Positions 1 through 64,000 of a stretch of DNA of 64,000 bases are shown in pieces (position 1 is the stretch's first letter; each line of letters starts with the position of its first letter). The stretch comes from Spongiivirga citrea (GTDB lineage Bacteria > Bacteroidota > Bacteroidia > Flavobacteriales > Flavobacteriaceae): positions 372,001 to 436,000 of the forward strand of contig NZ_JAABOQ010000005.1 in the NCBI RefSeq assembly GCF_010671565.1, read 5' to 3'. Under the pieces are notes generated by a model. That model worked only from the letters and a program-made list of their open reading frames with translations. It searched no databases and was not told where the DNA came from. Made by a program: the position numbers and the translations under genes.

Positions 1-1
1 A

Positions 2-2482
2 CTAATTGCTGCTAAAGAAATCTCCATCGATATGGGATTGATGCAATTATTTAAAGATGCGTCATCTCAGATTAAGGTAAATACCTTACACATAGATGAA
101 GCTTTTGTAAATGTGAAAGTAGATAGCCTTGGAAATGCGAATTATGATATTGCTAAGAAAACAAGTGCTTCGGATATCGAACAGGAAACAGAGTCAACTT
201 CATCGGAAGCTTTTGTTTTTGACATTGAAAATTATGAGATAAAAAACAGTCGTATTCATTACTACGATAAGGTAAGTCACATTAGCCTTGATTTAGTTGA
301 TTTTAACCATAGCGGTCAAGGCTCTTTTTCCGAAAATGAATCAAAATTAGATACTAAAACAACTGCAATAGCGTCTTTTGGGTTAGATGAAACACAATAC
401 TTGAATAACAATCAAATAGATCTGGATGCTGTAATTGGGCTAGATCTAAAAAATAGTAAATACAGCTTTTTAGAAAATCAAATGATGATTAATCAGCTGC
501 CATTAAAATTTGATGGTTTTGTTGATGTTAATGATGATAATCAGGAAATAGATATTACGTTTTCTACACCTAAATCGGAGTTTAGAAACTTCTTCGCTTT
601 AATCCCGAAGGAGTATGCGAAAAATATTGAGGGAATAAGCACAAGAGGTGATTTTAAATTAGAAGGATCGATTAAAGGAGTTTCTGATGATAAGACCATT
701 CCTAAAATGGATATTTCAATGAAGTCCAGTAACGCCTCGTTTAAGTATCCAGATTTACCCAAAACGGTAAAAGATATTAATATTGATGCGGCGGTCAAAA
801 ATGAGACAGGAAAACTGGCAGATACCTATGTTCGAATCGGTGCCCTGGATTTCTCTATCGATGCCGACCGCTTTACATCAAAAGGGACAATAAAACAATT
901 GCTAAGCAATCCACTTATCATTGCTAGTTTAAAAGGTAAGATCGATCTTGATAAAATAGCTCAGGCATACCCAATGCCTGAAAATAATGAGTTAAAAGGA
1001 AGCATCAGGGCTGATCTTTCTACCAGTTTTGATATGAATGCCATTGAAAAAGGGCAATACGAACGCATAAAAAGTCAAGGAACGGCTGAGGTGAGTGATT
1101 TTTTATATGCTTCGGATGATGTGGTCAATCCCATTACCATTAAAGATGCAACGATTAATTTTAAAAATGCTGACTATGAGTTAGCTTCTTTTAATGCCAC
1201 TTCAGGGAGTAGTGATATCAGTGCAAAAGGCTCGATTGATAATTTATACGGTTATCTTTTTAGCGATAAAAAGCTGAAAGGAAATTTCACTATTAATTCT
1301 AACAAATTTGTGGTGAGTGATTTTATGGTTGCAGATGAAGAAGCTACAACTAGTGAGAATTCTGGTTCCGATTCTGAAAAGGAGGAATCCCTAGATCATT
1401 TAAAAATACCGGCTTTTTTAGATGTGGAATTGCAAGCAAATGCCAATTCGGTGGTGTATGATAATCTCAATCTTAAGAACGTTAGCGGAACAGTGCAATT
1501 AAAAGATGAGAAAGCTATTTTAAAAGAAGTGAAATCCAAACTTTTTGATGGAAGTATCGTGTTAAGAGGTGATGTTGCTACGGGCGAAAAAATTCCGGTT
1601 TACAATATGCAATTGGGAATTGAAGATTTCGATATCGCCAAGTCTTTTGCAGGAATGGAAATGTTAGAAAAGCTAGCACCTATTGCGAAAGTAATTACCG
1701 GAAAATTAAATACTACTTTGAATATCAATGGTGAGCTGAACAATGATTTTTCTCCGAAATTGGAATCAGTAAGTGGTACTGCCTTGGCAAAACTATTTAC
1801 AGAGCAGGTTAATACCGAAAATTCACCTTTATTGAGTGCCTTGACTTCCAATCTTTCTTTTTTAGAAAAGGAAAAAATCAATTTAAAAGACATTAGCACT
1901 AAACTTGCTTTTGATAAAGGAAAAGTGGCTGTATCGCCTTTCAATCTAAAATATAAAGATATCGATATTCAAGTGGCAGGTTCACATGGTTTTGATAGAA
2001 CGATGGATTATAAGGCGACCCTAAATGTACCAGCCAAATACTTAGGTAGTGAGGTCAATAAGCTCTTAAATCAATTAAACGACCCTGAAACAAATGAGCT
2101 GACCGTACCAGTTGTAGCTAGTTTAACGGGGAGCTTTACAATCCCAAAAGTTAATACTGATCTTAAAAATGCTGTGGAAAATTTGACGAATCAGCTGGTT
2201 CAAATTCAAAAGGAAAAGTTGAAGAACAAGGGCAAGAATTTACTTCATGATTTAGTGCTTGGTAACAACAAAAAAACAGATAGCACGAAAACAGCCAATG
2301 ATGCTACTGATGTTTTACAAAATGTTGTCGGTGGAATACTAGGGGGTACTAAAAAGAAAACCGACAGTACTAAAACTAAATCAGATTCTATTGCCAAAAA
2401 GGATCCCGTAAAAGATGCAGCAACCAATATTTTAGGCGGACTCTTTAAAAAGAAAAAGAAGAAAAAGGATACGGTTAATTAG
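2..2482 (+). CDS. AsmA-family envelope protein (5' end outside window)
   Basis: The reading frame is open to the left edge, so the N-terminus is missing; the first Met seen (position 32) is probably internal. The visible part has about 825 residues. It shows the alternating short beta-strand pattern of AsmA-like proteins, which are long periplasmic beta-rich proteins anchored at the inner membrane and implicated in outer-membrane lipid homeostasis. The C-terminus is low-complexity: two copies of a K-K-T-D-S-T-K motif and a run of seven lysines close to the stop. The next gene is convergent. The family call rests on overall pattern and composition, so a related TamB/DUF748-type protein is possible. 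Confidence 0.75.
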   Translation, partial: LIAAKEISIDMGLMQLFKDASSQIKVNTLHIDEAFVNVKVDSLGNANYDIAKKTSASDIEQETESTSSEAFVFDIENYEIKNSRIHYYDKVSHISLDLVDFNHSGQGSFSENESKLDTKTTAIASFGLDETQYLNNNQIDLDAVIGLDLKNSKYSFLENQMMINQLPLKFDGFVDVNDDNQEIDITFSTPKSEFRNFFALIPKEYAKNIEGISTRGDFKLEGSIKGVSDDKTIPKMDISMKSSNASFKYPDLPKTVKDINIDAAVKNETGKLADTYVRIGALDFSIDADRFTSKGTIKQLLSNPLIIASLKGKIDLDKIAQAYPMPENNELKGSIRADLSTSFDMNAIEKGQYERIKSQGTAEVSDFLYASDDVVNPITIKDATINFKNADYELASFNATSGSSDISAKGSIDNLYGYLFSDKKLKGNFTINSNKFVVSDFMVADEEATTSENSGSDSEKEESLDHLKIPAFLDVELQANANSVVYDNLNLKNVSGTVQLKDEKAILKEVKSKLFDGSIVLRGDVATGEKIPVYNMQLGIEDFDIAKSFAGMEMLEKLAPIAKVITGKLNTTLNINGELNNDFSPKLESVSGTALAKLFTEQVNTENSPLLSALTSNLSFLEKEKINLKDISTKLAFDKGKVAVSPFNLKYKDIDIQVAGSHGFDRTMDYKATLNVPAKYLGSEVNKLLNQLNDPETNELTVPVVASLTGSFTIPKVNTDLKNAVENLTNQLVQIQKEKLKNKGKNLLHDLVLGNNKKTDSTKTANDATDVLQNVVGGILGGTKKKTDSTKTKSDSIAKKDPVKDAATNILGGLFKKKKKKKDTVN

Positions 2483-2513
2483 TTCTTGTTTGACTAAAGT
2501 TGCCAATTCATAA

Positions 2514-3407
2514 TTAAAGATATTGAGCCAATTGTTCTTTAAAATAATTAGCACTTGTTTCAGCACTTTTTAGAGAGTTTTCTGTGTAATTACCTCCTTG
2601 TTCTATATAATAAAATTCAAGTCCAGAGGTGGTTGGATCGGGCATGATGTCGTGATAATTGATAGAGCCATTTCCTAATTCCGTATAATCTCTGGATGTT
2701 TTATGCATGTCTTTAATATGCCACATGACATAGCGCCCCGGTTGTTTTGCAATTAGTTCCCTTGGTGTTGCGTTAGCTGAATGCATGACCCAATACATAT
2801 CTAATTGAAGTTTTACGGTAGAAGTATCTGTTTCATTAAGAATGATGTCATATCCAGTAGTTCCATCAAGATCATCAAATTCATATCCATGATTATGATA
2901 TGCAAATCCAAGTCCAGCTTTAGAAACTTGCTCGCCAATCATATTAAGTTTTGATACCAGTCTTTTAAATCCATCAACAGTGCGTTGTGAAGGAGCAATC
3001 CAAGGCCATGTAATATAATTACTACTCATTTCGAGCGCTCCTTTTATACATTTGTCTGTATACCGTTTTAGTTCGTCATCTGACTTTAACAAATAGTCAG
3101 AAAAAGGATAATGTCCGCTGCTAAACGTTAGCTCAAGGTCATCTAACATTTTTTTAAATTCCTTAGTGGGAATGCCATAATAACTCGCCTTATCCGCATC
3201 GAAGCCAAAATGCTCAAAATCTTGATAGCCCATTTTTTTCAACGCCTTTAGTGTTGCTATTGGGTCTTTAGCCATTTCATCACGTATCGAGAATAGCTGA
3301 TATCCTAACTTAAATTTGGTTGATGATTGCATCGATAAACATGAAATAGGAAGGCAAGATGCCAAGCCTGCAGCTGAGCTTAATTTTACAAAATTTCTTC
3401 GGTTCAT
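2514..3407 (-). CDS. Sugar phosphate isomerase/epimerase family protein with Tat-like signal
   Basis: This 297-residue protein is of the xylose-isomerase-like TIM-barrel type (AP endonuclease 2 fold). The N-terminus MNRRNFVKLSSAAGLASC has a twin-arginine motif and a following hydrophobic stretch, as in many Bacteroidota secreted oxidoreductase and isomerase-like proteins; the Cys there could also be a lipobox. Conserved elements include GYQLFSIRDEM near the N-terminus, the metal-ligand-like segment FAYHNHGYEF, LDMYWV, and WHIKDMH with its likely metal-binding His. Substrate cannot be read from the sequence. The gene lies 16 bp downstream of the SUFU-like gene on the same strand and may be cotranscribed with it. 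Confidence 0.85.
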   Translation of the reverse strand: MNRRNFVKLSSAAGLASCLPISCLSMQSSTKFKLGYQLFSIRDEMAKDPIATLKALKKMGYQDFEHFGFDADKASYYGIPTKEFKKMLDDLELTFSSGHYPFSDYLLKSDDELKRYTDKCIKGALEMSSNYITWPWIAPSQRTVDGFKRLVSKLNMIGEQVSKAGLGFAYHNHGYEFDDLDGTTGYDIILNETDTSTVKLQLDMYWVMHSANATPRELIAKQPGRYVMWHIKDMHKTSRDYTELGNGSINYHDIMPDPTTSGLEFYYIEQGGNYTENSLKSAETSANYFKEQLAQYL

Positions 3408-3423
3408 GGTTATATTTGGCCCT

Positions 3424-4086
3424 TTATATCATGGGTTCTCTATCCAAATCGCTATATGGATAAATTCCTTTTTCCTTTAATATTTTAAATAGTTCGTCAC
3501 TTCCATTCTGTCTTGCATAGTCCATTTCACTTCTGAATATTTGCATACAAAGCAACAAATGATGTGCTCTATCCCCAATTTTAAATTTCTTTCGATCAGG
3601 TTCATACAAGTCAAAAACTAAACAGGTATTTTCTTCATTTTCTCCATTTGGAATTTCTATTGTCTCTTTTGGATTCAGAACTGCTTGAGAGGAATACATG
3701 CCAATTGCAGTTAAAAAACTACAGGCTTTTCTTTCTATCAAGTTAAATGGTGTTTGCGTTTCTTCCTCTGTGTTATAGTCATATTTGGTAAAAGCAACTA
3801 GTTCATAAGTTCCTATACGGTTTTTCTTTGGGCCATTTCCGTCTGGATCTAATAATTCCATTGTCGCAAATCCAGTTCCTTTGATATGGTTTGGGAAGTA
3901 ATACATATCAACCGCGCCACCAATGGCAAATGGTATTATTGCATGCCCAACAAGATTGTGCATTTTCCCTAGTATATTTTCAAGCCCCTCGGATTTTAAT
4001 TCATAATCTCTTTCATGTTCCTCTTCCGTAAATTCTTTTTCAATTGGTGTTTCTTTTTTACCAAATAGTCGATTTAAAAATCCCAT
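3424..4086 (-). CDS. Suppressor of fused (SUFU)-like domain protein
   Basis: A soluble 220-residue protein without signal peptide. The C-terminal part, with LLLCMQIFRSEMDYARQNG followed by a short helix and a proline-containing end, resembles the C-terminal half of bacterial SUFU-domain proteins, as does the mid-region block GTYELVAFTKYDY. In bacteria this fold is best known from single-domain cytosolic proteins, and some serve as immunity proteins of polymorphic toxin systems. No toxin gene is adjacent, so such a role is not supported here. Family assignment is from pattern memory only. The start ATG fits the helical, Lys/Glu-rich N-terminus MGFLNRLFGKK. Confidence 0.5.
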   Translation of the reverse strand: MGFLNRLFGKKETPIEKEFTEEEHERDYELKSEGLENILGKMHNLVGHAIIPFAIGGAVDMYYFPNHIKGTGFATMELLDPDGNGPKKNRIGTYELVAFTKYDYNTEEETQTPFNLIERKACSFLTAIGMYSSQAVLNPKETIEIPNGENEENTCLVFDLYEPDRKKFKIGDRAHHLLLCMQIFRSEMDYARQNGSDELFKILKEKGIYPYSDLDREPMI

Positions 4087-4163
4087 AGTGTAACTAAGCT
4101 TTATTTTTTAGGTGACTCAGAACCTTTAGATAACAGCATATCCAAAACATTTCCAATTATAAA

Positions 4164-7100
4164 TTACTTCACATCCTTTAATATCTCCTCAACCGACCGC
4201 TCCAATTGCTGATCTCGCCCTTGGTCAATTACACCTGGCATGTTTTTAACTTTAATCATCGGTTCGGTTTGGTTATTTTCCATCCACTGGCCTTGTTTGT
4301 CTTTGGCGCTTACAGGAACGACTCCCCAATACGATCCGTCAGGTAAGCCTTCCCAACCTGCAAAACTACAGGTTCCGGGTACTGGCATTCCCACCGTTTT
4401 TCCAATTTTAAGATCGGAATATCCACAAGCGAAACAATGCCCGTCAGAATATTGGGCTTCGTTAATCATCGCCAATGTTGGTTTGGTATATCTAGAAACA
4501 GGTTCGCCACCAACGACCTTTGCTTCGGTTTCATAGCTAATAAAAGGTGTGCCGGTAAAGAACATCGCAAGATCACCTACAAGGTCACCACCACCGTTAA
4601 ATCGAGTGTCAATAATCATCCCTTTTCGGTCAAAATATTTACCCATCATATCTTGATAGATACTTCGGTACGGCCCATCGCTCATTCCAGGAATATGTAC
4701 ATATCCAATTTGGCCATTACTTAATTTGGTTACTTCTTCTTCGTTTTTCTTTACCCAACGTTTGTATAAAAGTCCACGTTCGGCGCCTAAACTAATCGGC
4801 TTTATGGTAATGGTATGACGTTTTTTAGTCGCTGGATCAACGATATCAAGCAACATAAATTTCCCGACTTTACGGTTTAAATATTTGGCTATATCCTGAT
4901 CTTTTGATACGATTTGTCCGTCAATCTTCTCGATGATCATTCCCGCTTTTATCTTGAATTTGGCTTTATCTAGTGGTCCACCTTTTAAGATTTCATCTAT
5001 TAAAATACCATCGTCTTGATGACTAAAATTCATAATAATTCCTAATGATGCAGTTCTATCAGCATTCGATACACTGCTGCCTCGATATCCTGCTCCAGCG
5101 TGTGAGACGTTCAACTCACCTAGCATCTCCGATAACATCTCTGTCATTTCATAGGAATTCCCAATGCTCGGCAGGTATTTTTCGTATTCAGTACGCATTA
5201 ATTTCCAATCGATACCATGAAAATCTGGGTGGTAGAAAATGGCATTGGTTCGCAACCAAACATGATCAAAAATGGCAGTACGCTCGGCTTTTTTATCAAA
5301 CTCCATTTCGCCATTAATCTTAACCGGCTTGTTCGAGCTTTTTTCAGGATCTATCTTAGAAATCTTTCCAGAACTCAATAAAAATAGATTCTTCATTTCC
5401 TTATCCCAAACTAAACTTCCCGATCGTGCGCCCAATTTCATAGTCATTTTGGTCTCTTTGGTACGAAGATTTGTGCTCCAAAGATTCATTTTGTCTTCAA
5501 AACGGGCTAAATAATACAATTTGTCCCCATCTTTGGAAAGCACCGCATCGCCTAAACGCGAAGAGTGAATGGTTAAACGTTTGGTGCGTTCTTTCATTTG
5601 ATCCCAATCAAAGGTCAATGCAGTTGCCTTTTTCTCTTTAGATTTGTCGTCTTTCTTACTCTTCTTCTTTTTCGATTTTTTATCATCATCTTTCTCCTCC
5701 TCTTTGGGTTTTGAAGCTTCCTCAATCGCTTTTTGCAGTTTGAAGTCTTCTTCGCTTAAATTGAATTTATCCCAAGCTTCCTGAGTAAAGAACATGCTAT
5801 ACACATCCATTTCAAAGTTGCCACTAGTCGCATATGATTTTAGTCCGTTGCGATTGCTAAACCAGATCATTTGCTTGCCTTTATTTACCCATTTTGGAGC
5901 AACATCATAATAACCACTTTCATTTAGATTCACCTTTTTAGAACCATCTGCAGCCATTAACAACACCTCACTATTGCTAAGTGTCATGCTCCAATCGATC
6001 AATAGCCATTTGCTATCGGGACTCCAAGTAAAATACTTATCACCATCGCTCATATGAAAGAGCTCTTTTGGCGTTAGTAGGGTAGTCGTTGTATTAGTGG
6101 CAAGATCGATCACTTTAAGCGAACGTCGATCTTCTATAAATGCCATTTTCTTTCCATCTGGAGAGTATTCGGCTAAATAATTGTCTTTGTCATTTGCGAT
6201 GACTGGTGATTCTTTGATCAATGTTGAAGCAAAGAAAAACGGCTCTTCTTTTCTTGTTTTTTCTGTTTTATAAATACCCCATTTTCCATTTCGTTCGCTA
6301 CTATAAACAACCGACTTTCCTTCGGGTCCCCAGCTAACAAAACGTTCGCGTTCCGGAGTATTTGTAAGGCGTTTTGTAAATGATTCTTCTACTGAGGTTA
6401 CAAATACTTCACCACGAGCGATAAACGCGATTTCCTTCCCGTTTGGTGAGATCGCCATTTCATTGACGCCGCCATTTATGGAGATGAATTTATCGGCATT
6501 ACTAATATTTTGTGTTCTTATACTAACGGAAACTTTTTTAGGTTGCTCTCCTTCTTTCATGGTATACAATTCGCCATCATATCCAAAGGATAGAACACCA
6601 TTACCCATACTTAAAAAGCGCACTGGGTGTAGTTTGAAATTGGTTAGTTGCTCTGAACTTCCTCCGGGAGTTATCGCTTTTTTGTGAACGTTAAAAGTGC
6701 CATTTTCTTCACTTAAATAATACATGCTCTTTTCATCTGCACTAAAAATAGGCTGTCTATCTTCTCCTTTAAATGAGGTGATCTGCTGATGCTTTTTGGT
6801 TGTCATATCATAGGTCCAGATATCGCGGGTAATTGCTGAAGTGTGATGCTTTCTCCATTCATTTTCACCGCCTTTTTTATCCTGATATAACATGGTGTTT
6901 CCATCAGATGATAGTTGGACATAGTCGGCTGGAGTCGTCAAAATTTGATCAACGCGTCCACCATTTGTAGATACTGAGTATAATTCTGACATAGACCCTG
7001 TTGGGTATTGGCGATGTTTAACATCATCCTGTCGTACCGCTCCAAATAATACTTTACTGTTGTCTGTATTGAAGGTGTATGGATATTCGTTGTTAGAATG

Positions 7101-7412
7101 GAATGTCAATCGGTTTGCCGCTCCACCCATTGCGTCCATTACATAAATATCAAAATTCCCGTAGCGATTGGATGCAAAGGCAAGCTGTTTTCCGTCTTTA
7201 CTCCAAACGGGCATATAATCATGAGCCTCATGAAAGGTGAGTTGCGTTGCGTTTCCTCCGGAAGCACTGACTTTGTATAAATCACCTTTAAAAGTGAAGG
7301 CTATTTGCGTCCCATCAGGAGAGATCGATGAGTAACGTAGCCATTGTGGATTATCTTGAGCTGATACAATTGTAGTAAAGGTCGCTACAAGCGACAGAAA
7401 AAAGTATTTCAT
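4164..7412 (-). CDS. Tricorn-type protease (S41 family) with beta-propeller domains
   Basis: A 1082-residue exported protein with signal peptide MKYFFLSLVATFTTIVSAQ. About the first 600 residues contain WD40-like PD40 strands such as SPDGTQIAF, SPNGKEIAF and SPDGKKMAF, consistent with the two propellers of tricorn protease. A Lys/Asp/Glu-rich linker follows, then a helical C1-like region with the catalytic-His motif GELNVSHAG, a PDZ domain around IDEILKGGPLDKAKF, and an S41 domain. In the S41 domain, RFNGGGD and the nucleophile segment NEAQYSDGHCFA match the Ser-Asp pair of tricorn. It is therefore likely an active periplasmic peptidase acting on peptides or misfolded proteins. It appears monocistronic. 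Confidence 0.92.
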   Translation of the reverse strand: MKYFFLSLVATFTTIVSAQDNPQWLRYSSISPDGTQIAFTFKGDLYKVSASGGNATQLTFHEAHDYMPVWSKDGKQLAFASNRYGNFDIYVMDAMGGAANRLTFHSNNEYPYTFNTDNSKVLFGAVRQDDVKHRQYPTGSMSELYSVSTNGGRVDQILTTPADYVQLSSDGNTMLYQDKKGGENEWRKHHTSAITRDIWTYDMTTKKHQQITSFKGEDRQPIFSADEKSMYYLSEENGTFNVHKKAITPGGSSEQLTNFKLHPVRFLSMGNGVLSFGYDGELYTMKEGEQPKKVSVSIRTQNISNADKFISINGGVNEMAISPNGKEIAFIARGEVFVTSVEESFTKRLTNTPERERFVSWGPEGKSVVYSSERNGKWGIYKTEKTRKEEPFFFASTLIKESPVIANDKDNYLAEYSPDGKKMAFIEDRRSLKVIDLATNTTTTLLTPKELFHMSDGDKYFTWSPDSKWLLIDWSMTLSNSEVLLMAADGSKKVNLNESGYYDVAPKWVNKGKQMIWFSNRNGLKSYATSGNFEMDVYSMFFTQEAWDKFNLSEEDFKLQKAIEEASKPKEEEKDDDKKSKKKKSKKDDKSKEKKATALTFDWDQMKERTKRLTIHSSRLGDAVLSKDGDKLYYLARFEDKMNLWSTNLRTKETKMTMKLGARSGSLVWDKEMKNLFLLSSGKISKIDPEKSSNKPVKINGEMEFDKKAERTAIFDHVWLRTNAIFYHPDFHGIDWKLMRTEYEKYLPSIGNSYEMTEMLSEMLGELNVSHAGAGYRGSSVSNADRTASLGIIMNFSHQDDGILIDEILKGGPLDKAKFKIKAGMIIEKIDGQIVSKDQDIAKYLNRKVGKFMLLDIVDPATKKRHTITIKPISLGAERGLLYKRWVKKNEEEVTKLSNGQIGYVHIPGMSDGPYRSIYQDMMGKYFDRKGMIIDTRFNGGGDLVGDLAMFFTGTPFISYETEAKVVGGEPVSRYTKPTLAMINEAQYSDGHCFACGYSDLKIGKTVGMPVPGTCSFAGWEGLPDGSYWGVVPVSAKDKQGQWMENNQTEPMIKVKNMPGVIDQGRDQQLERSVEEILKDVK

Positions 7413-7536
7413 TGGTTAGTTTATTTGCCTCTAAACTACCAAAATACAGGCTTTTGCACAATGCAATGAGATGTTAATTTACTCCTAATTTTTCTTGACG
7501 GATAAACTCAAAATCGAATTGAAGACGAAAATGTTC

Positions 7537-8421
7537 TTATCCCAGCTTCTCTTTAAAGAATTCCACTGTTCTTTTCCATGCTAATTCGGCGGCCTCTCTA
7601 TCATATCGCGGAGTAGTATCGTTGTGAAAACCGTGATTAGCTTTTTTATAGATATGAGCTTGATACTCTTTTTTGTTTTCTTTTAAAGCAGCCTCGTAAG
7701 CGGGCCATCCGGCATTCACTCGTTTGTCTAATTCACCAAAGTGAAGTAGCAGAGGAGCTTTGATTTTGTCAATATCTTCTTTAGGTTGTCCACCATAAAA
7801 TGGGACAGCAGCCCCTAGATCCGGAATTTTGACGGCCATCATATTCGATATCCAGCCACCAAAACAAAAACCGACAACACCTACTTTTCCGGAACATTCG
7901 GGATGATTTTTTAAATAATTAAAGGCTGCAATAAAATCTTCCAACATTTCATTTCTATCACGTTTTCGTTGCAGTTCTCGACCAGCATCATCATTTCCGG
8001 GATAGCCACCTAGCGGAGTTAGTGCATCTGGCGCTAATGATATAAACCCAGCCAGACCTGCGCGTCGTCCAACATCTTCGATATGCGGATTTAAACCTCT
8101 GTTTTCATGCACTACAATGATGCCAGGCAGTTTCGTTTTTGCATTTACAGGTCGGGAAAGTAAGCCTTTTATAGAGCCTCCACCTTTGGCAGAATCATAA
8201 TTGATGTATTCTGATTTTAGACGTTTGTCATCCTGTTGTATTTGAATTTTCTTGACGTAATCAGGAGAGATAAAACTTAATAAAGATGAAACTGTGAGTC
8301 CGCCAACGGCATATATTCCCAATTTGTCAAGGAATAGTCTTCTGCTTACACGATCATGCGCATAATCATCATACAAATCGAATACTTCTTGTTTGATATC
8401 TTCTTTTCTCAGTTTTTTCAT
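7537..8421 (-). CDS. Dienelactone hydrolase family protein
   Basis: A 294-residue alpha/beta hydrolase of the dienelactone hydrolase group. The nucleophile motif is GFCFGG (Cys186), with Asp232 and His263 completing a Cys-Asp-His triad. Glu106 in the HENRG motif is the residue that holds the Cys in known family members. An extra N-terminal segment of about 60 residues contains SRRLFLDKLG and a hydrophobic stretch, resembling a late twin-arginine signal, so export is likely. The family hydrolyses lactones or esters; the natural substrate is not evident. It is separate from rodA (54 bp gap) and has no clear pathway neighbours. Confidence 0.88.
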   Translation of the reverse strand: MKKLRKEDIKQEVFDLYDDYAHDRVSRRLFLDKLGIYAVGGLTVSSLLSFISPDYVKKIQIQQDDKRLKSEYINYDSAKGGGSIKGLLSRPVNAKTKLPGIIVVHENRGLNPHIEDVGRRAGLAGFISLAPDALTPLGGYPGNDDAGRELQRKRDRNEMLEDFIAAFNYLKNHPECSGKVGVVGFCFGGWISNMMAVKIPDLGAAVPFYGGQPKEDIDKIKAPLLLHFGELDKRVNAGWPAYEAALKENKKEYQAHIYKKANHGFHNDTTPRYDREAAELAWKRTVEFFKEKLG

Positions 8422-8475
8422 GATGGTTATTTTTGGAATAATTCAGATAAATCAATCGGCTAAAAACACCACGAT

Positions 8476-9735
8476 TTACCATTCATTAATTCTATTGCTA
8501 TCTAATTTTAAAAAGATAAACAATAAAATCGTAAAACCCCAAAGTCCAGAGCCTCCATAACTGAAAAATGGCAGCGGAATACCAATTGTGGGTAGTAATC
8601 CAATAACCATCCCAATATTAATTGCGAAGTGAATAAATAATACGGAGACGACACCATAGCCGACGACTCGACTAAATTGTGATTTTTGCCGTTCGGCAAG
8701 TGTAATAAGCCGTAGTAGTAAGATGATGAAAAGAGCGACAACCAGCGTACTTCCCAAAAAGCCCCATTCTTCGCCTACCGTACTAAAAATGTAATCAGTA
8801 TGCTGTTCAGGGACGAAGCCTCCTTTTGTTTGAGTGCCCTCTAAAAACCCTTTTCCGGTAAAACCTCCGGATCCAATCGCAATTTGAGATTGATTGGTGT
8901 TATAGCCAATTCCTTTGGTGTCAACTGATTTTCCTAAAACGATATTGAAGCGATCGCGGTGGCGTTGTTCGAATACATCATTAAAAATATAGTTCGAGGC
9001 GTAGGCGAAGCCAGTTGTAAACACAATGGCTATTAAAAATGGCGCTAGTTTTCTGCGCTTGTTTTTCCTCTTAGAAATGAAAAATGCAATGATTAAAATT
9101 ACAGCTGCAACGATGCTAACTAACAAACTTCCAATGAGCAGGGTTCCAATAAAAAGTGATACAGTTAACAGTCCAAACCAAAGATAATTGGCGGAAACCC
9201 CTTCGCGGTGCAACACAAAAAAGAAGGAAGCAAAAACGAGTGCGCTCCCAGGATCGGGTTGCGGAACGATAAATAAAGCGGGCAAAAATATGATCAAGAA
9301 AGCACGAAGTTGGCTCCCTAGTAATTTCATGTTGGTCTGGATGTCACTTATATATTTTGCAAGCGCTAGTGCGGTTGCTGCTTTTGCAAATTCTGATGGT
9401 TGCAAGCTCATACCGCCAAAAGAGTACCATGAAGTCGCACCAGATATATTTTTCCCAAAGAGGAACAATCCTAGTAGTGAAACCAGCGAGATTATATAAA
9501 ATATACTTGCAAACCGTTCATAAAACTTCGCTTCAATAGATAATACAAGTACGATGAGAACGAGACTACAAATGATAAAAATAAGCTGCCGGCCGTAGGG
9601 TTGATTAAAATCTAAAAGAGAGGTTGATTGTTCGGATAGGGAAGCGGAGTAGATATTGATCCACCCAATACCTACCAGTAAAAAATATAGCAGTATGCTT
9701 ACCCAATCTAATTTTCCGGTGGTGCTTCTACTCAT
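8476..9735 (-). CDS. rodA: Rod-shape SEDS peptidoglycan glycosyltransferase RodA
   Basis: A 419-residue polytopic SEDS protein with about ten hydrophobic helices. Diagnostic segments are LQPSEFAKAATALALAKY, the loop VPQPDPGSALVF, and PLPFFSYGGSGLWGF near the C-terminus. RodA polymerises glycan strands from lipid II during side-wall growth, working with the class B PBP encoded immediately upstream (mrdA). The start overlaps the mrdA stop by 8 bp, which supports translational coupling. It is the last gene of the mreBCD-mrdA-rodA operon. The other SEDS gene here is ftsW in the division cluster; the mre context identifies this copy as RodA. Confidence 0.95.
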   Translation of the reverse strand: MSRSTTGKLDWVSILLYFLLVGIGWINIYSASLSEQSTSLLDFNQPYGRQLIFIICSLVLIVLVLSIEAKFYERFASIFYIISLVSLLGLFLFGKNISGATSWYSFGGMSLQPSEFAKAATALALAKYISDIQTNMKLLGSQLRAFLIIFLPALFIVPQPDPGSALVFASFFFVLHREGVSANYLWFGLLTVSLFIGTLLIGSLLVSIVAAVILIIAFFISKRKNKRRKLAPFLIAIVFTTGFAYASNYIFNDVFEQRHRDRFNIVLGKSVDTKGIGYNTNQSQIAIGSGGFTGKGFLEGTQTKGGFVPEQHTDYIFSTVGEEWGFLGSTLVVALFIILLLRLITLAERQKSQFSRVVGYGVVSVLFIHFAINIGMVIGLLPTIGIPLPFFSYGGSGLWGFTILLFIFLKLDSNRINEW

Positions 9736-11602
9736 TAATCCTAAATGGTTTTCCGCTATAGGGTTTTGCGTACACTTCTTCCAGGGATCCGTTTAACATT
9801 CGATATTCGAGATCGGTTCTAGTAATCTCGTTACGAATATATTTTTCAATCATTAAACTGGCAATTGGCGCTGCCCAACGTCCTCCCCAGTAGCCGTTTT
9901 CAATAAATACGGCCAGTGCGATTTTTGGTTTGTCTTTAGGCGCAAATGCAATAAATACGGAATGATCGTCGAGCTGGGTTTTGACACTGTCAATAATCAT
10001 AAAATTCTCAACAGTTCCCGTTTTTCCTGCAATATCGATTCCCTTTACTTGAGAATAATACGCCGTTCCACCGGGTCTTCTATATACATCATACATTCCT
10101 TGAACAACTGGTTCAAAGTGTTTGGCATCGATTGTAGTTCTCCTAGGAGTGGTGTACTTTTTTATGTTTATTGGTTCATCATTTATTTTTTTGATGATAT
10201 GTGGCGTATAATAATATCCACGATTGGCAACTGCTGCAGTCATGTTTGCCAATTGAATGGGTGTTGCTAGTACCTCGCCTTGACCAATTGAGTTACTTAT
10301 TGTAGTAACACCGCGCCAACCACCATTAGGATACCATTTGTCGTAAAATTTACTGTCAGGGACTAATCCTTTTCTTCCTGTACTAAGGTCGTAACCAAGA
10401 TAATTCCCTAAACCAAAACTCTTAATATGGTCAGCCCAATTGTCTATTCCCTCTTTATGATCATCAAATTTTTCGATGATTTTCCGATATGTCTGACCAA
10501 AATAGGCGTTACAGGACTCATAAATACCTCGATTCATATCGTTTCGTGCACCTGGATAGCAATGGCAACCCAACGGTTTTGTGTTTCTCGCGTAAGTGTA
10601 GCCACCGTAACAAGTAAATTTAGTTTCTGGTGTGATAACTTCTTCTTGTAGAGCTGCGAGTGCATTTAAAATTTTAAAAGGTGATCCTGGAGAATATTCA
10701 GCCAATAAGCCACGGTCATATAATGGTTTTGCGATAGTGTCTTTTGCCAATTTCATATAGTTGGCAGAACGTGGTCTACCCACCAATAAATCGGGATTGT
10801 AATTAGGTGCTGAGACCATGGTCAAGATTTCGCCAGTTTCGGGTTCAATAGCAACAACACCACCGCGTTTATTTTGCATGAGCAGTTCGCCATAAGCTTG
10901 CAGCTCAGCATCAATGGTTACTGTAATGTCTTTTCCTTTTTCTGGGAGTGTATCAAAGACGCCTTCTTTATACGGACCGATATCTCGATTAAATCGATCT
11001 TTTTGAATGTACTTTTTTCCTTTTATTCCACGAAGTAAGTCTTCATATGATTTTTCAATTCCTGTTTTGCCTAGTAGTTCCCCAGATTGGTAGTATGAGT
11101 CATTTTTTATGTTATCTGGATTTACTTCCGCAATATACCCCAATACGTTAGCACCGATATTGGTTTGGTAATCACGTAAGGATCGTTTTTGAATATAGAA
11201 GCCGGGATATTTGCGCATTTTTTCTTGAAGAAATGCGTAGTCATTTTTTGAAAGCTGCGCTACGATTACCGATGGTAGTCGAGGAGAATATCGTTTTGCT
11301 CTTGCTAGTTCTTTATCGAATTTTTCTCTTGTGATTTTTAAAAGTGAACAGAATTCCAGCGTATCAAAAGCCTTGAGATCTCTAGGAATTACCATCACGT
11401 CATAAGCCGGTTGGTTTGATACTAACAATTTTCCATCACGATCGTAAATGTATCCGCGCTCCGGATAATCGTAAATAATTTTAATGGCATTTTTGTTCGA
11501 AAGCGCTTCAAACGAATTGTCGAACAGCTGCAAGTACGAAAGTCTTCCTAAGAAGATAACTCCAATAAAAACAATCGAGAAAAAGAGTAGTAGTTTCCTC
11601 AT
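9728..11602 (-). CDS. mrdA: Penicillin-binding protein 2 (elongasome transpeptidase)
   Basis: A 624-residue class B penicillin-binding protein with one N-terminal membrane helix (residues about 3-21), a pedestal/dimerisation region and a transpeptidase domain. The active-site motifs are all present: SPFK (Ser307-Lys310), SCN (363-365) and KTG (527-529). It crosslinks peptidoglycan during lateral growth together with RodA. The start overlaps the mreD stop by 4 bp and the 3' end overlaps rodA by 8 bp, so the operon is tightly packed. Several Cys residues near 331-364, for example CHCYPG, are unusual for a periplasmic enzyme and might form a disulfide. Confidence 0.95.
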   Translation of the reverse strand: MRKLLLFFSIVFIGVIFLGRLSYLQLFDNSFEALSNKNAIKIIYDYPERGYIYDRDGKLLVSNQPAYDVMVIPRDLKAFDTLEFCSLLKITREKFDKELARAKRYSPRLPSVIVAQLSKNDYAFLQEKMRKYPGFYIQKRSLRDYQTNIGANVLGYIAEVNPDNIKNDSYYQSGELLGKTGIEKSYEDLLRGIKGKKYIQKDRFNRDIGPYKEGVFDTLPEKGKDITVTIDAELQAYGELLMQNKRGGVVAIEPETGEILTMVSAPNYNPDLLVGRPRSANYMKLAKDTIAKPLYDRGLLAEYSPGSPFKILNALAALQEEVITPETKFTCYGGYTYARNTKPLGCHCYPGARNDMNRGIYESCNAYFGQTYRKIIEKFDDHKEGIDNWADHIKSFGLGNYLGYDLSTGRKGLVPDSKFYDKWYPNGGWRGVTTISNSIGQGEVLATPIQLANMTAAVANRGYYYTPHIIKKINDEPINIKKYTTPRRTTIDAKHFEPVVQGMYDVYRRPGGTAYYSQVKGIDIAGKTGTVENFMIIDSVKTQLDDHSVFIAFAPKDKPKIALAVFIENGYWGGRWAAPIASLMIEKYIRNEITRTDLEYRMLNGSLEEVYAKPYSGKPFRINE

Positions 11603-12108
11603 GATTCTTTCTTTCTGCTAAATAAAGAGATGACCAATAGGCTTAATATTAGCGTGAATATACCACTAAACAACGTTTTTTTCAATATGGAAAGTATCTG
11701 AGCTATGTTAAAAATTTCAAGTGCAAATAACACCAAATGATGAATGGTGATCATGAACAAAAAGTACTTGAATCGCTCAGAGAAAAAAGTGTTTTCTATT
11801 TTGATAGACTGATACTCATAACTAGTACCAAAAGACAGTTTTAAAACAATTGGGCGAACATAGGCAATTAATAAACATGCCGCAGCATTGATTCCACCAG
11901 AATTTAAAAACATATCGATAGTCAAACCTAATAGAAAACTGATAAAAATAAATAAGGTTTGATTGCTTTTAAAAGGATAAAGCAAAATAAAAATGATGTA
12001 TAGATACGGATCGATATAACCAGCGAAGTCAATATTATTAAATACGAGAACCTGTGTCAATACGAGCAGTATAAACAGACCGATAAATTTAAAAACTACA
12101 TTATTCAT
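11599..12108 (-). CDS. mreD: Rod shape-determining protein MreD
   Basis: A small 169-residue integral membrane protein with about five predicted helices. MreD proteins are poorly conserved, and the call rests mainly on size, hydrophobicity and position between mreC and mrdA. Its start overlaps the mreC stop by 8 bp and its stop overlaps mrdA by 4 bp. It is part of the MreBCD scaffold that positions the elongation machinery. Confidence 0.9.
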   Translation of the reverse strand: MNNVVFKFIGLFILLVLTQVLVFNNIDFAGYIDPYLYIIFILLYPFKSNQTLFIFISFLLGLTIDMFLNSGGINAAACLLIAYVRPIVLKLSFGTSYEYQSIKIENTFFSERFKYFLFMITIHHLVLFALEIFNIAQILSILKKTLFSGIFTLILSLLVISLFSRKKES

Positions 12109-12925
12109 TGGTTGAATTTTGTAATGCTTTTATTTCCTCAGCATCTTTATTTTTTATCACGTAGACATTATTCAATTTTGTCATATCGTTAAATAGCTCT
12201 ACTTCAATTTCATAGTAGTTTTCCGATCCATCTAGTTTAAAATCTTTGATAGCCCCAATATGTATTCCTTTTGGAAAAATGGTAGATCGCCCTCCTGTGA
12301 TTATAGAATCTCCAATGGCAATTCTTGCTCGTTTAGGCACATCAGCTAATTGAACAGTATATGGTGATTTGCCATCCCATTTTAAAGTCCCAAAATTTTG
12401 TGTTTTTTTGATTTCTGCATTAATCTGAGAGGTAGAATTTAGAATCGAAATAACCGTGCTATATCCACTAGAAGTTTTATCAATAATACCCACTATACCT
12501 TTGGAATTGAAGACGCCCATATCTGGTTCGATACCTTGAGAGCTTCCCTTCTTAATGGTTAAAAAATTATCTCTTCTTGTAAAATCATTTTGGATGACTT
12601 TGGTTGAAACAAGTATATAGTTCTTATCAAATGAGGTAGAATCTATGGTGATTTGATTTGCTAAAGAATCTGAGGGATTGAACAGCATTTTACGTAACCT
12701 TAAATTTTCTTCGACTAGTTCTTCGTTTGTCGATTTAAGTGCGAAGTATTCATCAATATTAGAAAAGGCACTATATATACCTCCAGATAAAAAATTGGCT
12801 GAGTTAACAAATTTACTGCGATGATATGAGTGTGATTGCACAGTGAAAATCATCGATAGTACAAAAAGCAGCAGGAACAACAGGAAGTTTTTATTCCGAA
12901 AAATAAAATTAAAAATCTGTTGCAT
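12101..12925 (-). CDS. mreC: Rod shape-determining protein MreC
   Basis: A 274-residue bitopic protein. It has an N-terminal membrane helix (about residues 13-30), a short coiled coil (about 55-75), and then the periplasmic beta-rich MreC domain, recognisable by KGSSQGIEPDMGVFNSKGIVG and the segment IITGGRSTIFPKGIHIG. It links the MreB filament to periplasmic wall synthases and to PBP2. It starts 12 bp downstream of mreB and overlaps mreD. Confidence 0.93.
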   Translation of the reverse strand: MQQIFNFIFRNKNFLLFLLLFVLSMIFTVQSHSYHRSKFVNSANFLSGGIYSAFSNIDEYFALKSTNEELVEENLRLRKMLFNPSDSLANQITIDSTSFDKNYILVSTKVIQNDFTRRDNFLTIKKGSSQGIEPDMGVFNSKGIVGIIDKTSSGYSTVISILNSTSQINAEIKKTQNFGTLKWDGKSPYTVQLADVPKRARIAIGDSIITGGRSTIFPKGIHIGAIKDFKLDGSENYYEIEVELFNDMTKLNNVYVIKNKDAEEIKALQNSTNE

Positions 12926-12937
12926 GACCTAATCTGT

Positions 12938-13966
12938 TTATTTGATTAGTACGCTTTTATAACGGCTAAGGTTTTTAAGGGCGATACCCGTTCCTCGTAC
13001 AACTGCTCTAAGTGGATCTTCAGCAATATAAACCGGTAGATCTGTTTTTTGAGAAAGTCGTTTGTCAAGTCCTCGAAGCATAGAACCACCACCAGCTAAA
13101 TAAATACCAGTATTGTAAATATCAGCTGCCAATTCAGGAGGTGTTTGTGATAATGTTTCCATTACCGCGTCTTCAATACGAAGAATTGATTTATCTAGTG
13201 CTTTTGCTACTTCTCTAAATGAGATTTGAACTTGCTTTGGCTTACCAGTTAATAAGTCTCGTCCTTGAACAGACATATCATCTGGCGGAGTTTCTAGATC
13301 CTCGGTTGCAGCACCAATTTGAATTTTAATTGTTTCTGCAGTACGCTCACCCACATACAAGTTGTGTTGGGTACGCATATAGTAAACGATGTCGTTGGTA
13401 AATACATCACCTGCAACTTTAACGGACTTGTCACATACAATTCCGCCAAGAGCAATAACTGCAATCTCGGTAGTACCACCACCTATATCGACTACCATAT
13501 TTCCTTTTGGTTGCATAATATCAACCCCGATACCAATAGCTGCAGCCATTGGTTCATGAATAAGATATACCTCTTTGCCATTAACACGTTCGGCAGATTC
13601 CCGAACGGCTCGCATTTCAACTTCTGTAATTCCAGAAGGAATACAAATGACCATACGTAGCGAAGGCGTAAATATCTTTTTCTTTAAGGAAGGAATGTTC
13701 TTTATGAACTTGCTGATCATCTGCTCAGAAGCATCAAAATCTGCAATTACACCATCTTTTAAAGGTCGGATGGTTTTTATGTTTTCATGAGTTTTACCTT
13801 GCATCATATTGGCTTCTTTACCAACGGCAATAATCTTACCGGTGGTTCGGTCGCGTGCAACAATTGACGGACTATCAACTACTACTTTGTCATTATGTAT
13901 GATAAGGGTGTTTGCTGTTCCAAGATCAATGGCGATCTCTTCGGTCAGGAAATCAAAAAATCCCAT
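12938..13966 (-). CDS. mreB: Cell-shape actin homologue MreB
   Basis: A 342-residue actin-like ATPase. The N-terminal amphipathic segment MGFFDFLTEEIAIDLGTANT contains the phosphate-1 motif DLGTANT. The phosphate-2 motif VVDIGGGTTEIAV and the adenosine motif region AGGGSMLRGLD are also clear. MreB forms membrane-bound filaments that orient side-wall synthesis. It is the first gene of the five-gene elongasome operon, which runs on the minus strand from here to rodA. Length and motifs are typical and nothing is missing. Confidence 0.97.
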   Translation of the reverse strand: MGFFDFLTEEIAIDLGTANTLIIHNDKVVVDSPSIVARDRTTGKIIAVGKEANMMQGKTHENIKTIRPLKDGVIADFDASEQMISKFIKNIPSLKKKIFTPSLRMVICIPSGITEVEMRAVRESAERVNGKEVYLIHEPMAAAIGIGVDIMQPKGNMVVDIGGGTTEIAVIALGGIVCDKSVKVAGDVFTNDIVYYMRTQHNLYVGERTAETIKIQIGAATEDLETPPDDMSVQGRDLLTGKPKQVQISFREVAKALDKSILRIEDAVMETLSQTPPELAADIYNTGIYLAGGGSMLRGLDKRLSQKTDLPVYIAEDPLRAVVRGTGIALKNLSRYKSVLIK

Positions 13967-14032
13967 TTATTTTACTGAATTTAAAAGGTGTTAGGGTGCT
14001 ATTTGCGCTATATTCTGGTAAATGTACTAAAA

Positions 14033-15559
14033 TTAATGCTTAAAATGTCGAGTGCCCGTAAATACCATCGAAACACCATTATTATTGCAGTAATCTATTG
14101 ATAATTCGTCCTTTATAGATCCTCCAGGTTGAATTACAGTGGTAATTCCTGCCTTATCTGCAATCTCTACACAGTCAGGAAACGGAAAAAAAGCATCACT
14201 TGCCATCGCAGAACCCTGTAAATCAAACTTAAAAGAGGTAGCTTTTTCAATTGCTTGTCGCAGGGCATCAACTCGACTTGTTTGTCCAGTTCCTGAAGCA
14301 CAAAGTTGCTTATTTTTCGCTAAAACGATCGTATTTGATTTGGTGTGCTTGCAAATCTTAGAAGCAAAAATTAAATCTTCTAATTCTTGACTTGATGGTT
14401 TGGTGTTTGTTCGGTATTCCAGTCCTTCAACGGTATCGGTTTTAGCATCTTTATCCTGCACTAAAACACCATTTAAACAAGTGCGAACCGTTTGTTTTGG
14501 TAAAGCAGCTTGTTTTTGGACTAACATAATTCGGTTTTTCTTGCCTTTTAAAATTTCTAAAGCATCGGCATCAAATTCAGGTGCGATTACCACTTCACAA
14601 AATAGTTTGTGAATTTCTTCCGCGGTTGGCGCATCGATTTTTGTATTCGAAATAAGAATTCCACCAAAAGCTGAAACAGGATCACCCGCCAATGCATCAA
14701 CATAAGCTTCTTTTACAGTTGCCCTTGTTGCAATACCACAAGCATTATTGTGTTTTAAAATGGCAAAAGTCGGATCGTCATTTACAAACTCTCCCATTAA
14801 ATTCACTGCAGCATCGACATCTAATAAGTTGTTATACGAAAGCTCTTTTCCGTGTAGTTTGTCAAACATTTTATCGAATTCTCCGAAAAAGAAACCTTCT
14901 TGATGTGGGTTTTCGCCATAACGCAATTTCTTACCTTCTGTAATACTAGCTTTATACACCTGCTCATCTTCATTAAAATAATTGAAAATAGCCGTGTCAT
15001 AATGACTAGAGATATTAAATGCTTTGGTAGCGAATTTCTTGCGATCTGCTACTGTCGAAGCCCCATTTTTCTCTTCTAAAAGTTGAAGGAAATCAGCATA
15101 ATCATCCACTGAAGAAATACATAATACATCAGCAAAATTCTTGGCAGCAGCTCGAATTAATGAAATACCACCGATGTCTATTTTTTCGATAATGTCTTGT
15201 TCTGAAGCACCGCTTGCAACGGTCTTTTCAAAAGGGTACAAATCGACGATTACAATATCTAATTGTGGAATTTCATATTCAGCCAATTCAGCAACGTCGC
15301 TTTCGACGTTTTGACGATTTAAAATGCCGCCAAATACTTTTGGATGAAGTGTTTTTACTCGCCCGCCTAAAATAGAAGGGTAGGAAGTGATATCCTCAAC
15401 AGGAACCACATTAATACCTTGTTCTTTGATAAATTTTTCGGTACCTCCGGTAGAATAAATAGTAACGCCTAGTGCGTCTAACTTTTTTACAATAGGTGCT
15501 AATCCGTCTTTATTAAAAACAGAAATTAAAGCCGATTGGGCTTTTTTAGATGAACTCAT
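14033..15559 (-). CDS. purH: Bifunctional AICAR formyltransferase / IMP cyclohydrolase
   Basis: A 508-residue enzyme for the last two steps of IMP synthesis. The N-terminal MGS-like cyclohydrolase domain (about 1-190) shows STGGTEKFIKEQG and the block TLHPKVFGGIL. The C-terminal AICAR transformylase domain carries the catalytic Lys-His pair in LKHNNACG and SDAFFPFPD. Length matches the family. It lies 66 bp upstream of mreB on the same strand but is functionally unrelated. A TACATTTG promoter element lies about 50 bp upstream of its start. Confidence 0.97.
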   Translation of the reverse strand: MSSSKKAQSALISVFNKDGLAPIVKKLDALGVTIYSTGGTEKFIKEQGINVVPVEDITSYPSILGGRVKTLHPKVFGGILNRQNVESDVAELAEYEIPQLDIVIVDLYPFEKTVASGASEQDIIEKIDIGGISLIRAAAKNFADVLCISSVDDYADFLQLLEEKNGASTVADRKKFATKAFNISSHYDTAIFNYFNEDEQVYKASITEGKKLRYGENPHQEGFFFGEFDKMFDKLHGKELSYNNLLDVDAAVNLMGEFVNDDPTFAILKHNNACGIATRATVKEAYVDALAGDPVSAFGGILISNTKIDAPTAEEIHKLFCEVVIAPEFDADALEILKGKKNRIMLVQKQAALPKQTVRTCLNGVLVQDKDAKTDTVEGLEYRTNTKPSSQELEDLIFASKICKHTKSNTIVLAKNKQLCASGTGQTSRVDALRQAIEKATSFKFDLQGSAMASDAFFPFPDCVEIADKAGITTVIQPGGSIKDELSIDYCNNNGVSMVFTGTRHFKH

Positions 15560-15605
15560 TTGCGTTGTGTTGTTGTTTGTAATAAGTACGACATCGCACT
15601 TAGCG

Positions 15606-15613
15606 CAAATGTA
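15606..15613 (-). promoter_or_regulatory. Putative -7 promoter element of purH
   Basis: Read on the minus strand this is TACATTTG, a perfect match to the Bacteroidota -7 consensus TAnnTTTG, placed 47 bp upstream of the purH start. No TTTG -33 box is clear at the expected distance, so the call is tentative. Confidence 0.4.
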
Positions 15614-15666
15614 ATTTTTTTGATGAAAAAAAGTGTGGAATTTTAACTGAAGTAGTTAACCGTTTA

Positions 15667-16128
15667 TTAACGTTCCCAGCGTTTAGCGATTTCTGCATTG
15701 ACGAAGGTCAAAAACTGCTCGTCTTTTTCATTAAAAGCGTCAATCGTATTGGAGTCAATATCGATTTGCCCGATATTTTCTCCGTCGACAAATAATGGGA
15801 TAACGACTTCAGATTTTACAGTAATGCTACAAGCAATATAATTGTCTTGGGCATGCACATCGGGAACTACAAAATTCTCATTTGAAACTGCCACTTGGCC
15901 ACAAATGCCACGCCCAAAAGGAATTACGGTATGATCGGTTGGTGCACCAACATAAGGGCCCAAATACAATTCTTTTTTGTTAGCATTGCTAAAGTAAAAT
16001 CCGACCCAGTCATAATGAGCAATTTCCTCGCGTAGTAAATTGCAAATCTCATAAAGGCGTTCGTTTAATGAGCGTTCTTTTTTATTTAAAATAGCTAAAA
16101 CTGCAGGCTGTAGTTCAGTAAATGTCAT
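15667..16128 (-). CDS. GAF-domain free methionine-(R)-sulfoxide reductase-like protein
   Basis: A single GAF domain of 153 residues similar to fRMsr (YebR type), which reduces free methionine-R-sulfoxide. Two of the three characteristic cysteines are present: Cys76 in FGRGICG and Cys100 in NYIAC, the position of the catalytic Cys. The third, normally in the loop before FGRG, is replaced (PTDHTVIPFG). I chose the ATG at 16128, giving MTFTELQPAVLAIL; an upstream in-frame start would add a non-homologous segment. It is divergent from dnaG. Activity is inferred from the family. Confidence 0.82.
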   Translation of the reverse strand: MTFTELQPAVLAILNKKERSLNERLYEICNLLREEIAHYDWVGFYFSNANKKELYLGPYVGAPTDHTVIPFGRGICGQVAVSNENFVVPDVHAQDNYIACSITVKSEVVIPLFVDGENIGQIDIDSNTIDAFNEKDEQFLTFVNAEIAKRWER

Positions 16129-16145
16129 ATCAAAAAAATAATGTG

Positions 16146-16153
16146 CAAAGGTA
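16146..16153 (-). promoter_or_regulatory. Putative -7 promoter element of the GAF-domain gene
   Basis: Minus-strand TACCTTTG matches TAnnTTTG and lies 18 bp upstream of the chosen start at 16128. This supports that start over the longer reading frame, whose start codon at 16170 lies upstream of the element. No -33 box is evident. Confidence 0.4.
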
Positions 16154-16175
16154 GTGGAAAAAGTTAGCACTAGCC

Positions 16176-16219
16176 AGTCAGCAGTATTCAGTTATACTGC
16201 AAACTGGATACTGCGGACT
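16176..16219. repeat. Imperfect inverted repeat in the divergent dnaG/GAF intergenic region
   Basis: Two 18-bp arms (16176-16193, AGTCAGCAGTATTCAGTT, and 16202-16219) are inverted copies with two mismatches around an 8-bp loop. The CAGT-rich composition resembles a short dispersed intergenic repeat often met in Flavobacteriia. It sits between two divergent genes, so it could affect the dnaG leader. No function is claimed. Confidence 0.7.
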
Positions 16220-16265
16220 GAAGACTTTTTATTTTATCTTTATCCGCCATATAAATTTTAATTAG

Positions 16266-18227
16266 TTGATACACAAAACCACCATAGATCAAGTTTATGA
16301 AACCGCACGTCTCGAAGAGGTGATTGGTGATTTTGTGCAGCTTAAAAAGTCGGGTAGCAACTTTAAGGGTTTGAGCCCGTTTAGCGATGAGCGAACACCA
16401 AGTTTTATGGTTTCGCCTGTAAAGCAAATCTGGAAGGATTTTAGTAGTGGGAAAGGCGGTAATGTGGTTGCTTTTTTAATGGAACATGAGCATTTTAGCT
16501 ATCCTGAAGCTATTAAATACCTCGCGAAAAAATACAATATAGAGATTGAAGAGACCGAGCAGACTGATGAGCAAAAAGAAGAAGCATCTGCTCGTGAAAG
16601 TATGTATCTAGTATCTGAGTTTGCTAAGGATTATTTCGTAAATCAACTCACAAAAACTGAGCTAGGAAAAGCTATTGGTCTTAGTTATTTTAAGGAGCGC
16701 GGTTTTACTGACGAAACCATAAAAAAATTCGGATTAGGCTATTCGCCTGATCAATGGACTGCTTTTACTGATGAGGCAGTTAAGAAAGGATATCAACTAG
16801 AATTTTTAGAAAGCACCGGACTTACTATTGTAAAGGAAGAAAAGAAGTTTGACCGATTTAAAAGTCGGGTTATGTTTCCGATTCTTAGTATGTCAGGTCG
16901 GGTTTTGGGCTTTGGTGGTCGGATTTTGACCAATGATAAAAAAGCAGCCAAATACCTAAATTCCCCTGAAAGTGATATTTACCATAAAAGCAAAGTGCTT
17001 TACGGTATTTATCATGCGAAACAAAGCATTGCTAAGGAAGATAACTGCTATTTGGTTGAGGGATATACGGATGTTATTCAGTTTCATCAAACCGGAATTA
17101 AAAATGTAGTCTCGTCTTCAGGAACTGCCTTAACGCCAGATCAAATTCGTTTGATTAATCGACTTACAAAAAACATAACTGTTTTATTCGATGGGGATGC
17201 AGCGGGATTGCGAGCCTCTCTTCGAGGAATTGATTTGATCTTAGAACAAGGAATGAATGTAAAGGTTTGCACCTTTCCTGATGGTGAAGATCCAGACAGT
17301 TTTGCTAAGAATAATAGTTTAGAAGAGCTTTCGGATTATCTGAAAGAAAACGCCAAAGATTTCATACAATTCAAAGCCTCTTTATTGATGGAGGACGCGA
17401 AGTCAGATCCGATTAAAAAGGCGGAATTGGTTCGCGATATGGTGACTAGTATTTCTAAAATTCCTGATAGGATTAAGACTGAAATATATATTCGTGAGTG
17501 TTCGCGAATTATGGATGTTTCCGAAGATGTATTGTTCAGCACATTGGCCCAAATGGGGAAGAAAGAGCTGGCGGATGCAAACAAAAAGTACAAACAACAG
17601 CAAAAGGAACAAGCTTTTACTGTTGTAAAAACTCCTGAGGCCACTCAAAAGGTTGATGCCTTATTCGAGCTCGAGCAAAAAATCATTCAGATATTGTTGC
17701 TGTACGGACATCAAGAAGAAGATTTTGAAGATCTAGTGTTAAAAGAAAATGAGGAAGGGGAGTTGATTTTAGAGCCTGAAATTCATAAGGCTAAGGTCTT
17801 CGAAAAAATTTATCTCGACCTACAACAAGATGAAATAGAGTTGGCTAATGAACAGTTTAAAGCAGTTTATTATTCATTAATAGAAGCGCTGAATGAACAA
17901 GAAGAATTTAAGATTGATCAGTATGTAAATACCTTAAATTCTGAGTTATCGTCAATAGTCACTAGTATTTTAATGGATGATGAAAAATACCAACTCGCCA
18001 AATGGGATGAAAAAGACATTTACGTAAAAGCTAAAGACAAAACCGTTGCCCAACTAGCGAGCGAAACGATTTTAAGTCTGCGTTGTTTTTTAATTCAGCA
18101 AAAAGTATCAGAATTACAACAAGAAACGGTCGATAAAAAAGATGATAATAAAGAAGTACTTGAAGAAGTGATGAACTATTATAGTCTAAAAATGTTGTTA
18201 GCTAGGAAATTGAATCGGGTTGTTTAG
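16266..18227 (+). CDS. dnaG: DNA primase
   Basis: A 653-residue primase: N-terminal CHC2-like domain (about 1-95), catalytic core with TOPRIM, and a C-terminal helicase-interaction region. The TOPRIM metal residues are intact (YLVEGYTDVIQF and LFDGDAAGLR). The zinc-binding site is not: positions equivalent to E. coli Cys40, His43, Cys61 and Cys64 are Ser37, Ser40, Asp58 and Ser61. Translation appears to start at TTG 16266, immediately after an in-frame TAG; the next Met is inside the CHC2 fold. Primase makes RNA primers at the replication fork. It is divergent from the GAF gene. Confidence 0.95.
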   Translation: MIHKTTIDQVYETARLEEVIGDFVQLKKSGSNFKGLSPFSDERTPSFMVSPVKQIWKDFSSGKGGNVVAFLMEHEHFSYPEAIKYLAKKYNIEIEETEQTDEQKEEASARESMYLVSEFAKDYFVNQLTKTELGKAIGLSYFKERGFTDETIKKFGLGYSPDQWTAFTDEAVKKGYQLEFLESTGLTIVKEEKKFDRFKSRVMFPILSMSGRVLGFGGRILTNDKKAAKYLNSPESDIYHKSKVLYGIYHAKQSIAKEDNCYLVEGYTDVIQFHQTGIKNVVSSSGTALTPDQIRLINRLTKNITVLFDGDAAGLRASLRGIDLILEQGMNVKVCTFPDGEDPDSFAKNNSLEELSDYLKENAKDFIQFKASLLMEDAKSDPIKKAELVRDMVTSISKIPDRIKTEIYIRECSRIMDVSEDVLFSTLAQMGKKELADANKKYKQQQKEQAFTVVKTPEATQKVDALFELEQKIIQILLLYGHQEEDFEDLVLKENEEGELILEPEIHKAKVFEKIYLDLQQDEIELANEQFKAVYYSLIEALNEQEEFKIDQYVNTLNSELSSIVTSILMDDEKYQLAKWDEKDIYVKAKDKTVAQLASETILSLRCFLIQQKVSELQQETVDKKDDNKEVLEEVMNYYSLKMLLARKLNRVV

Positions 18228-18249
18228 TTGTAAGAAATGAATATAGTTT

Positions 18250-18402
18250 ATGAAGAAAGAATTGAAAGTAACGGAGTTTAGCCGAAAAAAACACTTACTT
18301 GAATTTGCAAATGCAAATGCCAATAAGTTAGAAATAGTTAGTATTACAACAAGCCAGTCTAGTGGCTCGTATCAACATTTTTTGTGGTATTATGAGGTTT
18401 GA
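18250..18402 (+). CDS. Small conserved-looking hypothetical protein
   Basis: A 50-residue ORF starting with ATG 22 bp after dnaG and reading MKKELKVTEFSRKKHLLEFA in its first 20 residues, ending in WYYEV. The composition is protein-like: an amphipathic basic N-terminus, an N-A-N-A-N stretch, then S/T/Q-rich and aromatic residues. It has no signal peptide or membrane segment. It is convergent with the response regulator, with only 9 bp between them. I do not recognise a family. The tight spacing to dnaG suggests cotranscription. Confidence 0.55.
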   Translation: MKKELKVTEFSRKKHLLEFANANANKLEIVSITTSQSSGSYQHFLWYYEV

Positions 18403-18411
18403 TTTCGATAG

Positions 18412-19041
18412 CTAATACAATTCTAATGCCTTAGCTTGCTGTAATAAATCCACTAAATTATCAACATTCAATTTTCTCATTAACCTTGCCTTGTATGTAC
18501 TTACGGTTTTTTCATTGAGACCAAGCTCTTCGGCAATATGTTTATTTCGTTTTCCGGTTGACATTAGTTTTAGTACTTCAACCTCTCGGGTTGATAAACG
18601 TCTAAAAAATCGCCTTGGTCTATTGGTGCTTTCATCAAAAGCCAATCGCTGGGCTAGTTCATTACTTATATAAATACCGCCTTTTGCGATTTTCAAAATA
18701 GCTTCACTAATGATTTTAGGATCGACAGTTTTTGACAAATAGCCTGCGGCTCCTGCCTTTAATGCGCTAATAGCATATACATCTTCAGGCTGGCCGCTAA
18801 ACATAATGGTCTTTACATCGGGATGCTCTTTTTTCATCTTACGAAGCGCAGTTATTCCATTTACTTCAGGAATATCCATTTCTAACAACACCAAATGTGC
18901 TGTCTCTCTTTCTAAAAATTCAAATAGTTGGGTTGTATTACTCACCTGAGCAACGATATTAATTTCAGATGATGATCTAAAAAGATGTTCAATTGCGAAT
19001 TGAATAATAGGATGGCTGTCAGCAATAACAACTTTAATCAT
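18412..19041 (-). CDS. NarL/FixJ-type response regulator with Glu at the phospho-acceptor site
   Basis: A 209-residue protein with an N-terminal receiver domain (about 1-120) and a C-terminal LuxR-type HTH (about 145-205, with STREVEVLKLMSTGKRNKHI and KTVSTYKARLMRKL). The receiver aligns with NarL, but the phosphorylated Asp is Glu54 (LVLLEMDIPEVNG). The acidic pocket keeps only one clear Asp (Asp8). The Ser/Thr (MFSG) and Lys (YLSK) switch residues remain. This suggests phosphorylation-independent or constitutive activity. No cognate histidine kinase is adjacent, so it is an orphan. Confidence 0.9.
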   Translation of the reverse strand: MIKVVIADSHPIIQFAIEHLFRSSSEINIVAQVSNTTQLFEFLERETAHLVLLEMDIPEVNGITALRKMKKEHPDVKTIMFSGQPEDVYAISALKAGAAGYLSKTVDPKIISEAILKIAKGGIYISNELAQRLAFDESTNRPRRFFRRLSTREVEVLKLMSTGKRNKHIAEELGLNEKTVSTYKARLMRKLNVDNLVDLLQQAKALELY

Positions 19042-19216
19042 AGCATGTTTTTTATTGTTTTGAGTGGTTAAAACCGGGTCTCAAAGTGTATTAGGTTATT
19101 CGGGGCAATGTGTACCTGTACTGCTTAATAAACAGACAGTTAGGCTGTTGGTAAAAGTAAGCAAAAAAACCGAAAAATGCCCAGAAAGCACTTTTTACTA
19201 TTATATAAATAGTAGT

Positions 19217-20008
19217 TTATAACTTTAAGTTGGCTGGTATATCACAAACGGGAATTGGTATCATTTTATGTTTGTTGGCCCTGTTAAATTTCTGGTAAAT
19301 CTCAAAAACTTCTTTTTTTCTGCCATCAAAATCAGAAACACTTTTTCCTTCATCTTCCATATTCATCGCCCACTCTAACTCTGGGTATGAAGCGCCAATT
19401 TGGTCTTCATCGCTTCGTGTATCACCCCATAAACCATCGGACGGCGCCGCTACCATTATACTATCGGGAACCTGTAGCGTTTTCCCAATGGCATATACTT
19501 CACTTTTCATCAAATCTGCTATCGGACTTAAATCAACACCGCCATCACCATATTTGGTATAAAAACCTACCCCAAAATCTTCCACCTTATTTCCAGTTCC
19601 AGCGACTAATTTATTTAATAATCCTGCATGGTAATACAAGGTGCTCATGCGTAATCGCGCTCGTGTATTGGCCCAAGCAAGTTCGTCACGATCGGCATCA
19701 CCCTTTATAGAAACTTGCTGGGTCATTTGATCAAAAACAGGAGTTAGATCAACCCGTGTGTCTAATACATTTTCGAATCTATCTTTTAGTTGAGCAATAT
19801 GCTCTTGCGCACGACTAACATGACTAGCTGCTTGATGAATAGGCATTTCAATACATAGCGTCGGTAAACCAGTTTTAGCACACAGGGTTGAGGTAACTGC
19901 AGAATCAATTCCTCCAGAAACACCCACAACAAAACCATTTACTCGGGCTTTTTCGGTATAGTCTTTTAACCAATTAACAATATGATCGATTACTTTTTCA
20001 GTTTGCAT
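19217..20008 (-). CDS. nadE: NAD synthetase
   Basis: A 263-residue NadE without a glutaminase domain. It adenylates nicotinic acid adenine dinucleotide and amidates it, probably with ammonia, to give NAD. The PP-loop motif GVSGGIDSAV (about 29-38), the substrate loop GTGNKVEDFGVGFYTKYGDGG and LPPS-like late segments are clear. I chose the ATG at 20008 (MQTEKVIDHIVNWL); the in-frame extension upstream runs through the promoter palindrome and looks non-coding. It is divergent from gldB. Confidence 0.95.
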   Translation of the reverse strand: MQTEKVIDHIVNWLKDYTEKARVNGFVVGVSGGIDSAVTSTLCAKTGLPTLCIEMPIHQAASHVSRAQEHIAQLKDRFENVLDTRVDLTPVFDQMTQQVSIKGDADRDELAWANTRARLRMSTLYYHAGLLNKLVAGTGNKVEDFGVGFYTKYGDGGVDLSPIADLMKSEVYAIGKTLQVPDSIMVAAPSDGLWGDTRSDEDQIGASYPELEWAMNMEDEGKSVSDFDGRKKEVFEIYQKFNRANKHKMIPIPVCDIPANLKL

Positions 20009-20037
20009 AGTGGGTGTCCAATTATAATGTAAAAATG

Positions 20038-20056
20038 TATCTTTGTCACAAAGATA
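20038..20056. promoter_or_regulatory. Palindromic divergent promoter core between nadE and gldB
   Basis: The sequence TATCTTTGTCACAAAGATA is a perfect palindrome with a 3-bp centre. Each arm is an exact match to the Bacteroidota -7 consensus TAnnTTTG, one pointing to gldB (+) and one to nadE (-). Implied transcription starts would lie on opposite sides of the palindrome. Clear TTTG -33 boxes at the expected distance are not visible for either direction. A second inverted pair, TTTTGTG at 20065 and CACAAAA at 20084, follows on the gldB side and might be an operator. Confidence 0.55.
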
Positions 20057-20109
20057 AGCTTTCGTTTTGTGATGTAAAATATACACAAAACTGACGTTTT
20101 AAATAACCT

Positions 20110-21084
20110 ATGATTAGAAAATTGCTATGTTTTTCCTTTCTCATAATCAGCCTTTTGAGCTGCAATGAAGAAAAGAATTGTGAGGAAGTTGCTCCAGAGA
20201 TTGCAGAAATATCGTTGACTTTGACTATTGACAGATTCGATCAAGAATTTGACAAGACTAACCCGAGTGACTTTTCATCTTTAAAGATGAAATATCCATA
20301 TATGTTTCAGCAACAACTTCCGGATAGCGTTTGGATTGCTCGGATGAATGATACTTTGCGTCAAGAAATAATGGCAGAGGTAAACCTAGTGTTTCCCGAT
20401 TTTGAAAAAGAGTCAGTTGAACTAAGGAATCTTTTTAAACACATTAAGTATTATTTTCCCAAAGCAAAAATCCCTAAGGTAGTTACCGCAATTTCGGATG
20501 TTGATAGAAATAACAAGGTCTTTTATTCTGATACCTTATTGGCAATAGCGGTCGACACCTATTTAGGAAAAGAAAATAAACTTTATCAAGGTATTTCTAA
20601 GTTTGAGCGCAATAATTTAAATAAAACACAGCTAATACCGGATGTTATTAATGAGTTTTCGAAGCCATATATTAGTTCGCCCAAAAATCGAACATTCATC
20701 GCGCAAATGTTATATTTTGGTAAACGACTTTATCTAAAAGATAAACTAATACCATGTGCTACAGATGAAGTGAAAATAGGATATGATACAAGTCAAATTG
20801 AATGGTGCGAGGTAAATGAAGAGGAAGTTTGGCGTTATTTTATTGATAATGAAATGTTATTTAGTACAGATAAGGAATTGGTAAGGCGTTTTTTACTAAA
20901 TGCACCTTTTTCAAAATTTTTTAAAGAAATAGACCAAGAATCACCTGGCCGAATCGGGCAATGGCTAGGTTGGCAAATTGTACGAGCGTACATGAATACT
21001 AACGAGGTTTCGTTACAGGAGTTAATGATCACTCCTGCTGATGAAATCTTTAAAAACTCAAATTACAAACCGAAAAAAAAGTAA
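20110..21084 (+). CDS. gldB: Gliding motility lipoprotein GldB
   Basis: A 324-residue lipoprotein with signal and lipobox ending in LLSC (Cys18). Features fitting GldB include ISLTLTIDRFDQEFD near the N-terminus, the central segment VVTAISDVDRNNKVFY, and the C-terminal GRIGQWLGWQIVRAYM. GldB is one of the envelope proteins needed for flavobacterial gliding and T9SS function. The pairing with gldC immediately downstream (1-bp overlap) and divergent nadE is a familiar flavobacterial arrangement and strengthens the call. Confidence 0.93.
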   Translation: MIRKLLCFSFLIISLLSCNEEKNCEEVAPEIAEISLTLTIDRFDQEFDKTNPSDFSSLKMKYPYMFQQQLPDSVWIARMNDTLRQEIMAEVNLVFPDFEKESVELRNLFKHIKYYFPKAKIPKVVTAISDVDRNNKVFYSDTLLAIAVDTYLGKENKLYQGISKFERNNLNKTQLIPDVINEFSKPYISSPKNRTFIAQMLYFGKRLYLKDKLIPCATDEVKIGYDTSQIEWCEVNEEEVWRYFIDNEMLFSTDKELVRRFLLNAPFSKFFKEIDQESPGRIGQWLGWQIVRAYMNTNEVSLQELMITPADEIFKNSNYKPKKK

Positions 21085-21416
21085 TGGCTAAAGTAAAAGA
21101 AAGTGAAATTAGAATTAAGGTTGGCTTAGATGAAAACCGAGTGCCCGAAAAGCTATTTTGGTCCGCTGAAGATGGTGGGGTAAACCAAGAAGAAGCAAAA
21201 GCAATGATGCTTTCTGTCTGGGACGCTAAAGAAAAAGAGAGCTTACGAATTGATTTGTGGACGAAAGATATGCCAGTTGATGATATGAAAATGTTTTTTT
21301 ATCAAACAATGGTATCTATGACAGATACTTTTCATCGTGCTACTCAAGATGAGAAAATGACTGAAACAATGAAAGATTTTTGCGAGTACTTCGCAGAGAA
21401 ATTAGAATTGAAATAA
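21084..21416 (+). CDS. gldC: Gliding motility protein GldC
   Basis: A 110-residue soluble protein without signal peptide. It contains the characteristic stretches VGLDENRVPEKLFWSAEDGG and MPVDDMKMFFYQT. The ATG overlaps the gldB stop by one base, so the two are translationally coupled. GldC improves gliding in Flavobacterium johnsoniae; its biochemical activity is unknown. A strong hairpin terminator follows 34 bp later. Confidence 0.93.
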   Translation: MAKVKESEIRIKVGLDENRVPEKLFWSAEDGGVNQEEAKAMMLSVWDAKEKESLRIDLWTKDMPVDDMKMFFYQTMVSMTDTFHRATQDEKMTETMKDFCEYFAEKLELK

Positions 21417-21450
21417 TTTAAAAGAATAAATATACCTTATTACATATATT

Positions 21451-21480
21451 AAAAGTGTTAGCTGGCTAACACTTTTTTTT
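21451..21480 (+). terminator. Rho-independent terminator of gldBC
   Basis: A stem of AAAGTGTTAG and CTAACACTTT with a 4-base loop is followed by a run of T residues. It lies between gldC and the large secreted-protein gene, so the two units are transcriptionally separate. Confidence 0.85.
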
Positions 21481-21538
21481 ATGCTCTGGGTTTAGTTTTA
21501 CCAATCAATTTTTTGATTATTAACTAAATTCCATTAAA

Positions 21539-24500
21539 ATGAAAACATCTCTACGATTTGCGAATGCATCTTCGTATTACTGGCGTGGCATTAGCATTAA
21601 TTTGCTGAGATTGGCGCTAATGCTAATGGCTGTATTTACATATGCCATTGAACCTAACACCAATAACCCCGGGGCAGCGGTTGATGGTGGAACTATTTCA
21701 GGAGGACCATTTACTTTTTGTGTTGGTGATGGCCAAGCTGATAATGTATCGGGGATTACTCTTGAAGGCGAAAGCGGAAGTCTTTCGCAATGGGTAGTAA
21801 CCGATGAAACAGGAAAAATTCTAGGCTTGCCTCCTACACCAGAAGCTGTCGACTTTGACGGCGCAGGTGCGGGAGTTTGTTTGATCTGGCACTTGAGTTT
21901 TGAAGATGATTGTATCGGACTTGAAGTAGGTAATAATGCACTTACTGACCTTTTTGGTACGTTTGACTTATCTAATAACATTCGAGTATATCGCAACCAG
22001 CCTGATGCAGGCTTATTGAGCGGCGGGCCATTTACCTTTACGGTTGATGGTACACCTGATTTTGTTTCAGGAATATCGCTTAGTAGAGATCGTAGTGGGA
22101 CAAATGCTACGTTTGTAATTACTGATGACAAAGGAAATATTTTAGGTTTACCTCCTACAATTAGTGACGTTGAAGGAGTTGATTTTGACGGAGCGGGAGC
22201 AGGCGTTTGCTTGATTTGGTATCTTAGATATGAAGACGGTTTAACAGGCTTAACTCCAGGTGAAAACACACACGATTTTGCGGGCTGTTATGATCTTTCA
22301 AATCCCATTTCAGTAACTAGAAACTTGCCACCTGTAGTAGGCGGTACATTAAGTGGTGGGCCATTTACATTTTGTGTAGGTGATGGCGAGGCTGATAATG
22401 TGTCAGGAGTTGCTGTAAGTGGCAATTCAGGACAAAACAGTCAATATGTAGTAACTGATGAACAAGGAAATATCCTTGGTTTACCACCAACTCCAGAAGC
22501 AGTAAACTTCGATGGTGCTGGTCCAGGTGTATGCTTAATCTGGCATTTGAGTTATAATGGCGACATCACAGGATTGGAAGCAGGACAAAATGCGAATAAC
22601 CTTCAAGGAGATTTCGAATTATCAAATAGCATACGAGTATATAGACAAGAACCACTAGCAGGAACCTTAATAGGAGGCCCTTATACATTTACCGTAGACG
22701 GCACACCAGATATGGCATCCGGACTAGATATTGAAGGAGAACGTCGTGGAGACAACTTCAGCTATATCATTACCGATAGTGATGGTAAGATTCTTGGTTT
22801 GCCTCCTACTTTAGAGGCTGCTAGAAATGTAGATTTTGACGGAGCGGGAGCAGGTGTTTGTCTAATCTGGTACATCCGTTACTATGGAGATATCATTGGA
22901 CTGGAAGCAGATGCAAATGCAAACGATCTTAAAGGTTGTTTTGATTTATCAAATGCGATTACAGTAACAAGAAACTTACCTCCTGTCGTTGGGGGAACAT
23001 TAGATGGAGGTCCATTTACATTCTGCGCAGGTGATGGCGAAGATGATTTTGTTTCTGATATTACTTTAAGTGGAAACTCTGGCCAAACAAGCCAGTGGGT
23101 AGTGACAGATGAGCAGGGTAAAATCTTAGGTTTACCACCAATGCCAAGTGCAGTTAATTTCGATGGAGCAGGTCCAGGGGTATGTTTAATCTGGCATTTG
23201 AGTTATAACGGCGATATCACCGGGTTGGAAGCAGGTCAAAACGCAAACGATCTTCAAGGAGATTTTGAATTGTCGAATAACATACGAGTATATAGACAAG
23301 AACCACTAGCAGGAACCTTAACAGGCGGGCCATATTGGTTTATGGTTGGTGATGGAGTTGCCGATATGGCTACAGGATTAGATATTACTGGAGAACGTCG
23401 AGGCGATGGTTTCAGCTATATTGTTACGGATGCCGATGGAAAAATCCTAGGCTTGCCGCCGACACTGGAGGCTGCAAGAAATGTTGACTTCGATGGAGCT
23501 GGCGGCGGAAACTGTTTGATCTGGTATGTACGTTACTATGGAGAGATTGCTGGATTAGAAGAAGGCGCCAATGCAGGCGACTTACAAGGTTGTTTCGATC
23601 TTTCTAATTCTATTTTAATTGAAAGAACTCCAACGGTGGCAAATGGCGGAACTATTGATGGTGGTCCATTTACATTCTGTGCAGGGGACGGTCAGGCTGA
23701 TAATGTATCAGGTATTACTTTATCAGGAAATACAGGGGTGAATAGCCAATGGATTGTGACTGATGAACAAGGAAATATTCTTGGTTTACCACCAATGCCA
23801 AGTGCAGTTGATTTTGATGGTGCAGGTCCGGGTGTTTGTTTGATTTGGCACCTAAGTTACAATGGTAATATTAGTGGACTTGAAGCTGGTGCTAATGCAA
23901 ACGATTTACAAGGCGATGACTTTAGCTTATCGAATAATATAAGAGTGTATCGACAAGAACCAGAAGCAGGAACCTTAACAGGTGGGCCATATTGGTTCAC
24001 GGTAGGCGATGGTATTGCTGATATGGCTTCTGGATTAGATATTACCGGAGAACGAAGAGGTGATGGTTTCAGTTATATTGTTACTGATGCGGATAACAAT
24101 ATTCTTGGATTACCACCAACTTTAGAGGCTGCAAGGAATGTTGATTTTGATGGAGCTGGAGGCGGAAACTGTTTGATCTGGTATGTACGCTATTACGGAG
24201 ATATTACTGGCTTAGAAGAAGGAGCTAATGCGGGCGACTTACAAGGTTGTTTCGATCTTTCTAATTCTATTTTAATTGAAAGAACACCAGTTGTAGCTAA
24301 TGGAGGTACTTTAACAGGTGGTCCGTATACCTTTTGTGTAGGCGATGGTCAGGCTGATAATGTATCGGGTGTTACTCTATCTGGTAATGCAGGAGTCAAT
24401 AGTCAATATGTGGTAACTGATGAGCAAGGAAAAATCCTTGGTTTACCACCAACCCCGGAGGCAGTGAACTTTGACGGTGCAGGCCCAGGAGTTTGTTTAA

Positions 24501-25198
24501 TCTGGCACTTGAGTTACAATGGCGATATCAGTGGACTTGAAGTTGGACAAAATGCCAATGATCTTCAAGGAGATTTTGATCTTTCAAATAACATTCGAGT
24601 GTATAGACAAGAGCCACTGGCTGGGACTTTAACTGGTGGGCCGTATACTTTTACTGTTGATGGTACAGCTGATTTCGCTTCAGGACTAGATATTACTGGT
24701 GAGCGTCGTGGAGAGAGCTTTAGCTATATCGTTACTGATTTAGACGGAAAAATACTAGGTCTGCCACCAACACTGGATGATGCGCGTGGGGTGAATTTTG
24801 ATGCAGCAGGCCCTGGTACATGCTTAATCTGGTATATTCGTTACTATGGCGAGATTAGTGGATTAGCGGTAGATGCTAATGCAAATGATCTACAAGGTTG
24901 TTTTGATTTATCAAATTCTATTACCGTAGAACGCGTTGAAGCTACAGGGCGTATGAGTGCGAAAATGTTTCCAATCCCAGCATCAGCAACATTAAACGTG
25001 AAGTTCGACAGACAATTATCAAGTAATGCTAGTGTGCGTTTGTATGACCTTACTGGTAATGTTGTTATTAGCAAAGAAGTGCCAAAAGGCGATTCAGCAA
25101 ATCTTAATGTGCGTAATATTCCTTCAGGAATTTATATAATTACTATAGACGAGCCGAAAAGCGGAATGGCGATTAAAAAGAAGGTTGTTATTAATTAA
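21539..25198 (+). CDS. Ten-module secreted protein with T9SS C-terminal sorting domain
   Basis: A 1219-residue secreted protein. A long signal region (residues 1-36) with hydrophobic core LLRLALMLMAVFTYA precedes ten tandem modules of 107-111 residues. Each has a GGP(F/Y) opening, an ILGLPP centre, a DFDGAG motif, CLIW and DLSN. The last ~75 residues form a type A sorting domain (MFPIPASATLNVKF, LYDLTGN, IPSGIYII, KKKVVIN), so the protein should cross the outer membrane through the T9SS and be surface-bound or released. Modules alternate in two types (A,B)x5 with complementary cysteine positions. I do not know a function for the module; adhesion or a surface layer is a guess. It lies beside gldBC but in its own transcription unit. 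Confidence 0.93.
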   Translation: MKTSLRFANASSYYWRGISINLLRLALMLMAVFTYAIEPNTNNPGAAVDGGTISGGPFTFCVGDGQADNVSGITLEGESGSLSQWVVTDETGKILGLPPTPEAVDFDGAGAGVCLIWHLSFEDDCIGLEVGNNALTDLFGTFDLSNNIRVYRNQPDAGLLSGGPFTFTVDGTPDFVSGISLSRDRSGTNATFVITDDKGNILGLPPTISDVEGVDFDGAGAGVCLIWYLRYEDGLTGLTPGENTHDFAGCYDLSNPISVTRNLPPVVGGTLSGGPFTFCVGDGEADNVSGVAVSGNSGQNSQYVVTDEQGNILGLPPTPEAVNFDGAGPGVCLIWHLSYNGDITGLEAGQNANNLQGDFELSNSIRVYRQEPLAGTLIGGPYTFTVDGTPDMASGLDIEGERRGDNFSYIITDSDGKILGLPPTLEAARNVDFDGAGAGVCLIWYIRYYGDIIGLEADANANDLKGCFDLSNAITVTRNLPPVVGGTLDGGPFTFCAGDGEDDFVSDITLSGNSGQTSQWVVTDEQGKILGLPPMPSAVNFDGAGPGVCLIWHLSYNGDITGLEAGQNANDLQGDFELSNNIRVYRQEPLAGTLTGGPYWFMVGDGVADMATGLDITGERRGDGFSYIVTDADGKILGLPPTLEAARNVDFDGAGGGNCLIWYVRYYGEIAGLEEGANAGDLQGCFDLSNSILIERTPTVANGGTIDGGPFTFCAGDGQADNVSGITLSGNTGVNSQWIVTDEQGNILGLPPMPSAVDFDGAGPGVCLIWHLSYNGNISGLEAGANANDLQGDDFSLSNNIRVYRQEPEAGTLTGGPYWFTVGDGIADMASGLDITGERRGDGFSYIVTDADNNILGLPPTLEAARNVDFDGAGGGNCLIWYVRYYGDITGLEEGANAGDLQGCFDLSNSILIERTPVVANGGTLTGGPYTFCVGDGQADNVSGVTLSGNAGVNSQYVVTDEQGKILGLPPTPEAVNFDGAGPGVCLIWHLSYNGDISGLEVGQNANDLQGDFDLSNNIRVYRQEPLAGTLTGGPYTFTVDGTADFASGLDITGERRGESFSYIVTDLDGKILGLPPTLDDARGVNFDAAGPGTCLIWYIRYYGEISGLAVDANANDLQGCFDLSNSITVERVEATGRMSAKMFPIPASATLNVKFDRQLSSNASVRLYDLTGNVVISKEVPKGDSANLNVRNIPSGIYIITIDEPKSGMAIKKKVVIN
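21686..24940 (+). repeat. Array of ten ~325-bp coding repeats (five A-B pairs)
   Basis: Modules begin at 21686, 22010, 22340, 22661, 22991, 23312, 23645, 23969, 24302 and 24623. Odd modules (type A) are 107-108 codons; even modules (type B) are 110-111 codons. DNA identity is very high over some stretches: 22630-22670 and 23281-23321 are identical for 41 bases. This indicates expansion by duplication of an A-B pair of about 650 bp, or gene conversion. Confidence 0.9.
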
Positions 25199-25221
25199 AT
25201 AATATCCGTTGTTAGGAAAGG

Positions 25222-25250
25222 AAAGCCGCTAAAAGCGGCTTTTTCTTTTT
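25222..25250 (+). terminator. Terminator of the ten-module protein gene
   Basis: Stem AAAGCCGCT / AGCGGCTTT with a 3-base loop is followed by a T-rich stretch on the plus strand. It abuts the stop codon of the convergent methyltransferase gene. On the minus strand the T run is poor, so it acts mainly for the plus strand. Confidence 0.8.
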
Positions 25251-25896
25251 ATGACTTTTTATAAATAAAGAAATCCGCTTTAGAGGTGTTATCAGGATCT
25301 GTTGGGTCAAATGGGAATTTGTTCTTAACAGTTTCAACTAATTTCCACTCTGGTTGGTGCTGATCGATCCAGTTGCTAAACTTTCGGTCACGCTCGTGAA
25401 ACGTCTGTTTTTTGTCAAAATTACTTGAGTAGATGATCACATATGCTGAACTATGATTAAAAAGATCACTCATATGTGCATTAAAAACTGCGTCTTCAAT
25501 TAAATGATAAATAACATCAAGCGATAAAGTGAGGTCTACCTTTTTCGATCTAAATTCTGTATCAGTATAGGTGAAGAATTCTTTAGTTGAATCTTCTGTA
25601 AATAGCTCTTTGCATAATGAGATTGCGGTAGTTGAAACATCAATGCCTAAATATGACGGATATTTGGCAAGGGTAAGCTGATTGCCATCTCCGCATCCAA
25701 ATTCCATGACAGATTGTATGTTGTTTTTAGCTAAAAAATCATTTAATACTTCAGCTTTGAAAGTGGCAAGACGATTATATGATCCAGGGCCAGAATTCCC
25801 TTTTTTAGAATAACGTTTTTCCCAATAATCTTTAGAGCCAGGGAAAAGCTGGTTTTGAAAGAGCTTAAAAATGACTTTTTTGATACGACCAATCAT
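25249..25896 (-). CDS. Class I SAM-dependent methyltransferase
   Basis: A 215-residue soluble protein with a Rossmann-type methyltransferase fold. Motif I is MEFGCGDGNQL (about 64-74), followed by YLGIDVSTTAI (motif II) and LTLSLDVIYHLIED (motif IV/post-I), which is common in small-molecule methyltransferases. The N-terminal GSKDYWEKRYSKKGNSG resembles the start of several uncharacterised bacterial members. Substrate is unknown. It is convergent with the secreted protein gene and divergent from the CxxC protein gene. Confidence 0.85.
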   Translation of the reverse strand: MIGRIKKVIFKLFQNQLFPGSKDYWEKRYSKKGNSGPGSYNRLATFKAEVLNDFLAKNNIQSVMEFGCGDGNQLTLAKYPSYLGIDVSTTAISLCKELFTEDSTKEFFTYTDTEFRSKKVDLTLSLDVIYHLIEDAVFNAHMSDLFNHSSAYVIIYSSNFDKKQTFHERDRKFSNWIDQHQPEWKLVETVKNKFPFDPTDPDNTSKADFFIYKKS

Positions 25897-25981
25897 TATG
25901 AATGAAAAATTTTACGAGGCGCAAGATAATTATAATTGGTACAAACTTGTAAGTTGATGCTAATTGATCGACTTTTAGTTT

Positions 25982-26350
25982 ATGGAAACGAAGGTGGAGA
26001 AAATTATATTGGTATATAATGCGAAATCAGGCTTTATACACGGGCTTTTTGATGCTGGTCATAAATTACTAAGCCCGCAAACATATCAGTGCTCGTTATG
26101 CAGCTTGACGCATGGTGCCTTTAAAGAGCGAGGGGTATGGAGGCAGTTTCGAGAAAGTTCGTCAATTGAATTTGAGTTTCTACATATCGACGAGTTTGAA
26201 GAAGAGTATGAGCAGCTTGAGGATAAATTTTCTTATCCCATCGTAGCAGCAGAATCGGAAGGATATTTTTCTGTTTTATTAAATGATGAGCAGTTAAGAT
26301 CGCTAAAAAATGTAGATGAGTTAATAAACGCTCTTAAGAAACGGATTTAA
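25982..26350 (+). CDS. Conserved hypothetical protein with CSLC motif
   Basis: A 122-residue soluble protein. It begins with a beta-strand-like segment (KIILVYNAKSGF), carries a C-x-x-C pair in QCSLCSLTHGAF, and ends in a helical region. The spaced Cys pair followed by T-H suggests a redox or metal site. Similar short proteins in Bacteroidota are sometimes labelled GTPase, but no P-loop is present. The 3' end overlaps the convergent engB by 4 bp. Function is unknown. Confidence 0.75.
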   Translation: METKVEKIILVYNAKSGFIHGLFDAGHKLLSPQTYQCSLCSLTHGAFKERGVWRQFRESSSIEFEFLHIDEFEEEYEQLEDKFSYPIVAAESEGYFSVLLNDEQLRSLKNVDELINALKKRI

Positions 26351-26958
26351 GCGTTTTTGTTAATCTCCATATTAATTTCTCCAATATAACTAAGTAGCTC
26401 ATCTTTACCAATCCCCGAAGATGAGGAGGTAATAAAGTAATTTGGCATTTCTTCCCAGGTATCTTCAAGCATTTTAGCTTTATAGTCCGCTACATTTCGC
26501 TCAATAGCTTTTGGTTTTAATTTGTCAGCCTTAGTAAAAACAATGGAAAATGGTATTTGATGTTCGCCCATCCACTGCATGAACTCCATATCAACTTTTT
26601 GCGGTTCATGACGGATGTCAATTAATACAAATGCCGAAACTAGCTGTGCACGTTGTTCAAAATATTCAGTAATAAATTTTTGGAATACTTTTTTAGCACT
26701 TTTAGATACACGTGCATACCCATAGCCAGGTAAATCAACTAAATACCAATTATTGTTAATGATAAAATGATTAATAAGCTGAGTTTTTCCAGGTCTTCCT
26801 GAAGTCTTTGCCAGATTCTTTCGGTTAGTCAGCATATTTATCAATGAGGACTTACCTACATTAGAGCGGCCTATAAAAGCATATTCGGGCAGCTTATTTG
26901 TAGGACATTTACTAACCTCACTATTGCTTATCACAAAATTGGCTGAAGTGATCTTCAT
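26347..26958 (-). CDS. engB: Ribosome biogenesis GTPase YihA/YsxC (EngB)
   Basis: A 203-residue GTPase with the expected G motifs: G1 GRSNVGKS (30-37), G3 DLPGYGYAR, and G4 TKADK. EngB assists late assembly of the large ribosomal subunit. Length and motif spacing are typical. It lies 62 bp upstream of the alpha/beta hydrolase gene on the same strand and may share its transcript. Confidence 0.95.
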   Translation of the reverse strand: MKITSANFVISNSEVSKCPTNKLPEYAFIGRSNVGKSSLINMLTNRKNLAKTSGRPGKTQLINHFIINNNWYLVDLPGYGYARVSKSAKKVFQKFITEYFEQRAQLVSAFVLIDIRHEPQKVDMEFMQWMGEHQIPFSIVFTKADKLKPKAIERNVADYKAKMLEDTWEEMPNYFITSSSSGIGKDELLSYIGEINMEINKNA

Positions 26959-27019
26959 TTTTTCTCGAAAATTAATAACGCCCTACTTCTGGTCAAAGAG
27001 ACGTAGCGATCTAAGTGTT

Positions 27020-27784
27020 TTAAAAACCTCTCTTGGTTAGCCAAGCATTTAAATGCTCGTTAAAAGTATCTGGATCCTCCATCATTGGTGCATGACCACA
27101 TTCTTCAATCCAGTACAAATCGGCATCTGGTAATAAGTTTTCAAACTCTACCGCGACTTCTGGTGGCGTTACAGTGTCATTTTTTCCCCAAATAATACAT
27201 GTTGGAGTATGCATATCTGGTAGATCTTTCGACATATTATGACGAATGGCACTTTTAGAAATAGCTAGGGTTTTAACCAGCTTATTTCTGTCGTTAATAG
27301 TCGCAAAGACTTCATCAACGATATCTTTTGTAGCAACCTCAGGATTGTAAAAAACATCCTGCGCTTTTTTCTTCACAAATTCATAATCTCCACGTCTTGG
27401 GTAACTATCGCCCATTGCACTTTCGTAAAGACCAGAGCTACCTGTAATTACCAGGCCTTTTACCTTTTCAGGAAAAAGCTTCGTATGCAAAAGTCCAATG
27501 TGACCTCCAAGAGAGTTTCCTAATAAAATAACTTGATCAAAACCTTTATGCTCGATAAATTCTTCAAGATAAGTAGCAAAACTTTTTACGGTCGTTTTTA
27601 TAAGCGACATATCGTAAATAGGAAGTTCTGGAATTACAATTTTATAGCCTTTCGGAGCGAAGAAATTGGTGACACCGTCAAAGTTGCTTAGCCCGCCCAT
27701 CAAACCATGTAGGATGATAATTGGTGTTCCTTCACCTAGTTCTAAATAACTGAATTTTCCTTCCTTCTTTATGTGGTTTTTCAT
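27020..27784 (-). CDS. Alpha/beta hydrolase
   Basis: A 254-residue alpha/beta hydrolase. The oxyanion region HGLMGGLSN, the nucleophile elbow GNSLGGH, an acid in WGKNDTVTPP and the terminal His in ECGHAPMMEDP form a complete Ser-Asp-His triad. No signal peptide. I chose the ATG at 27784 (MKNHIKKEGKFSYLELG); a TTG five codons upstream is also open. The substrate cannot be told; homologues next to dcw clusters in Flavobacteriia are generally annotated only as hydrolases. Confidence 0.88.
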   Translation of the reverse strand: MKNHIKKEGKFSYLELGEGTPIIILHGLMGGLSNFDGVTNFFAPKGYKIVIPELPIYDMSLIKTTVKSFATYLEEFIEHKGFDQVILLGNSLGGHIGLLHTKLFPEKVKGLVITGSSGLYESAMGDSYPRRGDYEFVKKKAQDVFYNPEVATKDIVDEVFATINDRNKLVKTLAISKSAIRHNMSKDLPDMHTPTCIIWGKNDTVTPPEVAVEFENLLPDADLYWIEECGHAPMMEDPDTFNEHLNAWLTKRGF

Positions 27785-27809
27785 TCGTGGGATTCGCAAA
27801 TATCAACCG

Positions 27810-27817
27810 CAAATATA
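27810..27817 (-). promoter_or_regulatory. Putative -7 promoter element of the hydrolase-engB unit
   Basis: Minus-strand TATATTTG matches TAnnTTTG 26 bp upstream of the chosen start at 27784. No clear -33 box is seen. Confidence 0.35.
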
Positions 27818-27981
27818 GGCATTTAGGAATTATCAATCTTGTTTAAAATTAAAGCCTTAAAACTCAGGTTTTATAGGTTTTTTCTTGTGTTTTTTTTGCT
27901 TGAAAATTAAAGAATAAAGTTTTGTAGGTGGTCGAAAGAAATGGAGTTTTTTGGGATCGAGTAGTAGAACTTATCAACAAA

Positions 27982-28007
27982 GTGGTATAAAGTGGTAAAA
28001 TGTGGTA
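27982..28007 (+). promoter_or_regulatory. MraZ-box operator: three GTGGTA repeats
   Basis: Three direct copies of GTGGTA begin at 27982, 27992 and 28002, an exact 10-bp period. This matches the layout of known MraZ operators, in which short G-rich repeats spaced one helical turn apart are bound by the MraZ ring. They lie 51-76 bp before the mraZ start and just upstream of a TATATTTG -7 element (28018-28025), so MraZ probably autoregulates the cluster here. Confidence 0.8.
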
Positions 28008-28017
28008 TATTTTTCGA

Positions 28018-28025
28018 TATATTTG
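28018..28025 (+). promoter_or_regulatory. Putative -7 element of the dcw cluster promoter
   Basis: TATATTTG is an exact TAnnTTTG match 32 bp before mraZ. The expected -33 position falls within the GTGGTA repeats and has no TTTG box, which fits an operator-overlapped promoter. Confidence 0.5.
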
Positions 28026-28057
28026 GTTTTTAAACAAATGCCCCAAGTCATTTTGTG

Positions 28058-28522
28058 ATGAACTCATTGATAGGAACATACGAGTGTAAGGTTGATGCGA
28101 AAGGTCGCGTCATGTTGCCAGTTGCCATGAAAAAGCAATTGAGTCCGATCATTGAAAAAGGTTTTGTGGTAAAACGAGCTGTGTTCCAGCCGTGTTTAGA
28201 GTTGTATCCAATTGATGAATGGGAGAAGATGATGCAAAAAGTTGGAAAGTTAAACAGGTTTAAGCCAAAGAATAATGACTTCATCCGTCGTTTTTCTGCA
28301 GGGGTTAAGCCAGTAGAACTTGATAGTACGGGAAGACTTCAGATTCCGAAAGACCTTGTCGCTTTTGCAGGAATTAGCAAAAACTTAGTCCTGTCATCAG
28401 CGGTAAATATCATTGAGATATGGGATAAGGATCGCTATGAAAAAGCTATTGACGATGCTGCTCTGGATTTTGCGGAGTTGGCAGAAGAGGTAATGGGAAA
28501 TGATGAAGAAGATGTATCATAA
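28058..28522 (+). CDS. mraZ: Transcriptional regulator MraZ
   Basis: A 154-residue protein with two AbrB-like SpoVT domains. Each has its hallmark: DAKGRVMLPVAMK in the first and DSTGRLQIPKDLVAFAGI in the second. MraZ binds repeats upstream of its own gene and represses the dcw cluster; three candidate boxes lie just upstream. I chose the ATG at 28058 (MNSLIGTYECKVD); a GTG directly before it is also in frame. Its 3' end overlaps rsmH by 11-23 bp. Confidence 0.95.
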   Translation: MNSLIGTYECKVDAKGRVMLPVAMKKQLSPIIEKGFVVKRAVFQPCLELYPIDEWEKMMQKVGKLNRFKPKNNDFIRRFSAGVKPVELDSTGRLQIPKDLVAFAGISKNLVLSSAVNIIEIWDKDRYEKAIDDAALDFAELAEEVMGNDEEDVS

Positions 28523-29405
28523 TCCGGTTTTACTAAAGGAGACAGTTGATGGTCTGGCGATTAATGAGGATGGAATTTATGTCGATGTCACTTTTGGTGG
28601 TGGAGGTCATGCTAAAGAAATATTAAGCCGACTTGGTCCGAAAGGAAAGTTATATGCTTTTGATCAGGATAAAGACGCTTTAGAAAATGATATAGATGAT
28701 GATCGTTTTACGCTTATCAATCAGAACTTTCGATTTCTTCAACGATATCTGAAGTTTTACGGTGTAAAGGAGGTTGATGGTATTTTGGGAGATTTTGGTG
28801 TTTCATCGCATCAATTTGATGAAGGAAGTCGGGGTTTTTCTACTCGATTTGAAGGAGATCTTGATATGCGAATGGATCAAACAGGGGCTTTAAGCGCCTA
28901 CAATGTCATTAATGAATATGATGAGGAAGCGCTTAGAAGTATGTTCTTTCAATATGGTGAATTGAGAAATGCAAGGCAATTGGCTTCAACCATTGTAATT
29001 GGTCGAGCAGATGCGACGATAAAAACCAGCGAGCAGCTAAAGACTGTTTTAAAAAAGCATTTGCCGCAGCATAAACAGCATAAGTTGTTAGCGCAGATTT
29101 ATCAAGCAATTCGTATTGAAGTAAATCAGGAAATTGAAGTGCTAAAAGAGTTTTTAGAACAGGTTCCTAAAGTGTTGTCAAAGGATGGGCGATTGTCTGT
29201 TATTTCATATCACTCCCTTGAAGATAGATTGGTAAAACGATTTATTCGAAGTGGAATGTTTGAAGGAGAACCTGAAAAAGATATGTTCGGTAATGTTGAT
29301 GTCCCACTTAAAAAAGTTGGGGGATTGATTGTTCCATCGGCAGAAGAAATAAAAGAAAATAACAGAGCAAGAAGTGCAAAACTTCGAATAGCTAAAAAGT
29401 TATAA
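28500..29405 (+). CDS. rsmH: 16S rRNA (cytosine1402-N4)-methyltransferase RsmH
   Basis: A 301-residue methyltransferase (MraW). Signatures are YHNPVLLKE at the N-terminus, the SAM site YVDVTFGGGGHA, DFGVSSHQFDEGSRGFS and the late SYHSLEDRLVKRF. It methylates C1402 in 16S rRNA. The start is uncertain: ATG occurs at 28500, 28503 and 28512, and the last (MYHNPVLL) best matches the usual family N-terminus. It overlaps mraZ, and its stop touches the ftsL start. Confidence 0.96.
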   Translation: MMKKMYHNPVLLKETVDGLAINEDGIYVDVTFGGGGHAKEILSRLGPKGKLYAFDQDKDALENDIDDDRFTLINQNFRFLQRYLKFYGVKEVDGILGDFGVSSHQFDEGSRGFSTRFEGDLDMRMDQTGALSAYNVINEYDEEALRSMFFQYGELRNARQLASTIVIGRADATIKTSEQLKTVLKKHLPQHKQHKLLAQIYQAIRIEVNQEIEVLKEFLEQVPKVLSKDGRLSVISYHSLEDRLVKRFIRSGMFEGEPEKDMFGNVDVPLKKVGGLIVPSAEEIKENNRARSAKLRIAKKL

Positions 29406-29722
29406 TGATTAAAAAAGGGATATACGATATACTAAAAGGCAAGTTTTTGATAAACGAAGATGCCTTTAAAAATTGGCGTTTTATCCTATTTGCAGCGCTA
29501 TTGGCGCTGATAATGATTGCCAGTTCGCACAGAGCAGAAAAAAAAGTACATGAAATAGCGCGATTGAGCGCTGAAGTTAAAGAGTTACGATCAGAATATA
29601 TCGATTTACATAAAAGCCTAATGGTGCTTAAAATGGAATCTCAGATCGCAAAACATATGGTGTATCGGGAGGTTTTTCCTTCAGAAACCCCACCAGTAAA
29701 AATTAAAGTTAAAAACGAATAA
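29405..29722 (+). CDS. ftsL: FtsL-like division protein
   Basis: A 105-residue bitopic protein: cytoplasmic N-terminus (1-24), one membrane helix (about 25-41) and a periplasmic coiled coil rich in Leu, Glu and Lys. It sits between rsmH and ftsI, the standard ftsL position, and overlaps the rsmH stop by one base. FtsL is poorly conserved in sequence, so topology and synteny carry the call. It is expected to join FtsQ and FtsI/W in the divisome. Confidence 0.85.
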   Translation: MIKKGIYDILKGKFLINEDAFKNWRFILFAALLALIMIASSHRAEKKVHEIARLSAEVKELRSEYIDLHKSLMVLKMESQIAKHMVYREVFPSETPPVKIKVKNE

Positions 29723-29731
29723 CAAGTTAGG

Positions 29732-31723
29732 TTGCCAGTTAACGAAAAGAACATATTGAACCGATTGTATTTTGTAGCAGGATGTATGTTCCTCTTCGCT
29801 ATTGGAGTGGCCGTTAAGCTTGTCAATATTCAAGTTTCAGAGGGGAAGAAATATAAGGAACTTGCACAAATAAGCAATTTCAAGAGTGATACTATTGTCG
29901 CTAATCGGGGTAATATTTATGCGGCTGATGGTAGTTTGCTGGCCACTTCTATGCCTAAATACGATATCCGGGTTGATGTAATGGCACCCGTATCTCTGGG
30001 AAATTTTAATGAAAACTTAAAGCCACTTTCAGATTCTCTTTCTGTAATGCTGGGTAAACCATCATCTTACTACCAACAGAAATTGAGGAAAGCTCGCAGT
30101 ACAAAAAATAGATATCTATTGATAACGAGAGGTTTGGGTTATGCTGAATATATGCGTATAAAGAGCTTTCCAATGTTCAACTTAGGGGCCTACAAAGGCG
30201 GACTTATTGTTGAGCAAAGAACGATTCGCGAGCACCCGATTGGTAAAATGGCGGAGCGTACGATTGGCCATGACCGAAAAGACGAAGAAGGGTATTATAG
30301 TAGAGTTGGTATTGAAGGTGCTTTTCGTGAATTTTTAAGAGGTAGTGAAGGTTATCAGCTCAAACAAAAAATAGCAAAAGGTCAGTGGAAACCGATCGAT
30401 AATGCAAATGAGGTTGAGCCAAAGGACGGATATGATGTAGTGACTACTATTGATGTGAACATGCAAGATATCGCACATCAATCATTACTAAAACAACTGG
30501 AATATTATAAGGCTGATCACGGAACGGTGGTGGTGATGGAAACCAAAACTGGCGAGATTAAAGCCATTTCTAATTTAGGAAAGGCTAAAGCAGGCGGGTA
30601 TTATGAGCGCTTAAATTATGCAGTAGGTGAATCGCATGAACCTGGCTCAACTTTTAAGTTAATGACCATGGTCGCCGCTTTAGAAGATCGAGTTATTGAT
30701 ACCAGTGATATGGTCGATACGGGAAATGGTCGCTACAAATTTTATGATCGCACCGTGCGAGATTCAAAATGGGGCGGATTCGGAAAAATCTCAATGGCCG
30801 AAGCATTTGAGCTGTCATCAAATGTCGCATTTGCCAGAATAATTGATGAAAAATACAAGCAAAAGCCAGAGCGTTTTGTCAACCGTCTATATAATATGGG
30901 GTTGAATGAAAAGCTAGGACTTCCCATTTTAGGTGAAGGCAATCCGAGTATTCCGCATCCTACTGATAAATATTGGTCAGGAACTTCATTGCCTTGGATG
31001 ACGCATGGATATGGAGTTTCGATGACTGCTTTGCAAACACTAACATTTTATAATGCCATCGCCAATGATGGTAAAATGGTAAAACCTCGATTTATAAAAG
31101 AGGTGCGTGCCTGGAATAAATCTTACAAATCATACAAAACAGAGGTCATTGACGCAGCTATTTGTAGCAAAGAAACGGCACTTAAAGCGCAGCAGATGAT
31201 GAAGAATGTGGTGCGTCGTGGTACTGCTAAGAATATATATGATTCTAACTTTTCGATGGCAGGTAAAACCGGGACTTGTCAATATAATTATTGGATAGAG
31301 TCTGGTCGATACATTTCCTCATTTGCAGGCTATTTTCCAGCCGATGAGCCAAAATACTCATGTGTAGTAGTAATTCATCAACCTGATAAGGAGATTGGTT
31401 ATTACGGTGCCGATGTTGCTGCGCCAGTTTTCAAGGATATTGCTATGAAAATATATGCTGAAACCCCTTCAGTTGATGAGATTGAAAACTTGGTGGTCGA
31501 TAATGTAATGAGTAGTGAAGATTTTGAGGAGTATTATGAAAAAGCGCAGGGAGATCAAAAAACAATGCCAAATGTAAAAGGAATGGTGGTGATGGATGCT
31601 GTAGCTCTTTTAGAAAATATGGGGCTAAAAGTAAATTTTACCGGAACGGGAAAGATCAAAAATCAATCGATAAAACCAGGAGTAAAGCTTGAAGGAGTAA
31701 AACTGGTCGAATTGAAAAGTTAA
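29732..31723 (+). CDS. ftsI: Division-specific penicillin-binding protein (FtsI/PBP3) with PASTA domain
   Basis: A 663-residue class B PBP. One membrane helix (about 13-31) is followed by the pedestal and the transpeptidase domain with STFK (Ser306-Lys309), SSN (362-364) and KTG (512-514). A single C-terminal PASTA domain (about 608-663, MPNVKGMVVMDAVALLENMG) is present. Translation probably starts at TTG 29732; the next Met lies inside the membrane helix. It forms the septal synthase with FtsW. Confidence 0.95.
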   Translation: MPVNEKNILNRLYFVAGCMFLFAIGVAVKLVNIQVSEGKKYKELAQISNFKSDTIVANRGNIYAADGSLLATSMPKYDIRVDVMAPVSLGNFNENLKPLSDSLSVMLGKPSSYYQQKLRKARSTKNRYLLITRGLGYAEYMRIKSFPMFNLGAYKGGLIVEQRTIREHPIGKMAERTIGHDRKDEEGYYSRVGIEGAFREFLRGSEGYQLKQKIAKGQWKPIDNANEVEPKDGYDVVTTIDVNMQDIAHQSLLKQLEYYKADHGTVVVMETKTGEIKAISNLGKAKAGGYYERLNYAVGESHEPGSTFKLMTMVAALEDRVIDTSDMVDTGNGRYKFYDRTVRDSKWGGFGKISMAEAFELSSNVAFARIIDEKYKQKPERFVNRLYNMGLNEKLGLPILGEGNPSIPHPTDKYWSGTSLPWMTHGYGVSMTALQTLTFYNAIANDGKMVKPRFIKEVRAWNKSYKSYKTEVIDAAICSKETALKAQQMMKNVVRRGTAKNIYDSNFSMAGKTGTCQYNYWIESGRYISSFAGYFPADEPKYSCVVVIHQPDKEIGYYGADVAAPVFKDIAMKIYAETPSVDEIENLVVDNVMSSEDFEEYYEKAQGDQKTMPNVKGMVVMDAVALLENMGLKVNFTGTGKIKNQSIKPGVKLEGVKLVELKS

Positions 31724-31736
31724 AATAACAATTAAA

Positions 31737-33200
31737 GTGCTACAACTAAAGGACATATTATATAGGGTATCTCTGGACTCAATAGTGGGTAGCACAACTA
31801 TTGTTATAAATAATATTTGTTTTGACTCTAGAAAAGTTTCTTTAAATGATGCCTTTGTAGCAATAAGGGGAACGCAGGTCGATGGACATGACTATATAGA
31901 AAAAGCTGTTGCCCAGGGCGCTTTGGCTGTTATCTGTGAAAAGCTTCCTGATAATTTGGTGAATGGTGTAACTTATGTAAAGGTCAATGATTGTAATCAG
32001 GCACTGGCTTTAATGGCTTCTAACTACTATGAGGTGCCTTCTGAGAACCTAAAGCTTGTAGGTGTTACCGGCACAAATGGAAAAACCACGATTGCATCTC
32101 TGTTGTATCAGCTGTTTAAAGATGCTGGTTTTAAGGTAGGGTTGTTATCTACAGTACATGTATTGGTTAACGATAAAGTTCACCAAGCAACGCATACCAC
32201 TCCAGATTCCTTGACGATTAATCGGTATTTGAAAGAAATGAGTGAGGAAGGGGTTGAGTTCTGTTTTATGGAAGTCAGCTCACATGGCATTCATCAAAAA
32301 AGAACTGCTGGATTGACATTTGCTGGCGGAATTTTCACCAATCTATCGCATGATCATCTCGACTATCACAATTCATTCGCTGAGTATCGCGATGTGAAAA
32401 AAGTGTTTTTTGATGAGCTTCCTAAGTCGGCTTTTGCATTGTCAAACATTGATGATAAAAACGGACTATATATGCTTCAGAATACTGGGGCTAAAAAATA
32501 TACCTACGCATTAAAAACCTATGCTGATTATAAAGGGCAGGTGTTAGAAAATCAGTTTAGCGGATTGCTGTTAAAACTGAATGATCAAGAATTGTGGTCA
32601 ACACTTATAGGGAGTTTTAATGCCTACAATCTGGTTGCTATTTACGCAACTGCAGAATTACTTGGATTAGAGTCCATTGAAATCCTTCAAATAATTAGCG
32701 GATTAGAAAGTGTTTCAGGTCGCTTTCAATACTTCGTAAATCACGATAAGATAACGACCATAGTCGACTACTCTCATACACCTGATGCCCTTAAGAATGT
32801 ATTGGAAACGATTAATGATATCCGCACGAAAAATGAGGAATTAATAACTGTTGTGGGCTGTGGTGGAGACCGAGATAAGACCAAGCGTCCTAAAATGGCG
32901 CATATAGCATCAGCTTTAAGTACGAAGGCAATTTTTACTAGCGACAATCCGCGAAGTGAAGATCCTGATACGATTATAGCCGAAATGGAAGCTGGTGTCG
33001 AACCTCAGAATTATAAAAAAACTCTTTCAATTACAGATAGAAGGCAAGCGATAAAAACGGCAATTCAATTAGCTCAGGCAAATGATATTATTCTCATTGC
33101 GGGAAAAGGTCATGAAACTTATCAGGAAATAAAAGGAGAACGAACCGATTTTGATGATTTCAAAATCGCACAAGAATTAATGGAAAAGTTAAAGAAATAA
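31737..33200 (+). CDS. murE: UDP-MurNAc-tripeptide synthetase MurE
   Basis: A 487-residue Mur ligase with ATP-binding motif GVTGTNGKTT (about 110), central SHDHLDYH and C-terminal domain. The DNPR motif (SDNPRSEDP) indicates meso-diaminopimelate as the added residue, the usual form in Gram-negative cells. It starts with GTG at 31737, 13 bp after ftsI; no Met exists until deep in the protein. It catalyses the third amino-acid addition to the wall precursor. Confidence 0.96.
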   Translation: MLQLKDILYRVSLDSIVGSTTIVINNICFDSRKVSLNDAFVAIRGTQVDGHDYIEKAVAQGALAVICEKLPDNLVNGVTYVKVNDCNQALALMASNYYEVPSENLKLVGVTGTNGKTTIASLLYQLFKDAGFKVGLLSTVHVLVNDKVHQATHTTPDSLTINRYLKEMSEEGVEFCFMEVSSHGIHQKRTAGLTFAGGIFTNLSHDHLDYHNSFAEYRDVKKVFFDELPKSAFALSNIDDKNGLYMLQNTGAKKYTYALKTYADYKGQVLENQFSGLLLKLNDQELWSTLIGSFNAYNLVAIYATAELLGLESIEILQIISGLESVSGRFQYFVNHDKITTIVDYSHTPDALKNVLETINDIRTKNEELITVVGCGGDRDKTKRPKMAHIASALSTKAIFTSDNPRSEDPDTIIAEMEAGVEPQNYKKTLSITDRRQAIKTAIQLAQANDIILIAGKGHETYQEIKGERTDFDDFKIAQELMEKLKK

Positions 33201-33242
33201 GCTTGGCTTCCTCTTCGATAGAGGAGGAGAAATAAAAGGCAT

Positions 33243-34478
33243 ATGTTATATTATTTATTTGAATATTTAGAACAACATTACCAATTCCCTGGAGCTGGGC
33301 TTTTCCAGTTTATTACTTTCCGGGCGGCAATGGCTGTGCTGTTTTCATTGCTGATCTCAATGATCTATGGTCGTCGTATCATCAACTATTTACAAGCAAA
33401 ACAAGTTGGCGAAACGGTTCGTGATTTAGGGCTGAAAGGTCAAAACGAAAAAGCTGGTACACCGACGATGGGTGGTGTGATTATTATTCTCGCAACTTTA
33501 ATACCTGTACTGCTATTTGCTAAGCTAGATAATATCTACATCATCATGCTTTTGGCCTCTACTGTTTGGATGGGTATTATCGGTTTCGTTGATGATTATA
33601 TAAAAGTATTCAAGAAAGATAAGGAGGGGTTAAAAGGACGATTCAAAGTTCTTGGTCAAATAGGACTTGGCATTCTAGTTGGTGCAACGATGTTTTTTCA
33701 TGAGGATATTACTATTCGGCAAGAGCTTAAATCTCCGAATTCTAATCAAGAGATTGTAGTAAATGGCCCTGCGGCAAGGGAGTTTCAGTCGGATGAAAAG
33801 TCTACTAAAACTACTATTCCATTTACTAAAAATAATGAGTTTGATTATGCTGATCTTATTACGTGGGCAGGCGATGGTTATGAAAAGTACGCTTGGTTAA
33901 TTTTTATTCCAATTGTCATTGTCATTATTACGGCAGTATCAAATGGCGCCAATTTAACTGATGGTATCGACGGTCTCGCGGCTGGTACATCGGCTATAGC
34001 GGTGTTGACTCTAGGCATATTTGCTTTCGTTTCGGGTAACATTATTTTCTCCGATTATCTCAATATCATGTATATCCCTAATGTGGGTGAGACTACGATT
34101 TATATCGCTGCTTTTACGGGAGCTTTAATCGGATTCTTATGGTATAACACCTACCCAGCGCAAGTATTTATGGGAGACACAGGAAGTCTTACCATCGGCG
34201 GGATAATTGCAGTACTGGCAGTCGCAGTAAGAAAAGAATGGTTGATTCCCATTTTATGTGGAATCTTTTTAGCAGAAAACGTATCCGTAATAATGCAAGT
34301 AAGCTGGTTTAAATACACCAGAAAAAAATACGGTGAAGGAAGACGCATTTTTTTAATGTCGCCCTTGCATCACCATTATCAGAAAAAGGGATATCACGAA
34401 AGTAAAATAGTAGCGCGCTTTTGGATTATTGGAATTCTTTTGGCGATCCTAACAGTGGTCACTTTAAAACTGAGATAA
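33243..34478 (+). CDS. mraY: Phospho-MurNAc-pentapeptide transferase MraY
   Basis: A 411-residue polytopic enzyme that makes lipid I at the inner membrane. Conserved catalytic segments are present: [43 protein letters not shown] and the HHHYQKKG loop. As in other Bacteroidota it is longer than the E. coli enzyme owing to an insertion of about 50 residues after the third helix (about 150-205), rich in Ser, Asn and Lys. Canonical ATG start. Confidence 0.96.
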
Positions 34479-34487
34479 GTATCAGAA

Positions 34488-35822
34488 ATGAAAAAGCTGG
34501 TCATACTTGGTGGAGGAGAAAGTGGAGTTGGAACTGCGGTTCTAGGAAAACAAAAAGGCTACGAAGTATTTGTATCTGATAAGGGGCAAATAGCAAAAAA
34601 GTACAAAGACGTTCTTGAACATTTTGAGATTTTATGGGAAGAAGGTAAACATACCGAAGCTAAGATATTGGATGCAGATGTAGTGATGAAAAGCCCTGGA
34701 ATTCCAGATACAGTACCATTGGTAAAACAGCTGGTTGAAAAAGGAATTCCGGTGATATCGGAAATTGAATTTGCGGCTGGGTATACAGATGCAACAATCA
34801 TTGGAATAACGGGAAGTAATGGCAAGACCACTACAACAGAGTTAACTAATCATATTCTTAAAGCAGGAGGATTTAACGTAGGAATGGCTGGGAATATTGG
34901 TGACAGCTTTGCAAAAATGGTGTCGGAAAAGAATCATGATTTCTATGTTTTGGAGATCAGTAGTTTTCAGTTAGATGGTATTGTAGATTTCAAACCGCAC
35001 ATCGCTGTATTGACCAATATCACACCAGATCATTTAGATCGATATGATTATAAACTAGAAAATTATACCGCATCCAAATTTCGGATAGCGATGAATCAAA
35101 CAGAGGAGGATTATCTCATTTACGATGCAGATGATCCGATCATTGAGGACTGGCTTCAAAAGCATCCTGTAAAATCACAATTATTGCCTTTTTCGCTTAC
35201 AAAAAAAGTAGATCAAGGCGCATATTTAGAAAACAATCAAATAGTAATAACAGTACACAAACAACAATTTACAATGCCAACAGACATTATTTCATTAGAC
35301 GGAAAGCACAACATCAAAAACGCGATGGCATCCTCCACCGTAGCACAGCTTACCCGTATCAGAAAAGAAACTATTAGAGAGTCGCTCTCTAATTTTCAGG
35401 CGGTACCACACCGTATGGAAAAAGTGCTCAAAATTCAAAATGTAACCTACATTAACGATTCAAAGGCAACCAACGTTAATGCGGCCTTTTATGCTTTAGA
35501 AAGTATGTCAGCTCCAACTGTTTGGATTATTGGCGGTGTTGATAAAGGTAATGACTACACGCCACTTTTTCCGCTGGTACACGAAAAAGTAAAAGCCATT
35601 ATTTGTATTGGTGTTGACAATGACAAAATCATTGAAAATTTTGGTCGTGTGGTTGACATCATGGTTGAGACACAAACCATGAGGGAAGCCGTGCGAGCTG
35701 CTTATGAGTTTGCTGAAAAAGGAGATAATGTATTGTTGTCACCTGCATGCGCAAGTTTCGATTTGTTTGACAATTATGAAGATCGAGGCAATCAATTTAA
35801 AGAAGCAGTACGCAATTTGTAA
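34488..35822 (+). CDS. murD: UDP-MurNAc-L-alanine:D-glutamate ligase MurD
   Basis: A 444-residue Mur ligase. The N-terminal nucleotide-sugar domain begins KKLVILGGGESGVGTAVLG; the P-loop GITGSNGKTTTTE (about 107-119) and the central LTNITPDHLDRY follow. The Mur ligase C-terminal domain contains SKATNVNAAFYAL. It adds D-glutamate to UDP-MurNAc-L-Ala. It lies 9 bp after mraY and 9 bp before ftsW. Confidence 0.96.
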   Translation: MKKLVILGGGESGVGTAVLGKQKGYEVFVSDKGQIAKKYKDVLEHFEILWEEGKHTEAKILDADVVMKSPGIPDTVPLVKQLVEKGIPVISEIEFAAGYTDATIIGITGSNGKTTTTELTNHILKAGGFNVGMAGNIGDSFAKMVSEKNHDFYVLEISSFQLDGIVDFKPHIAVLTNITPDHLDRYDYKLENYTASKFRIAMNQTEEDYLIYDADDPIIEDWLQKHPVKSQLLPFSLTKKVDQGAYLENNQIVITVHKQQFTMPTDIISLDGKHNIKNAMASSTVAQLTRIRKETIRESLSNFQAVPHRMEKVLKIQNVTYINDSKATNVNAAFYALESMSAPTVWIIGGVDKGNDYTPLFPLVHEKVKAIICIGVDNDKIIENFGRVVDIMVETQTMREAVRAAYEFAEKGDNVLLSPACASFDLFDNYEDRGNQFKEAVRNL

Positions 35823-35831
35823 TAGGAAGTA

Positions 35832-37037
35832 GTGAATAGTATTTTTCAAAATATAAAAGGTGATAAAGTGATATGGGCGGTAGTCGGACTACTCGCTGTT
35901 ATCTCATTTATGCCAGTTTATAGCGCAAGCACCAATTTGGTATACGTAGTTGGCAACGGTACCACAATGGGTCATTTAATAAAGCACGGTGTTTTACTGT
36001 TACTGGGCTTTATTGTTATATATGCTATTCATAAAGTACCCTATCATTATTTTTCGGGTTTATCGGTTTTGATGCTTCCTGTAGTCGTGGTGTTGCTTAT
36101 TTATACAATGGCACAAGGCAACACAATTGGAGGGGCAAATGCAAGTAGATGGATTCGTGTTCCTTTCGTCGGGATGACGTTCCAAACGTCATCTTTGGCA
36201 TCGGTAGTGCTTATGATTTATGTAGCGAGGTATTTATCCAAAATAAAAGATAAAATAGTAACCTTTAAAGAGACCTTGGTGCCTCTATGGTTACCCGTTT
36301 TTGTGATTTTGGCACTTATACTACCAGCTAACTTTTCTACTACAGCTATTGTTTTTGCAATGGTCTTGATGTTAACTTTTTTAGGAGGATATCCCATTAA
36401 ATATTTAGGAATTATTCTGGGAGCTGGTTTATTAGGGCTGAGCTTATTTCTGCTTACGGCTAAAGCATTTCCGGATCTCTTTCCAAATCGTGTCGATACA
36501 TGGATAAGTCGTATCGATAATTTTGTTGATGGTGAAGATACTGAAGCCGATTATCAAATTGAAAAAGCTAAAATAGCAATCGCTACAGGAGGGCCACTTG
36601 GTAAAGGCCCCGGCAAAAGCGTACAGAAGAACTTTTTACCGCAGTCTATATCTGATTTTATTTTCGCAATAATTGTTGAGGAATGGGGGTTGTTAGGCGC
36701 ATTTACAATCATATTTCTATATATGATGCTGCTTTTTCGATTAGTTATAGCGGCCTTAAAAGCTCCGACTGTGTTTGGGAAATTATTGGTGATTGGCGTA
36801 GGGCTGCCGATTGTATTTCAAGCGCTTATTAATATGGCGGTTGCTGTAGAATTATTTCCAGTAACGGGCCAAACATTACCCCTTATAAGTTCGGGTGGTA
36901 GTTCTATCTGGATGACCTGTTTGGCATTGGGAATTGTGCTAAGCGTAAGTGCAAAAAGAGAAGAGATTAAGGAATTAGAACTATATGATGAAGACGGAAA
37001 CGAAAATCCGTTGGCGGTGTTAAGTGAAGCAGTATAA
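35832..37037 (+). CDS. ftsW: Division SEDS glycosyltransferase FtsW
   Basis: A 401-residue polytopic SEDS protein. Segments such as [37 protein letters not shown] and [13 protein letters not shown] are typical of FtsW/RodA, and position between murD and murG identifies it as FtsW. It polymerises septal glycan with FtsI. The start is GTG 35832; the next Met lies within the first membrane helix. The 3' end overlaps murG by 14 bp. Confidence 0.95.
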
Positions 37038-38130
37038 AGTTATTATATCAGGCGGTGGAACAGGCGGACATATTTATCCGGCCATTGCGATTGCAAATGA
37101 ATTAAAATTGAGATATCCAACCACTGAATTCTTATTTGTGGGTGCCAGTGATCGTATGGAGATGGAAAAGGTGCCAAAGGCTGGTTATAAGATTGAGGGT
37201 TTGTGGATAGCTGGACTGCAACGTAAGCTGACCCTAAAAAATTTACTATTTCCTTTTAAGTTGATTTCTAGTTTATGGAAAGCGAGACGTATTGTTCGCA
37301 AATTTAAACCTGATGTTGCAATTGGCACTGGTGGTTTTGCTAGTGGTCCACTATTGCAAATGGCGGTACGAAAGCAGGTTCCTAGCTTAATACAAGAACA
37401 AAACTCGTTTCCGGGAATCACAAATAAGTTATTAAGTAAAAAGGTGCAGGCTATTTGTGTTGCTTATGATGGTTTGGAACGCTTTTTTCCTAAAGAAAAG
37501 ATTATAAAAACGGGTAATCCAATACGTCAAGACTTATTGACAATTGACAGTAAGCGCAATGAGGCAGCTTCGTTTTTTAAGCTGGATGTTAACAAGAAAA
37601 CAGTTCTGGTGCTAGGAGGAAGTTTAGGAGCAAGAGCCATCAACCGATTTGTTGAATCGAAATTAGATTTCTTCTCACAGAATGATGTACAGTTAATTTG
37701 GCAATGCGGTAAATTATATATTGAGGAATATAGCAGATATACTGAGAATGAAGGCGTGCAAGTCCATACTTTTTTAGACAGAATGGATTTGGCATACGCA
37801 GCTGCTGATGTCATAATTTCTCGTTCAGGAGCAAGTTCAGTGTCAGAATTATGTGTAGTGGGTAAGCCAGTAATTTTCATTCCAAGCCCCAATGTAGCTG
37901 AAGATCATCAAACAAAAAATGCGCAGTCAATTGCAAAGGAAAACGCTGCGATTTTGATTAGAGAAAATGAACTAGACGATAGGTTTGAAAATGAGTTTAA
38001 AAGCCTGCTTTCATCTGAAGAAAAGCAAAAAGAGCTAGAATCTAATATTAAGAAATTGGCATTGGCCAATGCGACAAGTGATATAGTTGATGAGGTTGAG
38101 AAGTTGTTGAAATTAGGAATTAGTAAGTAA
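37024..38130 (+). CDS. murG: UDP-GlcNAc transferase MurG (lipid II synthase)
   Basis: A 368-residue GT28 glycosyltransferase. The N-terminal glycine loop [14 protein letters not shown] binds the lipid phosphate; the C-terminal domain has [31 protein letters not shown] and [14 protein letters not shown]. Starts with GTG inside the end of ftsW; later Met codons would remove the glycine loop. It converts lipid I into lipid II on the inner membrane. Confidence 0.96.
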
Positions 38131-38134
38131 AGTT

Positions 38135-38152
38135 TCTCCCCTTGAGGGGAGA
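38135..38152. repeat. Small palindrome between murG and murC
   Basis: TCTCCCC and GGGGAGA flank a 4-base loop within the 65-bp murG-murC gap. Short G/C-tract palindromes of this kind recur between genes in Flavobacteriia. It lacks a T run, so it is not a convincing terminator and may only attenuate or stabilise mRNA. Confidence 0.55.
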
Positions 38153-38195
38153 TTAAGAGGGGTGTAAGTTGCAAAATGGGTGAATAAAAGAAAAA

Positions 38196-39572
38196 TTGGA
38201 AATTAATAAGGTACATAACGTCTATTTTATAGGTATTGGTGGCATCGGTATGAGTGCACTTGCGCGGTACTTCAAGATGTTAGGTAAAGAGGTAGCCGGC
38301 TATGACAAAACACCTTCTAAAATAACATCGGAACTTGAAGATTTAGATGTTGCCATTCACTTTGAAGACGATGTAAATCTTATTTCTGATTCGTTTCTTG
38401 ATAAAGAGAATACTTTGGTGGTCTATACACCTGCTGTCCCAGCTTCACATTCTGAACTATGTTATTTCATAGAAAATGCTTTTGGAGTTTATAAACGATC
38501 AGAAGTATTAGGTTTTATTACCAAAGACACCTTTTGCATGGCGATTGCCGGAACTCATGGCAAAACAACGACAAGTACAATATTGGGGCATTTATTGGCT
38601 GAAACTGATCTAAAAATGACTGCTTTTTTAGGTGGTATAGCTGAAAATTACAATTCCAATCTTATTTTAAAAGGAAATGATATTTCGGTAGTAGAGGCTG
38701 ATGAGTTTGATCGTTCTTTTTTAAGGCTCTTCCCAGATAGCGCTTGCATTACTTCTATGGATGCTGATCATTTAGATATTTACGGAAATGCAGAAAGTTT
38801 ACAAGATTCATTTAAGGAATTTGCTAATAAGATAGTTAATGGTGGCGTGCTTTTTCTTAGATATGGACTTGATTTCCCTATTGGTAATCCTGGTCATATA
38901 CAAATTTTGACATATGGCCTAGAAGATAAATCGGATTATCAGGCACTTAATATTCGTGTTGATAATGGTTCTTATGTATTCGATATTAAAACACCTGAGG
39001 AGACCTTTTCAAATTTCAAGTTAAGCCTACCAGGAAGACATAATTTATTAAATGCCCTTGCCGCTTTTTCGATGTCATATCATTATGGAGTGGATGTTGA
39101 GATTCTAAAGAAAGGATTAAAAAACTTTAAAGGAATTTATCGACGATTCTCTTATCAAGTAAATAGAAAAGAGCGTGTTTTTATCGACGATTATGCTCAC
39201 CATCCAACGGAAATTAATGCGGCGCACCAGGCAGTGAGGGAGATGTATCCTGATGAAAAAGTGCTGGCAATTTTTCAGCCACATTTATTCAGTCGTACCA
39301 AGGATTTTGCTGATGATTTTGCTGTCAGTTTATCCAAGTTTGATGAGCTGTTATTGTTAGATATTTATCCAGCAAGGGAAGAGCCTATTCCCGGAATAAC
39401 ATCGAGTTGGTTGCTTTCAAAAATCAAAAATCAGCGCAAGCAATTAATACCCAAAAGTTGGTTAATAAATGAAGTAATGAGTAGCGACGCACGGATCGTA
39501 ATGACATTAGGTGCAGGAGACATCGGTGTTGAAGTTCCAAAAATAAAAGAAGCGATATTAAATGAAGTTTAA
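38196..39572 (+). CDS. murC: UDP-MurNAc:L-alanine ligase MurC
   Basis: A 458-residue Mur ligase. The N-terminal GIGGIGMSALARYF binds the nucleotide sugar; the P-loop is AIAGTHGKTTTST (about 113-125) and YAHHPTEINAA marks the C-terminal part. It joins L-Ala to UDP-MurNAc. The likely start is TTG 38196, since the first ATG would remove part of the GIGGIG loop. The 3' end overlaps ftsQ by 11 bp. Confidence 0.95.
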   Translation: MEINKVHNVYFIGIGGIGMSALARYFKMLGKEVAGYDKTPSKITSELEDLDVAIHFEDDVNLISDSFLDKENTLVVYTPAVPASHSELCYFIENAFGVYKRSEVLGFITKDTFCMAIAGTHGKTTTSTILGHLLAETDLKMTAFLGGIAENYNSNLILKGNDISVVEADEFDRSFLRLFPDSACITSMDADHLDIYGNAESLQDSFKEFANKIVNGGVLFLRYGLDFPIGNPGHIQILTYGLEDKSDYQALNIRVDNGSYVFDIKTPEETFSNFKLSLPGRHNLLNALAAFSMSYHYGVDVEILKKGLKNFKGIYRRFSYQVNRKERVFIDDYAHHPTEINAAHQAVREMYPDEKVLAIFQPHLFSRTKDFADDFAVSLSKFDELLLLDIYPAREEPIPGITSSWLLSKIKNQRKQLIPKSWLINEVMSSDARIVMTLGAGDIGVEVPKIKEAILNEV

Positions 39573-40284
39573 TTGGGTGAACATACGGATAATCCTAATG
39601 GTTATGGTGGTTTCAAGTTTGTACGCTTTTACTTCTATCAGACATGATTCCCAAAAAATAGGCGATGTAAAAGTCTCATTTGATGAGAAGCATGATAATC
39701 TTTTTATATCTGAAACGACCGTTAATAAATTGTTGATACAAAATGAACAAGGGCTTACGAGTATGTTTAAAGATAGGTTAGTTTTGGGTAAGATGGAGGC
39801 GAATTTGATCGCTGACAAAATGATTCAAAATGCAGAAGTCTATGTGTCAGTAAATGGTATACTTAAGGCAAAAGTTGAGCAACGAACACCGATTGCTAGA
39901 GTTGTTGAAAATGGATCATATTACATCGATATACAAGGGCAAAAAATGCCATTGTCACCCGAATATTCAGCAAGAGTACCATTGATTAGTGGAAATATCT
40001 TGGAGTCAGATATAGAATCACTCTATACAGCGGCGATGAAAGTGAGAGAAGATGATTTTTTGAAGAAAGAAGTAATCACTATCGACAAAAATGCGTTGCA
40101 TGGTTTCGAATTTAGATTTCGAACTAATGAATTGAGAGTGGTTTTTGGAGATACTGATAAGTTGGATAGAAAAATTAAAAATTTAAAGGCTTTTTATAAA
40201 AAAGCATTAAAAGATAGTATGCTGGTTACCTACAACAAAGTAGATCTTAGATTCGAAAACCAGGTAGTCTGTACCAAAAAATAG
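39562..40284 (+). CDS. ftsQ: Division protein FtsQ/DivIB homologue
   Basis: A 240-residue bitopic protein with a membrane helix at about 8-25, then a short POTRA-like region (about 45-105, containing EANLIADKMIQNAEVYVSVN) and a beta domain with ARVVENGSYYIDIQGQKMPLS, a pattern seen in FtsQ. It follows murC and precedes ftsA, the standard position. It should recruit FtsL and the synthase pair. Sequence conservation is modest, so synteny matters. Confidence 0.88.
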   Translation: MKFNWVNIRIILMVMVVSSLYAFTSIRHDSQKIGDVKVSFDEKHDNLFISETTVNKLLIQNEQGLTSMFKDRLVLGKMEANLIADKMIQNAEVYVSVNGILKAKVEQRTPIARVVENGSYYIDIQGQKMPLSPEYSARVPLISGNILESDIESLYTAAMKVREDDFLKKEVITIDKNALHGFEFRFRTNELRVVFGDTDKLDRKIKNLKAFYKKALKDSMLVTYNKVDLRFENQVVCTKK

Positions 40285-40287
40285 ATC

Positions 40288-41628
40288 ATGGAAAAAACGA
40301 ACGTGGCTGTTGGATTAGATATTGGAACCACAAAAATTGTGGCAATGATAGGTCGTAAAAATGATTACGGTAAGGTGGAGGTGCTTGGTATTGGAAAATC
40401 GAAAAGTTTAGGTGTACACAGGGGTGTTGTGAATAATATCACGCAGACAATTCAGTCAATTCAACAAGCTGTTCAAGAAGCGGAAAGCGTTTCGGATTTT
40501 AGTATCGACGAAGCAGTTGTTGGTATCGCTGGCCAGCATATTCGCAGTTTACAACACAGTGATTATATCACTAGACCGAACGCAGATGAGGTTATCGATG
40601 AAGATGATATCGAGAAGTTAATCAACCAAGTATATAAATTGGTGATGCTTCCGGGTGAAGAAATCATTCATGTGTTGCCACAAGAATATAGGGTAGACGG
40701 TCAGGCCGAAATATCTGAACCAATTGGAATGTATGGCGGCCGTTTGGAAGCGAATTTTCATGTGGTTGTAGGTCAGGTTTCTTCAATTAGAAACATTGGT
40801 CGGTGCATTAAAAGCGCAGGTTTAGAGCTTGGTGGAATTACGCTAGAGCCACTTGCTTCTGCCGATGCTGTGCTAAGTCAGGAAGAAAAAGAAGCGGGTG
40901 TTGCGTTAATCGATATAGGTGGTGGGACGACCGATCTTGCAATTTTTAAAGATGGGATTATCCGACATACTGCGGTAATTCCTTTTGGAGGCAATGTAGT
41001 AACCGAGGATATTAAAGAAGGTTGCTCGATTATTGAAAAGCAGGCGGAGCTTTTGAAGATTAAGTTCGGATCTGCATGGCCAGGAGAAAATAAGGACAAT
41101 GAAATCGTTTCAATTCCCGGATTACGAGGAAGAGAGCCGAAAGAGATCACACTGAAAAACTTGTCAAAGATCATTCATGCAAGAGTTGTAGAGATCATTG
41201 AGCAGGTATTCTTAGAGATTAAAAATTATGGTCACGAGGAACAAAAAAAGAAGCTAATAGCAGGAATTGTTTTAACCGGAGGAGGTTCTCAATTAAAGCA
41301 CTTGAAGCAGTTGGTAGAATATATCACGGGAATGGATACACGTATTGGTTATCCTAACGAGCATTTGGCGGGAGATTCTGATACAGATACAGCTAGTCCT
41401 ATGTATGCTACTGCTGTAGGGTTACTCATGAATGCCTTGGAAAAGAAGTCCAGAGCATTTGCAGAGGATGAGATATATGATGAAATGGAGTCAGAAGTTT
41501 CTGAGGGAATAGAAGGAAACGAAGAACGAAAAGAAGCACCATCGACAACACGTCTAAAAACAGAACGTAAGTCGATTTTAGATAAATGGTCTGAAAAGTT
41601 GAAGGACTTTTTGGATAACGCGGAGTAG
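40288..41628 (+). CDS. ftsA: Division actin homologue FtsA
   Basis: A 446-residue actin-like protein. Phosphate-1 motif GLDIGTTKIVAMIG, the SHS2-containing 1C domain (about 85-165), phosphate-2 motif ALIDIGGGTTDLAIF and LTGGGSQLKHL are present. The C-terminal segment SILDKWSEKLKDFLDN is amphipathic, consistent with the membrane-targeting helix. A charged linker (about 395-430) precedes it. FtsA tethers FtsZ filaments to the membrane. Confidence 0.96.
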   Translation: MEKTNVAVGLDIGTTKIVAMIGRKNDYGKVEVLGIGKSKSLGVHRGVVNNITQTIQSIQQAVQEAESVSDFSIDEAVVGIAGQHIRSLQHSDYITRPNADEVIDEDDIEKLINQVYKLVMLPGEEIIHVLPQEYRVDGQAEISEPIGMYGGRLEANFHVVVGQVSSIRNIGRCIKSAGLELGGITLEPLASADAVLSQEEKEAGVALIDIGGGTTDLAIFKDGIIRHTAVIPFGGNVVTEDIKEGCSIIEKQAELLKIKFGSAWPGENKDNEIVSIPGLRGREPKEITLKNLSKIIHARVVEIIEQVFLEIKNYGHEEQKKKLIAGIVLTGGGSQLKHLKQLVEYITGMDTRIGYPNEHLAGDSDTDTASPMYATAVGLLMNALEKKSRAFAEDEIYDEMESEVSEGIEGNEERKEAPSTTRLKTERKSILDKWSEKLKDFLDNAE

Positions 41629-41640
41629 GGATGCAGCCAA

Positions 41641-41767
41641 TGTCAGATCGAGTGATTCCGAAGAATGAGGAATTGTATCGAGATCATTTAAGGCATCCAG
41701 AAGCTTCTCGATACTATTTTGATTTCTCCCGAATTCTCGGGATCAATCAAAATCACTCGAAGTGACA
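41641..41767. repeat. Palindromic element upstream of ftsZ
   Basis: Outer arms of 17 bp (41641-41657 TGTCAGATCGAGTGATT and 41751-41767) are inverted copies with two mismatches. Inner arms GTATCGAGA (41675) and TCTCGATAC (41706) are perfect, and a third hairpin CCCGA/TCGGG lies near 41729-41741. It fills most of the ftsA-ftsZ gap. The same two sequence blocks build the element downstream of ftsZ. Confidence 0.85.
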
Positions 41768-41810
41768 GTAAGATTAAAGTAAAAACAACAAAAACCAGTA
41801 AAGCAACAAT

Positions 41811-43826
41811 ATGAGCACTACAGAATTCGAAAATAACATCGATTTCGATCTCCCGAAGAACCAATCTAACGTCATTAAGGTTATTGGTGTTGGCGGGGGT
41901 GGTAGCAATGCAATTAACTATATGTTTCAGTTAGGTATTAAAGGGGTCGATTTTGTGATCTGTAATACCGATGCTCAGGCATTAGAAAATAGCTCGATTC
42001 CAAATAAAATTCAGTTAGGAGTATCCCTTACTGAAGGATTAGGCGCGGGTGCAAATCCTGAAATAGGAGAGCGTTCGGCGGTGGAGAGTTATGAAGACAT
42101 TAAAGCAATGTTGAGCACAAATACCAAAATGATCTTTATCACGGCCGGTATGGGCGGTGGTACGGGTACAGGTGCTGCACCGATAATTGCAAAAATGGCA
42201 AAGGAGATGGACATTTTAACGGTAGGTATTGTTACTATTCCATTTCAGTTTGAAGGAAAAATGCGAAATGAACAAGCGCAGTTGGGCGTTGAGAACTTAC
42301 GCCAGCATGTTGATTCTTTAATCGTAATCAATAATAATAAACTAAGAGAAGTATACGGTAACCTTGGCTTTAAAGCTGGTTTTGCTAAGGCTGATGAAGT
42401 ATTGGCAACTGCATCACGAGGAATTGCTGAAGTAATAACACATCATTACACTCAGAATATTGATTTACGTGATGCTAAAACAGTGCTTTCTAATAGTGGT
42501 ACTGCGATCATGGGATCTGCTAGTTCGTCAGGTTCTAACCGTGCGAACGAAGCTATTATGAAAGCTTTAGATTCACCTTTACTAAATGACAATAAGATAA
42601 AAGGCGCTAAAAATGTCTTGTTACTAATTGTTTCTGGCACTGAGGAAATCACGATTGATGAGATTGGTGAAATTAACGATCATATTCAAACGGAAGCTGG
42701 ACATAGCGCGAATATCATCATGGGTGTTGGCGAGGATGTAGAGTTAGATAATGCCATTTCTGTAACGATTATTGCAACAGGGTTTAATGCAGAGCAACAA
42801 GATGAGATTGTAAATACTGAGTCAAAAAAGATCATTCATACTTTAGGTGCTGAGCAAGGAGCTATTCAGGATTTAAATCCTAAAAAGACATTCGATCCTA
42901 AGCCATTAACATCGCCTTCTGAAGCTAATGAAGTAAAAGAAGAGACGCCTAAAATAGTGCGTCACGTATTGTTGGAAGAAGATGAAGAGCCTGAGCCTGC
43001 TGAGTCGACGAAATCAAAAATGGATTTGATCCCGACCACTGAGCTTATTCGAAATATAGATGTGGTTTATGAAGAAGTAATTGATGTTGTTGCAGAAGAA
43101 GCAGTTCAGGAAGTAGAGGAAGAAATCACATTCGAAACACCAGAGCCTATTGCTGAAGAGGAAGATGATTTTATTATCACACCAGTAGTCAATGAGATTG
43201 AAGTGAATGAGCCGAAGGTGTTAGGGGATGAAGAACAATTCACCTTGACATTTGATTTACCATTATCTGATACCGCAGCTAGCGACGATTCAGAGGAAGA
43301 AGTACTTCGATTTGATTTGTCAGAAGAGGTAAAAGATATGGATGTGGTAGATGCTGAAGAAGTCGTAGCCCAACCTGTTCAAGTAGGAGATGAAACTAGG
43401 TATAGTCTTGAAGATTATATGGAAGTGGAGTCGACTTTAAATAGTGCGTCGGCTGAGGTGACTCAAGAAGAAGTAGATCAGGAGCTAGCAATACAAAAGA
43501 AAGTTGTTGCTGAACAAATTGAAGAGGAAGCGTCAGAAACTGACGAAGTTGATCCATTTAACAGTTCGATTTCTGATTTGATGAAGGAGCGCGCTAACGA
43601 GCGCAAAAAAACAATGAAAGACTTTAATTATAAGTTCCGGACCAATGCATCGAAAATTGATGATATTGAAAAAATTCCGGCCTATAAACGTATGGGGGTT
43701 GATCTTGACGATTCAGTGCCATCTGATGAAGACCCTAGCCCGTCAAGAACGACCTTAGGAACCGATGAAAACGATGATCTTCAATTGCGTTCTAACAACT
43801 CGTTCTTGCACGACAATGTCGATTAG
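41811..43826 (+). CDS. ftsZ: Cell division GTPase FtsZ with long C-terminal extension
   Basis: A 671-residue FtsZ. The GTPase core (about 15-330) has [13 protein letters not shown] and the tubulin signature GGGTGTG (115-121). The remainder is a very acidic linker of about 270 residues. The conserved C-terminal peptide appears as [12 protein letters not shown] around residues 620-632 and is followed by a further ~40-residue tail, so the FtsA-binding peptide is not at the extreme end. Last gene of the cluster, with a terminator 24 bp later. Confidence 0.97.
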
Positions 43827-43849
43827 TTAGTAGTTAGTTTATTGATGTA

Positions 43850-43888
43850 AAACCCGGAACCAGCCACTTTTTTGTTCCGGGTTTTTTT
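43850..43888 (+). terminator. Terminator at the end of the dcw cluster
   Basis: AAACCCGGAAC and GTTCCGGGTTT form an 11-bp stem with a 13-base loop followed by T residues, 24 bp after the ftsZ stop. Confidence 0.88.
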
Positions 43889-43897
43889 GTATGTAAA

Positions 43898-44038
43898 AAG
43901 GGTCTCGATACAATTTTTAGCTTCACTATCGTTCATCTAAAAACCACTCGACCTGACAACTGTAAATCAAAATGTCAGGTCGAGTGATTTTTGTAATGAA
44001 GATGAAATCTGAATTACAAAAATTGTATCGAGACCCTT
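43898..44038. repeat. MITE-like palindromic element downstream of ftsZ
   Basis: Terminal arms 43898-43918 and 44018-44038 are perfect 21-bp inverted repeats containing GGGTCTCGATACAATTT. A central hairpin pairs CACTCGACCTGACA with TGTCAGGTCGAGTG. Together they can fold the whole 141-bp element into one cruciform or hairpin. The GTATCGAGA and TGTCAnnTCGAGTG blocks are shared with the element before ftsZ but in inside-out order. It encodes nothing, and no transposase is nearby. Confidence 0.88.
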
Positions 44039-44071
44039 CTTCCATATTGATATAATTGTCTTAACCATTCT

Positions 44072-44103
44072 TTTGAACTTTCCCACTCAAAATACTATCT
44101 TCG
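44072..44103 (+). promoter_or_regulatory. Putative promoter of the YqeY-like gene
   Basis: TTTG (44072-44075), a 20-bp spacer, then TATCTTCG (44096-44103) match the Bacteroidota -33/-7 arrangement with one mismatch in the -7 box. The start codon follows 22 bp later. Confidence 0.55.
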
Positions 44104-44124
44104 CACTCATTAAAATTTAAAGAA

Positions 44125-44577
44125 ATGAGCTTACAACAAGATATCATGGCAAAGATGAAGGAGGCAATGAAGGCGAAAGACCAGACGGCTTTAGCTGCAC
44201 TTCGTGCTGTAAAGTCGGCTATTTTGTTAGCACAAACAGAAAGTGGTGCTAAGGAAGAGTTATCAGAAGCTCAAGAGATTCAGTTATTGCAAAAGTTGGT
44301 AAAGCAGCGTAAGGATAGTGCTGTTATTTTTAGCGAACAAGGTCGTGAAGATCTTGCTGATCCTGAACTAGCACAAGCTGGTGTGATAGAGCAGTTTTTA
44401 CCACAACAATTAACAGAAGAAGAAATAGAAAGTGTAGTTGTCGCGACTATCGATGAAGTAGGAGCAACAGGCATGAAAGATATGGGTAAGGTAATGGGAC
44501 TGGTTAATAAAGAACTAGCTGGCCAAGCCGATGGAAAGACCATATCAAACATTGTGAAAGCAAAGCTTTCTAATTAA
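44125..44577 (+). CDS. GatB/YqeY domain protein
   Basis: A 150-residue all-helical protein of the YqeY type, related to the tail domain of the GatB subunit of the tRNA-dependent amidotransferase. Recognisable segments are MKAKDQTALAALRAVKSAI near the N-terminus and GATGMKDMGKVMGLVNKEL towards the end. A role in tRNA binding or amidotransfer is suggested by the family but not shown. It often follows ftsZ in Bacteroidota; here it is separated by a terminator and has its own promoter. Confidence 0.9.
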   Translation: MSLQQDIMAKMKEAMKAKDQTALAALRAVKSAILLAQTESGAKEELSEAQEIQLLQKLVKQRKDSAVIFSEQGREDLADPELAQAGVIEQFLPQQLTEEEIESVVVATIDEVGATGMKDMGKVMGLVNKELAGQADGKTISNIVKAKLSN

Positions 44578-44604
44578 ATAGGATTCGCACCTAGTCGCGA
44601 AATC

Positions 44605-44678
44605 GGCCCCGTAGTTCAACTGAATAGAATATCAGATTTCGGCTCTGAGGGTTGCAGGTTTGAATCCTGCCGGGGTCA
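44605..44678 (+). tRNA. tRNA-Arg (anticodon UCG)
   Basis: A full cloverleaf can be drawn. Acceptor arms GGCCCCG and CGGGGTC pair (one G-U). The D-stem is GTTC/GAAT. The anticodon stem TCAGA/TCTGA encloses the loop TTTCGGC with anticodon TCG, reading CGA and probably other CGN codons. The T-arm is GCAGG/CCTGC with loop TTTGAAT. The discriminator is A and CCA is not encoded. A 12-bp terminator hairpin follows. Confidence 0.93.
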
Positions 44679-44689
44679 CGACACTCAAG

Positions 44690-44717
44690 AAACCATGCTT
44701 CGAAGAAGCATGGTTTT
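44690..44717 (+). terminator. Terminator of tRNA-Arg
   Basis: A perfect 12-bp stem (AAACCATGCTTC / GAAGCATGGTTT) with a 3-base loop lies 12 bp after the tRNA. The T run is short (TTTTG), but the stem is strong. Confidence 0.75.
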
Positions 44718-44746
44718 GTGTTTCAAAGAGCGTCAAAAGTGCCAAC

Positions 44747-44966
44747 TTTTGTAAGCGATTTGAAACGCAAAACCTCAATGCGTAGGCATTGTATGGTTTC
44801 TTATTTGCAACATTGTACTTCAAAGGATATGTAATCCTGCCCAATACAAATAATCCAAAGTCAAGCTTTTATAAGCGATTTTGAAACACAAGGCTACCGT
44901 CTGGTAGTTTTGTATGGTTTCTTATTTGGAACCCTGTACTCCAAAGGATATATAACTCCTGCCAGG
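44747..44966 (+). repeat. Two degenerate tandem repeats (~120 bp) after tRNA-Arg
   Basis: Copies start at about 44747 and 44867. Shared blocks include TAAGCGATT (44752 and 44872), GTATGGTTTCTTATTT (44791 and 44912) and a CAAAGGATAT block (near 44821 and 44942). Each copy has its own small hairpin (CAATGC/GCATTG; CTACC/GGTAG) and ends in a TCCTGCC-containing segment resembling the 3' T-arm of the adjacent tRNA. The stretch 44718-44989 has no gene otherwise. Confidence 0.75.
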
Positions 44967-44989
44967 AACACTAAAAGGGTTTTATAGTA

Positions 44990-45271
44990 TCAGTTTAAAA
45001 ATGTATATACAAGTGCAGCCAGTCCTACGACCATAAGTGCAATATTCAAATAGTATAATCCATTTAAAAAGGGATTGGTTATAAACTTCTTATTCCTTTT
45101 TAAAAAGAAAGCAATAACACCAAATACAAGCCCAGCAAGTAATGTGGGGATTAAAAAAATCATGATCATGCCAGGACTTTCTTCTGTGAAATAAATGGTA
45201 AGTAGTATTCCAGCAATTATATAACTAATTATTGATAGAATGGATAAAATGACAAAAACGGTTTTATTCAT
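44990..45271 (-). CDS. Small hypothetical membrane protein
   Basis: A 93-residue protein with three hydrophobic helices (about 4-28, 34-57 and 69-91) separated by short loops, the second loop basic (FLKRNKKF). No family is recognised. It is on the same strand as the DUF2721 gene 58 bp upstream and could be cotranscribed with it. Confidence 0.7.
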   Translation of the reverse strand: MNKTVFVILSILSIISYIIAGILLTIYFTEESPGMIMIFLIPTLLAGLVFGVIAFFLKRNKKFITNPFLNGLYYLNIALMVVGLAALVYTFLN

Positions 45272-45329
45272 AAAATACCGATAGGACGACTATAGGTCTG
45301 GTTATTTGTTAGTTGAATATAAGAAGAAA

Positions 45330-45725
45330 TTACTTTCTTTCCTCAATACGGTCTAAGCGTATGGACAAAGCCTTGGTTGATATCTGTACTTCAACCAAGG
45401 ATAAGAATAATGAGACCATTAAGCAGATAAGACTAATCCCAAAAACAATATTGGCTAGATCCATACTCTCAACATATAATAGGAACATTGTGATAACACT
45501 AGTTAGAAAACTGATAATGGCCACAGCCTGCATATTTTTAATAAGCCTTAGTCGTTTACGTAAATTTTTAATTTGTAACCCGACATTAGCCGATAGCTCC
45601 TGTTGATATTCATTGTGAAGTTGTCTTATTAAAGCCGCTATTGCCAAATAACGTGCATTATATGCCAGCATTGTTAGCGAGATTGCAGGAAATAATAATG
45701 CTGGAATACTCATTGAAAGATTCAT
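45330..45725 (-). CDS. DUF2721-like membrane protein
   Basis: A 131-residue protein with an N-terminal hydrophobic segment containing ISLTMLAYNARYLAIAALIR, a central basic helix (LRKRLRLIKN), two adjacent membrane helices (about 67-85 and 91-112) and a Lys/Arg/Glu-rich C-terminus. This matches the layout of DUF2721 proteins, whose function is unknown. It is divergent from the peptidase gene 66 bp away. Confidence 0.8.
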   Translation of the reverse strand: MNLSMSIPALLFPAISLTMLAYNARYLAIAALIRQLHNEYQQELSANVGLQIKNLRKRLRLIKNMQAVAIISFLTSVITMFLLYVESMDLANIVFGISLICLMVSLFLSLVEVQISTKALSIRLDRIEERK

Positions 45726-45791
45726 CCGTGTGATTTTAAAGATTACTAAATATAGCTATTAGTATTTCATTTTTTCTATCTTTCTGCAAGT

Positions 45792-46607
45792 ATGGAAATA
45801 TCCGCTGTTTCTTGGTTAATTGGAGCTTCAATTGTACTAATTTCTCCCTTGTTCTTGGAGCGAATTTATATTCGAATTTTTAACAAGCCGTTTTTTGTTC
45901 ATTTTCCATATACCCCTGAAGTGCTCCCCAAACGATGGAAGATTTTTATTGCACAAAACAGCTTATTTTATTCAAAACTAACGGCGAGCGAAAAGCGTTT
46001 TTTTGATTATCGCCTAAAACGGTTTATTAAGAACCATCGATTTATCGGTAATAACATCGAAATGTCGCATGATAAGAAGGTTTTGATCGCGACAATACCG
46101 GTAATGCTAACGTTTGGTATGCGAGGTTATTTATATGATAGTGTAGACAGTATTATTGTTAATCCCGACGAATATTTTTCAAATATCACTGAAAAATATC
46201 ATAAAGGAGAACACAATCCAGCGGCCAGAGTAGTAGTGTTATCCTGGAAGGATTTTAAAAAAGGAATTGAGATAATTGATGATAATAGAAATCTTGGCGT
46301 TCACGAATTTACCCACGCCTTGTTTTTTAGTTGTAAAATTAATGAAACAATAAGTTGTCAGCTTTTTGCGAGACAGTTTACTAATTTACTTCAAACCTTG
46401 GCGCAGCCAGAGATTAAAGATCGGGTAATTAAATTGGGATATTTTCGTGACTATGCTTTCGAAAATCAGTACGAGTTTTTGTCGGTAGTTTTTGAGTGCT
46501 TTTTTGAAACGCCGCAGGAGTTTAAGCAAAAACTTCCAGAATTATATGATCGCGTGCGATTGATGCTGAATTTGGATATGGCAAAAATCTACAATCGGCA
46601 TAATTAA
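45792..46607 (+). CDS. MtfA-like zinc-dependent peptidase (M90 family)
   Basis: A 271-residue protein with one N-terminal membrane helix (about 5-23) and a metallopeptidase domain. The zinc motif is HEFTH (His171, Glu172, His175) within LGVHEFTHALFF. The preceding NNIEMSHDKKVLIATIPV and VDSIIVNPDEY resemble the MtfA group, related to the anthrax lethal factor fold. In E. coli MtfA affects glucose PTS regulation through Mlc, but no such partner is visible here. The 3' end overlaps the convergent lipoprotein gene by 4 bp. Confidence 0.88.
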   Translation: MEISAVSWLIGASIVLISPLFLERIYIRIFNKPFFVHFPYTPEVLPKRWKIFIAQNSLFYSKLTASEKRFFDYRLKRFIKNHRFIGNNIEMSHDKKVLIATIPVMLTFGMRGYLYDSVDSIIVNPDEYFSNITEKYHKGEHNPAARVVVLSWKDFKKGIEIIDDNRNLGVHEFTHALFFSCKINETISCQLFARQFTNLLQTLAQPEIKDRVIKLGYFRDYAFENQYEFLSVVFECFFETPQEFKQKLPELYDRVRLMLNLDMAKIYNRHN

Positions 46608-47086
46608 CCTGGTAAATTGATACGTTTTAAATCTTTGCCCGAAAGTCGAATCATATGCTGCTCGATATATTGCATTACATTAGGGCAATTTCTTTCAAAA
46701 TCTTCACAGGTAATGGTTTTACTATTATCACCAAACGTGTAAGTAACTACAAGAATGCTATTATCTGATTTGTTGCTGTCGTAATGATCATTCAACATCA
46801 TAAAACTATCGCTATCTAACAAGCTAAAAAATGCATCTAGACGTTCTTTAGATAATTTTTTTCCAAAAGGGGTATAATACCTTGAAGTTGCACCTTCTCT
46901 AATCTGTTTTGGTTCAAAAAAGATAGAGTCATTTTTAATAGTGAAGACGTCATAATGAAAAGCACCTCGTTCTACAACTAGAGTTTTTTCTGCAGTTGTA
47001 TTGGTATCCGTTTTCTTTGAATTTTGACAACTAAAATTGAAGCCTATCATCAAAAGAAATATGCAAATTACTTTTTTTGATTTCAT
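46604..47086 (-). CDS. Hypothetical lipoprotein (DUF6438-like)
   Basis: A 160-residue lipoprotein. The signal MKSKKVICIFLLMIGFNFSC ends at the lipobox Cys20. The mature part reads like a small alpha/beta domain (AFHYDVFTIKND, RLDAFFSLLDSD, VVTYTFGDNSKTITCED) similar to short Bacteroidota lipoproteins with a DUF6438 domain; that assignment is tentative. I chose the ATG at 47086. A GTG at 47101 overlaps the ypdA stop and would add five residues. Probably the last gene of rpe-ypdA-lipoprotein. Confidence 0.72.
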   Translation of the reverse strand: MKSKKVICIFLLMIGFNFSCQNSKKTDTNTTAEKTLVVERGAFHYDVFTIKNDSIFFEPKQIREGATSRYYTPFGKKLSKERLDAFFSLLDSDSFMMLNDHYDSNKSDNSILVVTYTFGDNSKTITCEDFERNCPNVMQYIEQHMIRLSGKDLKRINLPG

Positions 47087-47097
47087 AATCTGTGAAT

Positions 47098-48066
47098 TCA
47101 CTTGTGATCGCTTTTTAAGATTGTATTCATGATCATGCCAGGATGAATACGAGAATTCTCAATAAACCATTTATGGGTTTCCATACCTCCGCAAACAACA
47201 CCGGCTAGGAAAAGTCCGCTTATATTGGTTTCCATAGTATCCGGATTGTATTGTGGAATTCGTTTTCCGTCTTCAGATAATGAGACCCCAATCGATTCTA
47301 AAAATGAGAAGTTTGGCTGATATCCAGTAAGTGCTAATACATAATCATTCTCTAGAACTACTTCACCTTTATCGGTAGTAATTACCAAATCTTTCTCTCT
47401 TATTTCCTTAATTGTACTATTGTAAAAAGCTTTGATGCTTCCTTCTTTTATCCGATTTTCAATATCTGGTTTTGCCCAATACTTCACTCGTTTTCCAACA
47501 CCTTCACCTCGAATAATCATCGTGACATCACCACCTTTTCGATAAATTTCTAAAGCGGCATCTACTGCGCTATTATTTGCACCAACAACAATAACTTTCT
47601 GTTGTGCATAGTAGTGAGCATTGTCATAGTAATGCTTCACTTTAGGCAGATCTTCTCCAGGCACCTTTAGTAGATTAGGAATGTCATAAAATCCCGTTGA
47701 TAGCACTAGGTTGTTTGCGGAATATGAATCTTTTTCGGTTGTTACTTCAAAAAGCTCATTTTCCTTCTTTAATAAAAGTACCTTTTCAAAAAGATTAATA
47801 TTCAGTGATTTGTTAGTCACAATGCGACGATAGTATTCTAGCGCCTCGTCCTTATAGGGTTTTGCATTTTTGCTAATAAATGGAATATCATCTATTTCTA
47901 ACTTATCAGAAGTCGAGAAAAAGGTCATCCCCTCAGGATAATTGTACAATGAATTTACAATACAACCTTTCTCAATGATTAGATAATTTAGACCTTGTTT
48001 TTGAGCTTCTAATCCGCAGGCTATACCTATTGGGCCACCACCAACAATAATGAGGTCGTAACTCAT
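47098..48066 (-). CDS. ypdA: Bacillithiol disulfide reductase YpdA
   Basis: A 322-residue flavoprotein of the thioredoxin reductase-like superfamily. FAD motif IVGGGPIGIACGLEA and NADPH motif VVGANNSAVDAALEIYRKGG are clear. The N-terminal segment YNYPEGMTFFSTSDKLEI is characteristic of YpdA. There is no CxxC redox pair, as expected for YpdA. It would recycle oxidised bacillithiol, a thiol used by many Bacteroidota. The start overlaps the rpe stop by 4 bp. Confidence 0.9.
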   Translation of the reverse strand: MSYDLIIVGGGPIGIACGLEAQKQGLNYLIIEKGCIVNSLYNYPEGMTFFSTSDKLEIDDIPFISKNAKPYKDEALEYYRRIVTNKSLNINLFEKVLLLKKENELFEVTTEKDSYSANNLVLSTGFYDIPNLLKVPGEDLPKVKHYYDNAHYYAQQKVIVVGANNSAVDAALEIYRKGGDVTMIIRGEGVGKRVKYWAKPDIENRIKEGSIKAFYNSTIKEIREKDLVITTDKGEVVLENDYVLALTGYQPNFSFLESIGVSLSEDGKRIPQYNPDTMETNISGLFLAGVVCGGMETHKWFIENSRIHPGMIMNTILKSDHK

Positions 48067-48725
48067 AAATTAGAAATGGTTTTAAGATCGGCAATAGTAG
48101 TAAGCGGGTCGGCACTTTTAAAGACAAAACTTCCCGCAACTAGAACATCCGCTCCAGCGTCAACTAAGTTTTTTGCATTCACATCAGTTACTCCTCCATC
48201 TATTTCTATCATGGTGTTCGCATCATTGTCATTGATCATTCTTCTTAGTTTACGAACTTTTTCATAGGTCTGTTCTATAAATTTTTGTCCACCAAAACCA
48301 GGATTCACACTCATTAAACACACCATATCAATATCTCGGATAACATCCTCTAATACAGTGATACTTGTATGCGGATTAAGTGCGACTCCAGCCTTCATGC
48401 CTTCTGCTTTAATGGCTTGTAATGTTCGGTGCAAATGCGTGCATGCTTCATAATGAACAGTCAAGATATTACTGCCTAGTTCAGCAAATGTTTTAATATA
48501 TCTGTCCGGATCTACGATCATCAAATGAGTATCGATTGTTTTGTTGGCGTGTTCACTTATTGCTTTTAAGACTGGCATTCCGAATGAGATATTGGGGACG
48601 AAAACACCATCCATAATATCAATATGAAACCAATCGGCTTGGCTTTCATTAACCATTTCGATATCGCGTTGTAGGTTGGCAAAATCGGCTGCTAAAACGG
48701 AAGGGGCAATCATGGTAGAACTCAT
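48063..48725 (-). CDS. rpe: Ribulose-phosphate 3-epimerase
   Basis: A 220-residue TIM-barrel epimerase interconverting ribulose-5-phosphate and xylulose-5-phosphate. Hallmarks are IAPSVLAADFANL, the metal-binding HIDIMDGVFVPN, DTHLMI, MSVNPGFGGQKF and the final EIDGGV and AGSFVF. Typical length. The 4-bp overlap with ypdA indicates one operon. Confidence 0.97.
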   Translation of the reverse strand: MSSTMIAPSVLAADFANLQRDIEMVNESQADWFHIDIMDGVFVPNISFGMPVLKAISEHANKTIDTHLMIVDPDRYIKTFAELGSNILTVHYEACTHLHRTLQAIKAEGMKAGVALNPHTSITVLEDVIRDIDMVCLMSVNPGFGGQKFIEQTYEKVRKLRRMINDNDANTMIEIDGGVTDVNAKNLVDAGADVLVAGSFVFKSADPLTTIADLKTISNL

Positions 48726-48740
48726 TTAATAGGTTTTTTA

Positions 48741-48748
48741 CAAAGATA
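48741..48748 (-). promoter_or_regulatory. Putative -7 promoter element of the rpe-ypdA operon
   Basis: Minus-strand TATCTTTG is an exact TAnnTTTG match 16 bp upstream of rpe, implying a very short 5' leader. No -33 box stands out. Confidence 0.42.
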
Positions 48749-48845
48749 ATTGGTTTGATGAGAACTTAGAATTTTTATTCGCAAAGGAATTTAAGTCGGA
48801 TATGGTTATATTTATGTAATCTATCATTCCATTTGTTTCATCATT

Positions 48846-49289
48846 ATGAAATCTTTAATTGTTATCTTGATTTGTGTCTTTTCTTGCGCTATTAGTGCCC
48901 AATCTCGACAAGATTCTTTAGCAATAAAACGGGCTGCATTAGATTACATTGAGTCGCAACATGAGGTAAAGCCGGAGAAGTTTGAGCGTTCGGCACACCC
49001 GCGAATGGTAAAAAGAACTTTTTGGACCAATAAGAAAACCAAAAAGGAATACCTAAGAGAAACTTTTACAGACGCAATGATTCTACTTGCGGAATCCTAT
49101 AATATAAAAGGAGATAAATTTCCTGAGAATCCAAAGAAAGAAGTGATTATACTTGATGTATTCGATAAAACCGCTTCGGTTAAGTTGATAGCAGACGATT
49201 GGATTGATTATATGCATATTGTCAAATTAAACGGAAAGTGGCAAATTGTAAACGTTCTTTGGCAATTTAATGATTCAAAAGACCATTGA
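48846..49289 (+). CDS. Secreted NTF2-like (lumazine-binding-type) protein
   Basis: A 147-residue exported protein with signal peptide MKSLIVILICVFSCAISAQ. The mature part has the SnoaL/NTF2-like pattern of the putative lumazine-binding family: an N-terminal helix (DSLAIKRAALDYIES), a central region and C-terminal strands (VIILDVFDKTASVKLIADDW, IDYMHIVKLNGKWQIVNVLW). Ligand and role are unknown. It is a single gene between rpe (divergent) and the TrpB-like gene. Confidence 0.82.
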   Translation: MKSLIVILICVFSCAISAQSRQDSLAIKRAALDYIESQHEVKPEKFERSAHPRMVKRTFWTNKKTKKEYLRETFTDAMILLAESYNIKGDKFPENPKKEVIILDVFDKTASVKLIADDWIDYMHIVKLNGKWQIVNVLWQFNDSKDH

Positions 49290-49330
49290 AATGGGGTGTT
49301 GAATCAGACTGAAAAATAACTTACTACTAT

Positions 49331-50695
49331 ATGAAAACCAGAAAAATCCTTCTAACTGAAAAAGAAATTCCAGAAAAATGGTATAATGTCATAGCTGATA
49401 TGCCTAATAAGCCTCTTCCGCCTTTGCATCCTGGAACAAAAGAACCTATTGGGCCAGATGCTCTAGCGCCATTGTTTCCTATGGAATTAATTAAGCAAGA
49501 AGTAACAACGGATAAGTGGGTTGAAATTCCTGATGAGGTTCGTAATATATATTCATTGTGGAGGCCAACACCCTTATACCGTGCTTATGGACTAGAAAAG
49601 GCATTAGATACTCCAGCCAAAATCTATTATAAATATGAAGGTACGAGTCCATCAGGTTCGCATAAGCCAAATACGGCAGTGCCACAGGCATATTATAATA
49701 TGAAAGAAGGGGTAAAGAGAATTACCACAGAAACTGGAGCGGGACAATGGGGTAGCGCATTGAGTTTTGCTTGTAACCATTTCGGATTGGATTGTGAGGT
49801 GTATATGGTAAGGTTGTCTTACGATCATAAGCCTTATCGAAAAACAATGATGAATACTTGGGGCGCAAAAGTATTTCCTTCGCCCTCTGATGCAACAGAA
49901 GCCGGCCGAAAGATATTGGCACAGGATCCTAATACTACTGGATCTTTAGGGATTGCAATTTCTGAAGCAATAGAACGAGCTGCGACTAATGAGGACACAA
50001 AATATGCATTAGGTAGTGTGCTAAATCATGTAAAACTGCATCAAACAATTGTTGGTCAGGAAGCCATAAAACAAATGGAAAAAGCGGGAGACATGCCTGA
50101 TATTGTAATTGCTCCTTTTGGTGGTGGGTCAAATTTTGCTGGACTTTCATTCCCATTTTTACGACTTAATTTTGAGGAAGGTCGAAATATCCGCTGTATA
50201 GCTAGTGAGCCTACTTCCTGTCCGAAACTTACCCGTGGTGTTTTTCGATACGATTTTGGGGATACCGTGGGAATGACCCCTTTATTGCCAATGTACACAT
50301 TGGGGCATAACTTTGTTCCAGCACCAATTCATGCAGGTGGTTTACGCTATCATGGGGCAGGTGTAATTGTGAGCCAGTTGTTACGAGATAAATTGATAGA
50401 GGCAGTAGCCCACGATAATCTAGAGGTTTTTGAAGCTGGAGTGCTATTTGCTAGATCAGAAGGTATTGTTCCTGCACCAGAAGCTACCCATGGTATAGCA
50501 ACTGCAATAGCTGAAGCTAAAAAATGTAAAGAAGAAGGTGTTTCTAAAACCATATTATTCAACCTATGTGGTCATGGTAATTTTGATATGAAGGCTTACG
50601 AAGATTATTTTGCAGGTAAGATTGTAAAACATGAGATAACCAAGGAAGAGATTGAGGCCTCGTTGGCTCAATTGGATACGCCTGAGATTAACTAA
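49331..50695 (+). CDS. TrpB-like PLP-dependent enzyme (TrpB2 type)
   Basis: A 454-residue PLP enzyme of the TrpB2 branch. The Schiff-base Lys is Lys112 in SPSGSHKPNTAVPQAYYN. Also seen are TETGAGQWGSALSFAC, the phosphate-binding loop APFGGGSNFAGLS and the late NLCGHGNFDM. It would make tryptophan from indole and serine, or use related substrates. No trpA or other trp gene is adjacent, which fits a stand-alone indole-salvage enzyme. Longer than canonical TrpB (about 400), as is usual for TrpB2. Confidence 0.9.
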   Translation: MKTRKILLTEKEIPEKWYNVIADMPNKPLPPLHPGTKEPIGPDALAPLFPMELIKQEVTTDKWVEIPDEVRNIYSLWRPTPLYRAYGLEKALDTPAKIYYKYEGTSPSGSHKPNTAVPQAYYNMKEGVKRITTETGAGQWGSALSFACNHFGLDCEVYMVRLSYDHKPYRKTMMNTWGAKVFPSPSDATEAGRKILAQDPNTTGSLGIAISEAIERAATNEDTKYALGSVLNHVKLHQTIVGQEAIKQMEKAGDMPDIVIAPFGGGSNFAGLSFPFLRLNFEEGRNIRCIASEPTSCPKLTRGVFRYDFGDTVGMTPLLPMYTLGHNFVPAPIHAGGLRYHGAGVIVSQLLRDKLIEAVAHDNLEVFEAGVLFARSEGIVPAPEATHGIATAIAEAKKCKEEGVSKTILFNLCGHGNFDMKAYEDYFAGKIVKHEITKEEIEASLAQLDTPEIN

Positions 50696-50696
50696 T

Positions 50697-51047
50697 ATGA
50701 AGACAGTTTACTGGATTTCAACAGCACTACTTTGTTTGTTTTTATTGTGGAGTGCTTATACCTATATATTTAGCAAGACGACAATAGATGGTGTTAAGGA
50801 ATTGGGCTTTCCTGATTTTTTTAGAGTTCAGCTAGCTGTTTTAAAAGTGATTGCTGTTCTAATTATTCTTATCCCACAAATTCCATTAGTAGCTAAAGAT
50901 TGGGCGTATGCTGGAGTATTCTTATTTTTTGTGACAGCGATAGTCGCGCATGCTGCACATAAAGATCCTTTTGTTATTATGTTGATTAATGTGATGCTTA
51001 TTGGGGTTTTAGTTGTTTCTAGGGTTTGGTTGTATAAGGTGTATTAG
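50697..51047 (+). CDS. DoxX-like membrane protein
   Basis: A 116-residue protein with four hydrophobic helices, beginning MKTVYWISTALLCLFLLWSA. The pattern with KELGFPDFFRVQLAVLKVIA and AHAAHKDP matches the small DoxX-like family found in many Bacteroidota. I chose the ATG one base after the TrpB-like stop codon; the longer frame would be embedded in that gene. Function unknown. Confidence 0.8.
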   Translation: MKTVYWISTALLCLFLLWSAYTYIFSKTTIDGVKELGFPDFFRVQLAVLKVIAVLIILIPQIPLVAKDWAYAGVFLFFVTAIVAHAAHKDPFVIMLINVMLIGVLVVSRVWLYKVY

Positions 51048-51329
51048 ATGAGAAAAACATTGTTAAAAGGTACAATTTATTCCGTTTTCCTATTTGCTAC
51101 TATTTCATTTATAACGGTTCTTAATTCTGTTAATTCCCCGATTACTGGTTATGATAATGACGGTGAATTAGCGATTGGTTTTCCTTTTAGATACTATCAT
51201 GAGTTTATTGTAGATTGCCCTGATACTAATTGGGGTTGGTTTCCTGAAAACTTAACCCTAGATATTTTGATTTGCTGGATTTTTGTAAATGGATTTTTGG
51301 TTTTGAGGGAAAAGGGGGGTAAGAAATAG
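51048..51329 (+). CDS. Small hypothetical membrane protein
   Basis: A 93-residue protein with an N-terminal membrane helix (about 8-27) and a C-terminal one (about 68-86). The loop between has aromatic and acidic residues (FPFRYYHEFIVDCPDTNWGW). It starts directly after the DoxX-like stop codon, so it is probably translated from the same mRNA. No family is recognised. Confidence 0.65.
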   Translation: MRKTLLKGTIYSVFLFATISFITVLNSVNSPITGYDNDGELAIGFPFRYYHEFIVDCPDTNWGWFPENLTLDILICWIFVNGFLVLREKGGKK

Positions 51330-51334
51330 TTTCA

Positions 51335-51994
51335 TTATTTTTCCTTTACTGTAGTTATCTCGGCCTTCAAAATATAATCGATTTTTGGGTATTTTCTTCT
51401 TATAAAAAGATTGTCCTTTGAAATGGAGTCATAGTCATTCATTGGCTTCGCTCCATAAGAGAAAAAGGCTTTTACATTCTTCATTCCAGAAGTGACTTTT
51501 GCTATAACGGGAAACCCTGTTACTCCGGAATAATGAATCGTATCTAAGCGTGGAGAATTGTTTTTTAGATTTATGAAAAGCTGTAATCCTCTAGTATTTA
51601 TTGTATCTCTGGCAAACGCCATAGTACCAAAAACATTTTTTTCGATCACAGGTTCATCTAATACCTTTTTCTGACCCCATTGCGAATTAATAATACTATC
51701 AGGCTTTCCAAATTGGGCAACGTAATTAGGAATCATTCTATATACAGGAACTGAATCGAAATAACCGTACGTAATGAGTTGATATAACCTATCTACTCCT
51801 TGAGGAGACCACTTGCGGTAAGACTTGATCTCAAAATCACCTCTAGTGGTTGTAAAAACGGCTTTAAAATATTGAGGAGATTCTGTTTGGAGCCATTTAG
51901 ATTTAAACTTAGATGAGCTGCATCCAGCCAAAATTAGAACAAAAATCAAAAAAAGAATCGAATGAAAGTTATTTTTCAAAATCGAATTTAGCAT
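51335..51994 (-). CDS. Cyclophilin-type peptidyl-prolyl isomerase lipoprotein
   Basis: A 219-residue lipoprotein: the signal ends at LAGCSSSK (Cys25), followed by a cyclophilin domain. Recognisable pieces are FTTTRGDFEIKSYRKWSPQG, GYFDSVPVYRMIPNYVAQFG, GTMAFARDT and QLFINLKNNS, which correspond to the catalytic barrel including the Arg of the active site. The Trp and His of well-studied cyclophilins are not obvious, so activity may be modest. It is probably a periplasmic or outer-membrane folding factor. Convergent with the membrane-protein gene before it. Confidence 0.85.
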   Translation of the reverse strand: MLNSILKNNFHSILFLIFVLILAGCSSSKFKSKWLQTESPQYFKAVFTTTRGDFEIKSYRKWSPQGVDRLYQLITYGYFDSVPVYRMIPNYVAQFGKPDSIINSQWGQKKVLDEPVIEKNVFGTMAFARDTINTRGLQLFINLKNNSPRLDTIHYSGVTGFPVIAKVTSGMKNVKAFFSYGAKPMNDYDSISKDNLFIRRKYPKIDYILKAEITTVKEK

Positions 51995-52027
51995 AACTAC
52001 AGGGCCTGGTGAGTGTATAATTAGGGT

Positions 52028-52435
52028 TTATGTGTTTTTAAGGAAATGTTCAATTAGACTAATAAATTTAGACGTATGTTTTGAAGGATTATTATTAAGT
52101 AATGTAATATAGTTTTTGAGTTCTTTAAGACTAGTTAGATCTTTGACTACTTTAAAACCGTAATCATACTTTCCGAAAATTCGGTCTGGGTAATCCTTTT
52201 CAATTACTTTAATGACATTATGATGGCGATTGTCTTCCTTAATACGATTAAAAATAGAGATTATCTTTTTTTTAGGGCCCTCCATAATTTGCATGAAATT
52301 GCCTTGACCATAGACTAATACGCCCGTAATTTCTTGGGAAGTGTTTTTTGTAACAACATATTCAAATAGTTCTTCGAAATCATTGGTGCCAAGAGAAGAA
52401 TCGGCTGTACTAAAATAACATAAAGAATGTATCAT
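52028..52435 (-). CDS. BLUF-domain blue-light sensor
   Basis: A 135-residue single-domain protein. The BLUF features are complete: Tyr7 (CYFS), Asn31 (VTKNTSQEITGVLVY) and Gln49 (NFMQIMEGP) of the flavin hydrogen-bond network, plus the DNRHHNV segment. The Trp/Met-containing end is replaced by KYDYGF. Such stand-alone BLUF proteins bind FAD and signal through partner proteins. No EAL/GGDEF or kinase gene is adjacent, so the output is unknown. It lies between the lipoprotein cyclophilin gene and the rpoD terminator. Confidence 0.9.
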   Translation of the reverse strand: MIHSLCYFSTADSSLGTNDFEELFEYVVTKNTSQEITGVLVYGQGNFMQIMEGPKKKIISIFNRIKEDNRHHNVIKVIEKDYPDRIFGKYDYGFKVVKDLTSLKELKNYITLLNNNPSKHTSKFISLIEHFLKNT

Positions 52436-52510
52436 CTTCAGGGGGGTATTATATTAGTTGCTTACAAGATTTAGAACTCACTTCATTCTTTTTGTTTATT
52501 AATTAAACAA

Positions 52511-52535
52511 AAACCCCGGTAATCAGCCGGGGTTT
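52511..52535 (-). terminator. Terminator downstream of rpoD
   Basis: Stem AAACCCCGG / CCGGGGTTT with a 7-base loop. On the minus strand it is followed by T5-G-T3, so it ends the rpoD transcript before the BLUF gene. Confidence 0.85.
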
Positions 52536-52656
52536 TCTTTCATCAATCAAAAAACGAACAGTTATGTAAACTGTTGTTACTATAATAGTCGGTTCTAAAA
52601 AATGAACCTAACAATTTTCTAAATTGTAATCAGGTAAATATAACCGACTTTTTGGT

Positions 52657-53520
52657 TTATCCCAAATATGTTTTTAATATTTTACTGCGAGATGTATGTT
52701 TTAATCGACGAATTGCCTTTTCTTTGATTTGTCGCACACGTTCACGAGTCAAATCGAAGGTTTCGCCAATCTCTTCTAAGGTCATTGGGTGTTGATCACC
52801 TAAACCAAAGTACAAACGAATTACATCTGCCTCACGAGGAGTTAATGTTTCTAAAGCACGCTCAATTTCAGTACGCAAAGACTCATGTAAAAGGTCTTTA
52901 TCAGGATTTGGTGATTCACCTGAACGTAAAACGTCATAAAGGTTTGAGTCTTCACCTTCAACAAGAGGGGCATCCATCGATACATGACGTCCAGAGTTCT
53001 TCATAGACTCCTTTACGTCATTCACAGTCATATCTAATTCCTTTGCAATCTCTTCGGCACTTGGTGCGCGTTCATGAGATTGCTCAAGGAAAGCAAATGT
53101 TTTATTAATCTTATTGATAGATCCAATCTTATTCAATGGCAAACGAACAATACGTGATTGCTCTGCTAATGCTTGAAGAATAGATTGACGAATCCACCAT
53201 ACAGCGTAGGAGATAAATTTAAATCCACGAGTTTCGTCAAAACGTTGTGCCGCTTTTATCAAACCTAAATTACCTTCATTAATAAGATCTGGTAATGTTA
53301 AACCTTGGTTTTGGTACTGTTTTGCAACAGATACTACGAAACGTAGGTTCGCTTTTGTAAGTTTTTCTAAGGCAATTTGATCACCAGCTTTAATACGCTG
53401 TGCTAATTCTACCTCTTCATCAGCAGTAATTAGATCAACTTTACCAATTTCTTGTAAGTATTTGTCTAAGGACGCGGTTTCACGGTTGGTAACCTGCTTT
53501 GTAATTTTAAGCTGTCTCAT
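52657..53520 (-). CDS. rpoD: Principal RNA polymerase sigma factor RpoD/SigA
   Basis: A 287-residue primary sigma factor with regions 1.2-4 and no region 1.1, the usual short form in Bacteroidota. Region 1.2 starts [17 protein letters not shown]. Region 2 has [18 protein letters not shown] and [10 protein letters not shown]. The region 4 helix-turn-helix ends [17 protein letters not shown]. It recognises the TTTG/TAnnTTTG promoters noted elsewhere in this window. A purine-rich AGGAG precedes the ATG, which is unusual here. Confidence 0.97.
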
Positions 53521-53683
53521 GAATTTTTTCTCCTATTATTTTGGGTTAAGCACGGCAAAATCGTTGTGAAGATTATGTCGGCAATATATTATACGTACAA
53601 TGTTACCTAAATGTTACATTAAATAAGAAATATATTTTTGTATATCTGATAGTGAGCTTGTTATTCGCTGTTACTGCAAAACA

Positions 53684-53710
53684 AAACCCCCTAGCGTATA
53701 GAGGGGGTTT
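53684..53710 (-). terminator. Terminator of the ECF sigma operon
   Basis: Stem AAACCCCCT / AGGGGGTTT with a 9-base loop lies 18 bp after the stop codon at 53728, with a TTTTGTTTT run on the minus strand. Confidence 0.85.
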
Positions 53711-53727
53711 ATGCATCCAAGATTGGT

Positions 53728-55128
53728 TTACTTTATGATGAAGCTAATTCCAGATTGTATACCAATAAAGTAGGGATTGAAATTTCTCGGACGGTTATTT
53801 AATGAGTTCATTTGGTATTTGAAGATTGGCTCTGCCTGAAACCTTATATTTTTTGTCAGCCCATACTGCAGTCCGATACCAACATTGACGGTAAAGAAAA
53901 CTCTTGGGTATTGGGTTGTTTGACCAAGTAGTATCGAAGGTAAATCGTTTTGGATAACCGCTACAGAAGAATCTGTTAGACGAGACAAGCTAATTCCTGA
54001 AATGATATTAACCTTAAAGCGATTGTTGAAATAGATTTTGTTACTCATTTCAATAGGGATCTCCACACTTTTTATGGTTTGTTTCAACGTTATTTTAGTA
54101 TTGTTTTCAAAAATTGTATTGAGTTGGGCTGATGGTATTTGGCTTGCGTAGTCAATAAAGGAGTAATTCAATAATGTATTGGGTGAATTAGATATGACCT
54201 GGTTGGTGTTATAAACAGCATTTAACATGTTTACACCAAGTCTGAGACTCGTTTTATTTGATAGCTGGTAGGTTAGGTACACACCATAACTCAAGGATAT
54301 ACCGCCATTTTTGGTGTTTTCATCTAAACTTTGATCAATAATAGAATAATTGCTGAAAGCATTATAATATGTTGGAGAAGCATGCACAAAGATCCTAAAC
54401 GGTCTTTTTATTTCTTCCTCTTCTTTTTTCTTGGGTTCTAATTCACTTTTTATTTTTTTGATTGGGAGTTCGGTTTCTTGTTGCAGAGAATCTTGTTCTA
54501 CGATTTTATTTATGCCATTCTCATGTGGTTCATTGTCATTTGTAATGCTGTTGGTTTTGTGTATTGATTGTTCAGTAGAAGGGCTATTTATGTAAGTAGC
54601 TTCCGAAGCGTCTTTGGAAATGTTATCAGTATCACTATTTATAGTATTATTTAATGTCTGGGTAATTTTCTTCTTATTTGATTTAAAAGGGCTTTGACGT
54701 GTTGAGCTGTTAGGTACAGGGATCGTATTTTTCTGATTTAAGCCCGCATCGTCCTGCTTTGTTTTAATAGTACGTATATCGATATCTTTTGTAGGTGCAA
54801 CGCTGTTCGCATTATCCGTTACATCTTCTATATTAACTATTTTATCTTCACTTTCAGGTATAGCATCAATACAATTATCATCCTTGGTTGTAACAGTATT
54901 AATAGTTGGTAATTCATACTCGGCGTCTTTTTGGTTAAGCTGTATTCCAATAAATGACATCATTATAATAACTGCGGTAATACCAGAAAAAAGTAAGAAG
55001 AAAAATCTTCTTTTTTTTCTTTTTTTCTCCTTAAGAATATTTTTCCAAACGAATTCACTAGGTGATTTATCCAAAGCGGATAAATGCTGCTTGAAAATAG
55101 ACCCTAAATCTTTTTTCTTCTCCATCAT
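53728..55128 (-). CDS. Membrane-anchored anti-sigma-like protein with outer-membrane barrel-type domain
   Basis: A 466-residue protein. A cytoplasmic-like N-terminus (1-35, basic) precedes one membrane helix (about 38-60, FFLLFSGITAVIIMMSFIGI). A long polar Ser/Thr/Asn/Lys linker (about 65-245) follows, then ~220 residues of alternating strands ending in an aromatic-type barrel C-terminus (IGIQSGISFIIK), resembling PorT-like outer-membrane beta-barrel domains. The ATG overlaps the sigma factor stop (ATGA), so it is probably its regulator. Combining an inner-membrane anchor with a barrel-like domain is topologically odd. Confidence 0.75.
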   Translation of the reverse strand: MMEKKKDLGSIFKQHLSALDKSPSEFVWKNILKEKKRKKRRFFFLLFSGITAVIIMMSFIGIQLNQKDAEYELPTINTVTTKDDNCIDAIPESEDKIVNIEDVTDNANSVAPTKDIDIRTIKTKQDDAGLNQKNTIPVPNSSTRQSPFKSNKKKITQTLNNTINSDTDNISKDASEATYINSPSTEQSIHKTNSITNDNEPHENGINKIVEQDSLQQETELPIKKIKSELEPKKKEEEEIKRPFRIFVHASPTYYNAFSNYSIIDQSLDENTKNGGISLSYGVYLTYQLSNKTSLRLGVNMLNAVYNTNQVISNSPNTLLNYSFIDYASQIPSAQLNTIFENNTKITLKQTIKSVEIPIEMSNKIYFNNRFKVNIISGISLSRLTDSSVAVIQNDLPSILLGQTTQYPRVFFTVNVGIGLQYGLTKNIRFQAEPIFKYQMNSLNNRPRNFNPYFIGIQSGISFIIK

Positions 55129-55673
55129 CTCACTGTTTTGCTTTCTTTGTTGTTCATTATCATTTCCTTGAGCATTACCTTAGCCCTGTGAAGATTAGAT
55201 TTTGAGGTGCCCTCAGAAATTGATAATATCTTGGCTATTTCCTTATGCGAGTAATCATCCAACTCATACATATTGAAGGTTAACCTATATTTAGAGGGTA
55301 AGGCTTGTACAAAACCCAATATGGTATCCAGAGACATGCCCAAAACCTCATTTTGGTCGATTGCTGTGTCATCTGTTATTTCCTCTTTGATATCAGTAAA
55401 TACAAATAGGTCTTTTTTGTATCGATCTATGGATTTGTTTATTGCTATTCTTTTCATCCAACCCTCAAATGAACCTTGACCTTTATAGGTTTTTATTTTT
55501 TTAAAAATGGTTAGGAAAGTGTCCTGTAAAATATCTTCTGCCTCAGCTTGATTTTTGGCATATTTAAGACAAAGGTTAAATAATGCCTGTTTGTATTTCA
55601 CGAACAGGGATTCCTGTGCCTTTGGGTTATTTTTTTTACACTCAGAAATTAATTTTTCTATTGTCAAAAGCAA
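55125..55673 (-). CDS. ECF-type sigma-70 factor
   Basis: A 182-residue two-domain sigma factor. Region 2 contains KYAKNQAEAEDILQDTFLT and GSFEGWMKRIAINKSID; region 4 contains LPSKYRLTFNMYELDDYSH and EGTSKSNLHRAKVMLKE. Only TTG start codons are available at the N-terminus (55673 or 55667). It precedes and overlaps the membrane-anchored barrel protein gene, the usual sigma/anti-sigma arrangement. Confidence 0.92.
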   Translation of the reverse strand: MLLTIEKLISECKKNNPKAQESLFVKYKQALFNLCLKYAKNQAEAEDILQDTFLTIFKKIKTYKGQGSFEGWMKRIAINKSIDRYKKDLFVFTDIKEEITDDTAIDQNEVLGMSLDTILGFVQALPSKYRLTFNMYELDDYSHKEIAKILSISEGTSKSNLHRAKVMLKEMIMNNKESKTVR

Positions 55674-55745
55674 AGCTTTGTTTGGATGGTTTTATAAAAA
55701 CATACAGGATGGTCCTGATTGTTTTTTAGGTAAAATAGGTAATTC

Positions 55746-56141
55746 TTATATTCTGACAATCGAGATAGTTGTTGAACAAACTTTATCATCTCCAGAGCTA
55801 CTTATTCTAATTATACCACCAGTAAAACCACTGCCAAATCTAAAAACAGCGTTTTCTGTATTTTGCCCTTCTATCAGTATTATGGACCCCGATACTACCG
55901 ACCATGTAAACTCTGGGTTAGTGATATTGGTATGAATCGAATAGTTAAGTTCTTCATTTGGTCGGGCTTCCGTAAAACCTGCAGGGCAACAACTGGTGCC
56001 TGGGTATGCTGCAATCTCAGCAAGATCGCAAACTTCTTCCGCCCGTGGTTCAATGGTGTCGTCATTGTTACAAGAAACCAAAAAAGACAGACAAAATAGA
56101 ATAGTGCTATATATTAAAAATTGGTGCTTTGTTTTAAACAT
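55746..56141 (-). CDS. Hypothetical lipoprotein with PKD-like fold
   Basis: A 131-residue lipoprotein with lipobox LVSC (Cys24) and an acidic NNDD start to the mature part. Cys pairs (CDLAE, SCCPAG) follow, then a segment resembling a PKD/Ig-like domain of gliding-bacteria surface proteins (NPEFTWSVVSGS, NTENAVFRFGSGFTGG). Function is unknown. It is on the same strand as the DUF1566-like gene 47 bp upstream. Confidence 0.65.
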   Translation of the reverse strand: MFKTKHQFLIYSTILFCLSFLVSCNNDDTIEPRAEEVCDLAEIAAYPGTSCCPAGFTEARPNEELNYSIHTNITNPEFTWSVVSGSIILIEGQNTENAVFRFGSGFTGGIIRISSSGDDKVCSTTISIVRI

Positions 56142-56188
56142 GATTATGGTTTTTATTATTCAATTAGAAATTAAGCTTATGGTTTGTT

Positions 56189-56812
56189 TTAAAAATACCG
56201 TACGGGCCTTACAATTGCTATGCCACACTGTTTACAGAGCCAGCCTTGGTCACCATTGCTAAAATCGGTGGCCGTGGCGGTATTAAAGTCGTGTTCAGAA
56301 GAGGTCCAATACAAATTATCTTCAAATCCTCCTATTCCGTTTAAATGTAAGTTCTTGTACATTAAAAAAGATTCTTCTTCAGAGGGCAAAAACCAATCAT
56401 TGAAGCCATTGTTGCTGTATTCTTGGCATAGTTTTGCAGCTACGGTACCGTTGCTTTCTTCGCTGCATACCGAAGGATTATTGTAAAAATCATTTAATGC
56501 ATCGTGAAAAAGGACAATTGCCTCGGTATTGGCAAGACCTGTTCCCAGTTCTAGATTTCGGGCATCGGTAATTGGCGCGCTGAAGCATCCCCATTCTGAT
56601 ATTCTTAAATTCGAAGGAGCAACTTCGATGTATCTCCATCCTCTGGAGATCTCACCTTTGTCATAAAAAATTATTCCTCCCCCAGGACCAGTTTCTCCTA
56701 TTAAAAATTTACTATCTAGTGGTTGTTCTGTGCTGTCTTGATTACATCCTGAAATACTGAATATGAATAGGTATAAAACATATACAGATAGGTGATTTTT
56801 TGCATTTTTCAT
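56189..56812 (-). CDS. DUF1566/Lcl-like lipoprotein
   Basis: A 207-residue lipoprotein with lipobox SISGC (Cys23). It has the features of the DUF1566 (Lcl C-terminal-like) domain: GPGGGIIFYDKG, a Trp-rich ISRGWRYIEVAP, NDWFLPSEEESFLMY, YWTSSEHD and a final VRPVRYF. This C-type-lectin-like fold is usually surface-exposed and its ligand is unknown. Probably forms a unit with the next lipoprotein gene. Confidence 0.78.
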   Translation of the reverse strand: MKNAKNHLSVYVLYLFIFSISGCNQDSTEQPLDSKFLIGETGPGGGIIFYDKGEISRGWRYIEVAPSNLRISEWGCFSAPITDARNLELGTGLANTEAIVLFHDALNDFYNNPSVCSEESNGTVAAKLCQEYSNNGFNDWFLPSEEESFLMYKNLHLNGIGGFEDNLYWTSSEHDFNTATATDFSNGDQGWLCKQCGIAIVRPVRYF

Positions 56813-57210
56813 GATAGGTAAGCTCCTGTTTTATTTATAAGACCTGAAAAAAGTAAAAGGTTGCAAATAAAAATCAGGTGTCTGAAATTTTTCGGCTATA
56901 ATTCTTTTTATAATTAGACTATAGTGGCTTAACTGGGTTTTGTTGGTTTGTTCTTGAGCGAGTGCTATTTATCGAGAATTACTCATTATTATGGTTAGGA
57001 GTGATGCTATTTAATCAAAGCTTAGATTAATGCGTTTAACCTTATAGGTTATATTTTCTATTAACGAATTGATATCCTAATTTTTATTAGGTGTCGATTA
57101 TAAAAATACGTGTATAAACAGTCTAATATTTTGTGAAATGTTTCATTTTAAAAATGATAGTTGTTAGAATATGATATAAAAAAACTTACATTTATTGCCT
57201 TAAACTAACT
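56813..57210. other. AT-rich intergenic region without a recognised gene
   Basis: About 400 bp between two divergent genes. It carries only short, AT-rich reading frames and no clear hairpin terminator. It must hold promoters for both flanking genes. TACATTTATTGC at 57187 recurs at 58435, and its TACATTTA part resembles a -7 box 24 bp before the AraC-type start. Confidence 0.6.
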
Positions 57211-58377
57211 GTGGGAACGACCTTTTTTAAATTTTTACTAATAGCGGGAGCTGTTCAGGGCTTTATATTTAATATCGCTTCTTTCTTTTCAGATAAGAAG
57301 AGTGGTAAGACGGTTTTATACCTTAATCTAGTCGTTTTTTTTCTATCTCTAAACAATTTACAAGCATGGCTTATCGAAAGCGGCTATGTATCTTCTAACT
57401 TTTTTATTAAGTACTTATTGGTGCCTTGGTATATGCCAATGTTTCCAATGTTTTATGTCTTTTTATTAAACTACCTCAATATTGAAAAGAAATTGAAAAC
57501 CTTTTTAATATTTACAATGACACTTTTTGCGATAGAGTTGGTCGTTCGGTTCTCAGTAATTACCTATTTATATAATTTTAGTGATGAGCAAGGCGCCGCA
57601 TCGTTAATGAAACAGTACAACAATGTCGAGGAAATTATTAACGCAATCTTTTGTGTTTTCATTTTTATCAAGGCGCTGACAGTAGTTTTTAAGAAACAAA
57701 ACCTATACCAGCATATTTTAGAATATGACGACATAAAATGGATTAAGAATTTTGTTAAGCTTGGCGGGGTGATCGTTGGCGCCTGGTTATTGGCTATTGT
57801 TATGAATAATACAGTAAGTGGTATTAGTGCGCCTCATTCATATTATCCGTTGCGTTTAGGTAGTTCTATTTTGTTGTATTGGATTGGCTATCAGGGAATG
57901 TTTAGATACATTCTTACTCGTGATCGTATGGCGCTTCGTAAAAGAATATCGGTTAGTGATAGTATCAAGAAGTTGGTCGCTAAAGAGGCAAGTACTTCGA
58001 TTATCGCAGAGAAGCAAGTCGAGGCTACAGAAACGCAGAAATCTGTGTTTAAAAGAATTAATGATTTTGTTAAGGATAGTAGATGTTATTTGAATCCAAA
58101 ATTGAATCAAGAATTATTGGCGGAAGAATTGAGCATGAGTACAAGTCAATTATCGCTTCATATTAATATGTTTAGCGACTTTAATTTTTCTGACTATATA
58201 AATAATTATCGCGTTAATCAGGCAAAGAAGCTACTAACGGATACGCAGTTCAAACAATACACAATTCTTTCTATTGGTTTAGAATGTGGATTTAACTCAC
58301 GTTCTACCTTTTATGCTGCATTTAAGAAGTTTACTGGGCAGACACCCACTATTTATAGGGCAAACGTGAATAGTTAA
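57211..58377 (+). CDS. 7TM-AraC family transcriptional regulator
   Basis: A 388-residue regulator. About seven hydrophobic helices span residues 3-230, a short linker follows, and the C-terminal ~100 residues form an AraC-type double helix-turn-helix (NQELLAEELSMSTSQLSLHI; LSIGLECGFNSRSTFYAAFK; FTGQTPTIYR). This membrane-bound architecture is common in Flavobacteriia; the sensed signal is unknown. The start is GTG 57211. The two genes downstream on the same strand are candidate targets. Confidence 0.88.
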   Translation: MGTTFFKFLLIAGAVQGFIFNIASFFSDKKSGKTVLYLNLVVFFLSLNNLQAWLIESGYVSSNFFIKYLLVPWYMPMFPMFYVFLLNYLNIEKKLKTFLIFTMTLFAIELVVRFSVITYLYNFSDEQGAASLMKQYNNVEEIINAIFCVFIFIKALTVVFKKQNLYQHILEYDDIKWIKNFVKLGGVIVGAWLLAIVMNNTVSGISAPHSYYPLRLGSSILLYWIGYQGMFRYILTRDRMALRKRISVSDSIKKLVAKEASTSIIAEKQVEATETQKSVFKRINDFVKDSRCYLNPKLNQELLAEELSMSTSQLSLHINMFSDFNFSDYINNYRVNQAKKLLTDTQFKQYTILSIGLECGFNSRSTFYAAFKKFTGQTPTIYRANVNS

Positions 58378-58395
58378 TTTGTCCGAGTTTTAAGA

Positions 58396-58703
58396 ATTTG
58401 GATAATCTCGGACACTCATAGTTAAGAGGAATCCTACATTTATTGCGTCGTTGTTTCACTTTTAGTATTGCTTTTGAAGATTTCAATAGCTTGCTGACTG
58501 TGATCAAAACATCGGCGTATTGTTGGGGGGTTTGTTAATCGAAAACCATGTAATTGATCATTAGCTTTCTAATTAGCCAAATGTCATATTATACGGATTA
58601 ACAAACTTTAGCCTTCTCATTAATTTGGGAAGGCTTTTTTGTTTTCAAGAGCATATATTGAGGTGTTAAAACTTGATTAAAAAGAATCCGAGATTATCCA
58701 AAT
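58396..58703. repeat. Long-spaced 17-bp inverted repeat between the AraC-type gene and the next gene
   Basis: ATTTGGATAATCTCGGA at 58396-58412 recurs as its exact reverse complement at 58687-58703. The left copy additionally pairs with GTCCGAG at 58381 to form a short hairpin after the AraC-type gene. The spacer has no protein gene but carries a terminator-like hairpin at 58610. The arms may be operators or the ends of a small element. Confidence 0.75.
58610..58641 (+). terminator. Orphan rho-independent terminator
   Basis: AGCCTTCTC and GGGAAGGCT form a 9-bp stem (one T-G pair) with an 8-base loop followed by TTTTTGTTTT. It is more than 200 bp after the AraC-type gene and over 130 bp before the next one. 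It ends either a long 3' leader or an unannotated small RNA. Confidence 0.75.
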
Positions 58704-58773
58704 CAACTAAAATGGGACTAATAATCCAGGTTCTCGACTAATTTAGAAAGCACAACATTTAAATACATTTATT

Positions 58774-59295
58774 ATGAAGAAAACAATGGGCATGGTCATC
58801 ATGCTATTGACTGCAATGGTTTACAGTCAAGAACAATCGTTTTCCCCAACAAAGAAAAATGAATTTAAAGCAAACGCAGCATACCTTATTGCTGGTGTGG
58901 CTGAACTTGGCTATGAGCGCTTGCTCAATGAAGAATCTGCGATAGGAGTTTCATTAGCTTTTGCAGTAGAGGAAGAAGAATTCCTGAGATTATTAATAAC
59001 GCCATACTACAGACTGTATTTTGGTGAAAAACCAGCTGCAGGTTTTTTTGTTGAAGGCTTCGCCATGTATAATCGGCTTCAAGACAATGATTTTTTCGAT
59101 ATTGGACTAGGAGGGATGCCTGTTGAGCCACCTGTTCAAGATAGTTTTGCGCTTGGCTTTTCGATAGGAGGCAAATTTTTATCACGAAAAGGTTTTGTAG
59201 CTGAAGTTTACGGAGGAATTGGTAGAAATTTTGGTAATAATGATCTATTTGAATTTGTACCAAGAGTGGGAGTCACCCTTGGAAAACGATTTTAA
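58774..59295 (+). CDS. Hypothetical outer-membrane beta-barrel-type protein
   Basis: A 173-residue exported protein (signal MKKTMGMVIMLLTAMVYSQ). The mature chain alternates strands (FKANAAYLIAGVAELGYERL, AIGVSLAFAV, YYRLYFG, GFFVEGFAMYN, VAEVYGGIGRNFG) and ends RVGVTLGKRF, with an aromatic last residue as in outer-membrane barrels. It resembles DUF3575-type proteins. It is 20 bp upstream of a lipoprotein gene, probably as one unit, and downstream of the AraC-type regulator. Confidence 0.75.
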   Translation: MKKTMGMVIMLLTAMVYSQEQSFSPTKKNEFKANAAYLIAGVAELGYERLLNEESAIGVSLAFAVEEEEFLRLLITPYYRLYFGEKPAAGFFVEGFAMYNRLQDNDFFDIGLGGMPVEPPVQDSFALGFSIGGKFLSRKGFVAEVYGGIGRNFGNNDLFEFVPRVGVTLGKRF

Positions 59296-59314
59296 TTTTT
59301 TAAAGAAATAAATT

Positions 59315-59962
59315 ATGAAAAATCTGTTTTTTAAAATAGTACCAATACTGCTGTTGCTTTTTGTTGGATGCTCAGATAGGCAATCAGAAATAGAAGGTTA
59401 TGAGTACTTTCAATTCAATGAATTAGATACAGACCAATTACTCGTAAAAGTACCCGAAACAAATGATATTGTTGTTTTTAAAAATCAAAATGAGGAGATC
59501 ATATCACTAAGGGTGCAAATGAGCAAGAACGGGAGGGAGGGTGCATATACGCGCGGAACTTTTTCTGGTGGCGGAGGTTATTTGTTATATCATTTTGATA
59601 CGCAACGCGTGGAGATGGAATTTGTAGCTGTTCCAGACCCCTTTGCAACCTTTGTAATAGACATTTCGAAAACAAGAACGAATTCGTTGGTTGGGAGTAT
59701 TTACTTTGAGCTTTGGAACAAGCCATTGGATGAGTCTTCTAACCTTCCGGAGAGAATTAATATTGATTTTGAGGCAATCACCTCTAAGATGGTAATTAAT
59801 GTAAAGGAATATAGTGATGTTTTAACCTTTAACTCGCCTAAAAATGAAATAGCGGGAAGTTGGTTTGGATTAGATAGAAACGTGAATGTTATATATTATG
59901 ATAAGAAATACGGGTTCATTGGGTTTGATGATCTAGATGGCAATACGTGGCGGGGGGATTAA
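59315..59962 (+). CDS. Hypothetical lipoprotein
   Basis: A 215-residue lipoprotein with lipobox FVGC (Cys19). The mature part is mixed polar and beta-rich (FNELDTDQLLVKVPETND; GGGGYLLYHFDTQRVEM) with no recognised domain. Likely cotranscribed with the barrel-type protein gene. A terminator follows, shared with the convergent pnp gene. Confidence 0.7.
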   Translation: MKNLFFKIVPILLLLFVGCSDRQSEIEGYEYFQFNELDTDQLLVKVPETNDIVVFKNQNEEIISLRVQMSKNGREGAYTRGTFSGGGGYLLYHFDTQRVEMEFVAVPDPFATFVIDISKTRTNSLVGSIYFELWNKPLDESSNLPERINIDFEAITSKMVINVKEYSDVLTFNSPKNEIAGSWFGLDRNVNVIYYDKKYGFIGFDDLDGNTWRGD

Positions 59963-59978
59963 TTACCGATACAAACTA

Positions 59979-60006
59979 AAAAACCCGGCTATTTTGCCGG
60001 GTTTTT
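59979..60006. terminator. Bidirectional terminator between the lipoprotein gene and pnp
   Basis: AAACCCGGC and GCCGGGTTT form a 9-bp stem with a 6-base loop. T runs lie on both strands, so it can end both convergent transcripts. Confidence 0.87.
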
Positions 60007-60027
60007 GATTATTGTAAATAAAAACAA

Positions 60028-62268
60028 TTAGTCTCTATTTTCTCTTGGCTTTCTGTCACCACGGTTTCTATTGTCTCTACCACGGTTATCTCTGCCTCGA
60101 TCGTTTCTGTCATTGCGCTCACGTGGCGCACGCTCAACATAACCTTCCGGTTTAGGAAGAATTGCTTTTCTAGAAACTTTCTCTTTACGAGTGCGTTTGT
60201 CAATACCAAAGTACTTCACATCAAATACATCTCCCATGTTTACCACATCAGATACATTTTCAGTACGCTCCCAAGCAAGCTCAGATACGTGTAATAATAC
60301 TTCATTTCCAGGAGCTTCTAAATACTCAACAACAGCACCAAAATCTAACATCTTGATTACTTTTACTTCGTATACGCTTCCAACTTCTGGCTTAAATGTA
60401 ATCGAATCGATTTTAGCAAGAACAGCATCAATACCTTCTTGTCCTGTACCTAAAATTTCAACAATTCCTTCTTCAGTAACAGGATCTTCGTTAATAACGA
60501 TGGTCGTATTGGTTTCCTTTTGAAGCTCTTGTATCACTTTTCCACCAGGACCGATAAGAGCACCAATGTAGTCATTCGCGATACGTGTAGTTACCATTTT
60601 CGGAGCGTAATCTTTTACATCTTCACGTGGTGCTTCAATTGTATCAGTTAGTTTTTCAAGAATATGTAAACGGCCATCTCTCGCTTGCTGTAATGCATTT
60701 ACAAGAATCTCATATGAAAGACCTTTTACCTTAATATCCATCTGGCAAGCAGTAATACCATCGGCAGTACCGGTTACTTTAAAGTCCATATCACCAAGGT
60801 GATCTTCATCTCCTAAAATATCAGATAGAACTGCATATTTTCCAGAATCGGCATCAGAAATTAATCCCATTGCAATACCAGAAACTGGCTTTTTCATTTG
60901 AACACCAGCATCCATCATTGCCATTGTACCCGCACAAACAGTCGCCATTGATGATGATCCGTTTGATTCTAATACTTCAGATACTATACGAACTGTATAT
61001 GGGCAATCATCAGGAACCATTCCTTTAAGTGCACGCTGTGCTAGGTTACCATGTCCTACCTCACGACGAGAAGTTCCACGAATTGGTCGTGCTTCTCCTG
61101 TACAAAACGGTGGGAAGTTGTAGTGAAGATAGAATGTCTCTTCTCCTTCGTGCGACGGCATATCTATTTGATTGGCTTCACGCGATGTACCTAATGTTAC
61201 TGTTGCAAGTGCTTGTGTTTCTCCACGTGTAAAAACAGATGAACCATGTACTGATGGTAAGTAATCTATTTCACACCATATTGGGCGAATATCAGTTGTT
61301 TGGCGACCATCTAAACGAAGGCCTTCGTTTAAGGTAAGATCACGTACAGCCTCTTTTTCCGTTTTGCGGTAATATTTAGATACTAGATCACCAATATCTT
61401 CTAATTCTTCTTCAGAAAAAGTAGCGAGAATTTCTTCCTTAATTTCTCCGAAAGCAGCACCACGTTCTTGTTTGGATGAACCTCCTTTTGCTACGGCGTA
61501 TACTTTATCATATGCCATATCATGAATTTTCTTCGCAAGATCTTCATCTTCTCTTTCTGGTTCGTATTCACGAACTTCTTTTTTTCCAACGGCAGCGGCT
61601 AGACGCTCTTGTGCAGCACACTGTACTTTAATCGCTTCGTGAGCAAATTTAATAGCTTCTGTCATCTCTTCTTCAGAGATTTCGTCCATCTCACCTTCAA
61701 CCATCATTACAGAGTCTGCAGATGCACCAATCATCATATCTATGTCAGATTCGGCAAGCTGTGCTCTTGATGGATTAATAACGAACTCACCATTTACACG
61801 TCCTACACGTGCCTCAGAAATCGCACATTCAAATGGGAAATCGGATAATTGGATAGCCGCAGAAGCTGCCAATCCTGCCATTGCATCTGGCATTACATCG
61901 TCGTCATGAGACATTAATTGTATCATCACTTGTGTTTCAGAGTGATAATCTTTCGGGAATAATGGGCGTAATACGCGATCAACCAAACGCATGGTCAATA
62001 CTTCTCCATCACTTGGGCGGGCCTCTCTTTTAAAGAAACCTCCAGGATAACGACCTGCAGCAGCAAATTTCTCACGATAGTCTACCGTAAGTGGTAAAAA
62101 ATCAACATCTGCTTGTTTGTAATTTGATACAACCGTACACAAAAGCATACATTTTCCTGATTGCACCACAACAGATCCATGTGCCTGTTTTGCTAGTTTT
62201 CCGGTTTCGATAGAAATTTCTCTACCGTCTCCAAGGTCAATGACCTCTTTATAAGTTTGTGGAATCAT
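60028..62268 (-). CDS. pnp: Polyribonucleotide nucleotidyltransferase (PNPase)
   Basis: A 746-residue 3'-5' phosphorolytic exoribonuclease. It has two RNase PH domains (about 10-140 and 325-470), a helical linker, a KH domain with IGPGGK (about 565-625) and an S1 domain (about 632-705, [19 protein letters not shown]). The tail is rich in Arg/Asn/Asp/Gly ([15 protein letters not shown]) and probably binds RNA. Key catalytic segments such as [17 protein letters not shown] and [17 protein letters not shown] are intact. It lies downstream of rpsO on the same strand with a structured 203-bp gap. Confidence 0.97.
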
Positions 62269-62280
62269 AAATAATTAATT

Positions 62281-62376
62281 ACAGTCCATAACAAGACTGT
62301 GTTAAACTTTGGTCTCCGCCTTTCCTGGACGGGCAGGGTTGTGTTGTAGTTGTGTGCGAACTCGTCGCGAGACCAA
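62281..62376 (-). promoter_or_regulatory. Structured 5' leader of pnp
   Basis: Two inverted pairs lie just upstream of the pnp start: ACAGTC/GACTGT with an 8-base loop (62281-62300, 12 bp before the ATG) and TTGGTCTC/GAGACCAA enclosing 52 bases (62309-62376). In E. coli PNPase controls its own leader after RNase III cleavage; a similar role here is only inferred. Confidence 0.5.
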
Positions 62377-62444
62377 TGAAAAACTCGAAAAAAGCTTTTT
62401 CCTTAAAAATACCTAACCTAAGTTGGGCAACTATATAAAATAAA

Positions 62445-62468
62445 AAAAGAGGCAGCGAGGCCTCTTTT
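62445..62468 (-). terminator. Terminator of rpsO
   Basis: AAAAGAGGC and GCCTCTTTT form a 9-bp stem with a 6-base loop; the minus strand continues in T-rich sequence. It starts just after the rpsO stop codon and separates rpsO from pnp. Confidence 0.82.
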
Positions 62469-62471
62469 TTC

Positions 62472-62741
62472 TTATTTTCTTAATCCTAATTCTTTCACTA
62501 TGGCACGATATCTCATGATATCTTTCTTTGCCAAGTAATCTAGCAATGAGCGACGCTTACCTACTAGCTTTACTAACGAACGCTCAGTATTAAAATCTTT
62601 ATGATTTTTTTTCAAGTGTCCAGTTAAGTGATTAATTCTGTGCGTAAATAACGCAATTTGACCTTCTGCCGAACCGGTGTCACTTCCTGACTTTCCGTGC
62701 TTTGCGAAAATCTCTTCTTTTACTTCTTTTGTTAAGTACAT
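62472..62741 (-). CDS. rpsO: 30S ribosomal protein S15
   Basis: An 89-residue S15. The sequence contains SGSDTGSAEGQIALFTHRIN, LTGHLKKNHKDFN, and RRSLLDYLAKKD with the 16S rRNA-contact residues, and has the usual length. It binds 16S rRNA early in 30S assembly. The gene order rpsO-pnp is widely conserved; a terminator lies between them here. Confidence 0.97.
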   Translation of the reverse strand: MYLTKEVKEEIFAKHGKSGSDTGSAEGQIALFTHRINHLTGHLKKNHKDFNTERSLVKLVGKRRSLLDYLAKKDIMRYRAIVKELGLRK

Positions 62742-62796
62742 GCTAATATTTATGTAAATGATTATTATGTATTGATACGTTTTTCGTACCAGCGTG

Positions 62797-62804
62797 CAAA
62801 GATA
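62797..62804 (-). promoter_or_regulatory. Putative -7 promoter element of rpsO
   Basis: Minus-strand TATCTTTG followed by CA is an exact TAnnTTTG match 56 bp upstream of rpsO. The upstream -33 region is A/T only, with no TTTG box. Confidence 0.48.
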
Positions 62805-62848
62805 TCATTATAAATAAGAATTAAAAAATAAGAATTAAAAAAAATGAT

Positions 62849-63006
62849 TTGGGTGCTTCCCTCCTTGGCTTTTCGTTGCACTTTAAGCTCCAGAGGGTCG
62901 GGCTTTAAGTTCATACTTCTCGGTCTTGCTTATGGTAACCCCTGTGGGGTAACCACTGCAATCCCTAACGCGAAAATAGTCATTGCAACAATTGGCAAAG
63001 CACCTT
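62849..63006 (-). ncRNA. Candidate structured RNA (Flavo-1-like)
   Basis: On the minus strand, GGTGCTT at the 5' side (63004-62998) pairs with AAGCACC at the 3' side (62858-62852), closing a ~150-nt domain. Inside are GCGTTAGGGATTG, a GGTTACCCC hairpin with one mismatch (62954-62934), AGCCCGACCCTC and GGGAAGCACC. The order GCGTTAGGGATTG ... AGCCCGACC ... GGGAA resembles a recurrent noncoding motif in Flavobacteriia that I associate, without certainty, with the Flavo-1 RNA. The short reading frame across it is implausible as protein. Confidence 0.5.
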
Positions 63007-63110
63007 AATAAAAGCATCAAGTTTGTAACTAAATTCATTTTTTTTAACACAATATTAAACCTTTTTATTTCTGTCAAGTCATAGTAGCATTAACATTAAA
63101 CCTTTTAATT

Positions 63111-63974
63111 ATGAGATCAAATCTAAAAATGCATGCTTACTTATGGGTCATAGGAAGTATGCTATTGGTTACAAGTTGTAACAAAGACGAAACAGTTACC
63201 GATGAATTATCGGTTGAAAAACTAACCATTGAAGAAGTAAGTCTTAGTGACGAAGCAGATGCCATGTCGGAAGATGTCTTAAATGTAGTAGACGATGTGT
63301 ATGCTTCTGATGAGGCCGCAGCTACAGGAAAAGGCTATATTTCGGATTTTTTACCTGATTGTGTAACTGTAACAACGGTTGAAACCAGCACAAGCATTGA
63401 AAAAACCATCGATTTTGGTGATGGTTGTGAACTTCGTGGAGGAAACGTACTAGCCGGTATTATTAATCTTAGTTATTCAAAAGACCTGACAGCCGCATCG
63501 AAGACAATGAGTGTTGCATTTGAAAATTTCACTTTTAATGATGTTGCGATTGAGGGAAGTAAAGTAGTAACTAGGGTTAGAAGTAACGAAAATGGAAATC
63601 CGCAAGGAAATGTAACCAGAGATATTACTGCGACTTGGCCAGATGGAACATCGGCAGTTTTAGGCGGATCGAAAACTCGTGAATGGATAGAAGGATTTGG
63701 AACCGGATTTTGGGGTGATAATGTGTTCTTAATTACGGGTAATTGGACCTTTACCAATCGCAACGGGTTTACATATGAAAAAGAAGTACTTACGCCTTTG
63801 CGAAGAGAATGGGCTTGCCGATTTATTGTAAGTGGGGTATTGCAAATTACGCGTCAGGATCAATCAGCTAATTTAGATTTTGGAGACGGCACTTGCGATG
63901 CTTTTGGAACACTTACATATCCTGACGGTACTAGCGAAGAAGTAAGATTAAGACGATTTAACCTCGGGAATTAA
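63111..63974 (+). CDS. Hypothetical lipoprotein
   Basis: A 287-residue lipoprotein with lipobox LVTSC (Cys23) and an acidic mature N-terminus. It contains two stretches of the form DFGDGCELRGGN and DFGDGTCDAFG, repeated DFGDG motifs near Cys residues, and a long beta-rich region. No family is recognised. No other gene lies between rpsO and the window end except the candidate RNA. Confidence 0.72.
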   Translation: MRSNLKMHAYLWVIGSMLLVTSCNKDETVTDELSVEKLTIEEVSLSDEADAMSEDVLNVVDDVYASDEAAATGKGYISDFLPDCVTVTTVETSTSIEKTIDFGDGCELRGGNVLAGIINLSYSKDLTAASKTMSVAFENFTFNDVAIEGSKVVTRVRSNENGNPQGNVTRDITATWPDGTSAVLGGSKTREWIEGFGTGFWGDNVFLITGNWTFTNRNGFTYEKEVLTPLRREWACRFIVSGVLQITRQDQSANLDFGDGTCDAFGTLTYPDGTSEEVRLRRFNLGN

Positions 63975-64000
63975 GAAGGGTGATTGTTCGTATCATTTTT

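Follow-up and report, generated by a model that had tools for sequence, protein, structure and literature searches.

A ten-module T9SS array protein of Spongiivirga citrea and a cysteine parity rule pointing to disulfides between neighbouring modules

Results

A gene for a secreted protein with ten tandem modules was detected in Spongiivirga citrea, in a stretch of 64,000 nucleotides that is referred to as the window. In this protein and its relatives, cysteines were distributed according to a parity rule: the cysteine count of a junction, summed over C1 of module n, the linker and C3 of module n+1, was even, with few exceptions. C1 of one module very probably pairs with C3 of the next, as judged from parity counts, tree contrasts and column couplings.

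Architecture of the window protein

The open reading frame at 21539–25198 on the forward strand comprised 1219 amino acids. An N-terminal hydrophobic segment (first 49 residues) resembled a signal peptide by eye and was followed by modules in the order (A,B) × 5 and a T9SS type A C-terminal sorting domain. Module length was 106–112 amino acids (n = 10). The type A modules were located on the same strand at 21686–22006 (module 1), 22340–22657 (module 3), 22991–23308 (module 5), 23645–23965 (module 7) and 24302–24619 (module 9), and the type B modules at 22007–22339 (module 2), 22658–22990 (module 4), 23309–23644 (module 6), 23966–24301 (module 8) and 24620–24949 (module 10). C1, in the motif FTFC or YTFC, was present in all five A modules (Cys61, Cys279, Cys496, Cys714 and Cys933) and in none of the five B modules, which held Thr four times and Met once. 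C2, in the motif CLIW, was present in all ten. C3, in the motif GCFDLSN (GCYDLSN in the second module), was present in all five B modules (Cys250, Cys467, Cys685, Cys904 and Cys1121) and in no A module. An additional cysteine in module 1, Cys125 (21911–21913), brought the total to 21.

The first-pass annotation had described ten modules with alternating A and B cysteines, and this was borne out for C1, C2 and C3 over the whole array. It had also placed Asp at the C3 position of every A module. Cysteine was indeed absent there in all five, but module 1 held Thr (GTFDLSN) and module 7 a one-residue insertion (GDDFSLSN). The alternation of His and Tyr in CLIWH and CLIWY ran in step with A and B in the window as claimed; it was not general, with only His in L035 and only Tyr in L009, both strict ABAB arrays.

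The sorting domain (residues 1143–1217, 24965–25195, forward strand) scored above the curated cut-offs of PF18962 (44.1 bits, cut-off 27, E 2.5e-11) and TIGR04183 (36.1 bits, cut-off 23, E 4.6e-9). SprA, the T9SS translocon, was encoded in the genome (TIGR04189, 2790 bits, cut-off 200). On sequence grounds, the window protein is classed as a T9SS type A secreted protein. Its upstream neighbours on the same strand, assigned by profile match and synteny, were gldB, for a gliding motility lipoprotein (20110–21084, TIGR03514, E 1e-127), and gldC, for a gliding motility protein (21084–21416, TIGR03515, E 4.3e-43). The window gene was the sole match to the array module in its own genome.

Cysteine parity at module junctions

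In the first set of relatives, which contains the eleven loci from which the parity rule was originally read, 397 of 398 junctions were even after removal of 33 with a missing column, 24 duplicates and 13 with gaps of more than 30 residues. In the later loci, 206 of 209 were even after removal of 47 with a missing column, 138 duplicates and 8 with gaps of more than 30 residues; this later set overlaps the first in species, as the 138 exact duplicates indicate, and only exact duplicates were taken out. The module profile was built from the first set; in the later set, C1, C2 and C3 were assigned to the three cysteine-rich columns of the later alignment itself. Apart from four exceptions, the junction states (C1, linker, C3) were (0,0,0), (1,0,1), (0,1,1), (1,1,0) and (1,2,1).

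The rule was broken at 4 of 607 junctions, one in L092, one in L207 and two in L159, which counts against the pairing. The module of L207 that lacks C3 has another cysteine, in column 73. Both odd junctions of L159 stand before modules without C2; since modules without C2 in L082 and L104 sit in arrays that obey parity, no partner of C2 is claimed from L159.

When runs contained within other runs were removed as well, 584 of the 588 pooled junctions were even. Shuffling, 2000 times per scheme, gave a mean of 469 (maximum 499) for modules within arrays, 491 (maximum 517) for modules plus linkers and 343 (maximum 380) for a global shuffle. Together with the tree controls given below, the parity rule and these shuffles indicate cysteine alternation beyond chance.

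The commonest module type was F, with C1, C2 and C3 all present (205 of 565 tallied), and type 0 modules, which lack C1 and C3, kept C2. Arrays among the relatives were ABAB, all-F, all-0, mixed, 0AB, 00AB and two-module AB; the all-F, all-0 and mixed arrays also obeyed parity. Among the Flavobacteriaceae with an array gene were Zobellia (L058, L071, L072, L077) and Maribacter (L050). These observations bear on a disulfide contained in each module, C1–C2 in A and C3–C2 in B, in favour of which nine of the ten window modules contain C2 and just one further cysteine (module 1 has three). The persistence of C2 in type 0 and the prevalence of the three-cysteine type F do not agree with it. Such a bond moreover predicts nothing for the neighbouring module, yet the neighbour covaries in both parity and tree, and a disulfide inside each module is considered highly unlikely. 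Within a module, the states of C1 and C3 agreed at 212 of the 398 first-set junctions and at 178 of the 209 later ones.

Coupled changes in the tree and between columns

For independent contrasts, the tree was made without the cysteine columns and the linker. C1(n) and the parity of linker plus C3(n+1) changed the same way in 16 of 16 independent pairs (p 3e-5). For C1(n) against C3(n+1) alone, 9.9 were the same, 0 opposite and 6.1 without difference. An odd linker cysteine against C1 plus C3 gave 12 same, 0 opposite and 2 without difference (n = 14), and the control of C1 against C3 of the same module gave 1.1 same, 6.6 opposite and 8.3 without difference (n = 16).

The alternation might be a mere by-product of the duplication of a two-module unit, with no bond involved. 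The window modules fit such a history in that the A modules were closer to module 1 (72–76%) than the B modules (54–61%). Tandem Repeats Finder reported no repeat in the array region; its maximum period of 500 is below the two-module unit of about 650 bases, and it is therefore silent on pairwise duplication. Duplication alone is nevertheless hardly credible, as independent changes in the tree were coupled in 16 of 16 cases, a linker cysteine appears where one partner is absent, in the states (0,1,1) and (1,1,0), and all-F, all-0 and mixed arrays keep parity too.

Among 10,404 inter-module couplings, C1(n)–C3(n+1) ranked first (z 17.9, 613 junctions, effective number 346). C3(n)–C1(n+1) ranked second (z 13.7), which counts against the pairing and would suit a bond from B to the next A, where the two cysteines are nearer in sequence (about 27 residues). 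The corresponding mirror rule, {C3(n), linker, C1(n+1)}, was even at 356 of the 398 first-set junctions and 176 of the 209 later ones, a frequency that alternation would yield. It failed at 75 of 607 junctions, compared with 4 of 607 for C1(n)–C3(n+1). In ABAB arrays, a B-to-A bond would also provide no partner for the C1 of the first A or the C3 of the last B, and such a bond cannot serve 0AB, 00AB and two-module AB arrays. The C3(n)/C1(n+1) pairs may contribute something besides C1(n)–C3(n+1); that they form the bond is extremely unlikely.

Within modules, C1–C3 was the 43rd of 4851 couplings, which likewise counts against pairing between neighbours. C1–C2 and C2–C3 were near the bottom, in positions 4787 and 4841; C2 is near-invariant and would give weak couplings regardless, so these ranks alone are not decisive on a bond within modules. 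The best 25 inter-module couplings comprised, beyond the two cysteine pairs, 21 same-column pairs, C12–G28 and C12–L70. Binding of a metal by the paired cysteines, or a bond between chains, would account for the conservation of the pairs, and the odd cysteines in window module 1 and at the N-termini of L036 and L041 could join chains. The couplings C12–G28, C12–L70 and those within columns are unlike further metal ligands, and the substitution of a cysteine in the linker of the same chain for a missing partner points to an intrachain neighbour. Metal or interchain bonding is regarded as very unlikely.

Of the two arrangements proposed in the first-pass annotation, a bond between the first cysteine of A and the last cysteine of B is strongly supported by parity, tree and coupling, in the form of C1 of A with C3 of the following B. 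The other, distinct disulfides within modules, received no support from the agreement of C1 and C3 in the same module, the tree contrasts or the ranks of C1–C2 and C2–C3. A random A/B pattern in homologues had been named beforehand as refuting; the homologues were examined and this was not the case.

The paired cysteines are likely oxidised, to judge from the pattern of their co-occurrence. DsbB (PF02600) and VKOR (PF07884) had no match in the genome, which counts against the pairing; one DSBA-family match (PF01323) was present. Cys125 of the window protein and the ten C2 are without partners in the C1/C3 scheme, and this also counts against it.

Linkers and array ends

Where C3(n+1) was absent, a single linker cysteine was located 14, 17 or 18 residues past the C3 column of module n (23 of 23), and its distance to module n+1 was anywhere between 15 and 27. 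With C1(n) absent, the linker cysteine was 15–16 residues ahead of the C1 column of module n+1 (31 of 31); it was also 17 residues after module n in 28 of these 31, and the two classes are not cleanly split by position, which counts against the pairing. Of 82 distinct A-to-B segments predicted to be stapled, that is, bridged by an inter-module disulfide, 79 had 26 residues and 61 carried R..P. B-to-A segments had 26–30 residues, with R..P in 5 of 55. The B–A junctions, predicted to be unbonded, have more variable linkers than the A–B junctions.

Last modules, with fewer than 135 residues after C3, were even in 82 of 88 cases. The six odd ones, two of them apparently cut short, count against the pairing. 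First modules were counted only in arrays that begin at most 75 residues from the start of the open frame, giving 62 rows that include five pieces of the window gene. By script, 52 of 62 were even, and 61 of 62 with lipobox and signal-sequence cysteines assigned by eye. A partnerless N-terminal cysteine, which counts against the pairing, was present in L041 and in L036, the latter outside the 62 rows by the length cut-off.

Domain libraries and structural models

In Pfam and NCBIfam, the sorting domain alone passed the cut-off in the window protein and the module matched no family. Scans of three relatives returned the sorting domain together with weak lamin-tail rows and rows that stemmed from the repeats and had no passing stretch; in L068 and L085, Kelch_3, Lactococcin, TruB_N, DUF4141 and Big_15 were above the whole-protein cut-off with no stretch passing. 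A phmmer search of the window protein against the PDB returned weak rows only, and the module profile (A2) matched no chain among PDB sequences at E ≤ 10, GhpA included.

The single module was modelled as all-beta (pLDDT 96.4). Foldseek returned nothing for it at E ≤ 0.001, and the viral structure library gave no match at the same threshold. The best VIA row was a glycosidase domain (Z 7.2, rmsd 2.7, 81 aligned), and Ig, TCR and FGFR rows were found at Z 5.8–6.5, suggesting a fold that is at best weakly Ig-like. In the multi-module model (pLDDT 94), C1 ended the strand 9–12 and C3 was the third residue of the strand 198–203. This predicted secondary structure, together with the couplings 10–101, 64–101 and 77–89, suggests that C1 and C3 lie at opposite poles of the module.

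Discussion

The window protein would be a rod of ten beta-sandwich modules, exported by the T9SS to the extracellular space. C1 at the far (C-terminal) pole of module n would bond to C3 at the near (N-terminal) pole of module n+1, and disulfides would bridge neighbouring modules, with none inside a module. Five staples are predicted from the parity rule on the forward strand: Cys61 (21719–21721) with Cys250 (22286–22288) between modules 1 and 2 (21719–22288), Cys279 with Cys467 between modules 3 and 4 (22373–22939), Cys496 with Cys685 between modules 5 and 6 (23024–23593), Cys714 with Cys904 between modules 7 and 8 (23678–24250) and Cys933 with Cys1121 between modules 9 and 10 (24335–24901). 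The four B-to-A junctions would stay free, giving five stiffened pairs linked through four movable joints.

The relatives suggest that staples can be absent, or present at some junctions, at every second one or throughout, with a linker cysteine as an alternative; few or no staples were predicted in lipoproteins. From this series, the stiffness of the rod would be determined by how many staples it has and where they lie, and its role at the cell surface may be adhesion or reach. The explanation as a whole, a T9SS-exported rod with inter-module disulfides and staple-tuned stiffness, is probable. For a stalk-like function in particular, the case is evenly balanced.

The array may belong to a large Bacteroidota family of beta-sandwich arrays, secreted or lipid-anchored, that has no name in Pfam or NCBIfam. 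A cysteine code of no staple, a direct C1–C3 staple, a linker-cysteine staple or two per junction would set the mechanics of these arrays. Lineages would tune stiffness by moving staples, with none in 000 lipoproteins, one at the final junction of 0AB and of 00AB, staples at alternate junctions in ABAB and at all junctions in FFFF, and the window protein would be the alternating, articulated version. This wider proposal has about the same chance of being right as wrong. With the parity rule, disulfide connectivity can be predicted from the sequences of many proteins left unnamed by these libraries, and protein rods, stiff or hinged, could be designed on the same principle. Inter-domain bonds at none, half or all junctions under an even-number rule would form a natural series on junction stiffness versus reach and adhesion.

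Comparison with known systems

Among the titles and abstracts listed, the open-licence literature gave no description of the array module or the parity rule, which is a weak absence, and the sole match to the motif strings concerned soil erosion. In Foldseek, the first row for the four-module model was GhpA (grappling hook protein A) of Aureispira sp. CCB-QB1 (9flp, E 3.3e-8, probability 1.00, TMq 0.29, rmsd 12.2). VIA returned six GhpA rows at Z 6.8–8.7 (9flu with Z 8.7, rmsd 10.5 and 316 aligned; 9flw and others are further PDB entries of this protein). This match was not distinctive, with human CELSR1 cadherin repeats at E 6.0e-8 in Foldseek and Robo1 (Z 8.8) and NCAM2 (Z 8.7) in VIA, and a single module matched GhpA only at E 1.3–1.8 in Foldseek. 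GhpA is a T9SS substrate and has tandem beta-sandwich domains, as predicted for the window array.

A stable disulfide links the gliding/T9SS proteins SprF and GldK of Flavobacterium johnsoniae, which belongs to the same phylum (PMC12635249). As described in the part of that source consulted here, this bond joins two different proteins in the periplasm and no repeat rod is involved, unlike in the proposed array. Long bacterial surface rods need stiffness for reach and suppleness for survival, and the described solutions include linker calcium and bonds inside domains. The giant adhesin of Mobiluncus mulieris resembles the proposed array as a rod of Ig-like repeats with covalent cross-links, disulfides among them; in the portion of the report drawn on, its cross-links lie inside domains and the solved domain pair has a flexible linker, which differs from the arrangement proposed here (PMC10619420). 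The extenders of RTX adhesins, according to the sections of the work used, also consist of tandem beta-sandwich repeats whose stiffened junctions extend the rod, as proposed here, but their stiffening is brought about by calcium ions in the linkers, whereas covalent bonds would take this role in the array (PMC7493085).

Architecture of the array protein

The array protein was encoded by an open reading frame of 1219 aa (21539-25198, + strand). A hydrophobic N-terminus was followed by ten modules of 106-112 aa each and a T9SS type A sorting domain matched by PF18962 and TIGR04183. The repeat module carried no name in Pfam or NCBIfam, and a search of the Spongiivirga citrea genome found no second copy of the array. 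The modules, A1 to B10, followed the order A,B five times over. A modules held the cysteine of FTFC/YTFC (C1) and lacked that of GCFDLSN/GCYDLSN (C3); B modules held C3 and lacked C1. The CLIW cysteine (C2) was present in all of them. The strict alternation over ten modules reported in the first-pass annotation was right in essence. Its finer points required correction: Asp before DLSN/ELSN did not apply to A1, with Thr at the C3 place, or to A7, with an insertion there, and A1 departed from the uniform A pattern by an extra Cys125 (21911-21913). An antisense open frame of 230 aa opposite the array (21577-22269, - strand) is probably a shadow of the repeats.

Cysteine parity at module junctions

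Reading of eleven loci first suggested a parity rule, in which the cysteines at C1 of module n, in the linker and at C3 of module n+1 sum to an even number. It held at 397 of 398 junctions in the first set, which included these eleven loci, and at 206 of 209 junctions from loci fetched after the rule was framed. Shuffling (three schemes, 2000 each) reached at most 499, 517 and 380 even junctions, against 584/588 in the pooled runs. The states seen, as counts at C1, linker and C3, were (1,0,1), (0,0,0), (1,2,1), (0,1,1) and (1,1,0), plus four exceptions. L092 had an extra cysteine in the last strand. Module 3 of L207 lacked C3 and carried a cysteine at column 73 instead, possibly a substitute partner. 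L159 deviated twice (modules at 605 and 821), each time with a single linker cysteine directly after the last strand and no C2 in the next module. Two rival rules performed worse. Summing C3(n), linker and C1(n+1) gave even values in 356/398 and 176/209 junctions of the first and later sets, and equality of C1 and C3 within a module held in 212/398 and 178/209. The bond proposed earlier between the first cysteine of A and the last of B was supported, and the relatives' parity extended it to a family-wide rule.

The association was also independent of shared ancestry. On a tree of 602 junctions, built with cysteine columns and linker left out, C1(n) changed 31 times, giving 16 independent pairs on supported branches. 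In 16/16 pairs the summed linker and C3(n+1) count shifted its parity in the same direction as C1(n) (p 3e-5). Tree contrasts (same, opposite, unchanged) were 9.9, 0 and 6.1 for C1(n) against C3(n+1) alone, 1.1, 6.6 and 8.3 against C3(n) of the same module, and 2.2, 6.3 and 7.5 against C1(n+1). A mean-field analysis of couplings across 613 junctions (effective number 346) ranked C1(n)-C3(n+1) first among 10,404 inter-module pairs (z 17.9). C3(n)-C1(n+1) came second (z 13.7), a coupling that could arise from alternation alone; same-column pairs made up 21 of the remaining 23 in the top 25. For C2, present in 995/1084 aligned modules of all loci and kept even where C1 and C3 were lost, coupling analysis found no covarying partner. 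Such conservation without a partner is unusual in an exported protein. Our guess is a buried free thiol.

Linkers and chain ends

Where C3(n+1) was missing, the single linker cysteine lay 14, 17 or 18 residues past the C3 column of module n (23/23) and 15 to 27 residues from the C1 column of n+1. Where C1(n) was missing, it lay 15-16 residues ahead of the next C1 column (31/31) and was also near-fixed to module n (17 residues in 28/31), so position alone does not cleanly split the two classes. Two-cysteine linkers occurred at 61 junctions; in 53, the first cysteine followed the C3 column of n by 14-19 residues, and the second preceded the C1 column of n+1 by 15-16. Among distinct segments from A/B junctions without linker cysteines, the stapled A-to-B type (staple denoting the predicted C1(n)-C3(n+1) disulfide) measured 26 residues in 79/82 and had R..P in 61/82, whereas unstapled B-to-A segments ranged from 26 to 30 residues, with R..P in 5/55. 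This contrast fits stiff pairs with freer joints between them.

Last modules, counted where fewer than 135 residues followed C3 (n=88), were even in 82 cases: 58 without C1 or downstream cysteine, 23 with one of each and one with three downstream. The six odd ones were L091, L143, L052, L177, L158 and L125, of which L052 and L177 look cut short. Among 62 first modules near the start of the frame, 52 were even by script and 61 once the lipobox cysteine (seven rows) and two post-signal cysteines were assigned by eye, leaving L041. Arrays after a signal sequence started with A or 0 (neither C1 nor C3) if the mature end lacked cysteine, and with F (both) if it held one. L036, outside this count through the length cut-off, had a partnerless N-terminal cysteine as in L041. 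Odd partnerless cysteines in or just before module 1 were Cys125 of the window and those of L050 module 1 and the N-termini of L036 and L041. In several flavobacterial arrays such a cysteine might link a pair of chains at the tip.

Predicted structure

AlphaFold2 returned confident all-beta models for one module (pLDDT 96.4, pTM 0.87) and for four (pLDDT 94.0, pTM 0.64). In the model, strand 9-12 ended with C1, and C3 took the third position of strand 89-94 (198-203 in B4). Strand 63-77 was coupled with 98-103 (pairs 64-101 and 67-100), coupling 10-101 set the first strands beside the last, and 77-89 were also coupled. From these couplings, C1 appears to sit at the C-terminal pole and C3 at the N-terminal one, the arrangement that a neighbour-to-neighbour staple requires. 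The single module weakly resembled known beta-sandwiches (best Z 7.2). No PDB sequence matched the module profile. The first whole-rod structural match was the Aureispira grappling hook neck (9flp), with cadherins close behind.

Distribution of relatives

Within the same family, 299 genomes were sampled; 49 of them, counting the genome of the window itself, contained a match to the ten-module profile. A broader profile from 22 sequences, used for wider scans, matched 8/395 genomes sampled across the phylum, 72/298 in the order of genome G359 and 53/199 in that of G341. A named-genome scan, keeping the best 80 of 293 places, yielded 77 loci, by title mostly Flavobacteriaceae and Saprospiraceae. 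The 580 modules aligned from the first 108 loci held C1 in 346, C2 in 559 and C3 in 357. Flavobacteriaceae arrays were mainly ABAB..., AB, 0AB, 00AB or all-0; two ended in ABF, and Aquimarina included BAB and BABAB. Saprospiraceae arrays were mostly F modules. Among the transitions counted, A was followed by B 101 times, by F 10 times and by a module with a missing C3 column 12 times, and never directly by a complete A or 0 module. Modules 1 and 3 of L038, L039 and L044 were type A with an additional cysteine at column 28.

Many relatives, read by eye, had a lipobox and two to six modules and ended no more than a few residues past the last. L003, L005, L006, L008, L009, L016, L024 and others had almost nothing beyond it; judged by sequence, these are putative lipid-anchored versions of the array. 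Many such versions were all-0 and unstapled, or stapled at the last two modules only (0AB, 00AB). L113 and L114 deviated, with a single module detected and 268 more residues after it. An 8235-aa open frame with a module match (G746:C280; L153, L197) is a possible giant array protein. In many loci of the named-genome scan, among them L032-L034 and L037-L045, the contig seemingly ended near or within the array. Arrays may therefore be places where draft assemblies break, and be under-counted.

Genomic context and export

The array gene followed gldB (TIGR03514) and gldC (TIGR03515) in the region 19217-28522 of the window. In Aquimarina L059, L061, L083 and L095, relatives of nadE, gldB and gldC flanked the array at one end, with relatives of engB and mraZ at the other; gldC and part of gldB adjoined the array in L019. 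The comparison was limited to loci long enough to show flanking genes, which many were not. A cysteine stood directly ahead of the first B in L059 and L083, the two of these loci that were read for it. The adjacency to gldB-gldC suggests a link of the array gene to gliding.

SprA was encoded in the genome. The paired cysteines most likely form disulfides, given the expected extracellular site and the pairing itself. The genome gave no DsbB or VKOR match and one DSBA-family match, which counts against easy acceptance of disulfides. In Flavobacterium johnsoniae, gliding/T9SS proteins have been shown to be linked by stable disulfides (PMC12635249).

Most likely, the array chain would leave the cell via the T9SS, its beta-sandwich modules forming a displayed rod. 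In it, five predicted disulfides would lock A-B neighbours, four B-A junctions would be free to bend, and relatives would shift the balance between locked and bending junctions. Junction-stiffened rods are already known: in RTX adhesins, calcium does the stiffening (PMC7493085). The array would be a variant of this kind, with predicted disulfides in place of calcium.
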